Assembly: GCF_028291725.1 (NCBI RefSeq)
Contig: NZ_JAQGNT010000100.1
Span: forward strand, 1 to 64,000
Direction: 5' to 3'
DNA from: Hydrocarboniphaga sp.
GTDB lineage: Bacteria > Pseudomonadota > Gammaproteobacteria > Nevskiales > Nevskiaceae
DNA: 64,000 bases
Positions 1 to 64,000 of the stretch are shown here, piece by piece. How positions within the stretch are numbered: the stretch's first letter is position 1; each line of letters begins with the position of its first letter. The notes beneath the pieces are model-generated. The model had not been told where the DNA came from and ran no database searches. It worked only from the letters and a program-made list of their open reading frames with translations. Position numbers and translations under genes: made by a program.

Positions 1-915
1 TATCTGCGTCTTGCCGACGCGGCCTCGGCGATGCCGGCCGATGCGCTGGCCTGCCTGCGCTTCGGCACCGACGGCGCGGATATCGAAAACCTGCATCGCG
101 TGCCCCTGACGGCGATCGGTGAGCCGGCACTCGAAGTCTGGCCGGCGGCGGGCCCGGTGCGCCGCTTCGACTCCCAGGGTTTTGCCTGCGCCGAGGATGG
201 CGAGCATCTGTTTTTCTGGCGCATCGACTCGGCGGCGAGCGACGTCGAAAAAGCGGCCGAAAGCGCATACCGCGATCTGCTCGCGCTGTGCGCCGGCAGC
301 GGCTATCCGGAGCTGCTGCGCATCTGGAACTACTTCGACGAGGTCACCGTCGGCGAGGGCGACAACGAGCGCTACCGGCGCTTCTGCGTCGGCCGTCACC
401 GGGTACTCGCCGCGCCGGGATTCGAGCGGCGTCTGCCGGCGGCGACGCTGATCGGCACGCATGTGCCGGGCCTGCAGCTGTACGGCTTTGCCTCGCGCAC
501 CGCGGGCCGCCAGATCGAGAACCCGCGGCAGACCAGCGCGTTCCGCTACCCACGCGAATACGGCCCGAGCAGCCCGAGTTTTTCGCGCGCGACGCGCTAT
601 GGCGACACGCTGCTGGTGTCGGGCACGGCGGCGATCGTCGGCCATCAGACCCAGCATCCGAATGCGGTGTTGCCACAGGCCCGCGCGATGCTCGACAACG
701 TGCAGGCGCTGCTGGGCAATGCCGGCGCCGAGCGCTGGCAGCCGCAGATCTTGCGGCTGTATCTGCGCGATCCGGCCGATGCGGCTGCGGTCGTCGATCT
801 GGTGAAGACACGCTTCGGTGCCGATGCACCGCTGCTGGTGGTGGAAGGCGAGGTCTGCCGGCGTGATCTGCTGGTCGAAATCGAGGGCGTGTTCGCGCAA
901 TCGCAGCACCAGTAG
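1..915 (+). CDS. Chorismatase of the FkbO/Hyg5/XanB2 type, 5'-partial
   Basis: Likely hydrolyses chorismate to a hydroxybenzoate (3-/4-hydroxybenzoate in XanB2-type enzymes), feeding ubiquinone and, in xanthomonads, aryl-polyene pigment. The reading frame is open to the left edge (Y-L-R-L-A before the first ATG at 31), and the visible ~304 codons are shorter than the usual ~330, so the N-terminus lies outside. Family-like blocks seen: NYFDEVTVGEGDNERYRRF, GTHVPGLQLYGFASR, NPRQTSAFRYPREYGP, and a RidA-like C-terminal half with SGTAAIVGH. The TAG stop is the first part of a degenerate GTAG palindrome (912-990). Which isomer is made (3-HBA, 4-HBA or the dihydrodiol) cannot be told from sequence alone. 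Confidence 0.8.
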   Translation, partial: YLRLADAASAMPADALACLRFGTDGADIENLHRVPLTAIGEPALEVWPAAGPVRRFDSQGFACAEDGEHLFFWRIDSAASDVEKAAESAYRDLLALCAGSGYPELLRIWNYFDEVTVGEGDNERYRRFCVGRHRVLAAPGFERRLPAATLIGTHVPGLQLYGFASRTAGRQIENPRQTSAFRYPREYGPSSPSFSRATRYGDTLLVSGTAAIVGHQTQHPNAVLPQARAMLDNVQALLGNAGAERWQPQILRLYLRDPADAAAVVDLVKTRFGADAPLLVVEGEVCRRDLLVEIEGVFAQSQHQ

Positions 916-990
916 GCTCGGAGTGAACGCAGCGAACCTCGTTAGCTGCGCGACTAATTGTTGGCGCTTTCCGCGCTCACCCCAACCTGC
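912..990. repeat. Degenerate GTAG palindrome, family A
   Basis: The left arm begins GTAGGCTCGGAGTGAACGCA and the right arm ends CGCTCACCCCAACCTGC. This is a mutated copy of the family A pair seen intact at 26692, 39328 and 41229. The left tip carries the chorismatase stop codon. The right arm lies inside the 3' end of the C13 peptidase gene and encodes its last residues. Confidence 0.6.
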
Positions 991-2855
991 CCGGAATCAC
1001 CTGAGGGTAACAACGCCGGCAGATTCGGTGACGAGATGGGTCCCACTCGTACTCGCTCAGCCAAGCTGCCGTATGAACGTAATAGCGCGAGCGTGCCTAT
1101 TACGGCACTCATCCATTGCGCGATGGTGAGAACGAGCGACGCATAGAAGAGGTGCATGTATCGTTCGGCATCCGCACCGGCGCCCATCGCCAATAGATGG
1201 AATGGAAGAACAGCAAGCCCCATTGCGGAGGACAACGTCAACACAAGCAGGCTGCGTTCGCGATGGCGCAGATAGGCACGCAGTTGGGCGAAGAGCAACA
1301 CCAGCAGCACGATCGACGACAAGGCCAATGAGCCCAGGGACAAGCGCTGGTAAATGCGTTGCTGTCCGATCAGTTGAGTCTTCTCGGCATCGGCGACCGC
1401 CGGTTCGGCCGGTGTGGCCGAATCGGTTGCCGGCACACGCGGCGGCAACGTGGCCTGCCACTGTTCGAGTTTGGTCTGGATCAGACTGCCGCTGTCGATC
1501 TGTGGCTCGGCGTGCTGAAATTTTTGCTCCGTTTCCCACTGGTGGATCAGGTCGCGGGCGATGCCGAACGCATCGACGAAGGAACGGGTACGGCTCAACG
1601 CTTGCTGGAAATAGGCCCGGCCGAAGTAGGTGAACTCGGCGGTATCACTGCAGCCGAACGACGTGCGATCGGCACGCGCCGCAGTGATCACCAGAGTATG
1701 GTCGTTCCGCAATTCGGGGATAAATGATCCGCTGTAGCAACTGGATACCACGATCACTCGCCAGCGGATGCCGGCGGCATCGAGCATTCCGGCCAGGTCG
1801 CGAGCACCAAGATCATGCAAGCCGACGCCAGGCAGATTCACCGCCATCTGCGCATCGCGCGAGCCATGGCTGGTGAGATAGAGGAACAGGATGTCCTGAT
1901 CTAGGATCATCTTCTGCCCTAGTTCTCGCAGCGCAGTCCGCAGGTTGCTGACCGAGGCCAGCGGGGTGGAGGCAACGGAAGCGCGGCTATTGATTAGAGT
2001 CAGCGTGCGATCTTTCGCGCCCAAATCGCTCTCGAACAGATGCTCGGTGTAATGCGCCTCCTTGGCGAACACTCCCTGCTTCGCATAGGGCGCGAAGGAG
2101 ACGAAGTACAGGCTTGGCTTGCCCTTCGTGCCAGGTACGATCCGGTCCAGTGCCTTGGTCAGCAGCAAAGGCTGCGATGGCAGCACGTCCTCTGCGACCA
2201 GTGGTTCTTCTTCGGGGCGGTCGCGATACAGGGCGTAGTAGTCGGTGTACCAGAATTCGCCGGACGGCATCAGCCAGTTGGCGGCAGCCAGCACTGCCGC
2301 CGCTGCGAACGACAACAGCACGCGCCTGGCGGCCGGCGTGCCCGCAGCCAAGCCGGACAGGGCACGCCAAAGCATGGCTGCCCACCACAACGCCAGAGCG
2401 GTGTAGATAATCCATTGACGATTGCTGGTTTCATCGCCGCCGTCCGGAATCGCGTCATACGCGACGGCGTAGATCGCCATTGGGATTAGCGCGCCGTACG
2501 CGAACAGCGTGGCGAGCGACCAAAGCATCGCCTCGCGGCTGAGGCTCTTGAGGAGCAGGTAGCAGACGAACAGGCTCAGCAGCGAATGCCCGGCCAGGCT
2601 TTCGAAGCCATTGGCGCTGAACTGTCGGGGTGACCCGGCCATGAAGTAATCAATGGCGGCGTACCAGGGCGCCACTAACAGGAGCGCCAACCAAAACGAG
2701 CCTGCGGTGAACGCGACTTGGTTGGGATTCGGCTTGCGCAGTACGGCCAGCTGCAGTCCCGCCGAAATTGCAGAACCCATTTGCAACCACGGGGACGGTC
2801 CGGGTTTGCGCGGAACCTCCGCCGACCCGCCAGCGCCCAGCTTATCGTGCCACAT
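954..2855 (-). CDS. Membrane-anchored C13 (legumain/caspase-like) cysteine peptidase
   Basis: A 633-aa protein with several hydrophobic segments in the first ~220 residues, a soluble peptidase domain at about residues 240-460, and further hydrophobic segments near the C-terminus (around 505-600). The catalytic pair of the C13 clan-CD fold is visible: His in LYLTSHGS and Cys in VVSSCYSGSF, after the typical FVSFAPYAKQ beta-strand region. C13 proteins of this layout occur in gammaproteobacteria, but substrates are mostly unknown. The start at 2855 has a weak ribosome-binding site; Met26 is an alternative. The last codons (QVGVSAES...) are encoded by one arm of a family A palindrome, so the C-terminus looks recently altered. 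It follows glpK on the same strand after a 285-bp gap. Confidence 0.8.
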   Translation of the reverse strand: MWHDKLGAGGSAEVPRKPGPSPWLQMGSAISAGLQLAVLRKPNPNQVAFTAGSFWLALLLVAPWYAAIDYFMAGSPRQFSANGFESLAGHSLLSLFVCYLLLKSLSREAMLWSLATLFAYGALIPMAIYAVAYDAIPDGGDETSNRQWIIYTALALWWAAMLWRALSGLAAGTPAARRVLLSFAAAAVLAAANWLMPSGEFWYTDYYALYRDRPEEEPLVAEDVLPSQPLLLTKALDRIVPGTKGKPSLYFVSFAPYAKQGVFAKEAHYTEHLFESDLGAKDRTLTLINSRASVASTPLASVSNLRTALRELGQKMILDQDILFLYLTSHGSRDAQMAVNLPGVGLHDLGARDLAGMLDAAGIRWRVIVVSSCYSGSFIPELRNDHTLVITAARADRTSFGCSDTAEFTYFGRAYFQQALSRTRSFVDAFGIARDLIHQWETEQKFQHAEPQIDSGSLIQTKLEQWQATLPPRVPATDSATPAEPAVADAEKTQLIGQQRIYQRLSLGSLALSSIVLLVLLFAQLRAYLRHRERSLLVLTLSSAMGLAVLPFHLLAMGAGADAERYMHLFYASLVLTIAQWMSAVIGTLALLRSYGSLAERVRVGPISSPNLPALLPSGDSGQVGVSAESANN

Positions 2856-3140
2856 GGGTTAATCCGTAATTGCCGGAGACTTCAAGATCATACAAAGCCG
2901 AATCAACCGAGAAGAGGACAAGTAGCACAAGAAAAGCTGAACGGGGCCTTCTGCGCGCCGAGCGCAATGCTCCAGCGCCCCTCTCGCGCCTCCTGACAAA
3001 AGGGGGCGGTCGCTACTGAAATTGCTCCGCAGTTATGGGCTGAGAGCACTTTCTATCCGTGATGAGTCCAATCCGATTCTTGCTGACCCTTGCCCGCTAG
3101 CAGAGGCGCAGCGCCAGCAAACCTGAAGTCGCTCCTACGA
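2856..3140. other. Intergenic, no gene seen
   Basis: 285 bp between glpK and the C13 peptidase, both on the minus strand. I see no coding frame, strong terminator or known repeat here. It must hold whatever promoter drives the peptidase gene, but no convincing -35/-10 pair could be assigned. Confidence 0.4.
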
Positions 3141-4634
3141 TCACGCGTCGCTGCGCACCCGCTTCACCGCGTCGAGCCAGCCGTCGTAGAGCCGGTCCGC
3201 ATCGGCGGCCGGCCGTGCCGGCGAGAAGCGCGCATCGGACTTCCACAGCGCGGCGATCTCGCCCAGCGATTCGTAGACACCCGCGCCGAGTCCGGCCAGC
3301 AGCGCCGCACCCAAAGCCGTGGTCTCGACCACCTGCGGACGTAGCACGTCGATCTGCAGCACATCGGCCAGGAACTGCGTCAGCCAGTCGTTGACGACCA
3401 TGCCGCCATCGACGCGCAGCTCGGTCGGCGTGCAGGCATCGCCGGCCATTGCCAGCATCAGGTCGCGAGTCTGATAACAGGTGGATTCCAGCGCGGCGCG
3501 GACGATATGCGCGATGCCGGAATCGCGCGTCAGGCCGAAGATCGCGCCGCGCGCCTCCGGGTCCCAGTACGGCGCGCCGAGGCCGGTGAAGGCCGGCACC
3601 AGGTAGACGCCCTGGGTGTCCTGGATCGAGCGCGCCAGCGCCTCGGTTTCGCCGGCGGCGCCGATCAGCCGCACCGCGTCGCGCAGCCATTGCACGGCAG
3701 CGCCGGCGACGAAGATCGCGCCTTCCAGCGCATAAGTCGTCTCGCCGTTCAGGCGATACGCGACCGTCGACAGCAGGCGGTTTTTGCTGTGGGTGAATTC
3801 GCGGCCGGTGTTCAGCACCATGAAGCAGCCGGTGCCATAGGTGCTCTTGATCATGCCGGGCTCGAAACAGGCCTGGCCGACCACCGCGGCCTGCTGGTCG
3901 CCGGCGACGCCGCGGATCGCGATCGGCCCGCCGAACAGCTCCGGTACGGTGCTGCCGTAGTCGTCGGCGCAGTCGCGCACCTCGGGCAGCAGCTCGGCCG
4001 GGATATTGAAGAAAGCCAGCAGCTCGTCGTCCCATTGCTGGCGGCGGATGTCGAACAGCGCGGTGCGCGAGGCATTGGTCGCGTCGGTTGCGTGCAGCTT
4101 GCCGCCGCTGAGGTTCCACAGCAGCCAGCTGTCGATGGTGCCGAACGCCAGTTCGCCGCGTTTGGCCGCATCACGCGCGCCGGCGACGTGCTCGAGCAGC
4201 CAGGCGATCTTGGTCGCCGAGAAATACGGGTCGATCAGCAGGCCGGTTTTGTTCGCGATCCACTCGTCATGCTGGCCGTTCCTGCGGCAGAACTCGGCGG
4301 TGCGGCGGTCCTGCCAGACGATCGCCGGATGGATAGTCTTGCCGGTCTTGCGGTTCCAGATCAGCGTGGTTTCGCGCTGGTTGGTGATGCCCAGCGCGGC
4401 GATATCGGCGGCTTTGCGTCCGGCGCGGGCCAGCGCCTCGCGCACGCAGGCCACGGTGTCGGTCCAGATGCGCTCCGCGTCGTGCTCGACCCAGCCCGGC
4501 TGCGGGAACGACTGCGGCAGCTCGCGGCTGGCGCTGGCGAGTTTGGCGCCGCCACGGTCGAACACGATCGCGCGCGAGCTGGTGGTGCCCTGGTCGATCG
4601 CCAGCAGAGCGGTGGAAGGCGCGGCCTGGCTCAT
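3141..4634 (-). CDS. glpK: Glycerol kinase
   Basis: ATP-dependent phosphorylation of glycerol to sn-glycerol 3-phosphate in the cytoplasm. The 497-aa length matches the family (~500). N-terminal FGGY-kinase phosphate-binding loop [26 protein letters not shown] region, GVAGDQQAA, and the C-terminal [15 protein letters not shown] signature are all present. The start at 4634 is chosen over an upstream in-frame ATG because AGGAGA sits 5 nt before it and the protein then begins directly before the first conserved strand. No glpF, glpD or glpR is adjacent. The divergent neighbour is a monoacylglycerol-lipase-like enzyme, which would release glycerol. Confidence 0.95.
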
Positions 4635-4759
4635 CTTGTCTCCTGAAGCTTGTCCCGACGGGGTTTGTCTCGACTCGAGCCCCCGCGCGTGGAACACTCG
4701 GCGGCAGGAGAGGCGCACAGATAGCACAAGACTAACGAATCGCGCCGGGATGATCGCGA

Positions 4760-5704
4760 ATGAAAGCGAGCCGCAACAAGACCAGCGAGTTCCAGCTGAC
4801 CGTCAGCAAGAGCGCGATCGCGTTCGTGCGCTGCTGGTTGCCGGCAGGCCCGCTACGGGGCGTGATCCAGCTGATCCATGGCATGGCCGAGCACAGCGGC
4901 CGCTACCAGCGCCTGGCAGCGGCGCTGACGGCCGAGGGCTACGCGGTCTACGCGCAGGACCTGCCCGGCCACGGCCGCACCGCGCGCGCGCCCGACGAAC
5001 TCGGGCATTTCTCCGAAACCGCCGGTTGGCGCCTCGCGCTGCAATCGATCCGCTGCCTGCAGCGCGAGATCGGTGAATGGCACGACGGCGCTCCGCAATT
5101 CATTCTCGGCCACAGCATGGGTTCGTTCCTGCTGCAGGATTACCTGAGCCGCCACGCGCACGATCTGGCCGGCGCGGTGTTGTCGGCGAGCACCGCCGAC
5201 GCCGGCCTGCTGCGCGCGGTCGGGCTCGCGCTGCTGAAGGCCGAAGGGCTGTGGCGCGGCTACGACGAGCGCAGCGCCTTGGCCGAGCAGCTGACGTTCA
5301 AGAGTTACAACCGCCAGTTCGCGCCGACGCGCACCGCGTTCGACTGGCTCAGCCGCGACCCGGTCGAGGTCGACCGCTACGTTGCCGATCCGCAATGCGG
5401 CTTCCGCTGCACCAGCGGCCTGTGGGTGCAATTGCTCGAGGCAATGGGCCGGCTCGACAGCCGCCGCGCCGCGCGCGTGCCCAAGCACCTGGCGCTGCTG
5501 GCGATCGCCGGCGAGGACGATCCGGTCTGTGCGGGGCGCAAAGGGCCGTTGTCGCTGCAGAAGCGCTACCGCGATGCGGGCCTGAGCGACGTGACGGCGC
5601 TCAGCTATCCGAAAGCCCGCCACGAATTGCTGAACGACATCTGCCGCGACGAAGTCACCGCGGATCTGATCGGCTGGTTCAACCAGCGCACCGCATCCGC
5701 GTAG
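4760..5704 (+). CDS. Alpha/beta hydrolase, monoacylglycerol lipase / lysophospholipase-like
   Basis: A 314-aa serine hydrolase of the PldB/MGL group. The oxyanion region is [11 protein letters not shown], the nucleophile elbow GHSMGSFL (Ser about residue 121), the acid is in AGEDDPVC, and the catalytic His is in KARHELLND. The DLPGHGRTA loop is typical of this group. No signal peptide is evident, so it is probably cytoplasmic. It is divergent from glpK with ~125 bp between them; a role in releasing glycerol from monoacylglycerols or lysophospholipids is inference from that context. Its TAG stop is part of the GTAG tip of the palindrome at 5701-5780. Confidence 0.85.
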
Positions 5705-5780
5705 GTCGGCAATCCCTTGCCGAAGTGAGGCCGCGATTGCGCATCCCAGTGTGCATGTCGGCAAGGGATTGCCGACCTAC
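5701..5780. repeat. Paired GTAG palindrome (REPIN-like), family B
   Basis: GTAGGTCGGCAATCCCTTGC at the left and its inverse complement ending GCCGACCTAC at the right, about 30 nt apart, so the whole folds into one cruciform. Both tips encode stop codons: TAG at 5702-5704 for the lipase (plus strand) and TAG at 5779-5777 for ribH2 (minus strand). Other family B copies lie at 53644 and 61030. Confidence 0.85.
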
Positions 5781-6262
5781 GCCGGCAACTGCTCCCGCGC
5801 TCTGGCGGTCGCCGCGATCGTCTCTGCGCAGGCACGCGCGACTTCCGTACCCTTGACGACGAAGTGCTCGGCAAAATAGCCGCGATGCTGCTCGTGTTCG
5901 TGGAAATGATGCGGCGTCAGCACCGCCGACAGGATCGGCACCTCCAGGTCGAGCTGGTTGCGCATCAGGCCGTCGATCACCGCTTGGGCGACGAACTCGT
6001 GGCGGTAGATGCCACCGTCGACGACCAGGCCGGCGGCGACCACCGCGGCATAGCGGCCGCTCTTCGCCAGCAGCCGGGTCTGCAGCGGCAGCTCGTAGGC
6101 ACCGGAGACTTTGAAGTAGTCGATCTGGTCGGCGGCGTAGCCCTGCGCCAGCATCTCGGCGGCGAAACCGGCGCGGCAGCGGTCGACGATGTCGCGGTGC
6201 CAGCCAGCCTGGACGAAGGCCAGGCGCGGCAGCGTCAGCGGGGGATTGAAAGGGTGTGTCAT
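5777..6262 (-). CDS. ribH2: 6,7-dimethyl-8-ribityllumazine synthase, type II (RibH2-like)
   Basis: Condenses 5-amino-6-ribitylaminouracil with 3,4-dihydroxy-2-butanone-4-phosphate in riboflavin synthesis. The 161-aa protein shows the lumazine synthase core: VSGAYELPLQ, AAGLVVDGGIYRHEF, and VPILSAVLTPHHFHEH. The substitution pattern (HHFHEH rather than the NTEQA type) points to the decameric type II form. The start at 6262 has GGAG 7 nt upstream; a longer frame exists but would run into the riboswitch. It is monocistronic, preceded on the same strand by an FMN riboswitch (6331-6486). The stop codon comes from a REPIN tip. Confidence 0.88.
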   Translation of the reverse strand: MTHPFNPPLTLPRLAFVQAGWHRDIVDRCRAGFAAEMLAQGYAADQIDYFKVSGAYELPLQTRLLAKSGRYAAVVAAGLVVDGGIYRHEFVAQAVIDGLMRNQLDLEVPILSAVLTPHHFHEHEQHRGYFAEHFVVKGTEVARACAETIAATARAREQLPA

Positions 6263-6330
6263 ACAGCGCTCCGATTCGGCAGGACGAAAAGGGGCGCAGA
6301 CGACAAGCACGGCCTCGCGGCCGCGGCAGA

Positions 6331-6486
6331 TCATCGCTCTCGTAACCGGACTTTACCGTCGGCTTCGGAATCGCACCGAATCTGCTAGTCCCCGACGCGG
6401 CAATAAGCTGCTGCGCCGGGCGCCCGCGGGCTTGTGCGATCGCTCGCCATTACCGCCGGTGGGGAATTGCACCCCGCCCCGAGATC
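6331..6486 (-). promoter_or_regulatory. FMN riboswitch (RFN element)
   Basis: Read on the minus strand, the conserved RFN segments appear in order: GGGGCGGGGTGCAATTCCCC, then ACCGGCGGTAA, a variable stem with GCCCGCGGGCG, GGTGCGATTCCGAAGCCGAC, GGTAAAGTCCGG and ACGAGAG. This is a near-complete match to the FMN aptamer. It lies 69 nt upstream of the ribH2 start, so FMN should repress ribH2. A GC-rich hairpin (CGGCCGCGAGGCCG, about 6308-6325) lies between aptamer and gene and could be the expression platform, but it has no clear U-run. Confidence 0.93.
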
Positions 6487-6558
6487 CGCGCACGGCGTAG
6501 CCGGCGCGAGGCGCGATTCTGCGGGAGGAAAATGCTGGGCTGCAAGTTTCAGCTGCGG

Positions 6559-6661
6559 CCCTCGATACGCGCCTGCGGCGCTACTCGGGAGGAACGGGGG
6601 AGAAAGCTCAACAAAACTCCGTTCCTCCCGAGTAGCCCCGCTTTGCGGGGCGTATCGAGGG
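6559..6661. repeat. Long interrupted inverted repeat
   Basis: The left arm has CCTCGATACGC then CTACTCGGGAGGAACGG. The right arm has CCGTTCCTCCCGAGTAG, a CCCCGCTTTGCGGGG hairpin, then GCGTATCGAGG. The two arms are inverse complements apart from the internal hairpin. It resembles dispersed palindromes in other proteobacteria, but only one copy is in this window. It lies between the riboswitch and the hemB promoter. Confidence 0.7.
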
Positions 6662-6683
6662 ACGCAGCGTTCGCCACGACGCT

Positions 6684-6689
6684 TATAAT
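6684..6689 (+). promoter_or_regulatory. Putative -10 box of the hemB promoter
   Basis: A perfect TATAAT 35 nt before the hemB start and just after the inverted repeat. No good -35 hexamer is visible 17 nt upstream, so the call is tentative. Confidence 0.45.
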
Positions 6690-6723
6690 CGCGCCCTCAT
6701 TGCACCCGCCTGACAGGATCACC

Positions 6724-7719
6724 TTGAGCCAGCACGCTTTCCCGCGCACCCGCCCGCGCCGCCTGCGCCGCACCGAATTCATCCGCGGCATGGTCCGCGA
6801 GCATTCGCTGCATGCCAGCCAGCTGATCCAGCCGATTTTCATCGCCGAGGGCGCACAGAAAGGTCCGGTGTCGTCGATGCCCGGTGTAGTGCGCCTGGAC
6901 ATCCTCGAGCTGGTACGCGAATGCCAGGAGCTGGCCGCGCTCGGCATAGGCTGCGTCGCGCTGTTCCCGGTGCTGCCCCAGTCACTGAAGACCGAAGACG
7001 GCGCTGAGGCGTTGAATCCCGATGGTCTGGTGGTGCGCGCGATCAAGGCGGTGAAAGCCGCCTGCCCGGACCTCGGCGTGATGGTCGACATCGCGCTCGA
7101 CCCTTACACCTCGCACGGCCACGACGGCCTGCTCGATGCCAGCGGCTACGTCACCAACGATCTGACGCTGGAGATGCTGCGCAAACAGGCGCTGCTGTAC
7201 GCACGAGCCGGCGCCGACATCGTCTCGCCCTCGGACATGATGGACGGCCGCATCGGCCAGATCCGCGAAGTGCTGGAGCGCGACAGCCAGCACAACACCA
7301 TCATTCTTTCGTACGCGGCCAAATACGCGTCGAGCTTCTACGGCCCGTTCCGCGACGCGGTCGGCTCAGCAGCGAATCTCGGCCGCGGCGACAAGCGCAC
7401 CTATCAGATGGACCCGGCGAATACCGACGAGGCGCTGCGCGAAGTCGAGCTCGATCTGGCCGAGGGCGCCGACATCATCATGGTCAAGCCCGGCATGCCG
7501 TATCTCGACATCATCCGCCGCGTGAAAGATAAGTTTGGAGTGCCGACTGCCGCGTACCAGGTCAGCGGCGAGTACGCGATGCTGCACGCGGCCATTCAGA
7601 ACGGCTGGCTCGACGAGAAGAAAGCGCTGATGGAAGCGCTGCTGTGCTTCCGCCGCGCCGGCGCCGACATCGTGCTGACGTACTACGCGAAGAAAGCTGC
7701 AAAGTGGCTGGCTGAATAA
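6724..7719 (+). CDS. hemB: Delta-aminolevulinic acid dehydratase (porphobilinogen synthase)
   Basis: Joins two 5-aminolevulinate molecules to porphobilinogen in haem synthesis. The protein is 331 aa if it starts at the TTG at 6724. This is preferred because AGGA lies 5 nt upstream and the next residues (SQHAFPRTRPRRLRRTEFIRG) match usual HemB N-termini, while the longer frame runs through the inverted repeat. The two Schiff-base lysines are seen in SYAAKYASSFYGPFRD and MVKPGMPYLD. Metal-site signals such as SPSDMMDGRIG are present. aroE follows directly, with its ATG touching the hemB stop. Confidence 0.93.
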   Translation: MSQHAFPRTRPRRLRRTEFIRGMVREHSLHASQLIQPIFIAEGAQKGPVSSMPGVVRLDILELVRECQELAALGIGCVALFPVLPQSLKTEDGAEALNPDGLVVRAIKAVKAACPDLGVMVDIALDPYTSHGHDGLLDASGYVTNDLTLEMLRKQALLYARAGADIVSPSDMMDGRIGQIREVLERDSQHNTIILSYAAKYASSFYGPFRDAVGSAANLGRGDKRTYQMDPANTDEALREVELDLAEGADIIMVKPGMPYLDIIRRVKDKFGVPTAAYQVSGEYAMLHAAIQNGWLDEKKALMEALLCFRRAGADIVLTYYAKKAAKWLAE

Positions 7720-8556
7720 ATGGGTGCTGCAGCAGAGTTACGCAAAATTTCACGCTATGGCGTCATCGGCCAGCCGGTCGCGCATTCGCTGTCGCCGCGC
7801 ATCCATGCGCTGTTTGCGAAAGCGTTCGGCATCGATCTGAGTTACGAGGCGATCGAGATTGCGCCCGCCGATCTCGCCGCGCGTCTGCAGCAACTGCATG
7901 CCGACGGCTACAGCGGCATCAACGTCACCTTGCCGCATAAGGCTGTGGTCGCAGCGCTATGCGAGGGCGTCAGCGAACGCGCGCAGATCGCCGGTGCCGT
8001 GAACTGCCTGAAGCGCACTGACAGCGGCTGGATCGGCGACAACACCGACGGCGAAGGTCTGGTGCGCGATCTGGCGCGTCTGGGCATCGCGGTAGCTGGC
8101 CAGCGTGTTTTATTGCTCGGCGCCGGTGGTGCCGCGCGCGGCGCGATCGATCCGCTGCTCGCGCTGCATCCCAAAGAGCTGGTTGTGTCGAGCCGCAATC
8201 CCTGGAAGCCCGAAGCACTGGCCGAGCAGTTCAAAGGTCGCGGCCCGCTGCGTCCCTGCACGCATCTCGCGCTGAAAGGCGATCACTACGATCTGATCAT
8301 CAACGCCACCTCCGCCGGCCACGCCGGCGGCATGCCGCGCCTGCCCGGCCCGCTGTTGGTCGAAGGCGGCAGCTGCTACGACCTCAGCTACGGCAAGGCG
8401 CACGCGCCGTTCGCGGCCTGGGCGCAGCAACAGAGCGCCGCCAAGACCGATGACGGCCTCGGCATGCTGGTCGAGCAGGCCGCTGTGTCGTTCGAGATCT
8501 GGCTCGGCAAAAGCCCGGATGTGGAAGCGGTCCTGGCTGCGCTGCGCACTCGCTGA
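7720..8556 (+). CDS. aroE: Shikimate dehydrogenase (NADP+)
   Basis: Reversible reduction of 3-dehydroshikimate to shikimate. The protein is 278 aa, the usual size. Substrate pocket GQPVAHSLSPRIH, catalytic Lys/Asp region NVTLPHKAVV and DNTDGEGLV, and the nucleotide-binding loop LLGAGGAARGAI with SSRN after the second strand are all present. The ATG begins on the base after the hemB TAA, so the two are translationally linked. It ends 24 bp before the convergent FG-GAP gene. Confidence 0.95.
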   Translation: MGAAAELRKISRYGVIGQPVAHSLSPRIHALFAKAFGIDLSYEAIEIAPADLAARLQQLHADGYSGINVTLPHKAVVAALCEGVSERAQIAGAVNCLKRTDSGWIGDNTDGEGLVRDLARLGIAVAGQRVLLLGAGGAARGAIDPLLALHPKELVVSSRNPWKPEALAEQFKGRGPLRPCTHLALKGDHYDLIINATSAGHAGGMPRLPGPLLVEGGSCYDLSYGKAHAPFAAWAQQQSAAKTDDGLGMLVEQAAVSFEIWLGKSPDVEAVLAALRTR

Positions 8557-8580
8557 GTTCAACAGCCAAGCCCGCGTTGC

Positions 8581-11040
8581 TCACGGCGCTTTGATCTTGA
8601 CGAGGTAGTCCTCGACTTCACCAAACATGACCTTGCCGGCGGTTTTTGCGCCACCAGCCCCGGCAGGGCTCAATCGGAATCGAGCATAGGTCTGGCCGAC
8701 GATTGCCGTTGCCGGCACCGTGAAGCTGAGGGTGTTGCTGCCGTTGTTGACGAGCTTCTTCGTGAAGATCTGCTCGCCGGCATCGCTCCAGTCGTCGTCA
8801 GCGTTGAAATCCATCCAGGCATCGAGTTGTGCGGTGCCGGCCGGTGCCGTGACAACCACGGTGACGCTGGCCGCCTTGCCGGGCTTGAGCTTGCTGAAGC
8901 TCACGCCGTCTTCGTCATCGGTGTTGTTGATGTCGTCGCCGGTGGCGCCGCTGTTGATCGGCTGACCGTCGGTTTCTGCATCGATGCCACTGCCCAGGTA
9001 GGGCCCGTCGGTGTTGATGAAGTGGCGTGCGCCGTTGTCGGCAAGCAGCGTCGGATAGGGCGACGGCGCATCGCCGTAGTCGGTGCCGATGCGGTAGAAG
9101 TGAATCGAGCCGCCGTCGATGCCGTCCGGTACATCGTCTTCCGGCGATCCCACGAGTAGATCGGTTCCCGATGCGGCAACTGCGTTACCGAACTTGTCGC
9201 CTGGCATGCCATCGATACCAAATAGTTCCGCCTGCTGGGACCAGGCCGATGCCGTCCGGACGAATACATAGGCCGCCCCTTCGTTTCCCGAGTCAGTTTT
9301 CTTTTTGGGTGCACCTACGAGGGCGACATCACCTGTTAGCCCCACCGCAAAACCGAAATGAGCACTTGTCTCGCTACCGGAGAAGTTCAGTGTCGCTTGT
9401 TGCTGCCAATTGGAGTCGTCCTTGCGCACGAAAACGTAGGCGCTGCCCTGATCTTGATTGCCTGCGACGTCATGCAACCACACTCCTATCAAGGCCGTGT
9501 CATTGGCGATAGCCAGAGCCGATCCGAACTGATCGTTGGGCATGCCATCGGCTGCGGTCAGCTTGGCCTGTTGCGACCAATCAGTGCCCGAGCGTTTGAA
9601 GACATAGGCCGAGCCTTGATCGACGTTGGCGCCGATGTCGTCTTTGAAGCTTGAGATCAGCGCCGTATCGCCCGAGAGGGCTACCGAATCGCCGAAGGCG
9701 TCCCCTGGCGCACCGTCTGCCGCAGTCAGTGTCGCTTGCCAGCTCCAACTGACGCCAGAGCGAACAAAGACATAGGCCGAGCCCTGATTGCCCTCCTGAC
9801 TGTCATCGCCGGGCGCGCCAACCAACAGAGTGTCATCTCCAAGCGCGATCGACGTACCGAAGCCTCCCACCGAGTTAGAGAACATGGACAATTGCGGCGT
9901 CCATACAGTGCCTGTCCGCTGGTACACTTGGACAGTTCCCGGAGAAGTTTCCGGGGAGCTATCCTTGGCTCCGTGACCGGCCGCCGCGGTATCACCGGAT
10001 ATCGCGACGGCCGTCCCTAGCTTGTAGCCTGGTACGCCTCCGAATCGAGCTTGCTGAGCCCAGGAATTGCCGCTATGGACGAAGATGTAGATGACTGAGT
10101 AAGGCGTTGAGACGATGGCGGTATCGCCCGATATAGCGACGCTGACGCCGAACTGTTGGCCTCCGGCATCCGGATTGCTGATAGTCTGGTCTTCATTGAC
10201 GAGCAGCGGATCGACGGTCACCGGATAGTGTGCTGCGGCATCGTCAAAGGCGATTTCGACGCGGTCTTTGCTTGGCGCGGTCAGCGTTGCGGGCAGCGAG
10301 CGGCCGTCGGCGTCGGTGACCACCAGCTTGTCGTACCGCAGACTGCGACCGGTGGCGTCAGTGAAGCGCAGGCTGCCGTCGGCTTGCGTGATGACCTCCA
10401 TGCCGGACACGGCTAGAACGATGCGGACCGGTTCGACCTTGTCCGGACGATCGCTGCTGGTATGTCTCGGCTGCCGGTGCAACTCGTAGCCATGTTCGAG
10501 ACCTGCCGGTGTATTGACGTACCACTCGGTCCAGCCGCTGCGGCGGTATTCGATGCGAGCACCATCCGCGACCGGCTGCACTGCTTCGGCTGCTTGACGC
10601 TGTGCGCCGCGTGACAAGGACAGTGTCTGCAAGCCGAGTGGCAAGCGTCCCGCCGCGTCAGAGCCGGTCGCCGGAATATCATGGCTTCTGGTACCGAAAG
10701 TAGCGGGTTCTCGGTTTCTCAACGACTCGAAACTGGCGCCTTCGCTGGTGAAGCGCAGCTGCAGATCCTGTTTCGGATTGTGGGAGCTGATGGTGTCCGG
10801 ATCCGATGGCACCGGCGCCGCCTCGTACTCGGCCTTCGCAATCTGCTGCTGGATGCCGGCCCAGGCTTCGGCGGTGATGCCTTGCGGGGTTTCGGAGCCC
10901 GAGACTCGCTGGCCGTGAGTGATCTTGCTCGCCGCGGTCTCGACGGATGATCCCGCCGCTGCATTGCTGATCGACGCAAGGGACCACAGCAAGACCGATG
11001 CAGTGGCGATGCGGATGCCGGCTCGTGTTGCTCTCGACAT
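8581..11040 (-). CDS. Secreted FG-GAP repeat protein with C-terminal GEVED domain
   Basis: An 819-aa protein with an N-terminal signal peptide (positive MSRATRAGIR, hydrophobic core, ISNAAA cleavage region). An Ala-rich linker domain follows to about residue 280. Then come about seven FG-GAP/integrin-alpha blades (about 290-650) with recurring FG..VA..GDTAL(I/V)(S/G) and GSAYVF motifs. The C-terminal ~95 residues form a GEVED domain (LDAWMDFNADDDW, YARFRLSP, GEVEDY). Such proteins are cell-surface or extracellular and probably bind calcium and partners; no enzyme motif was seen. The start at 11040 has GGGAGAG 7 nt upstream. It is convergent with aroE and looks monocistronic. Confidence 0.85.
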   Translation of the reverse strand: MSRATRAGIRIATASVLLWSLASISNAAAGSSVETAASKITHGQRVSGSETPQGITAEAWAGIQQQIAKAEYEAAPVPSDPDTISSHNPKQDLQLRFTSEGASFESLRNREPATFGTRSHDIPATGSDAAGRLPLGLQTLSLSRGAQRQAAEAVQPVADGARIEYRRSGWTEWYVNTPAGLEHGYELHRQPRHTSSDRPDKVEPVRIVLAVSGMEVITQADGSLRFTDATGRSLRYDKLVVTDADGRSLPATLTAPSKDRVEIAFDDAAAHYPVTVDPLLVNEDQTISNPDAGGQQFGVSVAISGDTAIVSTPYSVIYIFVHSGNSWAQQARFGGVPGYKLGTAVAISGDTAAAGHGAKDSSPETSPGTVQVYQRTGTVWTPQLSMFSNSVGGFGTSIALGDDTLLVGAPGDDSQEGNQGSAYVFVRSGVSWSWQATLTAADGAPGDAFGDSVALSGDTALISSFKDDIGANVDQGSAYVFKRSGTDWSQQAKLTAADGMPNDQFGSALAIANDTALIGVWLHDVAGNQDQGSAYVFVRKDDSNWQQQATLNFSGSETSAHFGFAVGLTGDVALVGAPKKKTDSGNEGAAYVFVRTASAWSQQAELFGIDGMPGDKFGNAVAASGTDLLVGSPEDDVPDGIDGGSIHFYRIGTDYGDAPSPYPTLLADNGARHFINTDGPYLGSGIDAETDGQPINSGATGDDINNTDDEDGVSFSKLKPGKAASVTVVVTAPAGTAQLDAWMDFNADDDWSDAGEQIFTKKLVNNGSNTLSFTVPATAIVGQTYARFRLSPAGAGGAKTAGKVMFGEVEDYLVKIKAP

Positions 11041-11322
11041 AAAAACTCTCCCTTGTGTACAGCTGCACACATCATTTTGTCGGCCGCCTAAAGATGCCGC
11101 GGCGGCTCATTTTCTGAATCCCCGGCCCGACGCTATGCCAACAGGATGACAGCTGCAATCTCTTTTCAAGCTTTTGGTGGCGGCTTTGGCGAAGCCGATC
11201 CGTTAACTCGACAGCAAGTTCCACTTAAGCCCCGGCTCATAGGCGCACAGGCAATCTGGCCGCAGTTGAACGGAGCGGTGGCCTGGCCTCCATCCGTCAG
11301 CACTCACAAAAAGGAGGCTGTC
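11041..11322. other. Intergenic, divergent promoter region
   Basis: 282 bp between the divergent FG-GAP gene and the DUF1328 gene. I see no coding frame or palindrome of the families found elsewhere. It should hold promoters for both genes, but I cannot assign -35/-10 boxes with confidence. Confidence 0.4.
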
Positions 11323-11487
11323 ATGCTGAGCTATGCCGTCATCTTTCTGGTTATCGCGTTGATCGCAGGTGGTCTGGGTTTCTTCGGCGTCGCGGGTACT
11401 GCGGCCTGGATTGCCAAGGTGCTGTTCCTGGTATTCCTGGTGCTGTTCGTGGTGTCGCTGATCACCGGCCGCCGCACGGTACCGTGA
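11323..11487 (+). CDS. DUF1328 (YtjA-like) small membrane protein
   Basis: A 54-aa protein with two transmembrane helices separated by a short glycine-rich turn ([20 protein letters not shown]), as in the UPF0391/DUF1328 family, ending in a basic tail. The start at 11323 is set by AAGGAGG 6 nt upstream. Family members are often found with BON and CsbD genes and respond to osmotic or envelope stress, as here; the molecular role is unknown. A strong hairpin terminator follows directly. Confidence 0.88.
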
Positions 11488-11493
11488 CGAATC

Positions 11494-11535
11494 GGGCCGG
11501 CGGCTGCGTTGTGCCGCCGGCCCGTTCATTCGTTT
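11494..11535 (+). terminator. Rho-independent-like terminator after DUF1328 gene
   Basis: GGGCCGGCGGC and GCCGCCGGCCC form an 11-bp stem with an 8-nt loop, followed by a loose T-rich stretch (GTTCATTCGTTTT). It lies 7 nt after the stop. Confidence 0.75.
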
Positions 11536-11643
11536 TGCGAATCGTGTTGCGTCGCCGCCGATTCGCACCGTCCACGCGACGGACTCCAATTCCAATTCGC
11601 ATCACTCTCCCTTAGTTCCATTCAGTCAAGCAAAGGATTGCTC

Positions 11644-12282
11644 ATGAATAACTCGACTTCGCTGTTCAAGAAATCGCTGATGATCGCCGGCATCGTTGCG
11701 ACGCTGGGCGTCGCCGCGTGCCATCGCAACGATGGCCAGATGACCGATAGCGCGGCTGCCGACGCACCCAAGGAAAGCGCCAGCATCGGCGCGGCGATGG
11801 ACGACACGGCGATCACCGCCAAGGTCAAGCAGCGCCTGATGTCGGACGAGCGCATGGAAACCGCGAAGATCGACATCGAAACCAATAACGGCGTGGTCAC
11901 GCTGAGCGGTTCCGCACCGTCGGCCGATGCGAAGCACGCCGCCGAAGAACTTGCGCGCAATGTCGCCGAGGTTCAGGGCATCGACAACCGGATTGCGGCG
12001 CCCGGCGCGATGGACGATATGAGTGCCAAGGCCGAGAACGCGGCCGACCAGGTCGGCTCGACGATCTCGGATGCGACGATCACGACCAAGGTCAAGGCGC
12101 AGTTCGCTGCCGACGACGTGGTCAAGGCGACGGCGATCAAGGTCGACACCGACAAGGGCGTGGTCACGCTCAAGGGCGAAGTGGCCAGCGCCGAGGCGCA
12201 CAAGCGTGCGGTCGATATCACTCGCAGGATCGACGGCGTCAAGAGCGTCGACGATGACCAGCTGAAGATCAGCCAGTCGTAA
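11644..12282 (+). CDS. Periplasmic lipoprotein with two BON domains (OsmY-like)
   Basis: A 212-aa protein with a lipoprotein signal peptide: positively charged start, hydrophobic core and lipobox GVAAC with Cys at residue 26. Two BON domains follow at about 55-120 (TAKVKQRLMSDE...GVVTLSGSAPS) and 138-205 (TTKVKAQFAADD...GVVTLKGEV). BON proteins bind phospholipid or stabilise the envelope in osmotic stress. AAGGA precedes the ATG at 11644. It sits between the DUF1328 and CsbD genes, both also stress-linked. Confidence 0.88.
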   Translation: MNNSTSLFKKSLMIAGIVATLGVAACHRNDGQMTDSAAADAPKESASIGAAMDDTAITAKVKQRLMSDERMETAKIDIETNNGVVTLSGSAPSADAKHAAEELARNVAEVQGIDNRIAAPGAMDDMSAKAENAADQVGSTISDATITTKVKAQFAADDVVKATAIKVDTDKGVVTLKGEVASAEAHKRAVDITRRIDGVKSVDDDQLKISQS

Positions 12283-12352
12283 GCAGGGCCGCAGCAGGGC
12301 CCGAATATTTATCCCGTTGCATCCGCATACCAGGCACAGGAGCAGAAAGAAC

Positions 12353-12544
12353 ATGGACAAGAACACCATCGAAGGTAAGGCCAAGCAAGTCGTCGGCGCC
12401 GCCAAGCAGAAAGCCGGCGAGTTGATCGACAACAAGGAGATGCAGGTCAAGGGCGGCGTGCAGCGCGTCGAAGGCAAAGTCCAGGAGAACTATGGCAAGG
12501 CCAAGGACGCCGTCAAGGACGGCGCCAAGAAGTTCGATCACTAG
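12353..12544 (+). CDS. CsbD family stress protein
   Basis: A 63-aa hydrophilic, Lys/Glu-rich protein with the CsbD pattern IEGKAKQVVGAAKQKAGE followed by QRVEGKVQENYGKAKDAVKD. Family members are general-stress induced in many bacteria, with no established biochemical function. AGGAG lies about 11 nt before the ATG at 12353. The stop codon TAG is part of the CTAG at the left edge of a palindromic element, which separates the gene from its terminator at 12728. Confidence 0.88.
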   Translation: MDKNTIEGKAKQVVGAAKQKAGELIDNKEMQVKGGVQRVEGKVQENYGKAKDAVKDGAKKFDH

Positions 12545-12708
12545 CAGCCTGTCGGGCTTGGGATGATCGGCTGCAAAAGCGTCTGTGCGGTCCATATTTC
12601 GTCGCCTTCTCGGCCCATAGCGGCGCTATGAGCCTTCGAAGTCGGCGCAATCTGTCCTCGCACAGCCACTTTTTCGCTCTCGGTCACCCAAGTCCGGCAG
12701 GCTGCTAG
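12541..12708. mobile_element. MITE-like element, family F, copy 1
   Basis: 168 bp bounded by CTAG and terminal inverted repeats of 21 bp with two mismatches (left CTAGCAGCCTGTCGGGCTTG, right ends GGCAGGCTGCTAG). The interior has a secondary palindrome (CCCATAGCGGCGCTATG) and an imperfect hairpin, and no coding frame. A second copy with the same ends but a different interior is at 31739-31904. The left CTAG contains the csbD-like stop codon. CTAG may be a target-site duplication or part of the repeat. Confidence 0.75.
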
Positions 12709-12727
12709 TCAAGACCGCTGAAACCAG

Positions 12728-12758
12728 GGCCGCGTCGGTACTCCGACGCGGCCTTTTT
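12728..12758 (+). terminator. Strong intrinsic terminator
   Basis: GGCCGCGTCGG, loop TACT, CCGACGCGGCC, then TTTTT. It presumably served the CsbD gene before the 12541 element inserted between stop codon and terminator. Confidence 0.88.
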
Positions 12759-12846
12759 GCATCTTGGCATCCATCTCGCATTTCGTGACGTAAGCTTTGA
12801 TGTCAAGATCGGTACTGTTAAGGACCGGTCGCAATAGGAGAACACC

Positions 12847-13359
12847 ATGCTCAACCCCCATGCCCTCAGCCGCGCCGGACTCGGCTTGGCCCTTGTCACC
12901 GGCTTTGCCTTTGCCGCTCCGGCGATGGCCGATTCGTCCGAGTCCGCCCCCGTCGTTGCACCGGCAGCGACGGTCGCACCCGCAGCGCCGGTTGCCGCTG
13001 TGCCCGTCACGCCCGCGGCAGCGGCCACGGCCCCCGACGCGGTTGCGATGTCGGCCCCGGCCGACGCGCCGGTCCCGATCAGCGGTGTCGAGGCGCGGAT
13101 TCTGACCGGCGCCGAGGTGGTGCAGGACATTACGCCGTACACGATGACCGAGGCCGATCGCGAGATCGCCGCCAAGGTGATCGACATCCTCGCCGCCGAC
13201 AACAAGCTGCGCGGCCGCATCGCGGTGTCGGTGCTCAACGGCGAGGTGCTGCTGTCGGGCAAGGTCAAGTCGGTGCCGATGATCTATCGCGCGGTCGAGC
13301 TGTCGCGCCGCGTGGTCAGCGACGGCAAGGTGAACGTCGACAATCTGTGGCGCGGCTGA
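12847..13359 (+). CDS. Secreted protein with a BON-like C-terminal domain
   Basis: A 170-aa protein with a classical signal peptide (cleavage after APAMA, about residue 28). An Ala/Pro/Val-rich low-complexity stretch runs to about residue 75, then a domain resembling BON (AKVIDILAADNKLRGRIAV, GEVLLSGKVKS, DGKVNVDNLW). It is probably periplasmic. AATAGGAG precedes the ATG at 12847. With the lipoprotein at 11644 it makes two BON-type proteins in 2 kb. The fold assignment is moderate because the domain is short. Confidence 0.7.
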   Translation: MLNPHALSRAGLGLALVTGFAFAAPAMADSSESAPVVAPAATVAPAAPVAAVPVTPAAAATAPDAVAMSAPADAPVPISGVEARILTGAEVVQDITPYTMTEADREIAAKVIDILAADNKLRGRIAVSVLNGEVLLSGKVKSVPMIYRAVELSRRVVSDGKVNVDNLWRG

Positions 13360-13405
13360 TCCCCGTAGCTTCGATTCGCGGTCTCGGATCGCGCTAAGCG
13401 CTACG

Positions 13406-13437
13406 CCTTCCTCGCGCGGGGAAGGGGTTTTGATTTT
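13406..13437 (+). terminator. Probable terminator after the BON-like gene
   Basis: CCTTCC, loop of 8 nt, GGAAGG followed by GGTTTTGATTTT. A short but T-rich hairpin 46 nt after the stop. Confidence 0.5.
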
Positions 13438-13505
13438 GAGCGGCCCTCGCGCCGTCGTGTCCTTCGTTCAGACATTTGATGGCCGCTTCCATAATATGCG
13501 GGACG

Positions 13506-15341
13506 ATGATCCGTCGCCTCAGCGCAATCTGCCTGCTGGTTCTGTTGCCGCTGTCTGCCGCGCAGGCCGCTGTGCGCGTCGACGTGAGCGGCCTGGGCCC
13601 TGACGAAAAGACCAATGTCCTGGCCCGGCTGACGATACGCCAACAGGGTGATCGCAAGGATCTAAGCGAAAGCCTGGTCGAGCGGCTGCACGAGCAGGCG
13701 CCTGCCGATATCCGCGTCGCGCTGCAGCCTTTCGGCTGGTACACGCCGAGCATCGAGGCCGAACTCAGCGGCTCCGAGCCGACCTGGGTGGCGCACTATC
13801 GTGTCGACGCCGGCGAGCCGACGCTGATCAGCAAGATCGATGTCCAGCTGCTCGGCGAGGGCGCCGAGCACGAGGCTTTCAAGGCGGCCCTGCGTCGCGC
13901 CAACCGCCGCCTGACCCTGGGCGAGCGGCTCAAGCATGCCGACTACGAGGAGGCCAAGAAGCTGCTCACCGACGCCGCGTATGCGGGCGGCTTTCTCGAT
14001 GCGTATTGGGCGGTCAGCGAGCTGCGCGTCAATCCGGATTCGCGCCAGGCCGAGATCTATCTGCATCTGCAGACCGGGCCGCGCTACGCCTTTGGCCGCG
14101 TCACGCTGCAGCAGGACGGCGAGCAGGGCCTGAACCAGGACTTCGTCGAGCGCTACCTATCGTTGAAGGAGGGCGAACCCTTCGATCCGCAGAAGCTGCT
14201 CGACCAGCAGTTCGCGCTCAGCGATCTGGGCTACTTCCAATCGGTGGAAATCACACCGCAGCGCACCGAGGCCGACGCCGAACACCGCGTGCCGCTGGTG
14301 ATCCACACCACGCCGCGCAAGAAGCATCGCTACGAAGGCGGCATCGGCTACGGCACCGATACCGGCGCGCGCGTGTCGCTGGGCACCGAGTGGCGGCAGA
14401 TCAACCAATGGGGCCACAACCTCGACGCGAGTGCGCGCGTATCGCAGATCAAGGACACCGCGGCCGCCAACTATCGTGTACCGCAGGGCGCCAAGCCCGG
14501 CGAGAACCTGACCTTCAGCGCGATCCAGGATCGGGAAGCTCTGAACGAAGGCGACACCTCAAAATACACTTTCGGTGCGAGCCTTAACCGGCATCCGGGC
14601 GAGTGGCAGCGGCGCTTGTATCTGGAGTACTCGCACGAGCGGTCCACGTTCCCCATGAAGCAAGCGGTACTCGATCCCGTCACCGGAGCGCCGCAGACCG
14701 ATCCCGTGACCGGAGACGAGATAACCGAGTCGGTCGATCAGACTGCGACGGCGGATCTGCTGACGCCGGGCGTGTCGTTCACGCGTACCGATTCCGACGA
14801 TCCGATCTTCGCGCACCGCGGCTGGTACGTGTTTGCCGACGTGCATGGCGCCCAGAAGAACGCCTTGTCGAGCACCTCGTTCGTGCGCACTTATCTGCTG
14901 ACCCGCGGTGTCTACTCGCTGGACTACAAGACGCGCCTGCTCGGCCGCGTGGAGCTGGGCGCGAACTTTCACGACCGGTTCACCGACCTGCCGGCGACGC
15001 AGCGTTTCTTCGCTGGCGGCGACAACAGCGTGCGCGGTTACAGCTACGAGTCGATCGGCACCGACGGCGAGGGCAACGTTACCGGTGGCCAGTACCTGGC
15101 CACGTTCAGCACCGAGCTGGAACGCCGGATCAAGGGCAACTGGGGCGCAGCGGTGTTCGTCGATGCCGGCGGCGCCGACGAAGTGTTTCTGCCGAAACTT
15201 TATTACGGCGTCGGTGCCGGCTTGCGCTACCGCGCGCCGGTCGGCTCGTTCCAGGTCGACCTGGCGCATCCCTTGACCGGCGACGCCGAGGGCCAGTTCA
15301 TCGGCCTGCGCCTGCATATCAGCGTGCGGGTGGGGCTGTGA
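13506..15341 (+). CDS. tamA: TamA, Omp85-family outer-membrane translocation/assembly protein
   Basis: The outer-membrane half of the TAM complex that helps insert outer-membrane proteins and move lipids. The 611-aa protein has a signal peptide (LLVLLPLSAAQA), POTRA domains (about 25-260; e.g. GEPFDPQKLLDQQFALSDLG), and a 16-strand barrel with the Omp85 motif VRGYSYESIG and a C-terminal LRLHISVRVGL strand. The start at 13506 gives the natural signal peptide; a longer frame begins 30 nt upstream. tamB overlaps its stop codon by four bases (GTGA). Confidence 0.92.
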   Translation: MIRRLSAICLLVLLPLSAAQAAVRVDVSGLGPDEKTNVLARLTIRQQGDRKDLSESLVERLHEQAPADIRVALQPFGWYTPSIEAELSGSEPTWVAHYRVDAGEPTLISKIDVQLLGEGAEHEAFKAALRRANRRLTLGERLKHADYEEAKKLLTDAAYAGGFLDAYWAVSELRVNPDSRQAEIYLHLQTGPRYAFGRVTLQQDGEQGLNQDFVERYLSLKEGEPFDPQKLLDQQFALSDLGYFQSVEITPQRTEADAEHRVPLVIHTTPRKKHRYEGGIGYGTDTGARVSLGTEWRQINQWGHNLDASARVSQIKDTAAANYRVPQGAKPGENLTFSAIQDREALNEGDTSKYTFGASLNRHPGEWQRRLYLEYSHERSTFPMKQAVLDPVTGAPQTDPVTGDEITESVDQTATADLLTPGVSFTRTDSDDPIFAHRGWYVFADVHGAQKNALSSTSFVRTYLLTRGVYSLDYKTRLLGRVELGANFHDRFTDLPATQRFFAGGDNSVRGYSYESIGTDGEGNVTGGQYLATFSTELERRIKGNWGAAVFVDAGGADEVFLPKLYYGVGAGLRYRAPVGSFQVDLAHPLTGDAEGQFIGLRLHISVRVGL

Positions 15342-18300
15342 GGAAAGTACTGCTTGCCGCCGGCGCGCTGTTCCTGTTCTTCGCATTGAGCCTGCCGGGC
15401 GGCGTCTGGTGGCTGATCGCCAGCGAATCCGGCAACGGCGTGCTGCTGGCCCGGCTCGCTCCGCTGATCGGCGCGCAGATCAGCATCGGTGAGCGCAAGG
15501 GCGATATCAGCGGCTCGCTGGAATGGCGCGATCTGGTCTACGAGGACCGCTACGCCCGCGTCACCGCAAAAAGTCTGGTGCTGCACTGGACGCCGGCGCA
15601 TCTGTACGAGCGCAGGGCGTCGGTGCAGGAGCTGGTTGCCGACGGCCTCGAAGTGCATCTGAAGCCCAGCGATACTCCGTCGCCGCCCAGTGGCAAGCCG
15701 CCGCTGTCGCGCTTGCCGGTCAACGTCGAGCTGGAGCATCTGGCGGTCACCGACCTGAAGTTCTGGGCCGCCGGAGCCGAGCAGCCGATCGTGCTGCCGC
15801 GCGCCGAATTCGTCGGCCGCTGGATCGGCTCGCGCGTCACCGTCGAACGTCTCATCGCGGACTATCCGCAGGCCGGCCACGTTTCGCTGCAGGCCGAGGC
15901 CGAGCTGAGCGACAAGGGCGTCGACATCCGCAAGCTGTCGCTGCTGTCGCCGATCGTGGCCAGCGCGCAGGGTTTCGTCGGCTACCAGAGTGCGAGCGAT
16001 CTGCAGCTGGCCTGGCGCGACCTGGTCTGGCCGATGCCCGGTGTGGCCGGCGCCGCTGCGGACGCGCAGCCGCTGGTTGCCAGCAAGCAAGGCACCGCGA
16101 CGCTGAAGGGGCCGTGGAGCGACATCGCGTTCAGTGTTGCCGCGGCGCTTGGCGCCGACGGCCAGCTGCAGGCCCAGGGCCGCTGGAACGGCAAGCTCGA
16201 CGCAAGCGCGCAATGGACCCAGCTGACCTGGCCGATGCTCGCCCCACCCGCGGCGGCGGCGAATGCAAAAACCCCGGCACCGGTTCAGCCCTACCAGTCG
16301 GCACGCGGCGCGCTGTCGTTCAAGGGCCTGCCGGACGCCTATGCCTTCGATCTGGACGCCGACCTGGTCGCGCAGGAGCAGGCCGGCCATGTCCAGGCGC
16401 GCGGTGCCGGCAGCACCCGCTCGGTTGATCTTGAAACTCTGCAGCTCGCGGTCGGCGCGGGCCGGCTCGAGGCCGCCGGCCAGCTGGCCTGGGCGCCGCA
16501 GCCCAGCGGCGCGCTCAAGGGGCGTATCCAGAAGTTCGATCCGAGCCTGTTCGCCGCCGCCTGGCCGGGCGATCTGAACGGCGAATTCAGCGTCGACGGC
16601 GCAGTCGCGCAAAAACCGGGATCGACTGATGCGCCATCCGATCCGGCGCTGCATTTCATCGTCGCGCTGCATGACTCGCGGCTGCGCAACTACCCGCTGA
16701 AGCTCGACGTCGAAGGCCGCTACGCCCAGCGCGCGCTCGACATCGCCAGCCTCGAGCTGCGCAGCGGCGACAGCGTACTGACCGCCAGCGGCCACGCCAC
16801 CGAGCCCTACGACCTGCAGGCGCAGCTGCTCAGCCAGCATATGAACGAACTGTGGCCCGGGCTCGGCGGCAGCATCCAGGCCAAGGCGCAGTTCCGCGGC
16901 AGCCTGAAGGCGCCGACGCTGGTCGCCGAAGCCGAGCTGGCGCATGCCAGCTGGCAGGACTACGCGATGGCGGGGCTGACGCTGAAAACCGACCTGGATT
17001 GGAACGGCCCGCTGACGATCGAGGCCAAGGCGCGCGATCTATCGGTGGGCACGCATCTCGAAACCCTGGAGTTGCACGGCAGCGGTACGCGCGGCGAGCA
17101 CCGCCTGAGCCTGGCGCTGGCCAGCCACGACATCAAGGCCGATGTGCTGCTGGCTGGCGGCTGGGACGACAAGACTCAGCGCTGGCAGGGCCAACTCGCC
17201 GAAGGCCATGTCGCGCCGCAGAAGCTGCCCCCGTGGAGCCTGAGCCAGGCCGCGCCGCTGCTGCTGTCGGCGACGCAGAACGACATCGGCCCGGCCTGCT
17301 GGACCGCCAACCCGGGCCAGGTGTGCATCGAGGCGCACCAGACCCCCGATACCACGCGGGCCAAGATGCAGATCGCGCAACTGGCGTTCGCGTCGTTCCA
17401 GGCCTTGTTGCCGGACGACATGAAACTACAGGGCGAGCTCAACGGCAGCGCTTCGGCCGAGATCGCCGGCGGCGCCTTGCGCCAGGCCGATGCCCAGCTG
17501 ACCACCACGGCCGGCTCGATGCAGCTGGGCGAGCGCCGTTTCAAGTTCCTGCCAGGGCATCTGAGCGTGTCCGACGCGCCCGAGCAGGGCCGCGCCGAGC
17601 TGCGCCTGCCGCTGGAAGTCGGCGGCATCGAGGGCGATACCACGCTGGCGCCGGGTGCAGTGCTCGGCGAGCGCGCACTGGCCGGCGACATCCGGCTCGA
17701 CTTCCCCGATCTGGCCTTCCTGTCGGTGCTGTCCAACGAGATCAGCAGCGCCAGCGGCAAGCTCAGCGGGCAGTACCGCATCGGCGGCAAGGTCAGTGCG
17801 CCGGAGTTCGCGGGCGAGGCCCGGCTCAGCGACGGCACGATGAAGCTGACCCGGCCCGGCATCGAGCTGACCGGCCTGAACGCGACCGTCACCGGCCACG
17901 CCGACGGCAGCGTGCATCTGGTTGCCGAGGCCAAGTCCGGTGGTGGCACGCTCAGCGTCGATGGCCAGGTGTTGACCGGGTCGCTGGCGGTAGAGCCGGT
18001 GTCCGGCTCCGCGGCGCCGAACCTGCGGCGCAAGAGCAATGACGCCAAGACCAATGTCGAAACCGCGGCCACCGTCGCCGCAGCCGCCGCGCCGCCGACC
18101 GAAAAAGCCAATGCCAACGCGCCGGTCGCTGCGCCTTCCGGCGGCGTCGCGACTCCGTCGACGCAGCCGCCGCCGCCGGCGATTCTACCCACCGAGAACA
18201 GCCAGGGACTGAAGCTGGTGGTGCAGGTCGACGGCAGCGATTTCCAGGTCGCGAACCTGCCGCAGGCCCAGGTCTGGGCGTCGCCGAATCTGCGCTTCAC

Positions 18301-19192
18301 GCTGTCCGGCAAGGAGGCCAGCCTCAAGGGCCGGCTGACGGTGCCGCGCGCCGACGTGCGGCTGCAGCAGGGCGAGAACACCGGCGTCGGGCCGTCGTCG
18401 GATCAGGTCATCGTTGACGCCAGCGGCAAGGCGCCGGAGCGGGTCGAGTCCTTCAGCCTGGCCACCGAAGTCAAGCTGGTGTTCGGGGACAAGGTCAAGC
18501 TCGAGGGCTACGGCCTGAAGACGCGACTGGAAGGCGCCGTCACCGCGGTCGACCAGCCCGGCCGCGACACGCTCGGCTACGGCGAATTTCATCTGGCAGA
18601 GGGCCAGTACAAGGCCTATGGTCAGGATCTGAGCATCGAGACCGGTAAGCTGCTGTTCAACGGCGGCCCGATCGCCAAGCCGGGCCTGGAAATCAAGGCG
18701 GCAAAGAAGGAGACCGAGGACGTGACCGTCGGCATCTACGTGCGCGGCACGCTGGAGAAGCCGGTGCTGTCGCTGTACTCCAGCCCGACCATGACCCAGC
18801 AACAGCAGCTGTCCTGGCTGCTGTTCGGCCAGCCGCTGGAACAGTCGTCGACCAACACCCAGGATCGCAGCGCACTCAGCGGCGCCGCGGTCGCGCTGGG
18901 CCTGGGCGGCGGCAGCCTGCTGGCGCAAAGCTTCCAGAAAGGCCTGGGCCTGGACTCGATCTCGCTGGGCGCGGCCCCGGGCGAGACCCAGGAACAGGCG
19001 CGGCTGACGGTGGGCAAGTATTTGTCACCGAAGATCTTCGTGTCCTACGGCATCGGCCTGTTCCAGCCGGGCCAGGTGTTCAAGCTGCTCTACGACCTGG
19101 GCAAGGGCTTCAAGCTGTCCACCGAATCCGGCAGCGGAGACTCGACCAATTTCACCGGCGGCGATCTGCTCTACCAGGTCGAGCGGCGTTAG
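15338..19192 (+). CDS. tamB: TamB, inner-membrane/periplasm-spanning translocation protein
   Basis: A 1284-aa partner of TamA. An N-terminal transmembrane anchor (LLAAGALFLFFALSLPGGVWW) is followed by a long beta-rich, groove-forming AsmA/TamB-like region and the conserved DUF490 C-terminal domain (about 950-1284, with QQLSWLLFGQPLEQ and a closing GGDLLYQVERR). A low-complexity Ala/Pro/Thr insert lies around residues 890-950. The start is GTG at 15338 in a GTGA overlap with the tamA stop, so the two are translationally coupled. Size and order match the standard tamAB operon. Confidence 0.92.
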   Translation: MRKVLLAAGALFLFFALSLPGGVWWLIASESGNGVLLARLAPLIGAQISIGERKGDISGSLEWRDLVYEDRYARVTAKSLVLHWTPAHLYERRASVQELVADGLEVHLKPSDTPSPPSGKPPLSRLPVNVELEHLAVTDLKFWAAGAEQPIVLPRAEFVGRWIGSRVTVERLIADYPQAGHVSLQAEAELSDKGVDIRKLSLLSPIVASAQGFVGYQSASDLQLAWRDLVWPMPGVAGAAADAQPLVASKQGTATLKGPWSDIAFSVAAALGADGQLQAQGRWNGKLDASAQWTQLTWPMLAPPAAAANAKTPAPVQPYQSARGALSFKGLPDAYAFDLDADLVAQEQAGHVQARGAGSTRSVDLETLQLAVGAGRLEAAGQLAWAPQPSGALKGRIQKFDPSLFAAAWPGDLNGEFSVDGAVAQKPGSTDAPSDPALHFIVALHDSRLRNYPLKLDVEGRYAQRALDIASLELRSGDSVLTASGHATEPYDLQAQLLSQHMNELWPGLGGSIQAKAQFRGSLKAPTLVAEAELAHASWQDYAMAGLTLKTDLDWNGPLTIEAKARDLSVGTHLETLELHGSGTRGEHRLSLALASHDIKADVLLAGGWDDKTQRWQGQLAEGHVAPQKLPPWSLSQAAPLLLSATQNDIGPACWTANPGQVCIEAHQTPDTTRAKMQIAQLAFASFQALLPDDMKLQGELNGSASAEIAGGALRQADAQLTTTAGSMQLGERRFKFLPGHLSVSDAPEQGRAELRLPLEVGGIEGDTTLAPGAVLGERALAGDIRLDFPDLAFLSVLSNEISSASGKLSGQYRIGGKVSAPEFAGEARLSDGTMKLTRPGIELTGLNATVTGHADGSVHLVAEAKSGGGTLSVDGQVLTGSLAVEPVSGSAAPNLRRKSNDAKTNVETAATVAAAAAPPTEKANANAPVAAPSGGVATPSTQPPPPAILPTENSQGLKLVVQVDGSDFQVANLPQAQVWASPNLRFTLSGKEASLKGRLTVPRADVRLQQGENTGVGPSSDQVIVDASGKAPERVESFSLATEVKLVFGDKVKLEGYGLKTRLEGAVTAVDQPGRDTLGYGEFHLAEGQYKAYGQDLSIETGKLLFNGGPIAKPGLEIKAAKKETEDVTVGIYVRGTLEKPVLSLYSSPTMTQQQQLSWLLFGQPLEQSSTNTQDRSALSGAAVALGLGGGSLLAQSFQKGLGLDSISLGAAPGETQEQARLTVGKYLSPKIFVSYGIGLFQPGQVFKLLYDLGKGFKLSTESGSGDSTNFTGGDLLYQVERR

Positions 19193-19322
19193 ATGAAATG
19201 TTTTGCCCGGGGATCCGGCAGTGCTCCGGCATAATCGGCGGGCGTGGCCTATACACAGCTCCGCCTAATATCGAACCGGCCTTCAGGTCAAGTCATACTT
19301 CTGTCATTGCTTCGTAACAGCG

Positions 19323-19352
19323 TTGCAAGTGCATGATATGGAAAACAATAAT
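19323..19352 (+). promoter_or_regulatory. Candidate priA promoter
   Basis: TTGCAA, an 18-nt spacer, then AATAAT in the locally AT-rich part of the tamB-priA gap. The priA start lies about 100 nt downstream. Boxes were assigned by eye. Confidence 0.4.
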
Positions 19353-19435
19353 GTTCTGTGTCGAAGCCCTGCAGAATTTTCTTGACTTGCCGGGATGTTT
19401 GACCCATTCCGCCGTCCCTGATTCGTTCCCCAACG

Positions 19436-19444
19436 TTATCCACA
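19436..19444 (+). promoter_or_regulatory. Consensus DnaA box before priA
   Basis: A perfect TTATCCACA lies 10 nt before the priA start codon, in the expected 5' untranslated region. Confidence 0.5.
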
Positions 19445-19454
19445 AGCCCGGCGG

Positions 19455-21641
<2,187 letters not shown>

Positions 21642-21644
21642 GTG

Positions 21645-21757
21645 CTTTCTCCTTCCCCCGCGTGCGGGGGAAGGCCGGGATGGGGGCGAGACGGTCAAGA
21701 GTTGCGCCGCGACGAATGCCCCACCCTGGCCCTCCCCCGCACGCGGGGGAGGGAATG
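21645..21757. repeat. Pair of C/G hairpins between convergent genes
   Basis: CCTTCCCCCGCGTGCGGGGG with GGAAGG at the left and CCCTCCCCCGCACGCGGGGG with AGGG at the right form two hairpins. The flanking GGCCGGGATGGGG and CCCCACCCTGGCC parts make the pair one larger inverted repeat. It fills the gap between priA and anmK and may act as a bidirectional terminator. A single related hairpin is at 35347-35370. Confidence 0.65.
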
Positions 21758-21762
21758 TTCAT

Positions 21763-22878
21763 CTATGGATCGAAAATCCCGCCCAGCACCGCCGCGCGGC
21801 TCGCACCCGTCACCCCCGGCAGATTGCCGGCAGCGCCGTCCAGGCGCTGCACCGCCAGCCAGGCGAAGGCGCTGGCCTCGACCCAATCCGGATGCAGCCC
21901 GTAAACCTCGGTCGACTCGACGCGTAGTTGCGGTGCCAAGGCCCGCAGCCGCTGCATCAGGAAACCATTGCGTACGCCACCACCGCAGACCAGCAGCGCG
22001 CGCGCGTCCGCCATCTCCGCCTGCAGTGCATCCAGCGCACTGCGCGCCGTCAGCTCGCACAGCGTGCGCTGCACGTCGGCCGGCGGCAAAGCGTCCAGCG
22101 CCGGCCACCGCGAGCGTACCCAGCCGAGCCGGAAGTAGCCGCGGCCGGTGCTCTTCGGCGAGGGCTGCGCGAAATAGGGGTCGGCCAGCAGCGCGTTCAA
22201 CAGCGGCGCATTGAGCTTGCCGCTGGCGGCGAAAGCGCCGTCGGCGTCGTAGCGCTTACCGATATGCAGCTCGGCCCATTCGTCCATCAGGCCGTTGGCC
22301 GGGCCGCAATCGAAGCCGCGCACCGCGGCGGCCTCGGCGCCCGGCAACAAGGTCAGATTGGCGATGCCGCCCAGATTCAATACCGCGCGGGGCTCGCCGT
22401 CTTCGGCGAACAGCGCGTGGTGGAACACCGGCAGCAGCGGTGCGCCCTGGCCGCCGAGGGCGACGTCGGCGCGGCGGAAGTCGGCGACGGTGACGATGCC
22501 GGTGCGCGCCGCGATCCGTGACGGATCGCCGAGCTGCAGGCTGTTGCCGATCTTTACCGCGTCGTGAAATACGGTCTGGCCGTGGCTGCCGAGCACCCGG
22601 ACCGAGGATCGCTCGACGCCGGCGAGCTTCAGCAGCTCGATCGCGGTGTCGGCGAAGGCATCCGCGACGGCGCGGTCGAGCGCGGCGTATTCGGCCAATA
22701 TGACCGGCGTGTTTTCGTAGCCGAGTTCCAGCAGTCGCGAGCGGACAGCGGCCGGATAGGCGCCGCTGTGAGTGGCGAGGACGCGGCGAAAAGCGCCGTC
22801 CTCGAACTCGGCCAGCACGGCGTCGATGCCGTCCTGGCTGGTGCCGGAAATCAGGCCGATGGCGCGCATCTGCGTCAT
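21763..22878 (-). CDS. anmK: Anhydro-N-acetylmuramic acid kinase
   Basis: Phosphorylates and opens 1,6-anhydroMurNAc in peptidoglycan recycling. The 371-aa protein has the family's N-terminal GLISGTSQDGIDAVL phosphate loop, GSHGQTVFHD, VADFRRADVALGGQGAPL, NLGGIANLT and CGGGVRNGFLM. GAGGT lies 10 nt before the ATG at 22878. The M23 endopeptidase gene is 20 bp upstream on the same strand and tyrS is divergent beyond it. The same three-gene order is known in Pseudomonas. The two products both act on cell-wall material, so they probably form an operon. Confidence 0.94.
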   Translation of the reverse strand: MTQMRAIGLISGTSQDGIDAVLAEFEDGAFRRVLATHSGAYPAAVRSRLLELGYENTPVILAEYAALDRAVADAFADTAIELLKLAGVERSSVRVLGSHGQTVFHDAVKIGNSLQLGDPSRIAARTGIVTVADFRRADVALGGQGAPLLPVFHHALFAEDGEPRAVLNLGGIANLTLLPGAEAAAVRGFDCGPANGLMDEWAELHIGKRYDADGAFAASGKLNAPLLNALLADPYFAQPSPKSTGRGYFRLGWVRSRWPALDALPPADVQRTLCELTARSALDALQAEMADARALLVCGGGVRNGFLMQRLRALAPQLRVESTEVYGLHPDWVEASAFAWLAVQRLDGAAGNLPGVTGASRAAVLGGIFDP

Positions 22879-22898
22879 CGGCTGTACCTCAAAGCGGA

Positions 22899-24278
22899 TC
22901 AGGGAGCCGCGGTGACCGGCGCGGCCGAGCCGCCGAGGGCCGGGGTCGCCATCGCGTTCTGCTGCCTGGCGTCGGCCTGGTCGAGCGCGGCCACCATCGC
23001 CTTGCTCGACAGCTTGAACTTGGCCAGCTCGCTGCCCGAGATCGGATTGGCGCGCGGCATCGCGACGGTCACCGGATTGACGACGTTGCCGCCGATGTGG
23101 AATTCGAAGTGCAGATGCGGCGCGGTGGCCAGGCCGGACATGCCGACATAGCCGATCACCTGGCCTTGGGCAACGCGCTGGCCGACCGACAGGCCGGAGC
23201 GGAACGCGGACATGTGGGCGTACAGGGTTTCGTACTGTGAGCCGTGCTGCAGCACGACGACGCGGCCGAAGCCGTTCTTCAGACCCACGAAGCTGACTTT
23301 GGCATCGCCCACGGCCTTGATCGGCGTGCCGGATGCGGCGGCGTAATCGACGCCCTTGTGGGCGCGGATCGTGTTCAGGATCGGGTGGCGGCGGTGCAGG
23401 TCGAACGGCGAGCTGATGCGGCAGACGTCCAGCGGGGTGCGGATGAAGGCCTTGCGCAGCGACTGGCCTTCCGGCGTGTAGTAGGCGACGCGGCCATCGG
23501 CGCCGACATTGCGCACCGCGCGGTAGGTCTTGCCCTGGTTGACGAATTCGGCGGCGAGAATGTCGCCGAAGCGCATGCGCTTGCCGTTCTTGTACAGCTC
23601 CTCGTAGACGACGGCGAAGCGGTCGCCCTGGCGCAGGTCCAGCGCGAAGTCGACGTCGTAGCCGAAGATCTCGGCCATCTCCATGACCATGCGGTCGGTC
23701 AGGCCAGCCTTGTTGCCGTCGTTGAACAGCGAGCTGGTGATGGTGCCGGTGGCCCGGGCCTGGCGGTGCTCGACTTCGGCGGTCAGCGTGACTGCCTCGA
23801 ATTGGTCATCTACGCGGCGTACATTCAGCGTGCGGAGTTCATCGAGCGCGTAGCTCAGCTCCTGAAGCTGGTCGCCCTCCTTGCGGATTTTGATCTCTTC
23901 GCCGGCCTTGAGGCGCTTCAGCTCGAGCGTGTCGCCGCCGAGTTTCAGCAGCGCCATCCATTCATCGGGAGGCAAGCCCTGGGAGTCGAAGATGTTCGAC
24001 AGGCTCTCACCGCTCTTGACCGATACCGTGATCCATTCGCTGGCCTGCGGCACGGCAATCGAATCGGCCAGGGCCGACTGGATCGACTCGTCGTACTGCG
24101 CAGCGTTGTCGGCGTCCAGCACCATCGGCGCGGTCGCCGAGTCCGGCACATGCCGGTTGGCCGAGGTTTCGCGCGACATCAGCGCCGCGACGCCGACGCC
24201 GCAGAGGGCCGTGATCAACACGATACGGTGGGCCGAACGGCGGGGCGCCTGCTCGGCTGAGCTATAATCAAATTTCAT
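22899..24278 (-). CDS. M23 peptidoglycan endopeptidase, MepM-like
   Basis: A 459-aa protein with an N-terminal membrane anchor (IVLITALCGVGVAALM) and an OapA/LysM-like region (about 75-160, VKSGESLSNIFDSQGL). A middle domain follows, then a C-terminal LytM/M23 zinc peptidase (about 295-400). Zinc ligands are seen in HKGVDYAAASGTPI and HLHFEFH. It cleaves peptide cross-links in murein, letting new strands be inserted. The first 20 codons contain the only AT-rich stretch of the gene. It lies directly before anmK. Confidence 0.9.
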   Translation of the reverse strand: MKFDYSSAEQAPRRSAHRIVLITALCGVGVAALMSRETSANRHVPDSATAPMVLDADNAAQYDESIQSALADSIAVPQASEWITVSVKSGESLSNIFDSQGLPPDEWMALLKLGGDTLELKRLKAGEEIKIRKEGDQLQELSYALDELRTLNVRRVDDQFEAVTLTAEVEHRQARATGTITSSLFNDGNKAGLTDRMVMEMAEIFGYDVDFALDLRQGDRFAVVYEELYKNGKRMRFGDILAAEFVNQGKTYRAVRNVGADGRVAYYTPEGQSLRKAFIRTPLDVCRISSPFDLHRRHPILNTIRAHKGVDYAAASGTPIKAVGDAKVSFVGLKNGFGRVVVLQHGSQYETLYAHMSAFRSGLSVGQRVAQGQVIGYVGMSGLATAPHLHFEFHIGGNVVNPVTVAMPRANPISGSELAKFKLSSKAMVAALDQADARQQNAMATPALGGSAAPVTAAP

Positions 24279-24525
24279 TCATCGACCCGTTTTTAAGCGG
24301 TTGTGCGGCGATCTTGTCGCCAGCATTCGGTGCCCTTGAAGAGCTGTATTCTTGTTTACGACACGGTTACGGTCGTTTGTGACCGAATGCACGAAACCGT
24401 AAGAAACCACAAAAACCTGTTGTCCCGCAAGAGTTTCCCTACCATCCCTCTGTAACAGTCTGTCGCTGTCGCGCACCCCAGAACGGGCGGTACGCTGGCC
24501 GCCCCGGCAGACGAACGGCACTTAA
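24279..24525. other. Divergent promoter region, M23 peptidase / tyrS
   Basis: 247 bp, AT-richer than its surroundings. It holds an imperfect dyad CACGGTTACGGTCGTTTGTG near 24360, but no coding frame. Both genes must start here. I cannot fix promoter boxes with confidence, and no T-box or other known aptamer was recognised. Confidence 0.4.
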
Positions 24526-25719
24526 ATGTCCCTCGACGAACTCGAACGCGCGACCAACGAAATCATTCCGAAGGACGAGTTCCGCACCCGGCTGGCCAAG
24601 GCTGCCGAGGCTGGCGTCAAGCTCAGGATCAAAGCGGGTTTCGACCCCACGGCCAAGGATCTGCACCTCGGCCATACGCTTTTGTTAAACAAATTACGTG
24701 CCTTTCAGGAGCTTGGCCACGAGGCAATCTTCCTGATTGGCGACTTCACCGGGATGATCGGCGACCCCACCGGCAAGAACGAGACGCGCAAGCCGCTGAC
24801 TCGCCAGCAGGTCGAGGAAAACGCGCAAACCTATAAAGAACAGGTCTTCAAGATCCTGGACCCGGACAAAACCACGATCGCGTTCAACAGCGAGTGGCTG
24901 GACAAGCTCGGCACCGAGGGCATGCTCAAGCTGGCAGCGCAGCACACGGTGGCGCGGATGCTGGAGCGCGACGACTTCCAGACCCGCTACCGCGACGGCC
25001 AGCCGATCGCGATCCACGAGTTCATGTACCCGCTGCTGCAGGGCTACGACTCGGTGGCTTTGCGCGCCGACGTCGAGCTCGGCGGCAATGACCAGAAGTT
25101 CAACCTGCTGGTCGGCCGCCACCTGCAGAGCGTCTACGGCCAGCGGCCGCAATGCATCATGACGGTGCCGATCCTGGAAGGGCTCGACGGCGCCAACAAG
25201 ATGAGCAAGTCGCTGAACAACTACATCGGCCTGACCGACCCGGCCGGCGAGATGTTCGGCAAGGTCATGAGCGTGTCCGACACCTTGATGTGGCGCTGGT
25301 ACGAGTTGCTGTCGTTCAGGCCTCTGAGCGAGGTCGCGGCGCTGCGCGCCAGTGTTGACGACGGCGCCAATCCGCGCGACGTCAAGATGGCGCTGGGTAT
25401 CGAGATTGTCGACCGCTTCCACGGCGCCGGTGCCGGCGAAGCGGCCAAGGCCGCGTTCATCGCCCAGTTCTCGCAGGGCGCGCTGCCGGACAACATTCCG
25501 GAAGTCAGCATCGCGGTGCCGGCCGAAGGCCTGCCGCTGCCACGCGTGCTCAAGGAAGCCGGCCTGGTCGCCAGCAATGGCGAGGGCAACCGCATGATCG
25601 AGCAGAAAGCCGTGCGCGTGAACGGCGAGCGCGTCGAGGATCGGGCGCTGATGCTGGCTGCCGGCGAATACCTGCTGCAGGTCGGCTCGCGCCGTTACGC
25701 CAGAGCGACACTCGCGTAG
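24526..25719 (+). CDS. tyrS: Tyrosyl-tRNA synthetase, TyrZ type
   Basis: Charges tRNA-Tyr. The 397-aa class I synthetase has the HIGH-type motif [25 protein letters not shown], the tyrosine-pocket region [20 protein letters not shown], and KMSKS within [15 protein letters not shown]-terminal S4-like RNA-binding domain ([16 protein letters not shown]) ends the protein. The HLGH and GGNDQKFN forms fit the TyrZ subclass common in gammaproteobacteria. The TAG stop is the tip of the GTAG palindrome at 25716. Confidence 0.95.
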
Positions 25720-25790
25720 GGCGGGTCGTGACCCGCCGCTTTTGATTCTGTTTGGCTGCACAAAAAACGGCGGGTCGCGACCCGCCCTAC
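25716..25790. repeat. Paired GTAG palindrome (REPIN-like), family C
   Basis: GTAGGGCGGGTCGTGACCCG at the left and CGGGTCGCGACCCGCCCTAC at the right around an AT-rich centre. The left tip supplies the tyrS stop codon. A second copy is at 63126-63201. Confidence 0.85.
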
Positions 25791-25835
25791 GGCAGAATCT
25801 TTGCTGGCGTTAGAGCCCCGGCCAGAAGAACGTGA

Positions 25836-26369
25836 ATGTCATACCCACTGCGTGTCGCCTTGATGACCGACAAGCCGATGCTGCTTGAGTTGATCGCGCG
25901 CTCGATCCGCCAGCTCGGTGCCGGCGACTATCGGTCCGAGCAGATCGAGGCCGCGCTGAAGGGCGCGTTCGGCGTCGATACGCAGCTGATCGAAGACGGC
26001 ACTTACTTCGTTGCCGAAGCGGACTCGCGCATCGTCGGCTGTGGCGGCTGGAGCTGGCGCCGTACCCTGTTCGGCGGCGACGCCAATCGTGGCCGCGATG
26101 CGGCGCGGCTGGATCCGGCAGTCGATGCCGCCAAGATCCGCGCGTTTTTCGTCGATCCCGACTACAGCCGCCGAGGCATCGGCAGCGCAATTCTGGCGCG
26201 CTGCGAACAGGCTGCGAGCGAGCGTGGGTTCCACCAGTGCGAGATGATGGCGACCTTGCCGGGCGTGCGGCTCTACAGGACTTTCGGCTATCAGGGCGAG
26301 ACCATGATCCATCATCCGCTGGCGGACGGCATCACGATCCAGTTCGTGCCGATGCGTAAAACACTATGA
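25836..26369 (+). CDS. GNAT family N-acetyltransferase
   Basis: A 177-aa acetyltransferase. The acetyl-CoA-binding motif A is seen as IRAFFVDPDYSRRGIGSAIL, with the R-R-G-I-G pyrophosphate loop, and motif B region LPGVRLYRTFGYQGE. The N-terminal helix pattern (LIARSIRQLGAGDYRSEQIE) is like that of putative acetyltransferases of the PA4866/ElaA-like kind. The substrate is unknown. Its stop overlaps the start of the next gene (ATGA), so the pair is co-translated. Confidence 0.85.
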   Translation: MSYPLRVALMTDKPMLLELIARSIRQLGAGDYRSEQIEAALKGAFGVDTQLIEDGTYFVAEADSRIVGCGGWSWRRTLFGGDANRGRDAARLDPAVDAAKIRAFFVDPDYSRRGIGSAILARCEQAASERGFHQCEMMATLPGVRLYRTFGYQGETMIHHPLADGITIQFVPMRKTL

Positions 26370-26695
26370 GTGAATCCGGCTTTGCTTCGACACCGCAGCC
26401 GCCGTACTACGCGGTGATCTTCACGTCGACGCGCACCGATGGCGACAGCGGTTACGCCGGCATGGCCCAGCGCATGGCCGAGCTGGCGGCGCAGCAGCCG
26501 GGCTATCTCGGCGTAGAAAGCACGCGCGGTGCCGAAGGCTTGGGCATCACCGTTTCATACTGGCGCGATCTCGATGCAATCAGTGCCTGGAAGGCGGTTG
26601 CCGAGCACCGCATCGCGCAGGAAACAGGCAAGCGCCGCTGGTACGAACACTTCGAAGTGCGCATCGCCAGAGTCGAGCGCGCGTACTCGAAGTAG
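26366..26695 (+). CDS. Antibiotic biosynthesis monooxygenase (ABM) domain protein
   Basis: A 109-aa dimeric alpha-beta-barrel-type protein. Motifs: YYAVIFTSTRTD at the N-terminus, MAQRMAELAAQQPGYLGVES, GITVSYWRDLDAISAWKAVAEH and RRWYEHFEVRIARV. Proteins of this group (YjgL/heme-degrading-like ABM) act on small molecules or haem, but the residues seen do not settle the substrate. The ATG overlaps the GNAT stop. The TAG stop is the tip of the family A palindrome at 26692. Confidence 0.82.
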   Translation: MSESGFASTPQPPYYAVIFTSTRTDGDSGYAGMAQRMAELAAQQPGYLGVESTRGAEGLGITVSYWRDLDAISAWKAVAEHRIAQETGKRRWYEHFEVRIARVERAYSK

Positions 26696-26770
26696 GTTGG
26701 GGTGAGCGCAGCGAACCCCAACGTCGGCGCGGACGTCCTGTTGGGGTTCGCTGTGCTCACCCCAACCTAC
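26692..26770. repeat. Paired GTAG palindrome (REPIN-like), family A
   Basis: GTAGGTTGGGGTGAGCGCAG to the inverse complement ending CTCACCCCAACCTAC, between convergent ABM and RIO kinase genes. The left tip holds the ABM stop codon; the RIO stop lies just outside the right tip. Confidence 0.88.
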
Positions 26771-26771
26771 A

Positions 26772-27635
26772 TTACTCGGAATCGGCCGCTGCGGCTTCGT
26801 CGCGGCCGCGCTGACGGATCTCGGCTTCCTTGCGCGCTTCCTCGATATGCAGCATCACGTCGCCGACATCGGCCTGGGTGCTATCGAACACGAAGCGGCC
26901 AGTCAGCGGCGTGTCGCGGCGCAGTTCGGCGACCTGGTACAGCTTCCAGATCTCGTGTGCGTATTGCGTGTCGAGCAGTTCGGGCGCGGCGCGGCCGCAA
27001 TACGCCCTCATGTTGTTGACGTCGCGCTCGAGCATCCGAAACGCGTTGTTGTTGCTGGCCGCATCGACCGCCTGCGGCAGATCGATGATCACCGGGCCGG
27101 TCGCGCTGAGCAACACGTTGAACTCGGACAAGTCACCGTGGATCAGGCCGGCGCACAACATCAGCACGATCTGGCGGACCAGGAACTCGTGCCATTCGCG
27201 CGCCTGCTCCGGCGTCGGCTGCACGTCGTTGAGCCGCGGTGCGGCTTCGCCGTTCTGGTCGGCGATCACTTCCATGATCAGCACGCCATCAAAGTAGCCG
27301 AACGGCTTGGGTACGCGCACGCCGGCGGCGTCGAGGCGATACAGCGCGTCGACTTCGGCGCTCTTCCATTCTTCCTGCGACTGCTTGCGGCCGTGACGGC
27401 TGCGCTTGCCCATCGCGCGCTCGTCGCGGCTGCCGCGGGCCTTGCGGCCTTCCTGGTACTGCGCCAGGTTCTGGAAGCCGCGATGCTCGGCCTCCTTGTA
27501 GACCTTGGCGCAGCGGATGTTGCTGCCGCATTCCACCAGAAATACCGAGGCTTCCTTGCCGCTCTTCAGCTGCCGCACCACGCGGTCGATGACGCCGTCC
27601 TCGATCAGTGGCTGCAGCGCATTCGGTATTTTCAT
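26772..27635 (-). CDS. RIO-type serine protein kinase
   Basis: A 287-aa member of the bacterial RIO1-like group (as PA4780 of Pseudomonas). ATP-binding lysine region SGKEASVFLVECG and CAKVYKE; inserted basic region KRSRHGRKQSQEEWK; catalytic loop HGDLSEFNVL (Asp base and Asn); metal-binding IIDLPQAVD. The bacterial role is poorly known; archaeal and eukaryotic RIO proteins mature small ribosomal subunits. It looks monocistronic. Confidence 0.9.
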   Translation of the reverse strand: MKIPNALQPLIEDGVIDRVVRQLKSGKEASVFLVECGSNIRCAKVYKEAEHRGFQNLAQYQEGRKARGSRDERAMGKRSRHGRKQSQEEWKSAEVDALYRLDAAGVRVPKPFGYFDGVLIMEVIADQNGEAAPRLNDVQPTPEQAREWHEFLVRQIVLMLCAGLIHGDLSEFNVLLSATGPVIIDLPQAVDAASNNNAFRMLERDVNNMRAYCGRAAPELLDTQYAHEIWKLYQVAELRRDTPLTGRFVFDSTQADVGDVMLHIEEARKEAEIRQRGRDEAAAADSE

Positions 27636-27881
27636 TCAGTCTGTTGTCGCGATTCGGTGACGGGTCATCGGGCAGCCGCGGTACGGGCGGTTTTGGCCGA
27701 GTCTACCGACTTGGCCTGCCGGCGTCGTGGCCCCGCCGTCGCCGGCCGGCGTTGCATCGGGCCGCCGTGCTGCCCAGGTTGTCGCCTGGACAGCGGCGAA
27801 CCTCGCCTTGAGCCGCTGGCGTGAAAGCTGCTTTTTATCGGATCCTGGGCGGGCATCGCCCGAAGCCTGAGCCGATTTCAT
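27636..27881. other. Intergenic, no gene seen
   Basis: 246 bp between the divergent RIO kinase and thioesterase genes. A small hairpin GGGCG-GGCAT-CGCCC lies at about 27849-27863, ahead of the thioesterase start. No recognised promoter, repeat family or coding frame. Confidence 0.35.
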
Positions 27882-28322
27882 ATGACGACCCTGCCAAGCC
27901 ACCAGCTCGAAATGACCGTGCTGATGACACCCGACATGGCCAATTTCACCGGCAATGTCCACGGCGGCACGATTCTCAAATTTCTGGACCAGGTCGCCTA
28001 TGCCTGCGCCAGCCGCTACGCCGGCGCCTATGTCGTCACGCTGTCGGTGGACCGCGTGGTGTTTCGCCAGGCGATCCATGTCGGCGAGCTGGTCACTTTC
28101 ATGGCCTCGGTGAATTCCACCGGCAACACCTCGATGGAAGTCGGCATCAAGGTCATCGCCGAGGATATTCGCAGCAAGCTCGTACGCCACGCGAACAGCT
28201 GTTTCTTCACCATGGTCGCGATCGGCGACGACAAGCGGCCGACGCCGGTGCCGGCGTTCGTGCCGACCACCGCCGAGGAGCACCGCCGCCAGCTCGACGA
28301 GATCGAGCGCTCGGAGTCCTGA
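27882..28322 (+). CDS. Acyl-CoA thioesterase, hotdog fold (YciA-like)
   Basis: A 146-aa hotdog protein. The N-terminal helix motif FTGNVHGGTILKFLDQVAY has the conserved His-Gly-Gly and catalytic Asp, and VTLSVDRVVFRQAIHVGELV forms the central sheet. It should hydrolyse medium- or short-chain acyl-CoA; chain preference is unknown. No strong ribosome-binding site precedes the ATG at 27882. The sequence just after its stop resembles one arm of palindrome family E. Confidence 0.88.
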   Translation: MTTLPSHQLEMTVLMTPDMANFTGNVHGGTILKFLDQVAYACASRYAGAYVVTLSVDRVVFRQAIHVGELVTFMASVNSTGNTSMEVGIKVIAEDIRSKLVRHANSCFFTMVAIGDDKRPTPVPAFVPTTAEEHRRQLDEIERSES

Positions 28323-28343
28323 GTCGTCGGTTTCACCAAAACA
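28321..28343. repeat. Possible solitary degenerate arm of palindrome family E
   Basis: GTCGGTTTCACCAAAACACC directly after the thioesterase stop resembles the family E arm GTAGTCCGTTTCACCAAAAC of 44322-44488. It is a weak match of one arm only. Confidence 0.3.
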
Positions 28344-28407
28344 CCGAGCTTGCGCCGACTCGATGGTTCCGGTGCAAACTATCGCTGCGTTTGATCAGAA
28401 CCGAGCC

Positions 28408-29100
28408 ATGCACGACTTCCATCTGGACAGCGGCCTGCTGATCGCTGTCCTCCAGATCATCCTGATCGACATTCTGCTCGGCGGTGACAACGCCGTGGTC
28501 ATCGCGCTGGCCTGCCGCCGGCTGCCGCCGCGGCAGCGCAACATGGGCATTTTCTGGGGCGTGTTCGGTGCGATCGGCCTGCGCATCGTGCTGATCTTCT
28601 TCGCGGTGCAGCTGCTGGCGCTGCCGTTTCTGAAAATCGTCGGCGCGCTGCTGCTGCTGTACATCGGCGTGCAGCTGTTGCTGCCGGAGAAACAGGACGA
28701 GCCGGACATCAAGGCCAGCGACCATCTGCTGACCGCGATCCGCACCATCATCATCGCCGACGCGGTCATGAGCCTGGACAATGTGATCGCGATCGCCGGC
28801 GCCGCCGACGGCCATATCGGCCTGGTCGCGATGGGGATCGCGATCAGCGTGCCGATCATCGTCTGGGGCAGCAAGCTGGTGATGGCGCTGATGGACCGCT
28901 ATCCGGTGGTGATCGTGTTCGGCGGCGCGCTGCTCGGCTGGATCGCCGGCGGCCTGTGGATCGACGATCACGCGCTGGACGCCTTGCAGGATTCGCTGCC
29001 GCACTGGACCGATTATCTGTTCTCGGTGCTCGGCGCGCTGCTGGTGGTGCTGATCGGCCGGTTGATCGTGTTGCGCCGGCGTCAGTCCGCCGAGGCCTGA
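28408..29100 (+). CDS. TerC family integral membrane protein (YjbE-like)
   Basis: A 230-aa protein with seven predicted membrane helices. The family's paired acidic signatures are present: IDILLGGDNAVVIAL near the N-terminus and ADAVMSLDNVIAIAG in the second half. TerC-family proteins export Mn2+ or metallate secreted enzymes. The start is put at 28408 (MHDFH) because it fits the family; an in-frame ATG at 28363 would add 15 unconserved residues. No yybP-ykoY manganese riboswitch is seen upstream. The response regulator gene begins 5 nt after its stop, so the two are likely co-transcribed. Confidence 0.85.
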   Translation: MHDFHLDSGLLIAVLQIILIDILLGGDNAVVIALACRRLPPRQRNMGIFWGVFGAIGLRIVLIFFAVQLLALPFLKIVGALLLLYIGVQLLLPEKQDEPDIKASDHLLTAIRTIIIADAVMSLDNVIAIAGAADGHIGLVAMGIAISVPIIVWGSKLVMALMDRYPVVIVFGGALLGWIAGGLWIDDHALDALQDSLPHWTDYLFSVLGALLVVLIGRLIVLRRRQSAEA

Positions 29101-29105
29101 GACTC

Positions 29106-29774
29106 GTGACCGCAGAAGAGGACGCCGGCGGACTGCGCATCCTGGTCGCGGACGATCATCCGCTGTTCCGCGCGGCGCTCGTGCATACCTTGCAGGCGTT
29201 CACTGCGAGCGGCGGTGCGTTGTTCGAGGCGTCCAGCTTCGCCTCGCTGGTGTCGACGGTAACCGCGCAGCCCGAACTCGACCTGGTGCTGCTGGATTTG
29301 AATATGCCGGGCGCGCAGGGATTCTCGTCACTGGTCTATCTGCGCGGCGAACGGCCGGCGCTGCCGGTGATCGTGATTTCGTCTAACGATCAGCCGCGCA
29401 CCGTCAGCCGCGCACAGGAGTTCGGTGCCGCGGGCTTCGTGCCGAAGTCGGCGCCGATCGCGGTGCTGCAGAACGCGCTGCGCCAGGTCATGGCCGGCGG
29501 CGAATGGTTTCCGCAGGACAAGGCTACGCGCAGCGCCGAGGACGCGCAGTTCGCCGAACAGCTCGCGCAGCTGACGCCTCAGCAGTTCCGCGTGCTGATG
29601 TGCATCGCCGACGGCCTGCTCAACAAGCAGATCGCCTACGAACTCGGCCTCGCCGAGAACACCGTCAAGGTCCACATCAGTGCGATCCTGCGTAAGCTGG
29701 ATTGCAATAGCCGCACGCAGGCGGCGGTGAAGGTGAAAGCGTTGCAGCCGGAGGGCGAAGGCTCGGGGGGCTGA
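29106..29774 (+). CDS. LuxR/NarL-family response regulator
   Basis: A 222-aa two-component regulator. Receiver domain (about 10-125) with the acidic pair VADDH, phospho-Asp in LVLLDLNMPGA, Thr/Ser position VISSN and Lys in FVPKSAP. C-terminal LuxR helix-turn-helix (about 155-215; LTPQQFRVLMCIADGLLNKQ, ENTVKVHISAILRKL). Start GTG at 29106 with GAGG upstream. It faces the hybrid kinase gene at 29850-32687 convergently; this kinase/regulator layout resembles the MxtR/ErdR (acetate and organic acid) systems of pseudomonads, so the kinase is its likely partner. Confidence 0.88.
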   Translation: MTAEEDAGGLRILVADDHPLFRAALVHTLQAFTASGGALFEASSFASLVSTVTAQPELDLVLLDLNMPGAQGFSSLVYLRGERPALPVIVISSNDQPRTVSRAQEFGAAGFVPKSAPIAVLQNALRQVMAGGEWFPQDKATRSAEDAQFAEQLAQLTPQQFRVLMCIADGLLNKQIAYELGLAENTVKVHISAILRKLDCNSRTQAAVKVKALQPEGEGSGG

Positions 29775-29848
29775 TGTTGGGGTTCGCTGCGCTCACCCCA
29801 ACCTACGAGGCGATCGGTAGGTTGGGGTGAGCGCAGCGAACCCCAACA
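29775..29848. repeat. GTAG palindrome pair, family A, tips inward
   Basis: TGTTGGGGTTCGCTGCGCTC ... CCTAC, 10 nt, GTAGGTTGGGG ... CCCCAACA. The two arms are the same as at 26692 but the GTAG tips point to the centre rather than outward. It lies between the convergent regulator and kinase genes. Confidence 0.85.
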
Positions 29849-29849
29849 A

Positions 29850-32687
29850 TCAGCGCGAATCGACCCCGGTCTTTACCAGCAGCAGCTGTCGCATCAGCGC
29901 GCGTAGCGCTGCCGGCTTCACCGGCTTCGGCAGGAAGCCCCAGCCGTTCTCGCTCGCGGCCTGCGACGCGGTTTCACGCTCGGCCGAGATCACGATCACC
30001 GGCGGACGCTGCCGCCAGCGCTCGAATAGCTTCGGCATCAGCTCCGCTCCGGTGCCGGCGCCTAGCCGATAGTCGAGCAGCACCAGTTCTGGCGGTGGCC
30101 GGCTGGCGGCTAGAACCAGTGCTTCCTCCATGCTGCCGGCGAGCGTTACTGCGCAGCCCCAGGCTTCGAGCAGCGTGCGCGTCGCCTCGCGCACGCGCGC
30201 ATCGTCGTCGATGCACCAGATGCGGCGGTTCTGCAATGCCGAACCCGGCTCGGCGCTGGCGCGGCTCGCCGGCTGCACTTTGGCGGCATCGCCGCGCGGC
30301 ACTTCGACTGCGAACATGCTGCCGCGGCCGACACGCGATCGCAGCGTGATGCGGTGAGCCAGCCGCTGCGCGATGCGCTGCACGATCGCCAGGCCGAGCC
30401 CGGCACCGCGGTCATGCCGTCGAGCGCCGCCGTCGAGCCGCTGGAACTCTTCGAAGATCAGCGTCTGCTGATGTTCGGCGATGCCGCAGCCACTGTCCCA
30501 GACTTCGATGCGCACGCTGTCGTTCGAAACGCGCCGCGCGCCGATCAGCACGCCGCCGCGGTCGGTGTAACGCAGCGCGTTCGACAGGAAGTTCTGCAGG
30601 ATGCGCCGCAGCAGCGCCTCGTCACTGCGGATCGCCGCGCGCGTCCGCGCCTGCCGCAGCTGCAGGCCGCGCGATTCCGCCATCGGCGCAAATTCGCGCA
30701 GCAGCGCGTCGAACATCCGCTGTAACGACAGATCACGGATCTCGGTCCGGATCGCCCCGGACTCCAGCCGCGAGATATCCAGCAGGCTAGCCAGGATGTC
30801 GTCCTGCGCAGCCAGTGCTTCGTCGACGTTGTCGGCGAGTTGCGCATCGTCGGCATTGCGCAGACGTTCGCGCAGCGCCGACGTATACATGCGCGCTGCG
30901 TTCAGCGGCTGCAGCAGGTCGTGCACGGCCGCGGCGACGAAGCTGCTCTTGGACTTGTTCGCACGCTCGGCTTCGCGCCGCGCCGCATCCAGATCCTGGG
31001 TGCGTTCGTCGACGCGCTTCTCCAGCGATCCGGCCAGCGTGCGCAGGTCACGCGCGGTGTTCTTGTACGCGGTGATGTCGGCGTAGGAAGTGACGAAGCC
31101 GCCGCCCGGCAGCGGGTTGCCGCGGATTTCGAGCACCGTGCCGTCGGCCCATTCGCGCTCGAACATGTGCGGCTTGCCGGTGCGCAGATGGTCGAGCCGG
31201 CGCTGCACGGCTTCCTCGATATCGCCGCTGCCGAGCAGGCCGCGGCGCGCGTTGTAGCGCAGCAGGTCTTCGATCGGGCGGCCGATCTTCATCAGCTCGG
31301 GTGGATAGCGGAAGATATCGACGTAGCGCCGGTTCCAGGCGCTGAGCCGCAGCTCGGCGTCGATCACACCGACGCCTTGCGGCAGATGTTCCAGGCTCTG
31401 GCGCTGGCCGACGCTGGCGCGCTCCGCGGCCAGCACGATGCCGTCCTCGGCGCTGCGCATCGCCTCGGCATGCTGGCGCACCATCTGTTCGAGCTCGTCG
31501 CGGCTGCGCCGGCGCAGTTTCGACAGCCGCAGACGCTGCTGCAGTAACAGCAGCAGGAACAGCAGGCTCAGCGCCGCACCGGCCGCGGCCAGCGCGGCAA
31601 CCCGGCCCGCTTCGAGGGTGTCGCGCGTGTCGTGCAACAGGTGCAGCGTCCAGCCAGCCGATGCCAGCGGCAGCGACTGCCACAGGTAATCGCCGGTGAT
31701 GTCGCGGCTGAGGATGCGCACGCGGCGGCCGTCGGTGCCTAGCAGCCTGTCGGGCTTGGCAAGATCTACTGCGGCTTCGGCCCGCTGTGTCCAAGCTGCG
31801 GGCGCCCTCGTCAAATATGACTCACTATTCTCCTCGGGCGCCCGCAGCTTGGACACAGCGGGCCAAACCCTCGCTACGATCTCCCAAGCCCGACAGGCTG
31901 CTAGCGATTCCAGGTCGCGCTGCTGCAGTATCTGCAGCGTCTGCCCGGCATACTGCTGCGTGCGGCCGAGCTCGTCGCGGTCCGCCGCGCTTAGCGCGCG
32001 CAGCTCGCGATAGCGCCACGCGAGGCGGTTGCTCAGGAACACGATGCCGTGCGCGTCGCTGATCAGCACGATATCGGTGGCGCTGGCCCATTCCTGTTCG
32101 AGCCGGCGCAGATCGAGTTTCACGGTGACCGCGCCGATCGTGCTGCCGTCGTCGTCGTGCACCGCCTGCGCCAGGAAATAGCCGGGCACACCGGTGGTGA
32201 TGCCGATGCCGTAGAAGCGGCCGGTGCCCTGCCGCATCGCCTGCTGGAAATACGGCCGGAACCGATAGTCGACGCCGACGTTGCTGTTGGCCGAACGCCA
32301 GTTGTTGGCGGCGACGCCTAGGCCGCGGCGGTCGAGCAAGGTCAGGGTCGAGGTTTCGGCAACGCCGTTGACTGCTTCGAGCTTGCGGCTCAGGCGTTCG
32401 CTGGCCGCCGCGTCGACCGGCGCGCGCAGGGCCGCACGCAGTTCGGGGTCGAGCGCGAGCACCGCCGGCAGTACGCGATAGCGATCGATCTGCGACTGCA
32501 GCGAGCCGGCGTAGAGCGCCAGCTGCTCCAGGCTGCGCGCGCCCGCGTCGCGCAGCGCCTGGCGCGTGGCCTGCCTGCCGACACCCAGCATCACCGCGCC
32601 GATCACGCCGAGCAGCGCGGCGATCGTCACCGCGAGCCGTAGCGGATGCGAGCCCCGCCTGAGCCCGCGCGCGACCGGCTCAGTCAT
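29850..32687 (-). CDS. Hybrid sensor histidine kinase of the organic-acid block
   Basis: 945 aa. TM1 about 17-37; periplasmic DctB/dCache-like sensor (about 40-360); TM2 about 362-384; PAS (about 420-530, GVGVIDAELRLSAWNRRY); HisKA with phosphoacceptor His in HDLLQPLNAARM; HATPase (FLSNALRYTD, DSGCGI, GAGLGLAIV); C-terminal receiver (CIDDDARVR, LVLLDYRLG, PKPVKP). The kinase core resembles NahK/MxtR-type proteins. Its ATG overlaps the end of the KgtP-type gene by 8 bp, so it is expressed with dctA, porin and kgtP and probably senses a dicarboxylate or keto acid. Residues about 262-316 are encoded by an inserted palindromic element (31739-31904). The insert keeps the frame and adds a 54-residue loop to the sensor domain. 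Confidence 0.9.
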   Translation of the reverse strand: MTEPVARGLRRGSHPLRLAVTIAALLGVIGAVMLGVGRQATRQALRDAGARSLEQLALYAGSLQSQIDRYRVLPAVLALDPELRAALRAPVDAAASERLSRKLEAVNGVAETSTLTLLDRRGLGVAANNWRSANSNVGVDYRFRPYFQQAMRQGTGRFYGIGITTGVPGYFLAQAVHDDDGSTIGAVTVKLDLRRLEQEWASATDIVLISDAHGIVFLSNRLAWRYRELRALSAADRDELGRTQQYAGQTLQILQQRDLESLAACRAWEIVARVWPAVSKLRAPEENSESYLTRAPAAWTQRAEAAVDLAKPDRLLGTDGRRVRILSRDITGDYLWQSLPLASAGWTLHLLHDTRDTLEAGRVAALAAAGAALSLLFLLLLLQQRLRLSKLRRRSRDELEQMVRQHAEAMRSAEDGIVLAAERASVGQRQSLEHLPQGVGVIDAELRLSAWNRRYVDIFRYPPELMKIGRPIEDLLRYNARRGLLGSGDIEEAVQRRLDHLRTGKPHMFEREWADGTVLEIRGNPLPGGGFVTSYADITAYKNTARDLRTLAGSLEKRVDERTQDLDAARREAERANKSKSSFVAAAVHDLLQPLNAARMYTSALRERLRNADDAQLADNVDEALAAQDDILASLLDISRLESGAIRTEIRDLSLQRMFDALLREFAPMAESRGLQLRQARTRAAIRSDEALLRRILQNFLSNALRYTDRGGVLIGARRVSNDSVRIEVWDSGCGIAEHQQTLIFEEFQRLDGGARRHDRGAGLGLAIVQRIAQRLAHRITLRSRVGRGSMFAVEVPRGDAAKVQPASRASAEPGSALQNRRIWCIDDDARVREATRTLLEAWGCAVTLAGSMEEALVLAASRPPPELVLLDYRLGAGTGAELMPKLFERWRQRPPVIVISAERETASQAASENGWGFLPKPVKPAALRALMRQLLLVKTGVDSR
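31739..31904. mobile_element. MITE-like element, family F, copy 2, inside the kinase gene
   Basis: 166 bp bounded by CTAG with perfect 21-bp terminal inverted repeats (CTAGCAGCCTGTCGGGCTTG plus G). Inside is a perfect 29-bp inverted repeat, arms 31779-31807 and 31836-31864, with a 28-nt AT-rich loop. The step from one CTAG to the other is 162 bp, a multiple of three, and the kinase frame has no stop in it. Removing one unit restores ...Glu-Ser-Leu-Gly-Thr-Asp-Gly... The same ends occur at 12541-12708. Confidence 0.85.
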
Positions 32688-33981
32688 CGACGATCCGCGA
32701 ATACCGGCGCGTGTCGCGCATCAGCACGTAGACCAGCAGCGAGCAGCCGATGCAGGCGGTGACGTACCAGTAGTAGCCGCTCTCGTGGCCGATGCTCTTG
32801 AACCACAGCGCGATGTATTCGGCGGTGCCGCCGAAGATCGAAACGGTGATCGCATAGGGCAGGCCGACACCGAGCGCGCGGATTTCGGTCGGGAACAATT
32901 CCGCCTTCACCACGGCGTTGATCGAGGTATAGCCGCTGACCACGATCAGTGCCGCCATGATCAGCAGGAAGGCTTCCCACAGCGTGTGCACGTCTTTCAG
33001 CGCGCTCAGGATCGGTACCGTCAGCAGCGTGCCGAGCACCCCGAAAGTGATCAGCACCGGGCGCCGGCCGATGCGGTCGGACAGCGCGCCGATCAGCGGC
33101 TGCAGCAGCATGAACAGGAACAGCGTCGCCGCCGAAATCAGCGTCGCGTCGGCCTTGCTCATGCCGGCGCTGTTGACCAGGTATTTCTGCATGTACGTCG
33201 TGTAGGTGTAGAACGCCAGCGTGCCGCCCATGGTCAGGCCGACCACGGTCGCCAGCTGTTTCGGGTGCTGCATCAGCTGGCGCATCAGTCCGGGCCCGGG
33301 TGTGGCCGCGCGGCGCTTGAACGAATCGGTTTCGGCCATGCCACGCCGCAGCAGCATCGCCACCAGCGCGGTGCCGGCGCCGATCACGAACGGAATGCGC
33401 CAGCCCCAGGCGTCGAGCTGCTCGGTCGTCAGGAACACCCGCTGCAACAGGATCAGCACGCCCAGCGCCAGCAGCTGGCCCATGATCAGCGTCACGTACT
33501 GGAAGCTCGAATAGAAGCCGCGATGCGCGTGCGTCGCCATCTCGCTGAGATAGGTCGCCGAGGTGCCATATTCACCGCCGACCGACAGGCCCTGAATCAG
33601 CCGCGCGACCAGCAGCAACAGCGGCGCGGCAACGCCGATGCTGGCGTAGCCCGGCGTCAGCGCGATGATCAGCGAGCCGCCGCACATCAGCCACACCGAC
33701 AGCAGCAGCGCCGCCTTGCGCCCGTGCCTGTCCGCGTAGACGCCCATCAGCCAACCGCCGATCGGCCGCATCAGAAAACCGACCGCGAATACCGCGGCGG
33801 TATTCAGCAGCTGCGCGGTGTTGTCGCCGCTGGGGAAGAACACTTTCGCAAAGTACAGCGAGAACGCCGAGTAAACGTACCAGTCGTACCACTCGACCAG
33901 GTTGCCGACCGAGCCGCTGAAGATTGATTTCAGCCGCCACGCGGTGCTGCGCGGCGGCGATGCTGCGGCACGGTCGATCAT
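32680..33981 (-). CDS. MFS metabolite:H+ symporter, KgtP/MHS family
   Basis: A 433-aa transporter with 12 membrane helices. MHS-family marks: NLVEWYDWYVYSAFS in helix 1, GRKAALL after GVYADRHG, RPIGGWLMG, LIQGLSVGGEYGTSATYL in helix 4-5, and WGWRIPFVIG. It most resembles alpha-ketoglutarate/dicarboxylate permeases; exact substrate not certain. The gene starts 16 bp after the porin stop and overlaps the kinase gene by 8 bp, placing it in one unit with both. Confidence 0.87.
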   Translation of the reverse strand: MIDRAAASPPRSTAWRLKSIFSGSVGNLVEWYDWYVYSAFSLYFAKVFFPSGDNTAQLLNTAAVFAVGFLMRPIGGWLMGVYADRHGRKAALLLSVWLMCGGSLIIALTPGYASIGVAAPLLLLVARLIQGLSVGGEYGTSATYLSEMATHAHRGFYSSFQYVTLIMGQLLALGVLILLQRVFLTTEQLDAWGWRIPFVIGAGTALVAMLLRRGMAETDSFKRRAATPGPGLMRQLMQHPKQLATVVGLTMGGTLAFYTYTTYMQKYLVNSAGMSKADATLISAATLFLFMLLQPLIGALSDRIGRRPVLITFGVLGTLLTVPILSALKDVHTLWEAFLLIMAALIVVSGYTSINAVVKAELFPTEIRALGVGLPYAITVSIFGGTAEYIALWFKSIGHESGYYWYVTACIGCSLLVYVLMRDTRRYSRIVDD

Positions 33982-33997
33982 CGCTTGCCGGCTCTCC

Positions 33998-35302
33998 TCA
34001 ATAAACGATCTGCACTCGTGCCGCGATGGTGTCGGGCTCGTCCTTGCCGGCGCTGCCGAGATCGGCCGTGGAGCGCATGTAGTCGAGCATGATCCGCATC
34101 GCCGGGTTCGGATAGTAATTCACACCGGTGGTCCAGCCGCTATAGCGGCAGTCGTCGACGCCCGTGCTCGGCCCCTGGGTGATGTTGCAGCCCAGCGACT
34201 GGCTGGCATCGACGTCGGTGTTGCGCATCATCTCGTAGCGCAGCTTGAGCTCGATCGCGCCGTTCCTGTTCTTGGGCTTGGGATTGCCGATCACGTGTTC
34301 CTTGATCGAGTAAGCCTTGGACTCGCCGGTCAGGAACCAGCTGGCCTGCACATAGGCGGCGTCCACCGTCGAGCTGGGCTTGCCGTCCTGCTCGAATTTG
34401 GCGCTGGCGAACTCGGCATTCAAATAGGCGGGGCCGTAGACGCCTGCGAATTCGGCGCCGATGGTGTCCTGCGACGGCGAAGGCCCGGCGCCGTAGCTGG
34501 CGAAAGTCTGCGTGACCGAGCCCGAACCGAGTCGGTAGCCGCCGTAGCGGTAACTGGCCGACAGCGCCTGGCTGGCGTTGGCCGTGTTGTCGGCATGGTC
34601 GCTGGAGTAGGACAGGCCCAGGTGCAGCAGGCGTCCGCTGTCGTTGATCGGCGACCACACCAGGCGGGCGTTGCCGCCGGTGCCTTCGGAGCTGCCGGTG
34701 CCGTCGCGGTTCAGCAGGTAGGCCGACACGCCGCCGAACCAGGTCTGGTCGGCGTAGGCGTAGTACAGGCCCTGGGTATAGTCGTGACCGCCGTAGATGC
34801 CGTTGGCCGAAGTCACCGGGCGCTCCATGAACAGCGCCTGGTTGTTGGAGCCGATCTCCTCGATGCTGCGCCAGGGTTTGTGCTGGCCGATGTAGATCGT
34901 GCTTTCCGGCACCAGCACGCTGTGCGACAGCCACACGTCCTGCAGCGAATTGCTGCTGCCGGTGCCGCCGCCGCCGCTGCTGACGCCGTAGTGCAGCTTG
35001 TAGCTCCAGTCGTAGGCGCGGCCTTCGAGCTGGATGTAGACGCGGCGGAAATAGCTGCCGCTGTTGTTCTCGACCTTGTCGCTGCCGATGCCGCTACCGT
35101 TGTCGGGCTCCAGCATCACCGCGTCGAACTGCAGGCGTCCGCCGAGCGAGCCTTCGAAGGCGCCGTCGCTGGATTTGATCTTGAGTCCGCCGCTGGTCGA
35201 GGCTTCGTCATCGGCGCGGGCGGTGCCGGCAAAGGCTAGTGAAACGAGCACAGCGCACACGGCGGCGCCGACACCTTGCGGTGCCAGGGGAAAGGTCTTC
35301 AT
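33998..35302 (-). CDS. Outer-membrane porin, phosphate-selective porin O/P type
   Basis: A 434-aa beta-barrel porin with a signal peptide (VCAVLVSLAFAGTARA). The barrel starts GGLKIKSSDGAFEGSLGGRLQFD, shows many alternating hydrophobic strands, and ends in AARVQIVY with an aromatic C-terminal residue, as needed for BAM insertion. It resembles the OprO/OprP (PF07396) group, but its position between dctA and the KgtP-type gene suggests organic-acid uptake. The start at 35302 is fixed by GGAGGA 7 nt upstream. Confidence 0.85.
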   Translation of the reverse strand: MKTFPLAPQGVGAAVCAVLVSLAFAGTARADDEASTSGGLKIKSSDGAFEGSLGGRLQFDAVMLEPDNGSGIGSDKVENNSGSYFRRVYIQLEGRAYDWSYKLHYGVSSGGGGTGSSNSLQDVWLSHSVLVPESTIYIGQHKPWRSIEEIGSNNQALFMERPVTSANGIYGGHDYTQGLYYAYADQTWFGGVSAYLLNRDGTGSSEGTGGNARLVWSPINDSGRLLHLGLSYSSDHADNTANASQALSASYRYGGYRLGSGSVTQTFASYGAGPSPSQDTIGAEFAGVYGPAYLNAEFASAKFEQDGKPSSTVDAAYVQASWFLTGESKAYSIKEHVIGNPKPKNRNGAIELKLRYEMMRNTDVDASQSLGCNITQGPSTGVDDCRYSGWTTGVNYYPNPAMRIMLDYMRSTADLGSAGKDEPDTIAARVQIVY

Positions 35303-35381
35303 CGGGTTCTCCTCCGATCGAGTCGGAATGGGTCTTGGGTTTTTGCCCCCTCCCCCGCAGGCGGGGGAAGGGACCGTGGTG

Positions 35382-36734
35382 CTAGGTCTGCGCGATTCCG
35401 TGTTCCAGCGGTGGCAGTGTGTTGCCGGTATCGGCATCCGGTCCGGCCGCCAGCTCGCTGCGCATACGGTCACGATTCAGCTCGTTCTCCCAGCCGGCGA
35501 CGACGATGGTCGCGACGCCGTTGCCGACCAGGTTGGTCAGTGCGCGCGCCTCGCTCATGAAACGGTCGATACCGAGAATCAGCGCCAGGCCCGCGACCGG
35601 CACCGAGGGCACCACCGCCAGCGTCGCCGCCAGCGTGATAAAGCCGGCACCGGTAACACCCGATGCACCCTTGGAAGTCAGCATCGCCACGGCCAGCAGC
35701 GTGATCTCCTGGGTCAGCGTCAGATCGACGTTGAGCGCCTGGGCGACGAAGATCGCCGCCATCGTCAGGTAGATGTTGGTACCGTCGAGATTGAACGAAT
35801 AGCCGGCGGGGATCACCAGACCGACCACCGGCTTGCCGCAGCCCAGGCGCTCGAGCTTCTGCATCAGCGGCACCAGCGCGGATTCGGACGAGGACGTGCC
35901 CAGCACCAGAAACAACTCGTCGCGGATATAGCGCAGGAAGCGGAAGATACTGAAGCCGCTGATGCGCGCGATCGCGCCGAGCACGAGCACCACGAACAGC
36001 ACGCAGCTCAGGTAGAAGCTGCCCATCAGCTTGGCCAGCGGCCCGAGACTGTCCAGGCCATATTTGCCGATCGTGAACGCCATCGCACCGCCGGCGCCCA
36101 GCGGCGCCAGCCGCATGATCATGTTCATCATCCGGAAGAACACTTTCGACAACGCGTCCAGAAAACCCATCACCGGCCGGCCGTGTTCGCCCATCGCGCT
36201 GAGCGCGAAGCCGAACAGCAGCGCCACCAGCAGCACCTGCAGCAGATCGCCGTTGCCGGTGAAAGCATCGCTGAAGGTCTTCGGGATGATGTGCAGCAGG
36301 AAGCCGACGGTGCTCTGCTCGTGCGCTGCGGCCGCGTACTTGGCGACCGCGCCGGCGTCGAGCGTCGCCGGGTCGACATTGAAGCCGCTGCCCGGCTTGA
36401 GCAGGTTGACGACGATCAGGCCGATCACCAGCGCGAAGCTCGACACCACCTCGAAGTACAGGATCGCCTTGACGCCGACGCGGCCGACTTTCTTCACGTC
36501 GGCGACGCCGGCGATGCCCATCACCACGGTCAGGAAGATGATCGGCCCGATCAGCATCTTGATCAGTCCGATGAAGGCATCGCCCAGCGGCTTCAGGGCG
36601 ACGCCGGTTTCCGGAAAAAAATGACCGATGGTGCCGCCGATCGTGATCGCCAATAGCACCCATAGATAAAGGCGCTTGGACGACCCCGAATGGGATGGCG
36701 AAGATGCGGCGGGCGGTGTCGTGGTCGTGCTCAT
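35382..36734 (-). CDS. dctA: C4-dicarboxylate:cation symporter DctA
   Basis: A 450-aa DAACS-family carrier for succinate, fumarate and malate. Family marks: [21 protein letters not shown], the serine-rich re-entrant loop [34 protein letters not shown], and [13 protein letters not shown]. The start at 36734 has TGGAGA upstream and gives the usual N-terminus. It is the first gene of a minus-strand unit dctA - porin - kgtP-like - hybrid kinase. It is divergent from maeB, whose product uses malate. No clear sigma-54 site was found upstream. Confidence 0.93.
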
Positions 36735-36916
36735 AGGTCTCCAGAACTCGCTGAGTGTCGCTGTCGATGTTGCTTTTGCGGGCTCCTGCCTTCGCCAGCG
36801 GGCTGGTTGCGGCACCGCTTTTTAGGCTTTGCTGGCTGATAGTGAAGCGGATGACGCAGCTGTGGAATAGCCCGATGGTGTTAGTTGCCGGCGCCGGCAT
36901 CTGCAGCAGCGACGCC

Positions 36917-36922
36917 TATAAT
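36917..36922 (+). promoter_or_regulatory. Putative -10 box for maeB
   Basis: TATAAT in CCTATAATCGCG, 80 nt before the maeB start in the dctA-maeB divergent region. The -35 partner is unclear. Confidence 0.4.
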
Positions 36923-37001
36923 CGCGATCCTTGATCCCCACGCACAAACGACGAGCCAGGAGCCGCATGCTCCCATCTCGCAAGACGATAACGAGAGCCG
37001 C

Positions 37002-39320
37002 ATGAGCCAGGAAGCCGCCGTCCCCAGCAAGGTCCGTGAAAGTCTGCGTCAGGCGGCATTGGATTATCACGAGTTCCCGGTACCCGGAAAACTGTCGGTC
37101 ACCGCGACCAAGCAGCTGACCAACCAGCACGATCTGGCGCTGGCGTATTCGCCGGGTGTCGCCGCGGCCTGCGAGGAAATCGTCGCCGATCCGGTCAACG
37201 CGTTCCGCTACACCGCGCGCGGCAACCTGGTCGGCGTGATCACCAACGGCACCGCGGTGCTGGGCCTGGGCGCGATCGGCCCGCTCGCCGCCAAGCCGGT
37301 CATGGAAGGTAAGGCGGTTTTATTCAAGAAGTTCGCCGGCATCGACGTGTTCGACATCGAGATCAACGAGACCGATCCGGACAAGCTCGTCGAAGTGATC
37401 GCCGCGCTGGAGCCGACTTTCGGCGGCATCAACCTCGAGGACATCAAGGCGCCGGAGTGCTTCGAAGTCGAGCGCAAGCTGCGCGCGCGGATGAAGATCC
37501 CGGTATTCCACGACGACCAGCACGGCACCGCGATCATCGTCGGCGCCGCGGTGCTCAACGGCCTGCAGGTCGTGGGCAAGGATATCCGCGAGATCAAGCT
37601 GGTGGTCAGCGGCGCCGGTGCCGCGGCGCTGGCCTGCGTCGACCTGCTGGTCGATCTGGGCCTGCCGATCGAGCACATCTGGCTGACCGATCTGGCCGGC
37701 GTGGTCTATCGGGGCCGTAAGGAATTGATGGACCCGGACAAAGAGCGCTTCGCGCAGCCGACCTCCAAGCGTACGCTGGCCGAAGTCATCGACGGCGCCG
37801 ACATGTTTCTGGGCCTGTCCGCCGGCGGCGTGCTCAAGCCGGCGATGGTCGCGACGATGGCGCCGAGTCCGATGATCTTCGCGCTCGCCAATCCGAACCC
37901 GGAAATCATGCCGGAAGACGTCAAGGCGGTGCGCGGCGACGCGATCATCGCGACCGGCCGCACCGACTATCCGAACCAGGTCAACAACGTTCTGTGCTTC
38001 CCGTTCATTTTTCGCGGCGCGCTCGATGCCGGTGCGACCACGATCACGCGCGAGATGGAAGTCGCCGCGGTGCGCGCGATCGCCGAGCTCGCGCGCATGG
38101 AGCAGAGCGACGTGGTCGCCGCCGCGTATGCCATCGAGAACCTGTCGTTCGGCCCCGAATACATCATCCCCAAGCCTTTCGATCCGCGCCTGATCGTGCA
38201 GATCGCGCCGGCCGTTGCCAAGGCGGCGATGGATTCCGGCGTCGCCTCGCGCCCGATCGAAGACTTCGAAGCCTACCGCCAGAGACTGCAGCAGTTCGTC
38301 TACCAGAGCGGCACTTTCATGAAGCCGGTCTACGACGCCGCGCGCAAGGCGCCGGCCGAGCACAGCCGCATCGTGTTCGCCGAAGGCGAAGAGGAGCGCG
38401 TGCTGCGCGCCGCGCAGATCCTGGTCGACGAGAAGCTGGCGCGCCCGATCCTGGTCGGCCGGCCCTCGGTGATCGAGGAGCGCATCAAGCGTTTCGGCCT
38501 GCGTCTGAAGCCCGATCTGCATTTCACCGTCGTCAACCCGCAGCACGACGAGCGCTTTCGTGAATACTGGATGGAATATCACCAGATCATGTCGCGCCGC
38601 GGTGTCACCGCGCAGTACGCCAAGCTCGAGATGCGCCGGCGCAGCACGCTGATCGCCTCGATGCTGCTGAAGAAGGGCGAAGCCGACGGCATGATCTGCG
38701 GCACCATCAGCAACACGGCGCGCCACCTGCAGTTCGTCGATCGCGTGATCGGCCGCTGCGAGCAGTCCAGCGTCTACGCGGCGATGAATGCGCTGATCCT
38801 GCCCAACCGCCAGGTGTTCATCGTCGATACGCATGTGAACGTCGACCCGACCGCCGAGCAGCTGGCCGAAATTACTCAGCTCGCCGCGGCGACCGTCAGA
38901 CGCTTCGGCATCGAGCCCAAGGTGGCGCTGCTGTCGCACAGCAACTTCGGCAGCTACGACTCGCCGTCGTCGATCAAGATGCGCCAGACGCTGGCTCTGT
39001 TGCGCGAGCTGGCGCCGGATCTGGAAGTCGATGGCGAAATGCACGGCGACTGCGCGCTCGACGAGAGCCTGCGCAAGCGGATTCTTCCGGAAACCACGCT
39101 GCAGGGCCCGGCGAATCTGCTGGTGATGCCGAATATCGACGCCGCCAACATCGCCTACAACCTGCTGAAAACCGCCGCCGGCAACAACGTCGCGGTCGGC
39201 CCGATCCTGCTCGGCTGCAAGGCGCCGGTGCATATCCTGACGCCGAGCACGACGGTGCGCCGCATCGTCAACATGAGCGCGCTGACGGTGGCCGAAGCGA
39301 ACCTGGCGCGGGCTGAGTGA
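37002..39320 (+). CDS. maeB: NADP-dependent malic enzyme fused to phosphotransacetylase-like domain
   Basis: A 772-aa MaeB. The N-terminal malic enzyme part (about 1-430) has the [13 protein letters not shown] signature, [38 protein letters not shown] and the NAD(P) loop [16 protein letters not shown]. The C-terminal part (about 440-772) is PTA-like, with no sign of its catalytic use and probably allosteric as in E. coli MaeB. It decarboxylates malate to pyruvate for gluconeogenesis and NADPH. The start at 37002 matches MaeB N-termini; a longer frame begins at 36885. It is divergent from dctA, the dicarboxylate importer. Confidence 0.94.
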
Positions 39321-39327
39321 AGGGGTC

Positions 39328-39406
39328 GTAGGTTGGGGTGAGCAAAGCGAACCCCAACAGGGCATCCGCGCCGATGTTGGGGTTCGCTATGCTCACCCCA
39401 ACCTAC
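39328..39406. repeat. Paired GTAG palindrome (REPIN-like), family A
   Basis: GTAGGTTGGGGTGAGCAAAG to GCTCACCCCAACCTAC, tips outward, between convergent maeB and the DUF2721 gene. Confidence 0.87.
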
Positions 39407-39412
39407 TCTCGG

Positions 39413-39874
39413 CTACGGCGTCAGCGGCGCTGGCCGCTCCGGCTGGCCGATGCGCAGCTGCCGCGTCGCCAGGTAGATCTCGCGCATGAAGCACAGCAGG
39501 CCGCTGATCAGCGACAGCATCGCGCCGATGAACAGCGCCGCGACCACGCCGCCGAAATTCACCTCGGTGATGCTGCTGACGAACAGCAACACGACGACGC
39601 TGCCGATCAGCAGCGCGCAACCAATGCACAGGCTGATCGCCCAGCCGATCAGCCGCGCGCGCAGCGCCAGATCCTTGAGCCATTGCCGCAGCAACTGCAG
39701 CCGCCATTCTTCCTGGCCCGAAAGATCGGCTTCGAGCTTGCGCGCGCGATCGACGATACGGGCGAGGCGGTTGGTCAGCACGCCGAGCATGCTGCCGACG
39801 CCGGTCAGCAGGAACACCGGCGCCACCGCGAGCTGGATGACGTGTGCGATCGAGCCGACGGTGGCGTCGTTCAC
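39413..39874 (-). CDS. DUF2721 membrane protein
   Basis: A 153-aa protein with three membrane segments: an N-terminal one (VIQLAVAPVFLLTGVGSML), then the family signature NRLARIVDRARKLE and a charged stretch, then two C-terminal helices (LIGWAISLCIGCALLIGSVV and FGGVVAALFIGAMLSLISGL). The function of DUF2721 is unknown. The start is taken as GTG at 39874, where the family alignment should begin; upstream codons in this frame look non-coding. A small frame (39900-40067) precedes it. Confidence 0.78.
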   Translation of the reverse strand: MNDATVGSIAHVIQLAVAPVFLLTGVGSMLGVLTNRLARIVDRARKLEADLSGQEEWRLQLLRQWLKDLALRARLIGWAISLCIGCALLIGSVVVLLFVSSITEVNFGGVVAALFIGAMLSLISGLLCFMREIYLATRQLRIGQPERPAPLTP

Positions 39875-39899
39875 CCCGTCGCGCTCGGCAGCGATCCGA

Positions 39900-40067
39900 T
39901 CAGGAGGTTCGTGCGGGCAGCAGCGGACGCGCCAGCCGCTCGAAGATCTGCTGCAGCTCGGTCGGTGTCGCGGGAGTGGCGGGGCCATGGGTCCGCGGCG
40001 GCTGCGGTCGCGCCATCGGGTTGGGCACAGCGTCGCGGGCAGGGCTTTGCATCGGGCGCGTCTCCAT
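39900..40067 (-). CDS. Possible small protein, 55 aa
   Basis: An in-frame ATG-to-TGA frame of 55 codons, Pro/Arg/Thr-rich, ending LQQIFERLARPLLPARTS, which looks amphipathic. It lies directly after a plausible promoter (40080-40108) and 25 nt before the DUF2721 start, so it may be co-translated with it. No ribosome-binding site is obvious; the transcript would be almost leaderless. No family recognised. Confidence 0.35.
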   Translation of the reverse strand: METRPMQSPARDAVPNPMARPQPPRTHGPATPATPTELQQIFERLARPLLPARTS

Positions 40068-40079
40068 CGGGTCCGCTGG

Positions 40080-40108
40080 AGAATATTCCGATTAAAGTCA
40101 ATCTGCAA
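40080..40108 (-). promoter_or_regulatory. Putative promoter for the DUF2721 gene and the small frame
   Basis: On the minus strand TTGCAG, a 17-nt spacer, then TATTCT, in a short AT-rich patch between the DUF2721 and deacylase genes. Spacing is ideal and both hexamers match four or more consensus bases. Confidence 0.55.
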
Positions 40109-40129
40109 CAGTTGAAACTTAAAGTAATC

Positions 40130-41176
40130 TCAGACGATTGGCGGTTCGTCAGACTCGATGTCCCGGGTCATCGCCTCGAGTTGCGAAAACGCCAGCGAGG
40201 CGATGCGCGGATCGGCGACTTCGGCGATGTGGAATACCGCGTCGCCCTCGTGCACCAGCGGCAGGCTGAGCCGGCCGATCACCAGGCCGTCGCGCGGCGC
40301 GGTGATCGGCGTGTCCTGCCCGCCGAAGGGATCGCCGACGATGCCCAGCGTCTGGCCGCTGGCGACGTGATCGCCGAGCGCGACCTGCGAGCGCAGGATG
40401 CCGCTGGCCGGTGACCGCGCCCAGCGGCTGGACTGCGCCAGCACCGGCTGCGGCGAGCGTGTCGAGTGGTCCGCGAGCCGCGGCAGCATGTCGATCTCGC
40501 GCATCACGTTGAGCACGCCCTGCACGCCGATGCGGATCGCGGTTTCATCAAAACGCAGCGCCTCGCTGGATTCGTACAGGATCACCGGGATGTCGCGGCG
40601 CGTGGTGTACTCGCGCAAGGTACCGGCCGCCGGCTTGGAATTCAGGAACAGCGGCGCGCCGAAAGCCTGGGCCAGGCGCAGGTTCACCGGATTGCGCAGG
40701 TCGGTACGAATCTGCGGCAGGTTGGGCCGGTGGATCGCGCCGGTGTGCAGATCGATGCCGTAGTCCGAGCGCTCCACCACCTGGCTCAGGAACACGTGCG
40801 CCAGCCGCGCCGCCAGCGAGCCGCTTTCGCTGCCGGGGAAGCTGCGGTTCAGGTCGCGCCGGTCCGGCAGGTAGCGCGACTGGTGCAGGAAGGCCATCAC
40901 GTTGACCACCGGCACCGCCAGCAAGGTGCCGCGCAGCTGCTGCAGCACTGGCAGCTTCAGCAGCCGGCGGATGATCTCGACGCCGATGATCTCGTCGCCA
41001 TGCAGCGCCGCGCTGACGAACAGCGTCGGCCCCGCGTCGGCACCGCGCTGCACGATCACCGGCAGCGACACCGGCGCGCTGGTGTAGAGATTGGCGATAT
41101 GCAGATCGACGCTGCGCCGCTCGCCGAGCGCGACGCTGATTCCTCCGATGGTGAACAGATTCGCGGGGCCGCTCAT
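40130..41176 (-). CDS. Succinylglutamate desuccinylase/aspartoacylase-like M14 protein
   Basis: A 348-aa zinc deacylase of the AstE/AspA group. Zinc-site HGDE in VSAALHGDEIIGVEI, second His in DLHTGAIHR, RDLNRSFPG arginine loop, and the Glu of LYESSEALRF. The C-terminal ~80 residues form a lipoyl/biotinyl-like domain (LGDHVASGQTLGIVGDPFG, PRDGLVIGR), as in the M14 members annotated as succinylglutamate desuccinylase-like. The true substrate is unknown. No ast operon is nearby, so arginine catabolism is unlikely. Confidence 0.85.
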   Translation of the reverse strand: MSGPANLFTIGGISVALGERRSVDLHIANLYTSAPVSLPVIVQRGADAGPTLFVSAALHGDEIIGVEIIRRLLKLPVLQQLRGTLLAVPVVNVMAFLHQSRYLPDRRDLNRSFPGSESGSLAARLAHVFLSQVVERSDYGIDLHTGAIHRPNLPQIRTDLRNPVNLRLAQAFGAPLFLNSKPAAGTLREYTTRRDIPVILYESSEALRFDETAIRIGVQGVLNVMREIDMLPRLADHSTRSPQPVLAQSSRWARSPASGILRSQVALGDHVASGQTLGIVGDPFGGQDTPITAPRDGLVIGRLSLPLVHEGDAVFHIAEVADPRIASLAFSQLEAMTRDIESDEPPIV

Positions 41177-41228
41177 GGGGCCATGGTAACGCGGCGCAGT
41201 AGGTATCTACACATCATCTCGCCAGCGT

Positions 41229-41306
41229 GTAGGTTGGGGTGAGCACAGCGAACCCCAACATCGGCGCGGACGAAATGTTGGGGTTCGCAAGCTCACCCCA
41301 ACCTAC
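41229..41306. repeat. Paired GTAG palindrome (REPIN-like), family A
   Basis: GTAGGTTGGGGTGAGCACAG to GCTCACCCCAACCTAC, tips outward, between the deacylase start and the nrtD stop. It may end transcription of the nitrate unit. Confidence 0.87.
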
Positions 41307-41322
41307 CTGCTCGCCGCGGTGC

Positions 41323-42120
41323 TCAGTGCGCGCCGACCGGTGCCCGTTGGCCCTGGTGCAGGAAGCGCAGGATTTCGGCGCGATAGTGGTTGTAGGCCGG
41401 CTCGTCGGCCAGCTCGACGCGCTGGCGCGGGCGCGGCAGGTCGATGCTCAGGATCTGCCCGATCGTCGCCGCCGGGCCGTTGCTCATCATCACCACGCGG
41501 TCCGACAGCAGCACCGCTTCGTCGACGTCGTGGGTGACCATCACCACGGTGTTTTGCAGGCGCTGCTGGATCTCCATCAGCGAGTCCTGCAGCGTGGCGC
41601 GGGTCAGCGCATCGAGTGCACCGAAAGGCTCGTCCATCAGCAAGACCTTGGGCTCCATCGCCAGCGCGCGGGCGATGCCGACGCGCTGCTTCATGCCGCC
41701 GGAGATCTCGTTGGGGCGCTTGTCGATCGCATGGACCAGCCCGACCAGCTCGATCGCAGCAATGCAGCGTTCGCGCAGTCGTGCCTTGCTGTCGGTCGCG
41801 CCGAAGACGCGCTCCACCGCCAGATGCACGTTGCCGTAGACCGTCAGCCAGGGCAGCAGCGAATGGTTCTGGAACACCACGGCGCGCTCCGGGCTCGGCC
41901 CGTCGATCTGCCGGCCGTTCAGGATCACGCCGCCCTGGGCCGCCTCGATCAGGCCGGCGATCAGGTTCAGCACGGTCGATTTGCCGCAGCCGGAGTGGCC
42001 GATGATCGCGACGAATTCGCCGCGCGCGACCTGCAGATTCACGTTCTGCACGGCCACGTAGCGGCCCTTGCGCGTGTCGAACGCGATGGTCGCGTGGTCC
42101 ACCTGTAGATAGTTGCTCAT
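41323..42120 (-). CDS. nrtD: Nitrate ABC transporter ATP-binding protein
   Basis: A 265-aa ABC ATPase. Walker [16 protein letters not shown]-loop [17 protein letters not shown], signature [15 protein letters not shown], Walker [13 protein letters not shown], switch His in [16 protein letters not shown]. The NrtD/SsuB-type specificity is inferred from the permease and NrtA-type binding protein next to it. It is the last gene of the nasT - porin - nrtA - nrtB - nrtD run. Confidence 0.9.
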
Positions 42121-42147
42121 CGTGTGCTCATCGTGCGCTCATCGCTT

Positions 42148-42984
42148 TCAGCTCTGCCGGTAGTCGTAGCGTTTCGCGATCAGCGTCATGCCGTGCTCGA
42201 TCAGCAGGCCGACCACGCCGATCACCAGGATCGCGATCAGAATGTGTTCCATGTTGAGGCTGTTCCACTCGTCCCAGAGCCAGAAGCCGATGCCGACGCC
42301 GCCTGTCAGCATCTCGCTGGCGACGATCGCCAGCCAGGCGATGCCGAGCGCCAGCTTGGCGCCGCTGAGCACGTAGGGAATGCTGGCCGGCAGCAGGATC
42401 CGCGTCAGCACTTTCCACTCGGACAAGCGCAGCACGCGCGCGACGTTGAGATAGTCCTGCGGCACGCTGGATACGCCCAGCGCGGTGTTGATGATCATCG
42501 GCCAGATGCTGCAGATGAAGATCACGAAGATCGCCGCCGGGTTGGCTTTCTGGAACACCGCCAGGCCGATCGGCAGCCAGGCCAGCGGCGACACCGGCCG
42601 CAGCAGGCTGATGATCGGGCTGACTGCGCGATTCAGCAGCGCGTAGCGGCCCAGCAGAAAGCCCAGCGGAATGCCGACCAGCGCCGCCAGGCCGAAGCCC
42701 TCGGCGACGCGGCCTACCGACTTCAGCAGGTTCCAGCCGATGCCCTGGTCGTTAGGGCCCTGGTCGTAGAACGGATGCGCGAACACCTCGACCGCGGACG
42801 CGAAGGTCTTGCCGGGGCTCGGCAGGTTGCTGGAACCGGCCGCGATCAGCGCCCACACGCCGACCAGCGCCGCCAGCCCGAACAGCGGCGGCAGCAGCCA
42901 GGCGAGCGCCGTGCGCAACGCCGCCGCCACGGTTCTGATCAGCGCCATCGGCCGCGTCCTGGCCGGCTGCGGAGTGCTCGCCAT
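42148..42984 (-). CDS. nrtB: Nitrate ABC transporter permease
   Basis: A 278-aa inner-membrane permease with about six helices. It carries the EAA-type loop seen in NrtB/TauC/SsuC permeases (AEGFGLAALVGIPLGFLLGR and LGIAWLAIVASEMLTGGVGIGFWLWDE). It lies 27 bp before nrtD and 3 bp after nrtA on the same strand, so it belongs to one operon. Confidence 0.9.
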   Translation of the reverse strand: MASTPQPARTRPMALIRTVAAALRTALAWLLPPLFGLAALVGVWALIAAGSSNLPSPGKTFASAVEVFAHPFYDQGPNDQGIGWNLLKSVGRVAEGFGLAALVGIPLGFLLGRYALLNRAVSPIISLLRPVSPLAWLPIGLAVFQKANPAAIFVIFICSIWPMIINTALGVSSVPQDYLNVARVLRLSEWKVLTRILLPASIPYVLSGAKLALGIAWLAIVASEMLTGGVGIGFWLWDEWNSLNMEHILIAILVIGVVGLLIEHGMTLIAKRYDYRQS

Positions 42985-42987
42985 CGG

Positions 42988-44259
42988 CTAGGCCTTGATC
43001 TTGAAGGCGGCGGCGTAGTCTGCCGCCTTGGTGGGATCGAAGACGACGCCGTCGAACAGAGTCTCGCTCTTCAGCGGGCTGGCCGGCAGCGCGACGCCCA
43101 GCATCTTGGCGACGTCGCTGTACAGATCGATCTGGTTGACCTGGCGCGCGATCGCCAGGTAATCGACGTCCTGCTTCAGCAGGCCCCAGCGGCGGTGCTG
43201 GCTCATGAACCAGATACCATGCGACAGGTACGGATAATTGACCTCGCCGTCGGCATAGAACTTCATGTAGTTGTCGTCCTGCCACTTGCCGCCCTTGCCG
43301 TCGTCGTAGTGGCCGAGCATGCGGTCGAGTATCACCGGCGAAGGCGCGTTGACATAGGACTTGCCGCCGATGATCTCGGCGACCTTGGCGCGGTTGCTCA
43401 TCGCGTCGATGTACTGGCTGGCTTCGAGCACCGCGGCCACCATCGCGCGCGCGGTGTTCGGATAGCGGTCGACGAAGGCCTTGGTCGTGCCCAGCACTTT
43501 TTCCGGGTGATTTTTCCAGATCGCCTGCGAAGTGGTCGCGGTGTAGCCGATCCTGTCGAACACCGCGCGGCCGTTCCAGGGCTCGCCGACGCAATAGCCG
43601 TCCATGTTGCCGACGCGCATGTTCGCGACCATCTGCGGCGGCGGAATCGTGATGGTCTTGACGTCGCGCAGCGGATCGATGCCGTGCGCCGCCAGCCAGT
43701 AGTACAGCCACATCGCATGCGTGCCGGTGGGGAAGGTATGCGCGAAGGTGTACTCGCGATCCTTGCTGGCGACGGCGGCTTTGAGCTTTTCGCCGCTATC
43801 GACGCCGGCTTCCAGCAATTTGTTCGACAGCGTGATCGCCTGGCCGTTGGCATTGAGATTCATCAGGATCGCCATGTCCTGTTTCTGGCTGCCGATGCCC
43901 AAGTGCGAGCCGTAGATCAGGCCGTAGAGCACGTGTGCGGCGTCGAGCTGGCCGAGCTGCAGCTTGTCGCGCACCGCGGCCCAGCTCGCCTCCTTGGTGA
44001 CGGTCACGTTGAGGCCGTACTTCTTGTAAAGGCCCAGTTCCGAGGCCATGACCACGCTGGCGCAATCGGTCAGCGGGATGAAGCCGATCGTCAGATCGGT
44101 CTTCTCCGGCTTGCCGAAATCGGCGGCGCCGGCATTGCGGATGAAGCCCGGCGCCAGCGCCGACAGGCCGAGGCCGCCGGCAGCGAGCAGGGAGTTTTTG
44201 ACGAAGTGGCGCCGCGTCAGACTGAGTGCATCGGATGTAGGCGGATTTGAATGTTTCAC
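42988..44259 (-). CDS. nrtA: Nitrate ABC transporter substrate-binding protein, Tat-exported
   Basis: A 423-aa NrtA/CmpA-type binding protein. It has a Tat signal (TRRHFVKNSLLAAGGLGLSAL) followed by a family-typical GFIPLTDCASVVMASELGLYKKYGL. Further NrtA marks: FPTGTHAMWLYYWLAAHGIDP, GEPWNGRAVFD and HRRWGLLKQDVDYLAIAR. The GTG at 44259 is preferred over the TTG at 44265 because TGGAG is 8 nt before it. NasS, the usual cytoplasmic sensor partner of NasT, is related to NrtA; this copy has an export signal, so it looks like the transporter component rather than NasS. Confidence 0.88.
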   Translation of the reverse strand: MKHSNPPTSDALSLTRRHFVKNSLLAAGGLGLSALAPGFIRNAGAADFGKPEKTDLTIGFIPLTDCASVVMASELGLYKKYGLNVTVTKEASWAAVRDKLQLGQLDAAHVLYGLIYGSHLGIGSQKQDMAILMNLNANGQAITLSNKLLEAGVDSGEKLKAAVASKDREYTFAHTFPTGTHAMWLYYWLAAHGIDPLRDVKTITIPPPQMVANMRVGNMDGYCVGEPWNGRAVFDRIGYTATTSQAIWKNHPEKVLGTTKAFVDRYPNTARAMVAAVLEASQYIDAMSNRAKVAEIIGGKSYVNAPSPVILDRMLGHYDDGKGGKWQDDNYMKFYADGEVNYPYLSHGIWFMSQHRRWGLLKQDVDYLAIARQVNQIDLYSDVAKMLGVALPASPLKSETLFDGVVFDPTKAADYAAAFKIKA

Positions 44260-44321
44260 GGGCAACGCTCCAGCAAGCTAATGGTTTGAAAACAGGTCTG
44301 AACGGGTTCCGGGATCCGGCA

Positions 44322-44488
44322 CTAGTAGTCCGTTTCATCAAAACGATGACGCAATGAAACCGATGGATTTTTCCGCCAGGCAAGGCGCAGACCCGCCGCC
44401 GCACCGTTCGTGCGGCAAGGGGCTGCAACGCCGCCTGGCGGAAAAAGACGCGGTTTCATGTCAGCGTTTTGGTGAAACGGACTACTAG
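44322..44488. mobile_element. MITE-like palindromic element, family E
   Basis: 167 bp bounded by CTAG, with 29-bp terminal inverted repeats having two mismatches (CTAGTAGTCCGTTTCATCAA at one end; inverse TTGGTGAAACGGACTACTAG at the other). Inside is another hairpin (TTTTTCCGCCAGGC / GCCTGGCGGAAAAA). No coding frame. The right CTAG contains the stop codon of the porin gene. Single arms of the same sequence occur at 60002-60025 and perhaps 28321-28343. Confidence 0.8.
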
Positions 44489-45732
44489 AACTTGTATTCG
44501 AGCCACAGCCAGGTCTTGGTCGTGTCGAAAGGCGTGCCAGCGGCGGCCGGAAAATCCTTCGCGGAATAGGCGGCGTACTTCAGGCCGAGCGACAGCTGGT
44601 CGGTGAACGGACGCGTCGCCTGCAATTCGAGTTCGGTGCCGTAGTGAATGCTGGCTTCGTCGGAGCGGTAATCGTGCCAACGGGCCAGCAGCGCGACTTT
44701 CTCGACATTGCCGCCGACCGAAAAATACAAATCCTTGATGCCGTTGACCGGTGTCACCAGAAACTGGTCGGCCCAGCCCTGGAACGCATGCAGCGTCGCC
44801 AGCGGAGTCTGGAAGCTATAAACGCCGTCGCCGCCCAGCACCTCGTAGCCGATCTTCGCGTTGTACTTGTCGTAGGCGAGGCCGGTTTCGATCAGATAGT
44901 AGTCGGCGTCGACCGTGGACGGTGCGTCGGCGTAGTCGCTCTGCTGGGCGTACTCGGCCGTATAGCTCAGCGTGAACTTGTCGAGCGGCAGCGTGCCGAC
45001 CGCGCGCAGCCCCAGCGACTGCGTGTCCTGCCGCGCGATCGGTGGCGCCGGGATCGCGTCGAAGTCCAGCAGATAGGCGTAGGCGCTGAGCGTCAGCGTC
45101 TTCAGCGGCGCGTAGGCAAGATTGAACGCATGCGCCTTGATGTCGATATCGCTGCTGCTCTTGCCGCCGATCGAGAACGGCTTGAATGCGTCGACGTTGT
45201 AGATGTAGGCGTAATTGAACGTGGTCTTTGGAAGCCAGGTGCTGCTCAGCGACAGTGCGTCGTAGGTCTGCTCGTTCTGGCGCCAGCCGACATTGCCGAT
45301 GTAGCGCGCGTTGTCGTAGATCAGGCGCTGGCGGCCGTACTTGATCGTGGTCTTCGGCAGGCCGCTGTAGCGGATCCAGCCCTGGTTCAGTTCGTTGGTC
45401 TTGGGATCTGCGACCACCGGCAGGCCGGTCTGGCCATTGGTAGTGCTGTTGAACTTGTCGCTGCCCAGCACGGTGACGCCCTCGTATTCGAGCTGGCCGT
45501 CGATGTTGTTCCATTTGCCGGTGGTGTAGCCGAGCCGGACGCGAGCGGTCAGCGCGTTGGCGTCGTCGCTGAGGTTGTCCTGGTCGACCTGCTCATAGCG
45601 CAGCCGCGCGTCGATGTTCGGTGTGCCGCCGGACGCCGCGTACTGCAGCGTGTCCAGGCCGTCGGCGCAAGCGCCGGTGGACGCTGCCAAGATCGCGGCC
45701 GCCACTAGGGAGTTGAAACACCTGATAGACAT
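44485..45732 (-). CDS. Alginate-export-like outer-membrane porin of the nitrate operon
   Basis: A 415-aa barrel protein with a signal peptide (LVAAAILAASTGACA). The start of the mature part, YAASGGTPNIDARLRYEQVDQ, and GRQRLIYDNARYIGN are typical of the alginate_exp-like porin family found in proteobacterial nitrate/nitrite and aromatic uptake loci. The chain ends WLWLEYKF with the C-terminal Phe needed for barrel assembly, and the TAG that follows is the edge of element 44322-44488, so the insertion left the protein intact. An attenuator-type leader precedes it. Likely role: nitrate passage through the outer membrane (inference from context). Confidence 0.85.
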   Translation of the reverse strand: MSIRCFNSLVAAAILAASTGACADGLDTLQYAASGGTPNIDARLRYEQVDQDNLSDDANALTARVRLGYTTGKWNNIDGQLEYEGVTVLGSDKFNSTTNGQTGLPVVADPKTNELNQGWIRYSGLPKTTIKYGRQRLIYDNARYIGNVGWRQNEQTYDALSLSSTWLPKTTFNYAYIYNVDAFKPFSIGGKSSSDIDIKAHAFNLAYAPLKTLTLSAYAYLLDFDAIPAPPIARQDTQSLGLRAVGTLPLDKFTLSYTAEYAQQSDYADAPSTVDADYYLIETGLAYDKYNAKIGYEVLGGDGVYSFQTPLATLHAFQGWADQFLVTPVNGIKDLYFSVGGNVEKVALLARWHDYRSDEASIHYGTELELQATRPFTDQLSLGLKYAAYSAKDFPAAAGTPFDTTKTWLWLEYKF

Positions 45733-45774
45733 TGATCGGTTTCCTTGAATGTCCGGCCGCTCTTGCTGCCGGTT

Positions 45775-45880
45775 GAAAAAACAAAAAAAAGGGCGCCCAT
45801 CCGGCCGTGCGGATAGGCGCCCTCGCCTCGAATCTCGGTAATCTTCGACTGCAAACTTCGCGGCGCTCCGACGCTGGAGC
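45775..45880 (-). promoter_or_regulatory. ANTAR-type antitermination leader before the porin-nrt genes
   Basis: Read as minus-strand RNA: hairpin P1 GCUCC-AGCGUC-GGAGC (45880-45865) has a hexaloop with A1 and G4, the ANTAR consensus. A short hairpin AGGC-GAGGGC-GCCU (45828-45815) keeps G4 but not A1. It overlaps the 5' arm of a strong terminator GGGCGCCUAUCCG / CGGAUGGGCGCCC (45822-45791) followed by UUUUUUUUGUUUUUU. The gene start is 43 nt further on. A NasT-type protein binding P1/P2 would block the terminator. Confidence 0.78.
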
Positions 45881-45954
45881 CATGTGCCGCACCAAAAAAC
45901 TCAGACCAACACTCAGACCAGAAACTCAGCCCATGGACACGCCGGGCTGCGCTG

Positions 45955-46557
45955 CTACATCGCGCAGTGAGCGCTCGGCTCCAGCGACTGGATCACGCTG
46001 CGCGCGACGTCCACCAGTTTTTGCGAGCGCGTCATCGCGCGTTTACGCATCCAGTGATACGCATCGTTCTCGGTGTGCCGCTCGCGCTCCATCAGCAGAC
46101 ACTTTGCGCGGTGAATCACGCCCTGCTCGTCGCGCTGCTGCTGCGCTTTCTGCAACTCTGCGAGCAACAGGCGCTGCCCACGGAAATGCATCATTGAAAT
46201 ATGGATCAGCGAGCGGATAACGCTCGGCGGCACGCCGTCGACGACGTAGGCACTGAGCCCGAGTTGCATGGCGTCGCGCACCAGCTGACTGTCATCGCGC
46301 TCGCTGAGCACCACGATGGGGCGCGGGAACGTATGCGTGATCGCGGCCAGGCCTTCGAGCGTGTCGCGGCTGGGTGAGTCGACGTCGATGATGATCGCGT
46401 CGGGTTGCAACTGGCGTACCCGCGAATGAAGGTCGTCGTTCTCATGCACGACGCCCAGCACCACGAAGCCGGTTTCGACCAGGGCACGCTCCAGCTTCGC
46501 CGTATGTTGAGTACGGGTATCGACGATCAGAACGCGGACTGTGCTGGTGGAGAACAT
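45955..46557 (-). CDS. nasT: NasT-like ANTAR antiterminator
   Basis: A 200-aa regulator with an N-terminal receiver-like domain (about 5-125) with IIIDVDSPSRD at the phospho-Asp position but only one acid in the first pocket strand (LIVDTRT), so it may be a pseudo-receiver. A C-terminal ANTAR RNA-binding domain (about 140-190; VIHRAKCLLMERERHTENDA and RKRAMTRSQKLVDVARSVI) follows. The start is put at 46557 (MFSTSTVRVLIVD); upstream codons are the tandem repeat and terminator of its own leader. The ribosome-binding site is weak. It should promote read-through of the leaders at 46650-46737 and 45775-45880. NasS, its usual antagonist, is not in the window. Confidence 0.87.
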   Translation of the reverse strand: MFSTSTVRVLIVDTRTQHTAKLERALVETGFVVLGVVHENDDLHSRVRQLQPDAIIIDVDSPSRDTLEGLAAITHTFPRPIVVLSERDDSQLVRDAMQLGLSAYVVDGVPPSVIRSLIHISMMHFRGQRLLLAELQKAQQQRDEQGVIHRAKCLLMERERHTENDAYHWMRKRAMTRSQKLVDVARSVIQSLEPSAHCAM

Positions 46558-46605
46558 AGGCAATGCTTGGGTGAGAGGCTCGATTGCAGAGTTGACGAAA
46601 ACGCC

Positions 46606-46645
46606 GATGGAATGACGATGGAATGACGATGGAATGACGATGGAA
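46606..46645. repeat. 11-bp tandem repeat in the nasT leader
   Basis: GATGGAATGAC repeated about 3.6 times without mismatch, between the leader terminator and the nasT start. The unit is not a multiple of three and lies outside the coding region. Confidence 0.88.
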
Positions 46646-46649
46646 AGAC

Positions 46650-46737
46650 AAAAAAAGCGCCCATCCGATTTTACGGATGGGCGCCTTTGCCCTGCATTGG
46701 TGTTCGCTGCGGTACGGGGACTTTCCAACGCTGGAAA
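46650..46737 (-). promoter_or_regulatory. ANTAR-type antitermination leader before nasT itself
   Basis: Minus-strand RNA: P1 UUUCC-AGCGUU-GGAAA (46737-46722), hexaloop A1 and G4. P2 GGGC-AAAGGC-GCCC (46692-46679), hexaloop A1 and G4. P2's 3' arm overlaps the terminator GCGCCCAUCCG-loop-CGGAUGGGCGC (46684-46657), which is followed by UUUUUUU. Both ANTAR hairpins match the published consensus. The terminator stem is nearly the same as the one before the porin, suggesting that one leader arose from the other by duplication. Confidence 0.85.
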
Positions 46738-46767
46738 TATCAGTCGCCGTAGTGGCCAGTAAACAAC

Positions 46768-46784
46768 AGCAATAGCCGAGCCAA
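46768..46784 (-). promoter_or_regulatory. Sigma-54 promoter of the nitrate unit
   Basis: On the minus strand TTGGCTCGGCTATTGCT matches the -24/-12 consensus (TTGGCACGNNNNTTGCW) at all but one specified base, with the required GG-N10-GC spacing. Transcription would begin near 46757, 20 nt before hairpin P1 of the nasT leader. Sigma-54 and NtrC control is normal for nitrate assimilation genes. Confidence 0.8.
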
Positions 46785-46819
46785 AGGCCCTGCACTAGGT
46801 AGAATTGTCTAATAATAAG

Positions 46820-46841
46820 TACATGAACGACGGTTCATGTA
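46820..46841. promoter_or_regulatory. 22-bp dyad upstream of the sigma-54 site
   Basis: TACATGAAC-GACG-GTTCATGTA, a perfect 9-bp inverted repeat with a 4-nt centre. It begins 36 bp upstream of the -24 box and 22 bp after the rimK stop. It could be an activator site for the nitrate unit or a terminator for rimK; the following bases are only moderately T-rich. Confidence 0.55.
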
Positions 46842-46862
46842 AAAACGGCCTTATTTCTTAAA

Positions 46863-47768
46863 TTAACCTCGCCCGCGAGTCCGCGTGCGCCAGGGCTTGG
46901 CGTTCTTCTCGACGAACTCGATGATCAGGCTGGCGATGTCGATGCCGGCGACGCTCTCGATGCCTTCCAGGCCGGGCGAGGAGTTGACTTCCATCACCAC
47001 CGGCCCGTCGGCCGAACGCAGCAGGTCGACACCGGCGACGTTGAGCCCCATCGCTTTTGCGGCCGCCAGCGCCGTGCGGCGCTCGGCCGGCGTGATCCGC
47101 ACCGGCAGCGCGGTACCGCCGCGATGCAGGTTGGAGCGGAACTCGCCGACCTTGGCCTGGCGCATCATCGTCGCGACGATCCTGCCGCCGATCACGAAGC
47201 AGCGAATGTCGGCGCCATTGGCTTCGGCGATGAAGCGCTGCACCAGGAAGTGCGCGTCGAGGCCGCGGAACGCGTCGATCACCGACTCGGCGGCCTTGTC
47301 GGTTTCGGCCAGCACCACGCCCTGCCCCTGCGTGCCTTCGATCAGCTTGATCACCATCGGTGCGGCACCAACCACCTTCATCAGGTCGCCGGTGTCGTCG
47401 GGCGAATGCGCGAAGCCGGTGACCGGCATGCCGATGCCGTGGCGCGCCAGCAACTGGTGCGCGCGCAGCTTGTCGCGGGCACGGGTGATGGCGACCGATT
47501 CGTTCAGCGAATACGTGCCCATCATCTCGAACTGGCGCACGACAGCGGCGCCATAAAACGTCACCGACGCGCCGATGCGCGGAATCACCGCGTCGAAGCC
47601 TTCGAGCATTTTCCCGCGGTAATGGATCTCGGTGCAGCGCGGCGCGATCTTCATGTAGCAGCGCAGCACGTCGATCACCTGCACGCTGTGGCCGCGTGCC
47701 TCGCAGGCTTCGACCAGGCGCCGCGTCGAATACAGCTTGGTGTTGCGCGACAGGATCGCGATCTTCAT
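46863..47768 (-). CDS. rimK: RimK, ATP-grasp ribosomal protein S6:glutamate ligase
   Basis: Adds glutamates to the C-terminus of ribosomal protein S6. The 301-aa protein starts [20 protein letters not shown], as RimK does, and has the ATP-grasp features [38 protein letters not shown] and the metal site [25 protein letters not shown]. An in-frame GTG at 47780 overlapping the rimB stop (GTGA) is an alternative start. It is the third gene of the kinase - rimB - rimK unit. Confidence 0.93.
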
Positions 47769-47776
47769 CTTGCGTT

Positions 47777-48282
47777 TCACGGACCGGCCGCCTTGACTGC
47801 GACACTCGCCATCAGTGCGGCGCGTTTGCGCCGGCCCAGCAGATAGCCGGCGCCGGGGTCGACCTGCGCGTGGCCGGCCAGTGCGCTGCGGCCAAGCAGC
47901 ATGCGGAAGCGCAGGTTGTCGCGGGCGGTCAGGGTCATCTCCACCGGCCAAGTCTGCTGGCCGATTGTGACCGGGGTGAGGATTACCGGCCGCAGTTCGC
48001 GATGGCCGCCGGAATCGGTGATCCAGCGCTCGCCCAGCAGATCGGTTTCGCACCAGACCGGCGTGTCGTTGCCCTGGATCGGATGCACGCCAAAGCGGAT
48101 GCGCCCGCCGAGCGGCCGCTCGAGGGCGAACGCATGGATCGTCGAGGTGCGCGCACCGGTGTCGATCTTGGCCTTGATGTTGGGGATGCCGAGTTCATGC
48201 AGCGCGACCCATTCGCGCCAGCCGAGCAGCAGCGGCGCGTCCGCACTGTTCGCCGTGCGCGTGCCCCGCAACGAGGTTTGCT

Positions 48283-48286
<4 letters not shown>
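47777..48286 (-). CDS. rimB: RimB-like retropepsin-fold protease (ATP-dependent zinc protease family)
   Basis: A 169-aa protein with one retropepsin-type active-site motif, [17 protein letters not shown] (Asp-Thr-Gly-Ala), then CETDLLG and [12 protein letters not shown]. In Pseudomonas, RimB trims the polyglutamate tail that RimK adds to S6. Its start overlaps the stop of the hybrid kinase by 4 bp and its stop abuts rimK, so the three are translationally linked. Confidence 0.88.
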
Positions 48287-51642
<3,356 letters not shown>

Positions 51643-51754
51643 CTGAAACTCCTGGGTTTCTGCGCCGCATTATCGGGAAAAAGCCGGCGCTCGCGCGCCG
51701 TGCTGATAAAATGATCGCCCGTTCAGCGACCGCCGCAGCTTCCGGCTCCCATCC

Positions 51755-53647
51755 ATGTCAGCGCAGCACTTCGACGTTATCGTCATCGGCGGCGGCCACG
51801 CCGGCACCGAGGCCGCGCTGGCCGCGGCGCGCTCGGGTGCGGCGACGCTGCTGGTCACGCAGTCGATCGACACGCTCGGCCAGATGTCCTGCAACCCGGC
51901 GATCGGCGGCATCGGCAAGGGCCATCTGGTGCGCGAGATCGACGCACTGGGCGGTTTGATGGCGCGCGCAGCGGATCACGCTGGCATCCAGTTCCGTATG
52001 CTCAATGGCAGCAAGGGCCCGGCGGTGCGCGCGACGCGCGCGCAGGCCGACCGCGCGCTGTACAAGGCGTTTGTGCGCAGCGCGCTGGAGCATCAGCGGA
52101 ACCTGCAGCTGTTCCAGAACGAGGTCGATGACCTGATCGTCGAAGGCACACGCGTCGCCGGCGTCGTCACCCGCATCGGCCTGCGCTTCACGGCACGCGC
52201 GGTGGTGCTGACCACCGGTACGTTCCTCGGCGGGCGCATCCACGTGGGTCTGGCGCATCATCCGGGCGGCCGCGCCGGCGACTCACCGTCGCTGCCGCTG
52301 GCCGCCCGGCTGCGCGAGCTGATGCCGCGCACCGGCCGCCTGAAGACCGGTACGCCGCCGCGGCTCGACGGCCGCACGATCGCCTGGGACCAGCTGCTGC
52401 CGCAGCCCGGCGACACGCCGGTGCCGGTGTTCTCGTTCATCGGCAGCGCTGCGCAGCATCCGCGTCAGGTCGCCTGCCATATCACGCATACCAACCAAGC
52501 CACGCACGACATCATCCGCAGCGGCTTCGACCGCTCGCCGATGTTCACGGGTGTGATCGAAGGCGTCGGTCCGCGCTATTGCCCTAGCGTCGAGGACAAG
52601 GTCAACCGTTTCGCCGACAAGACCAGCCACCAGATTTTTCTGGAGCCCGAAGGTCTCGGCACCACCGAGATTTATCCGAACGGCATTTCCACTTCACTGC
52701 CTTACGACATCCAGCAAGCCTTTGTCCATACGATCAAGGGCCTCGAGAACGCGCGCATCGTGCGGCCGGGTTATGCGATCGAGTACGACTATTTCGACCC
52801 GCGCGATCTGTCGCGCACGCTGCAGACCAAGGCCGTGCAGGGCTTGTTCTTTGCCGGTCAGATCAACGGCACAACTGGTTACGAGGAAGCGGCGGCGCAG
52901 GGCCTGCTTGCCGGCATCAACGCCTCACGTTTTGCCAGTGAGCAGGAAGCCTGGACGCCGCTGCGTCACGAGGCCTATATCGGCGTGCTGGTCGACGATC
53001 TGATCACGCGCGGCACCAGCGAGCCGTACCGCATGTTCACGTCGCGCGCCGAACATCGGCTGCTGCTGCGCGAGGACAATGCGGATCTGCGCCTGACGCC
53101 GGTCGGCCGCGAACTGGGGCTGGTCGACGACGAGCGCTGGTCGCGGTTCAACGCCAAGCGCGAGGCGATCGATGCGGAGCGTGCGCGGCTTGAGACTCTG
53201 TGGTTGAAGCCGGCTGATCTGGCCGCGCCGGAAACGGTGGCGGTGTTCGGTCCGGCGCCGGTATCGAATCGCGTGTCCGCTCTTGAATTGCTGCGTCGTC
53301 CCGAGGGTAGTTATCCGGTGCTGCAGCGGCTGGGGCTTGCGGATGAGTCGATCGATCCGCTGGCGGCGGAGCAGGTTGAGATCGAGGTGAAGTACGCAGG
53401 CTACGTGACGCGGCAGCAGGCGGAGATCGAGCGCGCGGCGCGGTACGAGAATGCACGCTTGCCGGTGGAGCTGGATTATTCGGCGGTGTCGGGCTTGTCG
53501 AACGAGGTTCGGCAGAAGTTATTGCAGCATCGGCCCGAGACTCTTGCGCAGGCTTCACGCATTTCGGGCGTGACGCCGGCCGCAGTTTCGCTGTTGATGG
53601 TGCATCTGAAGAAGATCGGACTGCTCAGGGTGATGGCGTCGGCGTAG
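51755..53647 (+). CDS. mnmG: tRNA uridine-5-carboxymethylaminomethyl modification enzyme MnmG
   Basis: FAD-dependent half of the MnmE-MnmG complex that modifies the wobble uridine of several tRNAs. The 630-aa protein has the FAD loop [75 protein letters not shown] and the helical C-terminus. The usual followers rsmG, parA and parB are absent; the next genes are convergent. Its TAG stop is the tip of the palindrome at 53644. Confidence 0.96.
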
Positions 53648-53725
53648 GTCGGCAATCCCGTTGCCGACCTGCGAAGCTGGATGCGCAATCGAGGGTTCAC
53701 GTCGGCAACGGGATTGCCGACCTAC
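53644..53725. repeat. Paired GTAG palindrome (REPIN-like), family B
   Basis: GTAGGTCGGCAATCCCGTTG to the inverse complement ending ATTGCCGACCTAC, tips outward. The left tip supplies the mnmG stop codon. Confidence 0.87.
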
Positions 53726-53748
53726 GGACTGAACGTCATCAGGGCCGC

Positions 53749-54207
53749 TTAAGCCTCGGCGCTGGCGCAGGCATCCCCAATCGCCCGCAGGGCATCGCGC
53801 CGCGAAATGATCCCCACCAGCTTGCCGTCCTCGACCACCGGATACCGCCGATGCGAAGCATTGGTAAACATCGTGCACAGATGCGTCAGGCTCGTATCCG
53901 GTGACACCGTCACCACCTTGGTGCTCATGAACTGGCTGACCGGCCCGGCCACGCAGGTGTCATGAGAGGCGATGAATGCGATCGACAGACAGTCGCGTTC
54001 CGACAGCATGCCGATCAGGTGGCCCTGCGCATCCAGCACCGGCGCGCTGGCGATGCGATGTTTCACCAGTGCATGGGCCGCCGACATCACCTCCATCTCC
54101 GGAGTGAAGGAAATCAGGCTGGTCGTCATGTAGTTGCGGACGATCACGGAGTCGAGCGTGGCCATGGTCAGTTGCCGGTCGGTGCCAGATTGGATGCGGA
54201 GCGCCAA
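53749..54207 (-). CDS. Tandem CBS-domain protein
   Basis: A 152-aa protein made of two CBS domains (about 22-80 and 90-148; MTTSLISFTPEMEVMSAAHA, SAPVLDAQGHLIGMLSERDC, FMSTKVVTVSPDTSL, YPVVEDGKLVGIISRRDAL). CBS pairs bind adenine nucleotides and usually act as a sensor. The start is taken as TTG at 54207 because AGGAG lies 6 nt upstream; the ATG at 54165 has no good site. Ligand and partner are unknown. Confidence 0.85.
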   Translation of the reverse strand: MALRIQSGTDRQLTMATLDSVIVRNYMTTSLISFTPEMEVMSAAHALVKHRIASAPVLDAQGHLIGMLSERDCLSIAFIASHDTCVAGPVSQFMSTKVVTVSPDTSLTHLCTMFTNASHRRYPVVEDGKLVGIISRRDALRAIGDACASAEA

Positions 54208-54279
54208 GAGCGCTCCTGAACCTTACTCCCGGCACCGGATGTCGACAACCGTCATCCGGACGAGCCACCCGGTGAAGCC

Positions 54280-55053
54280 CTAGCCGCTGAGATACCAGTG
54301 CAGACGCTGGCCGTGTTCGCGCAGCCAGCGGCGGTGCTGCTCGAAGTCCGGCATCTGGCGCCCGACCAGCGCCCAGAAGCGGTCGGAGTGATCCAGGTGT
54401 ACCCGGTGACACAGCTCGTGGATGACCACGTAGCGGAACACCAGCGGCGGGGTCAGCACCAGCCGCCATGACAGGCTGATCAAACCCGAGGGCGCGCAAC
54501 TGCCCCAGAGGGTCTTCTGATCGGCGATGCGCGGGCCGTCGAATGTCACGCCCAGGCGCGCGGCTTCTTCCGTCATCAGCCTCTGCGCGTCGTTGTAGGC
54601 CTCTTTCTTCAACGCGTCGCGCAGCAGTTTGGTCAGTTTGCCCGGATGCGACAGCACGTTCGGCGGGCAGAACAGGCTCAGCGTGCCGGGCTCGATGCGC
54701 AGCATCGGCGCACGCACCTGGGCCGGTATCACTTTCAGTGCGGTCGGCTGGTCGCGCAGCGGCAGCAGGTCGTGGCCGTCCCAGCGCAGCTGCGGTGACG
54801 GCCCGCACCGGGCATCGCGGGCATCGCGCAGTTTCCACTCGGCAATCTTCTGGCGGATCCAGTCTTCGCGGCTGCGTAGGAAGTCGCGTGCGACCTGGCG
54901 CGATACGAAGCGTGGGATCACCAGCACCACTTCGCTGGACGACACCACCTCGACGCGGATGCTGCGCGACTTGGCGCTGATGCGTTCGCGCACCTGGTAG
55001 GCGTCGAACAGCAGGTCGAGTTGGTTGGCCGGGTTCACAGCGCGCGCAGGCAT
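54280..55053 (-). CDS. YgjP-like (DUF45) zinc metallopeptidase
   Basis: A 257-aa protein with the M48-like DUF45 active site HELCHRVHLDHSDRFW (HExxH plus a later His) and the preceding LWGSCAPSGLISLSWRLVL. N-terminal half: SRSIRVEVVSSSEVVLVIPR and SREDWIRQKIAEWK. Cytoplasmic; members are near type I restriction or defence genes in some genomes, but the substrate is not known. It follows the WYL regulator on the same strand after an AT-rich 71-bp gap that probably holds its own promoter. Confidence 0.82.
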   Translation of the reverse strand: MPARAVNPANQLDLLFDAYQVRERISAKSRSIRVEVVSSSEVVLVIPRFVSRQVARDFLRSREDWIRQKIAEWKLRDARDARCGPSPQLRWDGHDLLPLRDQPTALKVIPAQVRAPMLRIEPGTLSLFCPPNVLSHPGKLTKLLRDALKKEAYNDAQRLMTEEAARLGVTFDGPRIADQKTLWGSCAPSGLISLSWRLVLTPPLVFRYVVIHELCHRVHLDHSDRFWALVGRQMPDFEQHRRWLREHGQRLHWYLSG

Positions 55054-55124
55054 CGGTGGATCGTCGTTATCAAATATTGCCGTCTAAAAATAATATACAT
55101 CAAAAAATCACGTTCTGAGGATTT

Positions 55125-55994
55125 TCAGCCGAGCCGGTTGAATGCGTCCAGCTCGGCCTGGTTCAGCAGCACGATCTGCTGCTCCGCGGCCGGGCGGTCG
55201 ACGTCGCCGCGCCCGACATTGAGCATCTTCAACAGGTACGGGACCAGCGCCAGCCGCAGATTCTTTTCGAGCATGCCGCGACGCATGCCGAAGTCGTGTT
55301 CGACGACGCGCTTCTGCGGATCGGTGAGCTGCGGATGCGGGCCGATGCGCACGCACACGTGGTTGCGCCAGTCCCAGTCCTGATCGCTGTCGATGTTCGC
55401 CGCCTCGCCCAACTCGGGCAGGCCGATGATGCGCGACAGCAGGAAGTCGCGGAACGCCTGGTGATCGTTGGAGTAGGCGCGCGCATGCCAGCGGCCAACG
55501 TAGGCCAGCGAGTGCGGTGCAATCAGCAGACGACGCGGATCGGGCCGATTCATCGACTGGTATTCGATCGCGAGCCAGCGACGTTCGCGGATCGCGCCGC
55601 CGATGCGCTGCAGCACGCGCACGTCGAATTCGCGCTGCGGCAGATCCAGTGTTTCGGCCGGCACCTGACCGCCGGCGGCCATCGCCAGCGGCAGATCCTG
55701 CGCGAGATCGTGATGCCGCAGCACGGTCAGAAATTCTTCCGCGGTGCCGCGCAGGAACGCAGGCTCGAAGCGATCGTCGGCGCGATAGATTCCGGTCTCG
55801 TTGTCGAGCACCAGGTTGTTCGGGCAGCGCGCGCGATACAGCTGAAAATCTTTCTCGGCCTTGCGCGTGCTGATGTCGAAGGCGTCGCGCAGATCGCCGA
55901 CGCGGATCTGGCCGTCCCAGATCATGCGGGCCTCGAGCAGCATGAAACGCTGGCGTTGATCCCAGGGCAGTTTTGCGGTGTCGACGATCGTCAT
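55125..55994 (-). CDS. WYL-domain transcriptional regulator, CapW/BrxR-like
   Basis: A 289-aa regulator with an N-terminal winged helix (about 10-90; FMLLEARMIWDGQIRVGDLR and ISTRKAEKDFQLYRA). A central WYL domain follows (about 125-205; IEYQSMNRPDPRRLLIAPHS, YVGRWHARAY), then a C-terminal WCX-like part. Length and the W-D-G-x-x-R / I-S-x-x-x-A-x-x-D pattern fit the CapW/BrxR group, which represses phage-defence operons (CBASS, BREX). No such operon is adjacent here. It may control itself or the DUF45 peptidase downstream. Confidence 0.75.
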   Translation of the reverse strand: MTIVDTAKLPWDQRQRFMLLEARMIWDGQIRVGDLRDAFDISTRKAEKDFQLYRARCPNNLVLDNETGIYRADDRFEPAFLRGTAEEFLTVLRHHDLAQDLPLAMAAGGQVPAETLDLPQREFDVRVLQRIGGAIRERRWLAIEYQSMNRPDPRRLLIAPHSLAYVGRWHARAYSNDHQAFRDFLLSRIIGLPELGEAANIDSDQDWDWRNHVCVRIGPHPQLTDPQKRVVEHDFGMRRGMLEKNLRLALVPYLLKMLNVGRGDVDRPAAEQQIVLLNQAELDAFNRLG

Positions 55995-56275
55995 AAGTGA
56001 GTGCGCCAGGCATTGACACGGATGAAGGTTTACTGACGAAAAAGTAAGTCGGCGGAAAGCGGTAAAAAAATCGTCATCGCGCTGGCAAGCCTTGTTCTAC
56101 GGGCCTTGCAGCCACTTTCGAAGCTGCTTATCCACAGGCTTATCCCATCAATCTGTCGATAAGTCGCAAGCTTTCTCTGCTGTCTGTCATGCAAGACGCA
56201 ATACTGGTCGCAGCCTTGTCGCAGGTCGGCGGACGAATCGGGTGGAGCGCGTTCTATGCTTAGACCTTGCATCGT
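55995..56275. other. Intergenic region with one DnaA box
   Basis: 281 bp between parB and the WYL regulator gene, both on the minus strand. It holds a consensus DnaA box TTATCCACA (56128-56136), a weaker TTATCCCA next to it, and a short dyad TTACT-N8-AGTAA (56026-56043) 32 bp upstream of the WYL gene that could be its operator. Too few boxes for a replication origin. Confidence 0.45.
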
Positions 56276-57088
56276 TCAGTCCGCACGATAACCGATGCGT
56301 TGCAGCAATCCTTCGAGCTCGTCGAGCGAATGGAATTTGACGCGCAGCTCGCCTTCGCCGCCGCGCTCCGCGGTCACGCTGACCGGATAGCCGAGCTGAT
56401 CCGACAGCGCGCGCTCGAGCGCCGCCCAGTCGCTGGACTTGGTGCCCGGTTTGGTGCTCAGCGTGAACAGGATGCGCGCATCGCGCGTCGCAGCGACGCG
56501 CCGCTCGAGTGCGCGCACCGTGAGCTTGTGGCGGATCACTTCGTCGGCCATGCCCACCTGATCGCGCAGCGCCAGGCCCGCGAGCACTTTGGCGTGGCCC
56601 AGATGAATGTGCCCTTCGTTGACCAGCGCCGCGACTTCCGGCGCCAGATGCAGCAGGCGCAGATAGTTGCTGACGTACTCGCGCGACTTGCCGATGCGTT
56701 TGCCGATCGCCTCGTGGGTCAGTCCGAACACGTCGCCGAGCCGCTTCATGCCGGCCGCCGCTTCCATCGGCGTCAGCGATTCGCGCTGCAGGTTTTCGAT
56801 CAGGCCGACGACGAAGGCTTCGGTGTCGCTCAGATCGTCGCGGACGATGGCCGGGATCTCGTGCAGGCCGGCGGCCTGCGCCGCGCGCCAGCGCCGCTCG
56901 CCGGCGAGCAGCTCGAAGCCCCAGACGCGCGTGCGCAGCACCACCGGCTGGATCACGCCCGATTCGCGGATCGACTGCGCCAGCTCGGCCAGGCTCGCCG
57001 CGTCGAAATGGCGGCGCGCCTGCTGCGAGCCCGGGCGGATCAGATCCACCGGGACGTGACGTATGGAATCGGCGTGGCGGGTGCTCAT
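56276..57088 (-). CDS. ParB/Spo0J-type partition protein
   Basis: A 270-aa ParB-like protein. The CTPase/ParB-N domain (about 10-100) has VPVDLIRPGSQQARRHF, LAGERRWRAAQAAGL and the GERR motif, then IENLQRESLTPMEAAAGM. The central HTH domain (about 115-200) has LTHEAIGKRIGKSREYVSNY. A C-terminal dimer region is present. No parA is adjacent and no parS-like site was found in the gap, so it is either a solitary Noc-like protein or the chromosomal ParB separated from ParA. Start at 57088 set by homology; ribosome-binding site weak. Confidence 0.82.
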   Translation of the reverse strand: MSTRHADSIRHVPVDLIRPGSQQARRHFDAASLAELAQSIRESGVIQPVVLRTRVWGFELLAGERRWRAAQAAGLHEIPAIVRDDLSDTEAFVVGLIENLQRESLTPMEAAAGMKRLGDVFGLTHEAIGKRIGKSREYVSNYLRLLHLAPEVAALVNEGHIHLGHAKVLAGLALRDQVGMADEVIRHKLTVRALERRVAATRDARILFTLSTKPGTKSSDWAALERALSDQLGYPVSVTAERGGEGELRVKFHSLDELEGLLQRIGYRAD

Positions 57089-57193
57089 ACTGCGGTGCGT
57101 GCTCGATAACGGTGCGGGCTTGAATCCGGAATAGCGGCAGCGGTGAAAGCCTATGCGACAATGAAGGGCAGGCCACTTCAGAAGGGCATTATC

Positions 57194-57739
57194 GTGGAAG
57201 AGCACTACAGAGCCATCATCCAGGCGCTAGGCGAGAACCCGGACCGCGAAGGGCTGCTGCGGACGCCGGCGCGCGCCGCCAAGGCGATGCGCTTCCTGAC
57301 CCAGGGCTACGAGCAGGATATCGACACCATCGTCAATGGTGCCATCTTCGAGTCGAGCAACGACGAGATGGTGATCGTGCGCGACATCGAGCTGTATTCG
57401 ATGTGCGAGCACCACTTGCTGCCGTTCATCGGCAAGGCTCATGTTGCCTACCTGCCTCAGGGCAAGGTCGTCGGTCTGTCCAAGATTTCGCGCATCGTCG
57501 ACATGTTTGCACGGCGTTTGCAGATACAGGAGAACCTGACCAAGCAGATCGGCGAGTGCATCCAGTCGGTTACCCATGCGGCCGGCGTCGCCGTCGTCAT
57601 CGAAGCGAAACACCTGTGTTCGATGATGCGTGGGGTCGAGAAGCAGAATTCCGCGATGGTGACGTCGATGATGATCGGCCGCTTCCGCGAAGACCCGCGC
57701 ACACGGATGGAGTTTCTGAACCTCGTGCGCACCCAGTAG
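57194..57739 (+). CDS. folE: GTP cyclohydrolase I
   Basis: Converts GTP to 7,8-dihydroneopterin triphosphate for folate synthesis. The 181-aa protein has the zinc ligands [10 protein letters not shown] and [14 protein letters not shown], and [20 protein letters not shown]. The start is set at GTG 57194, with AGAAGGG upstream, which gives the family's usual length; two upstream ATGs (57143, 57161) would add up to 17 residues. Divergent from parB. Confidence 0.94.
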
Positions 57740-57860
57740 TCTCAGCTATGACTCTCATTGACCGATCGGTCCGGTGCCACCCCAGGGTTCGGGTAGACTT
57801 TCAGGCCGGCCCGACGGGGGCGTCCTTGAACAGAGCCCGGAACAGAGCCCGCACCGGCGG

Positions 57861-57897
57861 TACCTCCCTACGGCCGTCGTCATCCGGGTTGGAGGTA
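57861..57897 (+). promoter_or_regulatory. Hairpin that can mask the desaturase ribosome-binding site
   Basis: TACCTCC (57861-57867) is the inverse complement of GGAGGTA (57891-57897), the Shine-Dalgarno sequence of the next gene. The 23-nt loop can form three more pairs (CGG/CCG). If formed in the mRNA it would hide the ribosome-binding site. Confidence 0.5.
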
Positions 57898-57902
57898 TGA
57901 AG

Positions 57903-58883
57903 ATGGGCTCAGCCCCAGGCTTGAAGTTGGAGAAGACCGCGCAGGTCGAAGTATTGGCCTCGATGGACGCTTTCGTGCGCGCCGAGATGGAAGCGCACCG
58001 GGAGCGCCGCAATCTGTGGTTCCCCAACGAACTGGTGCCGGCCGACGCCGACCTGCCCGGCAGCTGGGACGAGTCGCTGCGTGAGGTCCGCGCCGCTGCC
58101 CGCGATCTGCCGGACGTGGTCCGCGTCGCGGTCGCGCTGAACCTGCTGACCGAAGAGGGGCTGCCGCACTTCCATCGCCTGATTGCCGTGTATTTCGGCG
58201 AGCACTCGGCCTGGTCGGACTGGAACAACATGTGGACGGCTGAAGAAGACCGTCACGGCTGCGCGCTGCGCGACTACGTCCGCGACGCGCGCCTGTTCAA
58301 TATGGGTGAACTCGAGCGCCAGCAGTACGCGTACATCGAGGCCGGGTTCGATCCGGAGTGGGAACAGGATCCCTATCGCCTGCTCGCGTACACCTCGCTG
58401 CAGGAGAAGGCCACCCAGCTGTCGCATGCCAATACCGGGCGTATGGCTGCCGGCTGCGAGAACCTGCTGCAGCGCGTACTCGCACATCTGGCTGGAGACG
58501 AGTCGCGGCACTACGTGTTCTACCGCTCGATGTTCGGCGAGATCATCAACCGCGATCCGGATCGCGCGCTGGTGTCGCTGCAAAAAGTAGTATCGAACTT
58601 CTCGATGCCGGGCCACCGCATCGCCGGCTTCGACGACATGAGCGAAGTCGTGCGCCGTGCGGATATTTTCGGCGCGCGCCAGTATCAGCGTATCGTCGAG
58701 GAGTGCCTGGCGCACTGGGAAGTCGACAAGCTCACCGGGCTGTCAGCCAGCGGCGCCGAGGCGCAGGAAAAGCTGCTCAAGGTGCCGGCGCGGCTCGAGC
58801 GCATGGCCGACTATGTGGCCAGCAAGGAAAAGCCGAAGACTTTCCGCTTCGCCTTCGCCTACAACCGCGAAATCGTTATCTAA
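57903..58883 (+). CDS. Acyl-ACP desaturase, soluble di-iron (FA_desaturase_2)
   Basis: A 326-aa plant-type acyl-[acyl-carrier-protein] desaturase. Di-iron ligands are in NLLTEEGLPHFHRL, TAEEDRHGCALRDYV (Glu-x-x-His) and AGDESRHYVFYRSMF (second Glu-x-x-His); RIAGFDDMSEVVRRADIF is near the C-terminus. It should insert a double bond into saturated acyl-ACP, changing membrane fluidity. The ATG at 57903 is preferred over 57897 because GGAGG then lies 7 nt away. A palindromic element starts right after its TAA, separating it from the SDR gene. Confidence 0.88.
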   Translation: MGSAPGLKLEKTAQVEVLASMDAFVRAEMEAHRERRNLWFPNELVPADADLPGSWDESLREVRAAARDLPDVVRVAVALNLLTEEGLPHFHRLIAVYFGEHSAWSDWNNMWTAEEDRHGCALRDYVRDARLFNMGELERQQYAYIEAGFDPEWEQDPYRLLAYTSLQEKATQLSHANTGRMAAGCENLLQRVLAHLAGDESRHYVFYRSMFGEIINRDPDRALVSLQKVVSNFSMPGHRIAGFDDMSEVVRRADIFGARQYQRIVEECLAHWEVDKLTGLSASGAEAQEKLLKVPARLERMADYVASKEKPKTFRFAFAYNREIVI

Positions 58884-59042
58884 GTGCCTCGTTTCCCAAG
58901 TACAGTCACGAATCCGCGGCGGATTTTCGCGCCTGGGGGCGTTGCGACTCCTCGCCATAGCGGGGCTATGCCTCGTCGTCGCGCCTTGCCAGTCGCAAAA
59001 CTCCGCGTGCGCCTTCGTGACCGTACTTGGGAACCGAGGCAC
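58884..59042. mobile_element. MITE-like palindromic element, family G
   Basis: 159 bp with 28-30-bp imperfect terminal inverted repeats (left GTGCCTCGTTTCCCAAGTAC; right GTACTTGGGAACCGAGGCAC) and flanking TAA on both sides (58881-58883, 59043-59045), consistent with a 3-bp target duplication. The interior contains CCATAGCGGGGCTATG, like the interior of the family F copy at 12541. No coding frame. The left TAA is the desaturase stop codon. Confidence 0.78.
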
Positions 59043-59050
59043 TAAGGCGA

Positions 59051-59902
59051 ATGCCTGCGCTGCCGAAGCTCAAGGGCCAGCGGGTCCTGATCACCGGCGC
59101 GGGCAGCGGCCTCGGCCGTGCGCTCGCGCAGGGCTTCGCCGCCGCGGGCTGGCGTGTTGCCTGCAGCGATGTGCGCCTGGATGCCGCGCAACAGACGGCT
59201 AGCGATCTCGCTGCTGGTGGCGCAAGCAGCTTGGCACTGGCGCTCGATGTGCGCTCGGAAGCAGGCTTCGCCGACGTCGTCGCCGAGGTACAAAAAGCCT
59301 GGGGCGGCATCGACGTGCTGGTCAACAACGCGGGCGTCGCCACCGCTGGCACCGTCGCCGATTCGCCGATCGAACAATGGCGTTTCGTGCTCGACATCAA
59401 CCTGCTCGGCTGCGTGCGCGGCGCGCGTGCGGTGATTCCGTTGATGAAAGCGCAGGGCGCCGGCCGCATCGTCAACGTCGCCTCCTTCGCCGGCATCGCC
59501 AACCCGCCGGCGCTGGCCAGCTACAACGTCAGCAAGGCCGCAGTGATTTCGCTGTCCGAGACGCTGCGCAGCGAACTGGCTGGCGACGGCATCGGCGTAA
59601 GTGTCGCCGCGCCGTCGTTCTTCAAGACCGATCTGCTGAACAGCGGCCGCGGCGAAATCGCCGATGCGGCGCACAGCACCGCGCCGCAGATGCAGCGCAT
59701 CGTCGAGCGCCTGATGGACAAGGCCAGCGTTAGCGCGGCCGACGTCGCAGGCGATATTTTCGATGCGGTGCAGAACGAGCGCTTCCTGGTGATCACGCAT
59801 GCCGAGGCGCGCAAGCAGGCGCTGATCAAACGCTATGCGCCGGAGATGTTCTTCAGGATGGCGCTGAAGTCGACGGCGGCGTTTCTGGCGAAACGGACGT
59901 AG
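59051..59902 (+). CDS. Short-chain dehydrogenase/reductase
   Basis: A 283-aa SDR. NAD(P) loop ITGAGSGLGRALAQGF, DV after the second strand, VNNAGVATAG, Ser in VNVASFAGIANP and catalytic YNVSK. The length and C-terminal ALKSTAAFLAKRT are like classical SDRs acting on fatty or hydrophobic alcohols; substrate unknown. Its ribosome-binding site TAAGG begins in the repeat-flanking TAA of element G, so the insertion is at its 5' edge. Co-transcription with the desaturase is likely but would pass through the palindrome. Confidence 0.87.
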   Translation: MPALPKLKGQRVLITGAGSGLGRALAQGFAAAGWRVACSDVRLDAAQQTASDLAAGGASSLALALDVRSEAGFADVVAEVQKAWGGIDVLVNNAGVATAGTVADSPIEQWRFVLDINLLGCVRGARAVIPLMKAQGAGRIVNVASFAGIANPPALASYNVSKAAVISLSETLRSELAGDGIGVSVAAPSFFKTDLLNSGRGEIADAAHSTAPQMQRIVERLMDKASVSAADVAGDIFDAVQNERFLVITHAEARKQALIKRYAPEMFFRMALKSTAAFLAKRT

Positions 59903-59915
59903 TTCGATCACTGAA

Positions 59916-59985
59916 CTGTAGGAGCGGCCCATGGCCGCGATTGAGGCTTCACCGACACAATCGCGGCCATGGGCCGCTCCTACAG
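59916..59985. repeat. Paired GTAG palindrome (REPIN-like), family D
   Basis: CTGTAGGAGCGGCCCATGGC at the left and the exact inverse complement ending GGGCCGCTCCTACAG at the right, 22-nt centre. Between the convergent SDR and acylphosphatase genes. Single copy in this window. Confidence 0.87.
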
Positions 59986-60001
59986 TGGCGACACGCTGGC
60001 G

Positions 60002-60025
60002 CAGCGCTTTGGTGAAACGGACTAC
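60002..60025. repeat. Solitary arm of palindrome family E
   Basis: On the minus strand GTAGTCCGTTTCACCAAAGC, nearly the same as the 44322-44488 terminal repeat. The TAG at its tip is the stop codon of the acylphosphatase gene. No second arm nearby. Confidence 0.65.
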
Positions 60026-60309
60026 GAGTTGCGAACCTCGAAGTCGTCGAAGCCGGGCGAGTCCTCGCTTATCCATTCGAGCTGGTCCACCTGCGCCGCG
60101 GCCGGCCCCAGATGCAGCCAGGCGCGCAGTTGCTCCAGTGCGTCCGGCTCGCCGTAGGCGCAGCCCTCTACCGAACCGTCCTCGCAATTGCGCACCCAGC
60201 CGCGCAGGCCCAGCTCCAGCGCCTTGTGCCGCGTCGACTGGCGGAAGTAGACGCCCTGAACCCGTCCGTTCACGCTAAAGCGGTAACATAGCTTGAAGGC
60301 TGAGTTCAT
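60022..60309 (-). CDS. acyP: Acylphosphatase
   Basis: A 95-aa enzyme that hydrolyses acyl phosphates. The active site is visible: YRFSVNGRVQGVYFRQSTR (GRVQGVxFR phosphate loop) and GLRGWVRNCEDGSVEG with the catalytic Asn. The start at 60309 gives the normal length; no strong ribosome-binding site. It is divergent from the next gene with 37 bp between starts. Confidence 0.92.
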   Translation of the reverse strand: MNSAFKLCYRFSVNGRVQGVYFRQSTRHKALELGLRGWVRNCEDGSVEGCAYGEPDALEQLRAWLHLGPAAAQVDQLEWISEDSPGFDDFEVRNS

Positions 60310-60346
60310 CGAGACACCGGTTCCGGGACGTCGCAGGAGTGCCGAC

Positions 60347-61024
60347 ATGGGCATGTTAAAACGCTGGCGCGAGCGCATCGACAAGCGCGGTGCCGATCAT
60401 CGTCTTGCCGACGGCGATGCGACTCTGCCCGAACGCTTCGCGTTCTCGGCCGCGATTCCGGCCGGCAGCTTCGGCTCGCTGTGCCGCGTCGATCTGCAGC
60501 TGCTGCGCGAACCGCAGCAGGACGGCGAGCGCATGCATCTGCGCGCGCACTTCCAGACCAACTTCGCCTCGGTGCTCAGGCCGGCGCTGCTGCAGGCGGC
60601 CGGCGCGATGGCGGACGAGCCGTCCGCGTCGCGCGCGATCGAGCCGGCGGGCCGTGCCGCGCGGATCGCCCATGCCGGCCTGCAGAAAGTCCTGGCGACG
60701 CGCCTGGTGCAGCGCGTGGCCGCGCCGCTGCTGACGCACGACTTCAACACCTGGATGGAGATCCAGGCTTCGACCGAGCCGCTCGACGACGGCGCGCATT
60801 CGCTGGTGCCGCAGCAGGAGAGGCTCGCCGCGATGGGTATTCAACCCGCGCGCGGCATCGGTCCGCAGGCCGAGAACTGGTCGAGCCAAACGCCCAACGG
60901 CTATGCGCAGCTATCGCTGCTGCAGGTCGACAAGTCGCATCTGCCGCCGGAGCTGGCGAAGCACTTCGGCAAGCAGCCGTTCCAGCTGGCCGCGGCGATC
61001 GTCAATACCGTCGAGCGCAAGTAG
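60347..61024 (+). CDS. Conserved-looking protein of unknown function
   Basis: A 225-aa protein, start at 60347 chosen because AGGAG is 7 nt upstream. Basic N-terminus (MGMLKRWRERIDKRG), then alternating hydrophobic strands (FAFSAAIPAGSFGSLCRVDL, RMHLRAHFQTNF), an Ala-rich helical part and a C-terminal helix (AAAIVNTVERK). No signal peptide, membrane helix or enzyme motif seen. Codon use is like its neighbours, so it is likely real. I do not recognise the family. Confidence 0.7.
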   Translation: MGMLKRWRERIDKRGADHRLADGDATLPERFAFSAAIPAGSFGSLCRVDLQLLREPQQDGERMHLRAHFQTNFASVLRPALLQAAGAMADEPSASRAIEPAGRAARIAHAGLQKVLATRLVQRVAAPLLTHDFNTWMEIQASTEPLDDGAHSLVPQQERLAAMGIQPARGIGPQAENWSSQTPNGYAQLSLLQVDKSHLPPELAKHFGKQPFQLAAAIVNTVERK

Positions 61025-61029
61025 CCTGC

Positions 61030-61109
61030 GTAGGTCGGCAATCCCTTGCCGACATGAGGCGGTGATTGCGCATCCGAGGGTACACGTCGGCAAAGGATTG
61101 CCGACCTAC
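61030..61109. repeat. Paired GTAG palindrome (REPIN-like), family B
   Basis: GTAGGTCGGCAATCCCTTGC to the inverse complement ending ATTGCCGACCTAC, tips outward. The right tip supplies the TAG stop of the minus-strand repeat protein (61108-61106). Another TAG, the stop of the unknown gene, lies 6 bp before the left tip. Confidence 0.87.
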
Positions 61110-62035
61110 GGTGATTGGTTGACCCCTAGCGCCTGCAGGGTTTCGATGGTCAGACCACCCTGCGTCAGCTCGTTCCTGGCCTGGTAGGCGCGTAGTGCCT
61201 GCGTCGAACGAGAGCCCCAGCGGCCGTCGCTCGAGCCCGGATCGAATCCGTCTTTTGCCAGTGCCTGCTGCACGCGACGCAACAGCTGCGGTGTCGCGTT
61301 GATGTCGCAGACCATGCTGAACCACTGGTTGCGCGCCGCCGATATCTGGACGACGCGAGTGACGTCCTCGTAGACCGGCGGTGTCGGCACGCTGCGCTGG
61401 TACGCGGGCTCGACGATCTGGCGGACGCGCCGCGTGATCGTGCGCTCGGGCGCATCGACCAGCCTGGTTTCGGCCGGCGTAATCAAGTTCTTGTGACGCA
61501 GCGTTTTGTAGACCGCCGGCTGCGCGACCGGCTCGCTGCGCGCCGGCTCGACCAGCAGTTTGCGCTTCACGATCCGGTATTCGATCGGGCCTTCCACCGC
61601 GCACATTTCGCCAGTGACCGGATGTGGCTTCAGCACCGTGCCGGTGCGCGTCACCACGCGCTCTTCGACGGTCCTGTACTGCGCCGGCTGCACGCGATCA
61701 TGCGAGCCGGCCGGCTTCACCAGCACCTGCTCCTCGACGACCTCGTATTCGGCCGGCCGGGTCACGACGCGGCGTTTGCCGGCCGGGCGCGTCTCGGTTT
61801 TCTCGACCCATTCGTAGCGCGCCGGCACCGTTTCGAAGCGCTCGCCGCCAGGCACTTTCAGCACTGATTCGGTCCGGCGCTCGTAGCGCGCCGGCTGCAG
61901 CCACTGCGCCCAGCATTCACCGGGCTGCGCTTTCGGCGGCTCGGCCAGCAGCAGGCCTGCGTCGGCCGGTGGCCCGGCTGCCTGCGCGGCCGTCACCATC
62001 AGGCTGGCCGCAAGCAGCAGTGCCGCGCGGTGCAT
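61106..62035 (-). CDS. Secreted Pro-Ala-x-Tyr repeat protein with peptidoglycan-binding domain (paralogue 2)
   Basis: A 309-aa protein with a signal peptide (LLLAASLMVTAAQA). About nine copies of a 20-25-residue unit follow, containing PA-x-Y and a (V/L)-(L/V)-V-(K/E)-PA stretch, for example RPAEYEVVEEQVLVKPAG and GPIEYRIVKRKLLVEPAR. A C-terminal PG_binding_1-type domain (about 245-305, QALAKDGFDPGSSDGRWGSR and LTIETLQALG) ends the protein. One conserved Cys pair frames the repeat region. It lies 23 bp after its paralogue and is probably co-transcribed with it. The stop codon comes from the palindrome at 61030. Confidence 0.8.
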   Translation of the reverse strand: MHRAALLLAASLMVTAAQAAGPPADAGLLLAEPPKAQPGECWAQWLQPARYERRTESVLKVPGGERFETVPARYEWVEKTETRPAGKRRVVTRPAEYEVVEEQVLVKPAGSHDRVQPAQYRTVEERVVTRTGTVLKPHPVTGEMCAVEGPIEYRIVKRKLLVEPARSEPVAQPAVYKTLRHKNLITPAETRLVDAPERTITRRVRQIVEPAYQRSVPTPPVYEDVTRVVQISAARNQWFSMVCDINATPQLLRRVQQALAKDGFDPGSSDGRWGSRSTQALRAYQARNELTQGGLTIETLQALGVNQSP

Positions 62036-62058
62036 GGGGCGCTTCAAGCTCGTTTCGC

Positions 62059-63033
62059 TCAGCTGTCGCTGGCACGTCCGGCGGAATGAACGCCGAGACG
62101 TTCGAGCGTCTCCAGCGTGATGCCGCCCTGGGCCATGCCCTGCGAGGCCTGGTAGCGGCGCACGCCATCGGCCGTGCCGCTGCCGATGCGGCCGTCGAGC
62201 GGGCCGCTGTAGTAGCCGGCGGATTTGAGTGCCTGCTGCAGCGCGCGCACGGTGTCCGGCGTCGCATTGGTTTCGCAGAGCACGCCGCGCCATTCCATGT
62301 GGCCGTCGGCGATTTTCTCTTGCCGGGTGAGGATCTGGTATTCGGCCGGGATCGCGATGCGGTTTTCGCGTGCCGGCTCGACGAGCCTGCGCACCTTGAT
62401 GTTCTGGTACTGCGCCGGCACTTCTTCCTTGCGGACCTCGGCCTCTTTCACCAGCACCTGGCGGCGCACGGTCTGGTATTCGGCCGGGATTTCGCTGCGC
62501 CGCGTCGTCGCGGGCTGGTCGACTTCGCTGTGCGTGACCTCGCGATATTCGGCCGGACTCTCGACCAGGCACATGATGTCGCCAGTGAGGTTGTCGACTT
62601 TCTCGACCAGGCCGTGGCCGCGCTTCCATTGCTGGCTCGCCGGCTTCACCAGCTGGCGTTCGCTCGTCGTTTTATAAGTCGCCGGAACCTGCTCCAGCTT
62701 CTCGGCCGCCGGTTTGACCAGCAGTTGCTGCTCTTCCCATCGGTACTGGGCCGGTACGACTTCGACGATGCGCTCCGACGCCGGCTTGACCATCACCGTC
62801 TGCTCGTCCCATTCGTAGCGCTCGGGGATCACCTCGATGCGCTCGGACTCGGCTTTTTTCAGCACCGACTCGCTGAGCGTCTTGAACTGCGGCGGCGTGT
62901 AGACGCGGGCATAGCATTCGCCGACGCGTGCGCGCAGCGGCAGGCCGGTGTCGAAGACCGCTTCCTGGGCAAAGACGGGCGCAGCGACGAAGGCCGCCAG
63001 CACGCAGCCGGCGGCAAAACGATGGCGTAGCAT
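62059..63033 (-). CDS. Secreted Pro-Ala-x-Tyr repeat protein with peptidoglycan-binding domain (paralogue 1)
   Basis: A 324-aa protein of the same plan as the 61106 gene: signal peptide (VLAAFVAAPVFA), about nine short repeats (IPERYEWDEQTVMVKPA, VPAQYRWEEQQLLVKPA, IPAEYQTVRRQVLVKEA), and a C-terminal PG_binding_1-type domain (about 252-312, ALKSAGYYSGPLDGRIGSGT). AGGGAG precedes the ATG at 63033. The repeats are predicted beta-hairpin-like and charged. Likely a periplasmic wall-bound protein; no enzyme motif was seen. Confidence 0.8.
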   Translation of the reverse strand: MLRHRFAAGCVLAAFVAAPVFAQEAVFDTGLPLRARVGECYARVYTPPQFKTLSESVLKKAESERIEVIPERYEWDEQTVMVKPASERIVEVVPAQYRWEEQQLLVKPAAEKLEQVPATYKTTSERQLVKPASQQWKRGHGLVEKVDNLTGDIMCLVESPAEYREVTHSEVDQPATTRRSEIPAEYQTVRRQVLVKEAEVRKEEVPAQYQNIKVRRLVEPARENRIAIPAEYQILTRQEKIADGHMEWRGVLCETNATPDTVRALQQALKSAGYYSGPLDGRIGSGTADGVRRYQASQGMAQGGITLETLERLGVHSAGRASDS

Positions 63034-63125
63034 GGACACTCCCTGGTGTCCGGCAAGCCTAGCGGTGTGACGCACGCACGCCAAGCAGACATTCCATACC
63101 GGTCCCCGATACTGGCCACTAGTTC

Positions 63126-63201
63126 GTAGGGCGGGTCATGACCCGCCGTTTTTCGGCCTGCGAGAAACAAAATCAAAACGGCGGGTCGCGACCCGCCCTA
63201 C
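63126..63201. repeat. Paired GTAG palindrome (REPIN-like), family C
   Basis: GTAGGGCGGGTCATGACCCG to CGGGTCGCGACCCGCCCTAC, tips outward, around an AT-rich centre. The right tip supplies the TAG stop of the minus-strand MFS gene. Confidence 0.87.
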
Positions 63202-64000
63202 ATAAGGCGCACCTTGAACAGCGCCCGCGAGCGCGTCCAGATGTAGCCGACCACGCCCAACGTCGCCATGCCGCCGGCGATCACCGACGGCACCGTGCCC
63301 AGCAGTTTCGCGGCCAGGCCCGACTCGAATGCGCCGAGTTCGTTCGACGCCGAGATGAAGATGCTGTTGACCGAGGCGACGCGGCCGCGCATGTGATCCG
63401 CGGGCAGGGTCTGCAGCAGCGTGTTGCGGATCACCACGCTGACGCTGTCGAAGGCGCCGCTGGCGAACAGCGCCGCAGCCGACAGCCAGAACGTCTTGGA
63501 GACGGCGAACGCCAGCGTCGCGACGCCGAAGCCGGCGACCACCAGCAGCAGCGTACTCCAGGGCCGGCGCGTCGGCGGATACCAGTTGCAGGCGATCACC
63601 GTGATCAGTGCGCCGGCGGCCGGCGCCGCGCGCAACAGGCCCAGGCCCTGCGGGCCGACCTTGAGAATATCTTCGGCAAAGATCGGCAGGATCGCGACCA
63701 CGCCGCCGAACAGCACCGAGAACATGTCCAGCGAGATCGCGTACAGCAGGATCTTGGTCTTCCAGACGTAGGCGATGCCTTCGCGCAGGCTCGCCCACAG
63801 CGCGATGCCGGCCGGCGGCGACACCGGCTGCTTCTCGATGCGGCCGATCAGCACGATGTTGATCAGCACCATCGCCAGCACCACGATCAAGGTGCCGGTC
63901 AGGCCGACGCCGACGTACAGGAACCCGGCGAGCACCGGACCGGCGATCGCGCCCGCCTGGAAGAAAGTCGCGTTCCAGCTCGCCGAGTTGGAATAGATCT
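63198..64000 (-). CDS. MFS transporter, EntS/MFS_3-like, 5'-partial
   Basis: About 267 codons are visible and the frame stays open at the right edge (reading NSASWNATFFQAGAIAGPVL before the first internal start-like codon), so the N-terminal part lies outside. It has membrane helices such as GLTGTLIVVLAMVLINIVLI and ISLDMFSVLFGGVVAILPIF, and the loop MRGRVASVNSIFISASNELG typical of the MFS_3/enterobactin-exporter group. Probably an efflux pump; substrate unknown. The stop codon is within the tip of the palindrome at 63126. Confidence 0.82.
   Translation of the reverse strand, partial: IYSNSASWNATFFQAGAIAGPVLAGFLYVGVGLTGTLIVVLAMVLINIVLIGRIEKQPVSPPAGIALWASLREGIAYVWKTKILLYAISLDMFSVLFGGVVAILPIFAEDILKVGPQGLGLLRAAPAAGALITVIACNWYPPTRRPWSTLLLVVAGFGVATLAFAVSKTFWLSAAALFASGAFDSVSVVIRNTLLQTLPADHMRGRVASVNSIFISASNELGAFESGLAAKLLGTVPSVIAGGMATLGVVGYIWTRSRALFKVRLM

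Follow-up and report, generated by a model that had tools for sequence, protein, structure and literature searches.

A NasT-type gene between two predicted ANTAR-responsive attenuators in a nitrate-uptake operon of Hydrocarboniphaga sp.

NasT-dependent nas leaders are described as hairpins and a terminator lying before nitrate genes (PMC5424462, PMC3795266). What does it mean when such a leader lies before a NasT-type gene itself, and a second one follows it? This question is raised by a nitrate-uptake locus of Hydrocarboniphaga sp., contained in a stretch of 64,000 nucleotides (the window) that is part of contig C79 in a 6.47 Mb genome (G000) of 98.86% completeness. A sequence-only reading of the window had proposed a sigma-54 promoter, a P1 hairpin, a P2 hairpin overlapping a terminator, nasT, a second P1, a P2-like hairpin overlapping a second terminator, and porin-nrtABD. 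All of these elements were found, in that order and on the minus strand: rimK is followed by a sigma-54-type site, leader 1, the NasT-type gene, leader 2 and porin-nrtA-nrtB-nrtD (Table 1). Leader 1, standing directly before the NasT-type gene, is indeed placed to gate it. Elsewhere in the window, an FMN riboswitch is present at 6330-6490 (Rfam RF00050, 89.2 bits). The gap between porin and nrtA, inside the operon, holds a palindromic, MITE-like element (44320-44505) with 17 matches in the genome, itself and partial copies included.

Table 1. Features of the nitrate-uptake locus in window coordinates; hexaloops are given in square brackets.
Feature	Position	Strand	Remarks
Inverted repeat TACATGAAC-CGTC-GTTCATGTA	46820..46841	-	rimK/promoter interval; candidate operator or weak rimK terminator
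Sigma-54-type promoter TTGGCTCGGCTATTGCT	46768..46784	-	one mismatch to consensus
Leader 1 P1 TTTCC[AGCGTT]GGAAA	46722..46737	-	hexaloop AGCGUU, A1 and G4, 5-bp stem
Leader 1 P2 antiterminator hairpin GGGC[AAAGGC]GCCC	46679..46692	-	hexaloop AAAGGC, A1 and G4
Leader 1 intrinsic terminator and U-tract	46650..46685	-	overlaps P2; terminator 46685-46657, U-tract 46656-46650
nasT-like gene	45955..46557	-	200 aa; receiver and ANTAR domains, both above Pfam cut-offs
Leader 2 P1 GCTCC[AGCGTC]GGAGC	45865..45880	-	hexaloop AGCGUC, A1 and G4
Leader 2 P2-like hairpin AGGC[GAGGGC]GCCT	45815..45828	-	loop GAGGGC, G1 and G4; G1-C6 pairable
Leader 2 intrinsic terminator and U-tract	45783..45824	-	overlaps P2; terminator 45822-45791, U-tract 45790-45783
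Porin-like outer-membrane gene	44485..45732	-	start 45732; Pfam Alginate_exp above cut-off, NCBIfam Opr porin below cut-off
nrtA-like gene, nitrate-binding protein	42988..44265	-	NMT1_2; twin-arginine-type signal, by eye
nrtB, nitrate ABC permease	42148..42984	-	TIGR01183 above cut-off
nrtD, nitrate ABC ATPase	41323..42120	-	TIGR01184 above cut-off

Judged by its letters, leader 1 is a canonical ANTAR dual-hexaloop attenuator: both of its loops carry A1 and G4, and P2 overlaps the terminator. Its P2 loop, AAAGGC, is the commonest one among the full leaders collected (18 of 40, leader 1 counted). Leader 2 has a canonical P1; the loop of its P2, GAGGGC, has G4 and no A1, and for this reason we describe leader 2 as attenuator-like and do not class it as canonical. 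The replacement of A by G at this position, already pointed out in the sequence-only reading, was seen in the fold, in the model and in the scan described below. The terminators had been called nearly identical, and their 11-bp stems differ at just one position; with up to 3 mismatches allowed, the stem pattern they share was not found at any other place in the 6.47 Mb genome.

Support beyond chance was sought with a covariance model, R1. R1 was built from 25 of 30 listed leader segments, all from other loci and none from the window; the omitted segments were the window's own (L006), L015, L018, L077 and L049, the last judged spurious. Its structure consists of a 4-bp P2 stem and the remainder enters as sequence. 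P1 and the terminator stem were kept out because spacing and terminator length vary, so that the P1 hairpins count as separate evidence. In the window, leader 1 scored 27.4 bits (E 2.5e-6), leader 2 26.9 bits (E 3.4e-6) and the third-ranked match 15.6 bits (E 0.0096), with E-values that are rough owing to a shortened calibration. These scores, together with the located hairpins, bear out that two leaders of the ANTAR type follow one another here, with a NasT-type gene between them. The first scanner, run on a single strand of each of 30 Markov copies of the window, returned no full arrangement of P1, P2 and terminator, and neither did a second, RNAfold-based scanner in 768 kb of simulated sequence. 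Of simulated stretches of 66 nt, 1.1% contained an A1/G4 hairpin of at least 5 bp; a P2 before terminator 1 arose in 0.5% of simulated sequences. From the real window the first scanner recovered leader 1 alone. The second recovered leader 1 and one further full pattern at minus-strand index 26872 (about plus coordinate 37128), which we took to be a false positive. Leader 2 was missed by the scanners requiring A1; it was recovered by R1 and by a scan allowing any base at position 1.

The site TTGGCTCGGCTATTGCT deviates at one of 13 specified positions from the sigma-54 consensus, and no other site in the window, on either strand, has as few as one mismatch. We take it to be a sigma-54-type promoter, from which transcription would be expected to start at about 46757. 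No sigma-70-type promoter was matched within 45600-46950. With the GG/GC spacing required and up to 4 mismatches allowed, the interval between nasT and leader 2 gave no sigma-54 site either. It is very improbable that terminator 1 merely ends transcription of rimK and that the hexaloops are accidental: rimK does end about 180 nt upstream on the same strand, but the sigma-54-type site lies between it and terminator 1, and P1 and P2 match NasT leaders.

Next, we examined the protein encoded between the leaders. It has the receiver and ANTAR domains and the key RNA-contact residues of a NasT; no NCBIfam model scored above its cut-off. In an alignment by motif, EutV residues Tyr164, Arg168 and Met172 are kept as Y167, R171 and M175, and Asn173, Arg175 and Arg177 are replaced by T176, S178 and K180. 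Two ANTAR proteins were detected in the genome. The other NasT, 38% identical to that of the window, is encoded on contig C83, directly followed by a nasS-like gene whose product shows no signal peptide to the eye; no leader was detected upstream of this nasT-nasS pair. The two NMT1_2 proteins detected in the genome are the window NrtA and the NasS of C83, and the gene following the window nasT is the porin. With two ANTAR proteins and the sole detected NasS on C83, the window gene flanked by the leaders encodes a second NasT and has no nasS next to it. The sequence-only reading, which placed a leader in front of nasT itself, has to be corrected here: the ordinary nasT-nasS unit is the one on C83, with no leader found before it.

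In a FastTree phylogeny of 111 NasT sequences, the window NasT groups with those of L056 and L057 (support 0.857), where nasT is followed by an NrtA-like gene matching the window NrtA at 66-68% and lacking a visible signal peptide; nothing similar was found beside the window nasT. Relatives of the window NasT on named contigs belong to Nevskia, Stenotrophobium, Solimonas, Salinisphaera, Halomonas-type genera and Ectothiorhodospiraceae. NrtA-like genes after nasT, at 50-68% to the window NrtA and with no signal peptide visible, were seen at L056:5600-6748, L057:5575-6762 and L078:5690-6835, and are possibly NasS proteins derived from NrtA.

How common is a leader before nasT? We surveyed 200 distinct nasT-like genes, sampled from relatives, named contigs, the class and the phylum, with a scanner that accepted only A1/G4 loops, P2 stems of 3 bp or more and intrinsic terminators no weaker than -15 kcal/mol. 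A leader was found upstream (within 600 nt) of two genes and downstream (within 1.2 kb) of 55, counts to be read with the facts that the genes are related and hence not independent, that distant matches may include proteins other than NasT, and that this scanner scores leader 2 of the window as a miss. The survey left out one gene with short upstream sequence, eight distant loci from Bacillota (L081-L088), and L001-L004, which belong to the window's own genome and are repeated elsewhere. Earlier surveys gave two upstream cases among 56 genes, and two upstream and 43 downstream cases among 119. One of the upstream cases is the window; the other is in genome G037 (L051), where two nasT genes stand in tandem and the second has the leader before it. 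A leader before nasT is thus uncommon, as had been implied. The accompanying statement that known systems usually have one leader before the structural genes fits loosely, a downstream leader within 1.2 kb being present for the 55 genes just mentioned. The exact arrangement of the window was seen in its own genome alone among those surveyed.

Four relatives (G010, G014, G029 and G040) carry a syntenic nasT-porin-nrtABD cluster. In all four, the stretch from nasT to porin contains a sigma-54 site and a leader, whereas no leader was detected ahead of nasT. The P2 loop of this leader is AAAGGC in G014 and G040; no A1/G4 P1 was found in the G040 leader, and in G010 only one of 3 bp. No NasS was detected in these genomes or in G037, although NasT is present: the NMT1_2 proteins (E <=1e-15) comprise only the NrtA of the porin cluster in the four, and none in G037. 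Since the NasTs of the four have no leader in front, lack of NasS alone does not demand such gating.

These comparisons bear on the view that leader 1 is an ordinary operon leader, gating the whole operon with nasT merely as its first gene and with any feedback incidental, as with amiR. The position of amiR behind the amiE leader is a precedent (PMC3369936), and with four leaders found in the genome one shared regulon would suffice. The four syntenic relatives, having a sigma-54 site and a leader after nasT and none found before it, and the rarity of upstream leaders in the survey speak against this view, which we consider rather unlikely.

Two further layouts deserve description. At L051, on the minus strand, each of the two leaders (about 7257-7361 and 6340-6464) consists of one P1 and two tandem P2/terminator units, forming double attenuators, the second of which was read partly by eye. 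In nasT-nasS loci L039, L041, L042, L070, L072 and L077, the last three from named Salinisphaera, a leader separates nasT from a nasS-like gene in whose product no signal peptide is visible. These make up six of eight loci examined; a seventh, L044, showed such a leader in the 119-gene survey, where it is listed as L017, and L043 is without one. The P2 loops of these intervening leaders are AACGAA, AATGAA, AAGGAA and ACCGAA. By its position, such a leader would let NasT antiterminate the message of its own antagonist, a negative feedback.

At least four leaders, leaders 1 and 2 included, were found in the window's genome. In whole-genome runs, R1 scored no more than 150 candidates taken from a first look, and the window's own leader 1 was missed, so leader counts per genome are lower bounds. 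The third leader (C78:6847-6893, 32.4 bits) has the P2 GGGC[AAAGGC]GTCC and, read by eye, a sigma-54-like TGGCAT-N5-TTGC in front. Behind it lie a narK-like gene (just below cut-off), nirB (above cut-off) and genes for molybdoenzymes akin to nitrate reductase or formate dehydrogenase, for which no model exceeded its cut-off. The fourth, found by script on the same contig (L105:1805-1870) and having a sigma-54-like site, precedes a gene at 2059-3144 for a DUF3034 outer-membrane-type protein; DUF3034-like genes, recognized by eye, also follow leaders in G014 and G037.

Which NasT could open leader 1? In G002 and G003, two genomes of the same genus (G003 being 86% complete), one NasT each was detected, of the ordinary kind. 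The narK leader has an AAAGGC P2 loop in both, as it does in G001 and in the window's genome. Since G002 and G003 combine a single NasT with AAAGGC leaders, the ordinary NasT probably reads this loop, and the NasS-paired NasT of C83 probably opens leader 1 as well. The earlier claim that the antiterminator is needed for its own message is not supported in that form.

Taken together, we favour, with some reserve, a reading in which a nitrate-uptake operon driven by sigma-54 contains a NasT-type gene with an ANTAR-responsive attenuator on either side, with relay and feedback. Transcription from about 46757 would halt at terminator 1 as long as NasT does not capture the leader 1 hairpins. In the first step nitrate would release the ordinary NasT from NasS, and this NasT would open leader 1, so that read-through of terminator 1 would yield the second NasT. 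The polymerase would then meet leader 2, where antitermination would be needed again before porin-nrtABD. The second NasT, having no adjacent NasS, could amplify the response by acting on the leader of its own gene, on leader 2 and possibly also on the genome's two other leaders. Such a circuit would likely be a relay with positive feedback, and not a gene dependent on itself alone; the relay hinges on the ordinary NasT reading AAAGGC. The positive feedback and two-step switch suggested earlier are plausible on these grounds. More tentative is a two-tier relay in which the NasS-gated NasT opens the leader of a self-amplifying second NasT, and two gates in series with different thresholds give a steep or hysteretic nitrate response purely through termination.

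Several points were weighed against the favoured reading: the P2 of leader 2 without A1, predicted folds that lack P1, long linkers, the EutV contacts that are lost, the leaderless NasTs of genomes without a detected NasS, and the occurrence of the exact arrangement in this genome alone. The linker between P1 and P2 measures 29 nt in leader 1 and 36 nt in leader 2. In the eut system, antitermination was impaired or abolished when the linker was lengthened to 14 nt in vivo, or when 20 nt were added to it in vitro (PMC3369931, PMC8934654). Exceeding the tolerance of EutV, the window linkers were counted against the reading, although 17 of 40 full leaders span 21-40 nt (20 have 3-14 nt and three are longer), with the nearest P1 used and some of these P1 possibly chance hairpins. 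As to folding, P1 of leader 1 forms neither in the minimum-energy fold of the whole leader nor in that of the segment up to P2. P1 of leader 2 is present in the whole fold; the fold up to P2 has neither P1 nor P2.

The loop AGCGUU of leader 1 P1 can close through an A1-U6 pair, and this hairpin is the weaker one (-4.1 against -8.9 kcal/mol for the P1 segment of leader 2). Both properties count against a decoy, namely that a short RNA ending at terminator 1 retains P1 and titrates NasT. EutX, which titrates EutV (PMC5821096), and the binding of single hexaloops by EutV (PMC8934654) lend this idea a precedent; we nevertheless hold it to be improbable.

For leader 2, the question is what G at loop position 1 does. 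Its P2 prefers a tetraloop closed by G1-C6 (-6.4 against -4.4 kcal/mol for the hexaloop). When any base was allowed at this position and a canonical P1 was required, 43 candidates had A in 40 cases, G in two and C in one, the last of which looks spurious. The G cases are leader 2 and L047:789 in G035, before an ORF judged by eye to be outer-membrane-like. In eutP, changes of loop position 1 or 4 reduce induction and binding (PMC3369931). In the EutV-RNA structure, G4 makes the only base-specific contact and A1 makes none; A1 may prevent loop closure, and Met172 may exclude tetraloops (PMC8934654). Because G1 allows closure, and in view of these structural and eutP data, leader 2 is expected to be the poorer target, though it need not be dead. 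Nor is leader 1 flawless, given the A1-U6 closure of its P1, and either leader may be the tighter one.

Alternatively, leader 2 could be a decayed copy with a dead P2; its terminator would then act as a constant polar attenuator and keep porin-nrtABD below nasT. G1 with its G1-C6 closure, the lack of a sigma-54 site in front, unlike in the four relatives, and some likeness between the two leaders agree with this. The intact P1, P2 stem, G4, terminator and U-tract and the score of 26.9 bits do not, nor do the other G1 leader with a canonical P1 in G035 and the absence of a specific A1 contact in the EutV structure (PMC8934654). Decay is possible and, in our estimation, doubtful. Duplication of leader 1 as the origin of leader 2 was considered and is suggestive only: their local alignment scores 42 with the long U-tracts and 35 when trimmed, leader 1 against the narK leader and leader 2 against L019 each score 34, and 42 is reached by 19 of 741 pairs of other leaders.

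The window locus resembles Paracoccus denitrificans nasA and Pseudomonas NalA/nirBD, where a NasT-type ANTAR protein goes with a hairpin/terminator leader that nitrate genes follow; a sigma-54 promoter also marks the start of NalA (PMC12830290). Paracoccus has a separate nasT-nasS unit in front of one leader, whereas in the window a NasS-less NasT gene lies between two leaders. Several dual-hexaloop attenuators in one locus are known from the Enterococcus faecalis eut genes, where they precede eutP, eutG, eutS and eutA (PMC3369931). EutV differs in being phosphorylated by EutW and in needing short linkers; the window has a nitrate locus, linkers of 29 and 36 nt, and a G1 P2. In amiECBRS of Pseudomonas aeruginosa, the antiterminator gene amiR lies downstream of its own target leader, as proposed for the window; there the leader precedes the enzyme gene, and the passages on this operon mention no second leader after the regulator gene (PMC3369936). 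The tandem nasT locus of G037, a genome of the same taxonomic order, likewise has one leader directly before a nasT and another after it; its regulator is the second of two, the next gene is DUF3034-like (by eye), and both leaders contain a pair of P2/terminator units.

Among Rfam families, none matched 45500-47000 at gathering score. The narK RNA (RF03032) matches the NasT leader of L121, its sole match (E <=0.01) among 16 leader loci; it has no match in the window at gathering score and none in 45500-47000 at E <=5. A P11 match in 45500-47000 (20.1 bits against a gathering score of 70) was too weak to be used as evidence. In its alignment with the window, the printed consensus of P11 (RF00625), a Pseudomonas sRNA family, includes GGACAAAGGCGUCC, which overlaps a hairpin, so that the family is a candidate NasT-type leader; the lack of P11 matches at E <=0.01 in the 16 leader loci argues against it.

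In titles, abstract openings and passages of the literature, we found no paper on a leader before nasT; the "nasT leader" of one passage is a region with an NtrC site (PMC5424462). The layout of the window appears to be new, and its principle, an antiterminator gene behind its own leader and several leaders per locus, is known from amiECBRS and eut.

Leader 2 offers a natural variant for asking about the role of loop position 1, as the EutV structure shows no contact with A1. Antitermination is usually drawn as running from sensor to operon; in the window the antiterminator gene is itself a putative target. If the feedback is true, this layout could make the nitrate response self-amplifying. 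In the Salinisphaera-type loci, the leader stands before the sensor gene nasS instead. Together, the two kinds of locus suggest that whether feedback is positive or negative depends on where a single RNA element is placed with respect to nasT and nasS.
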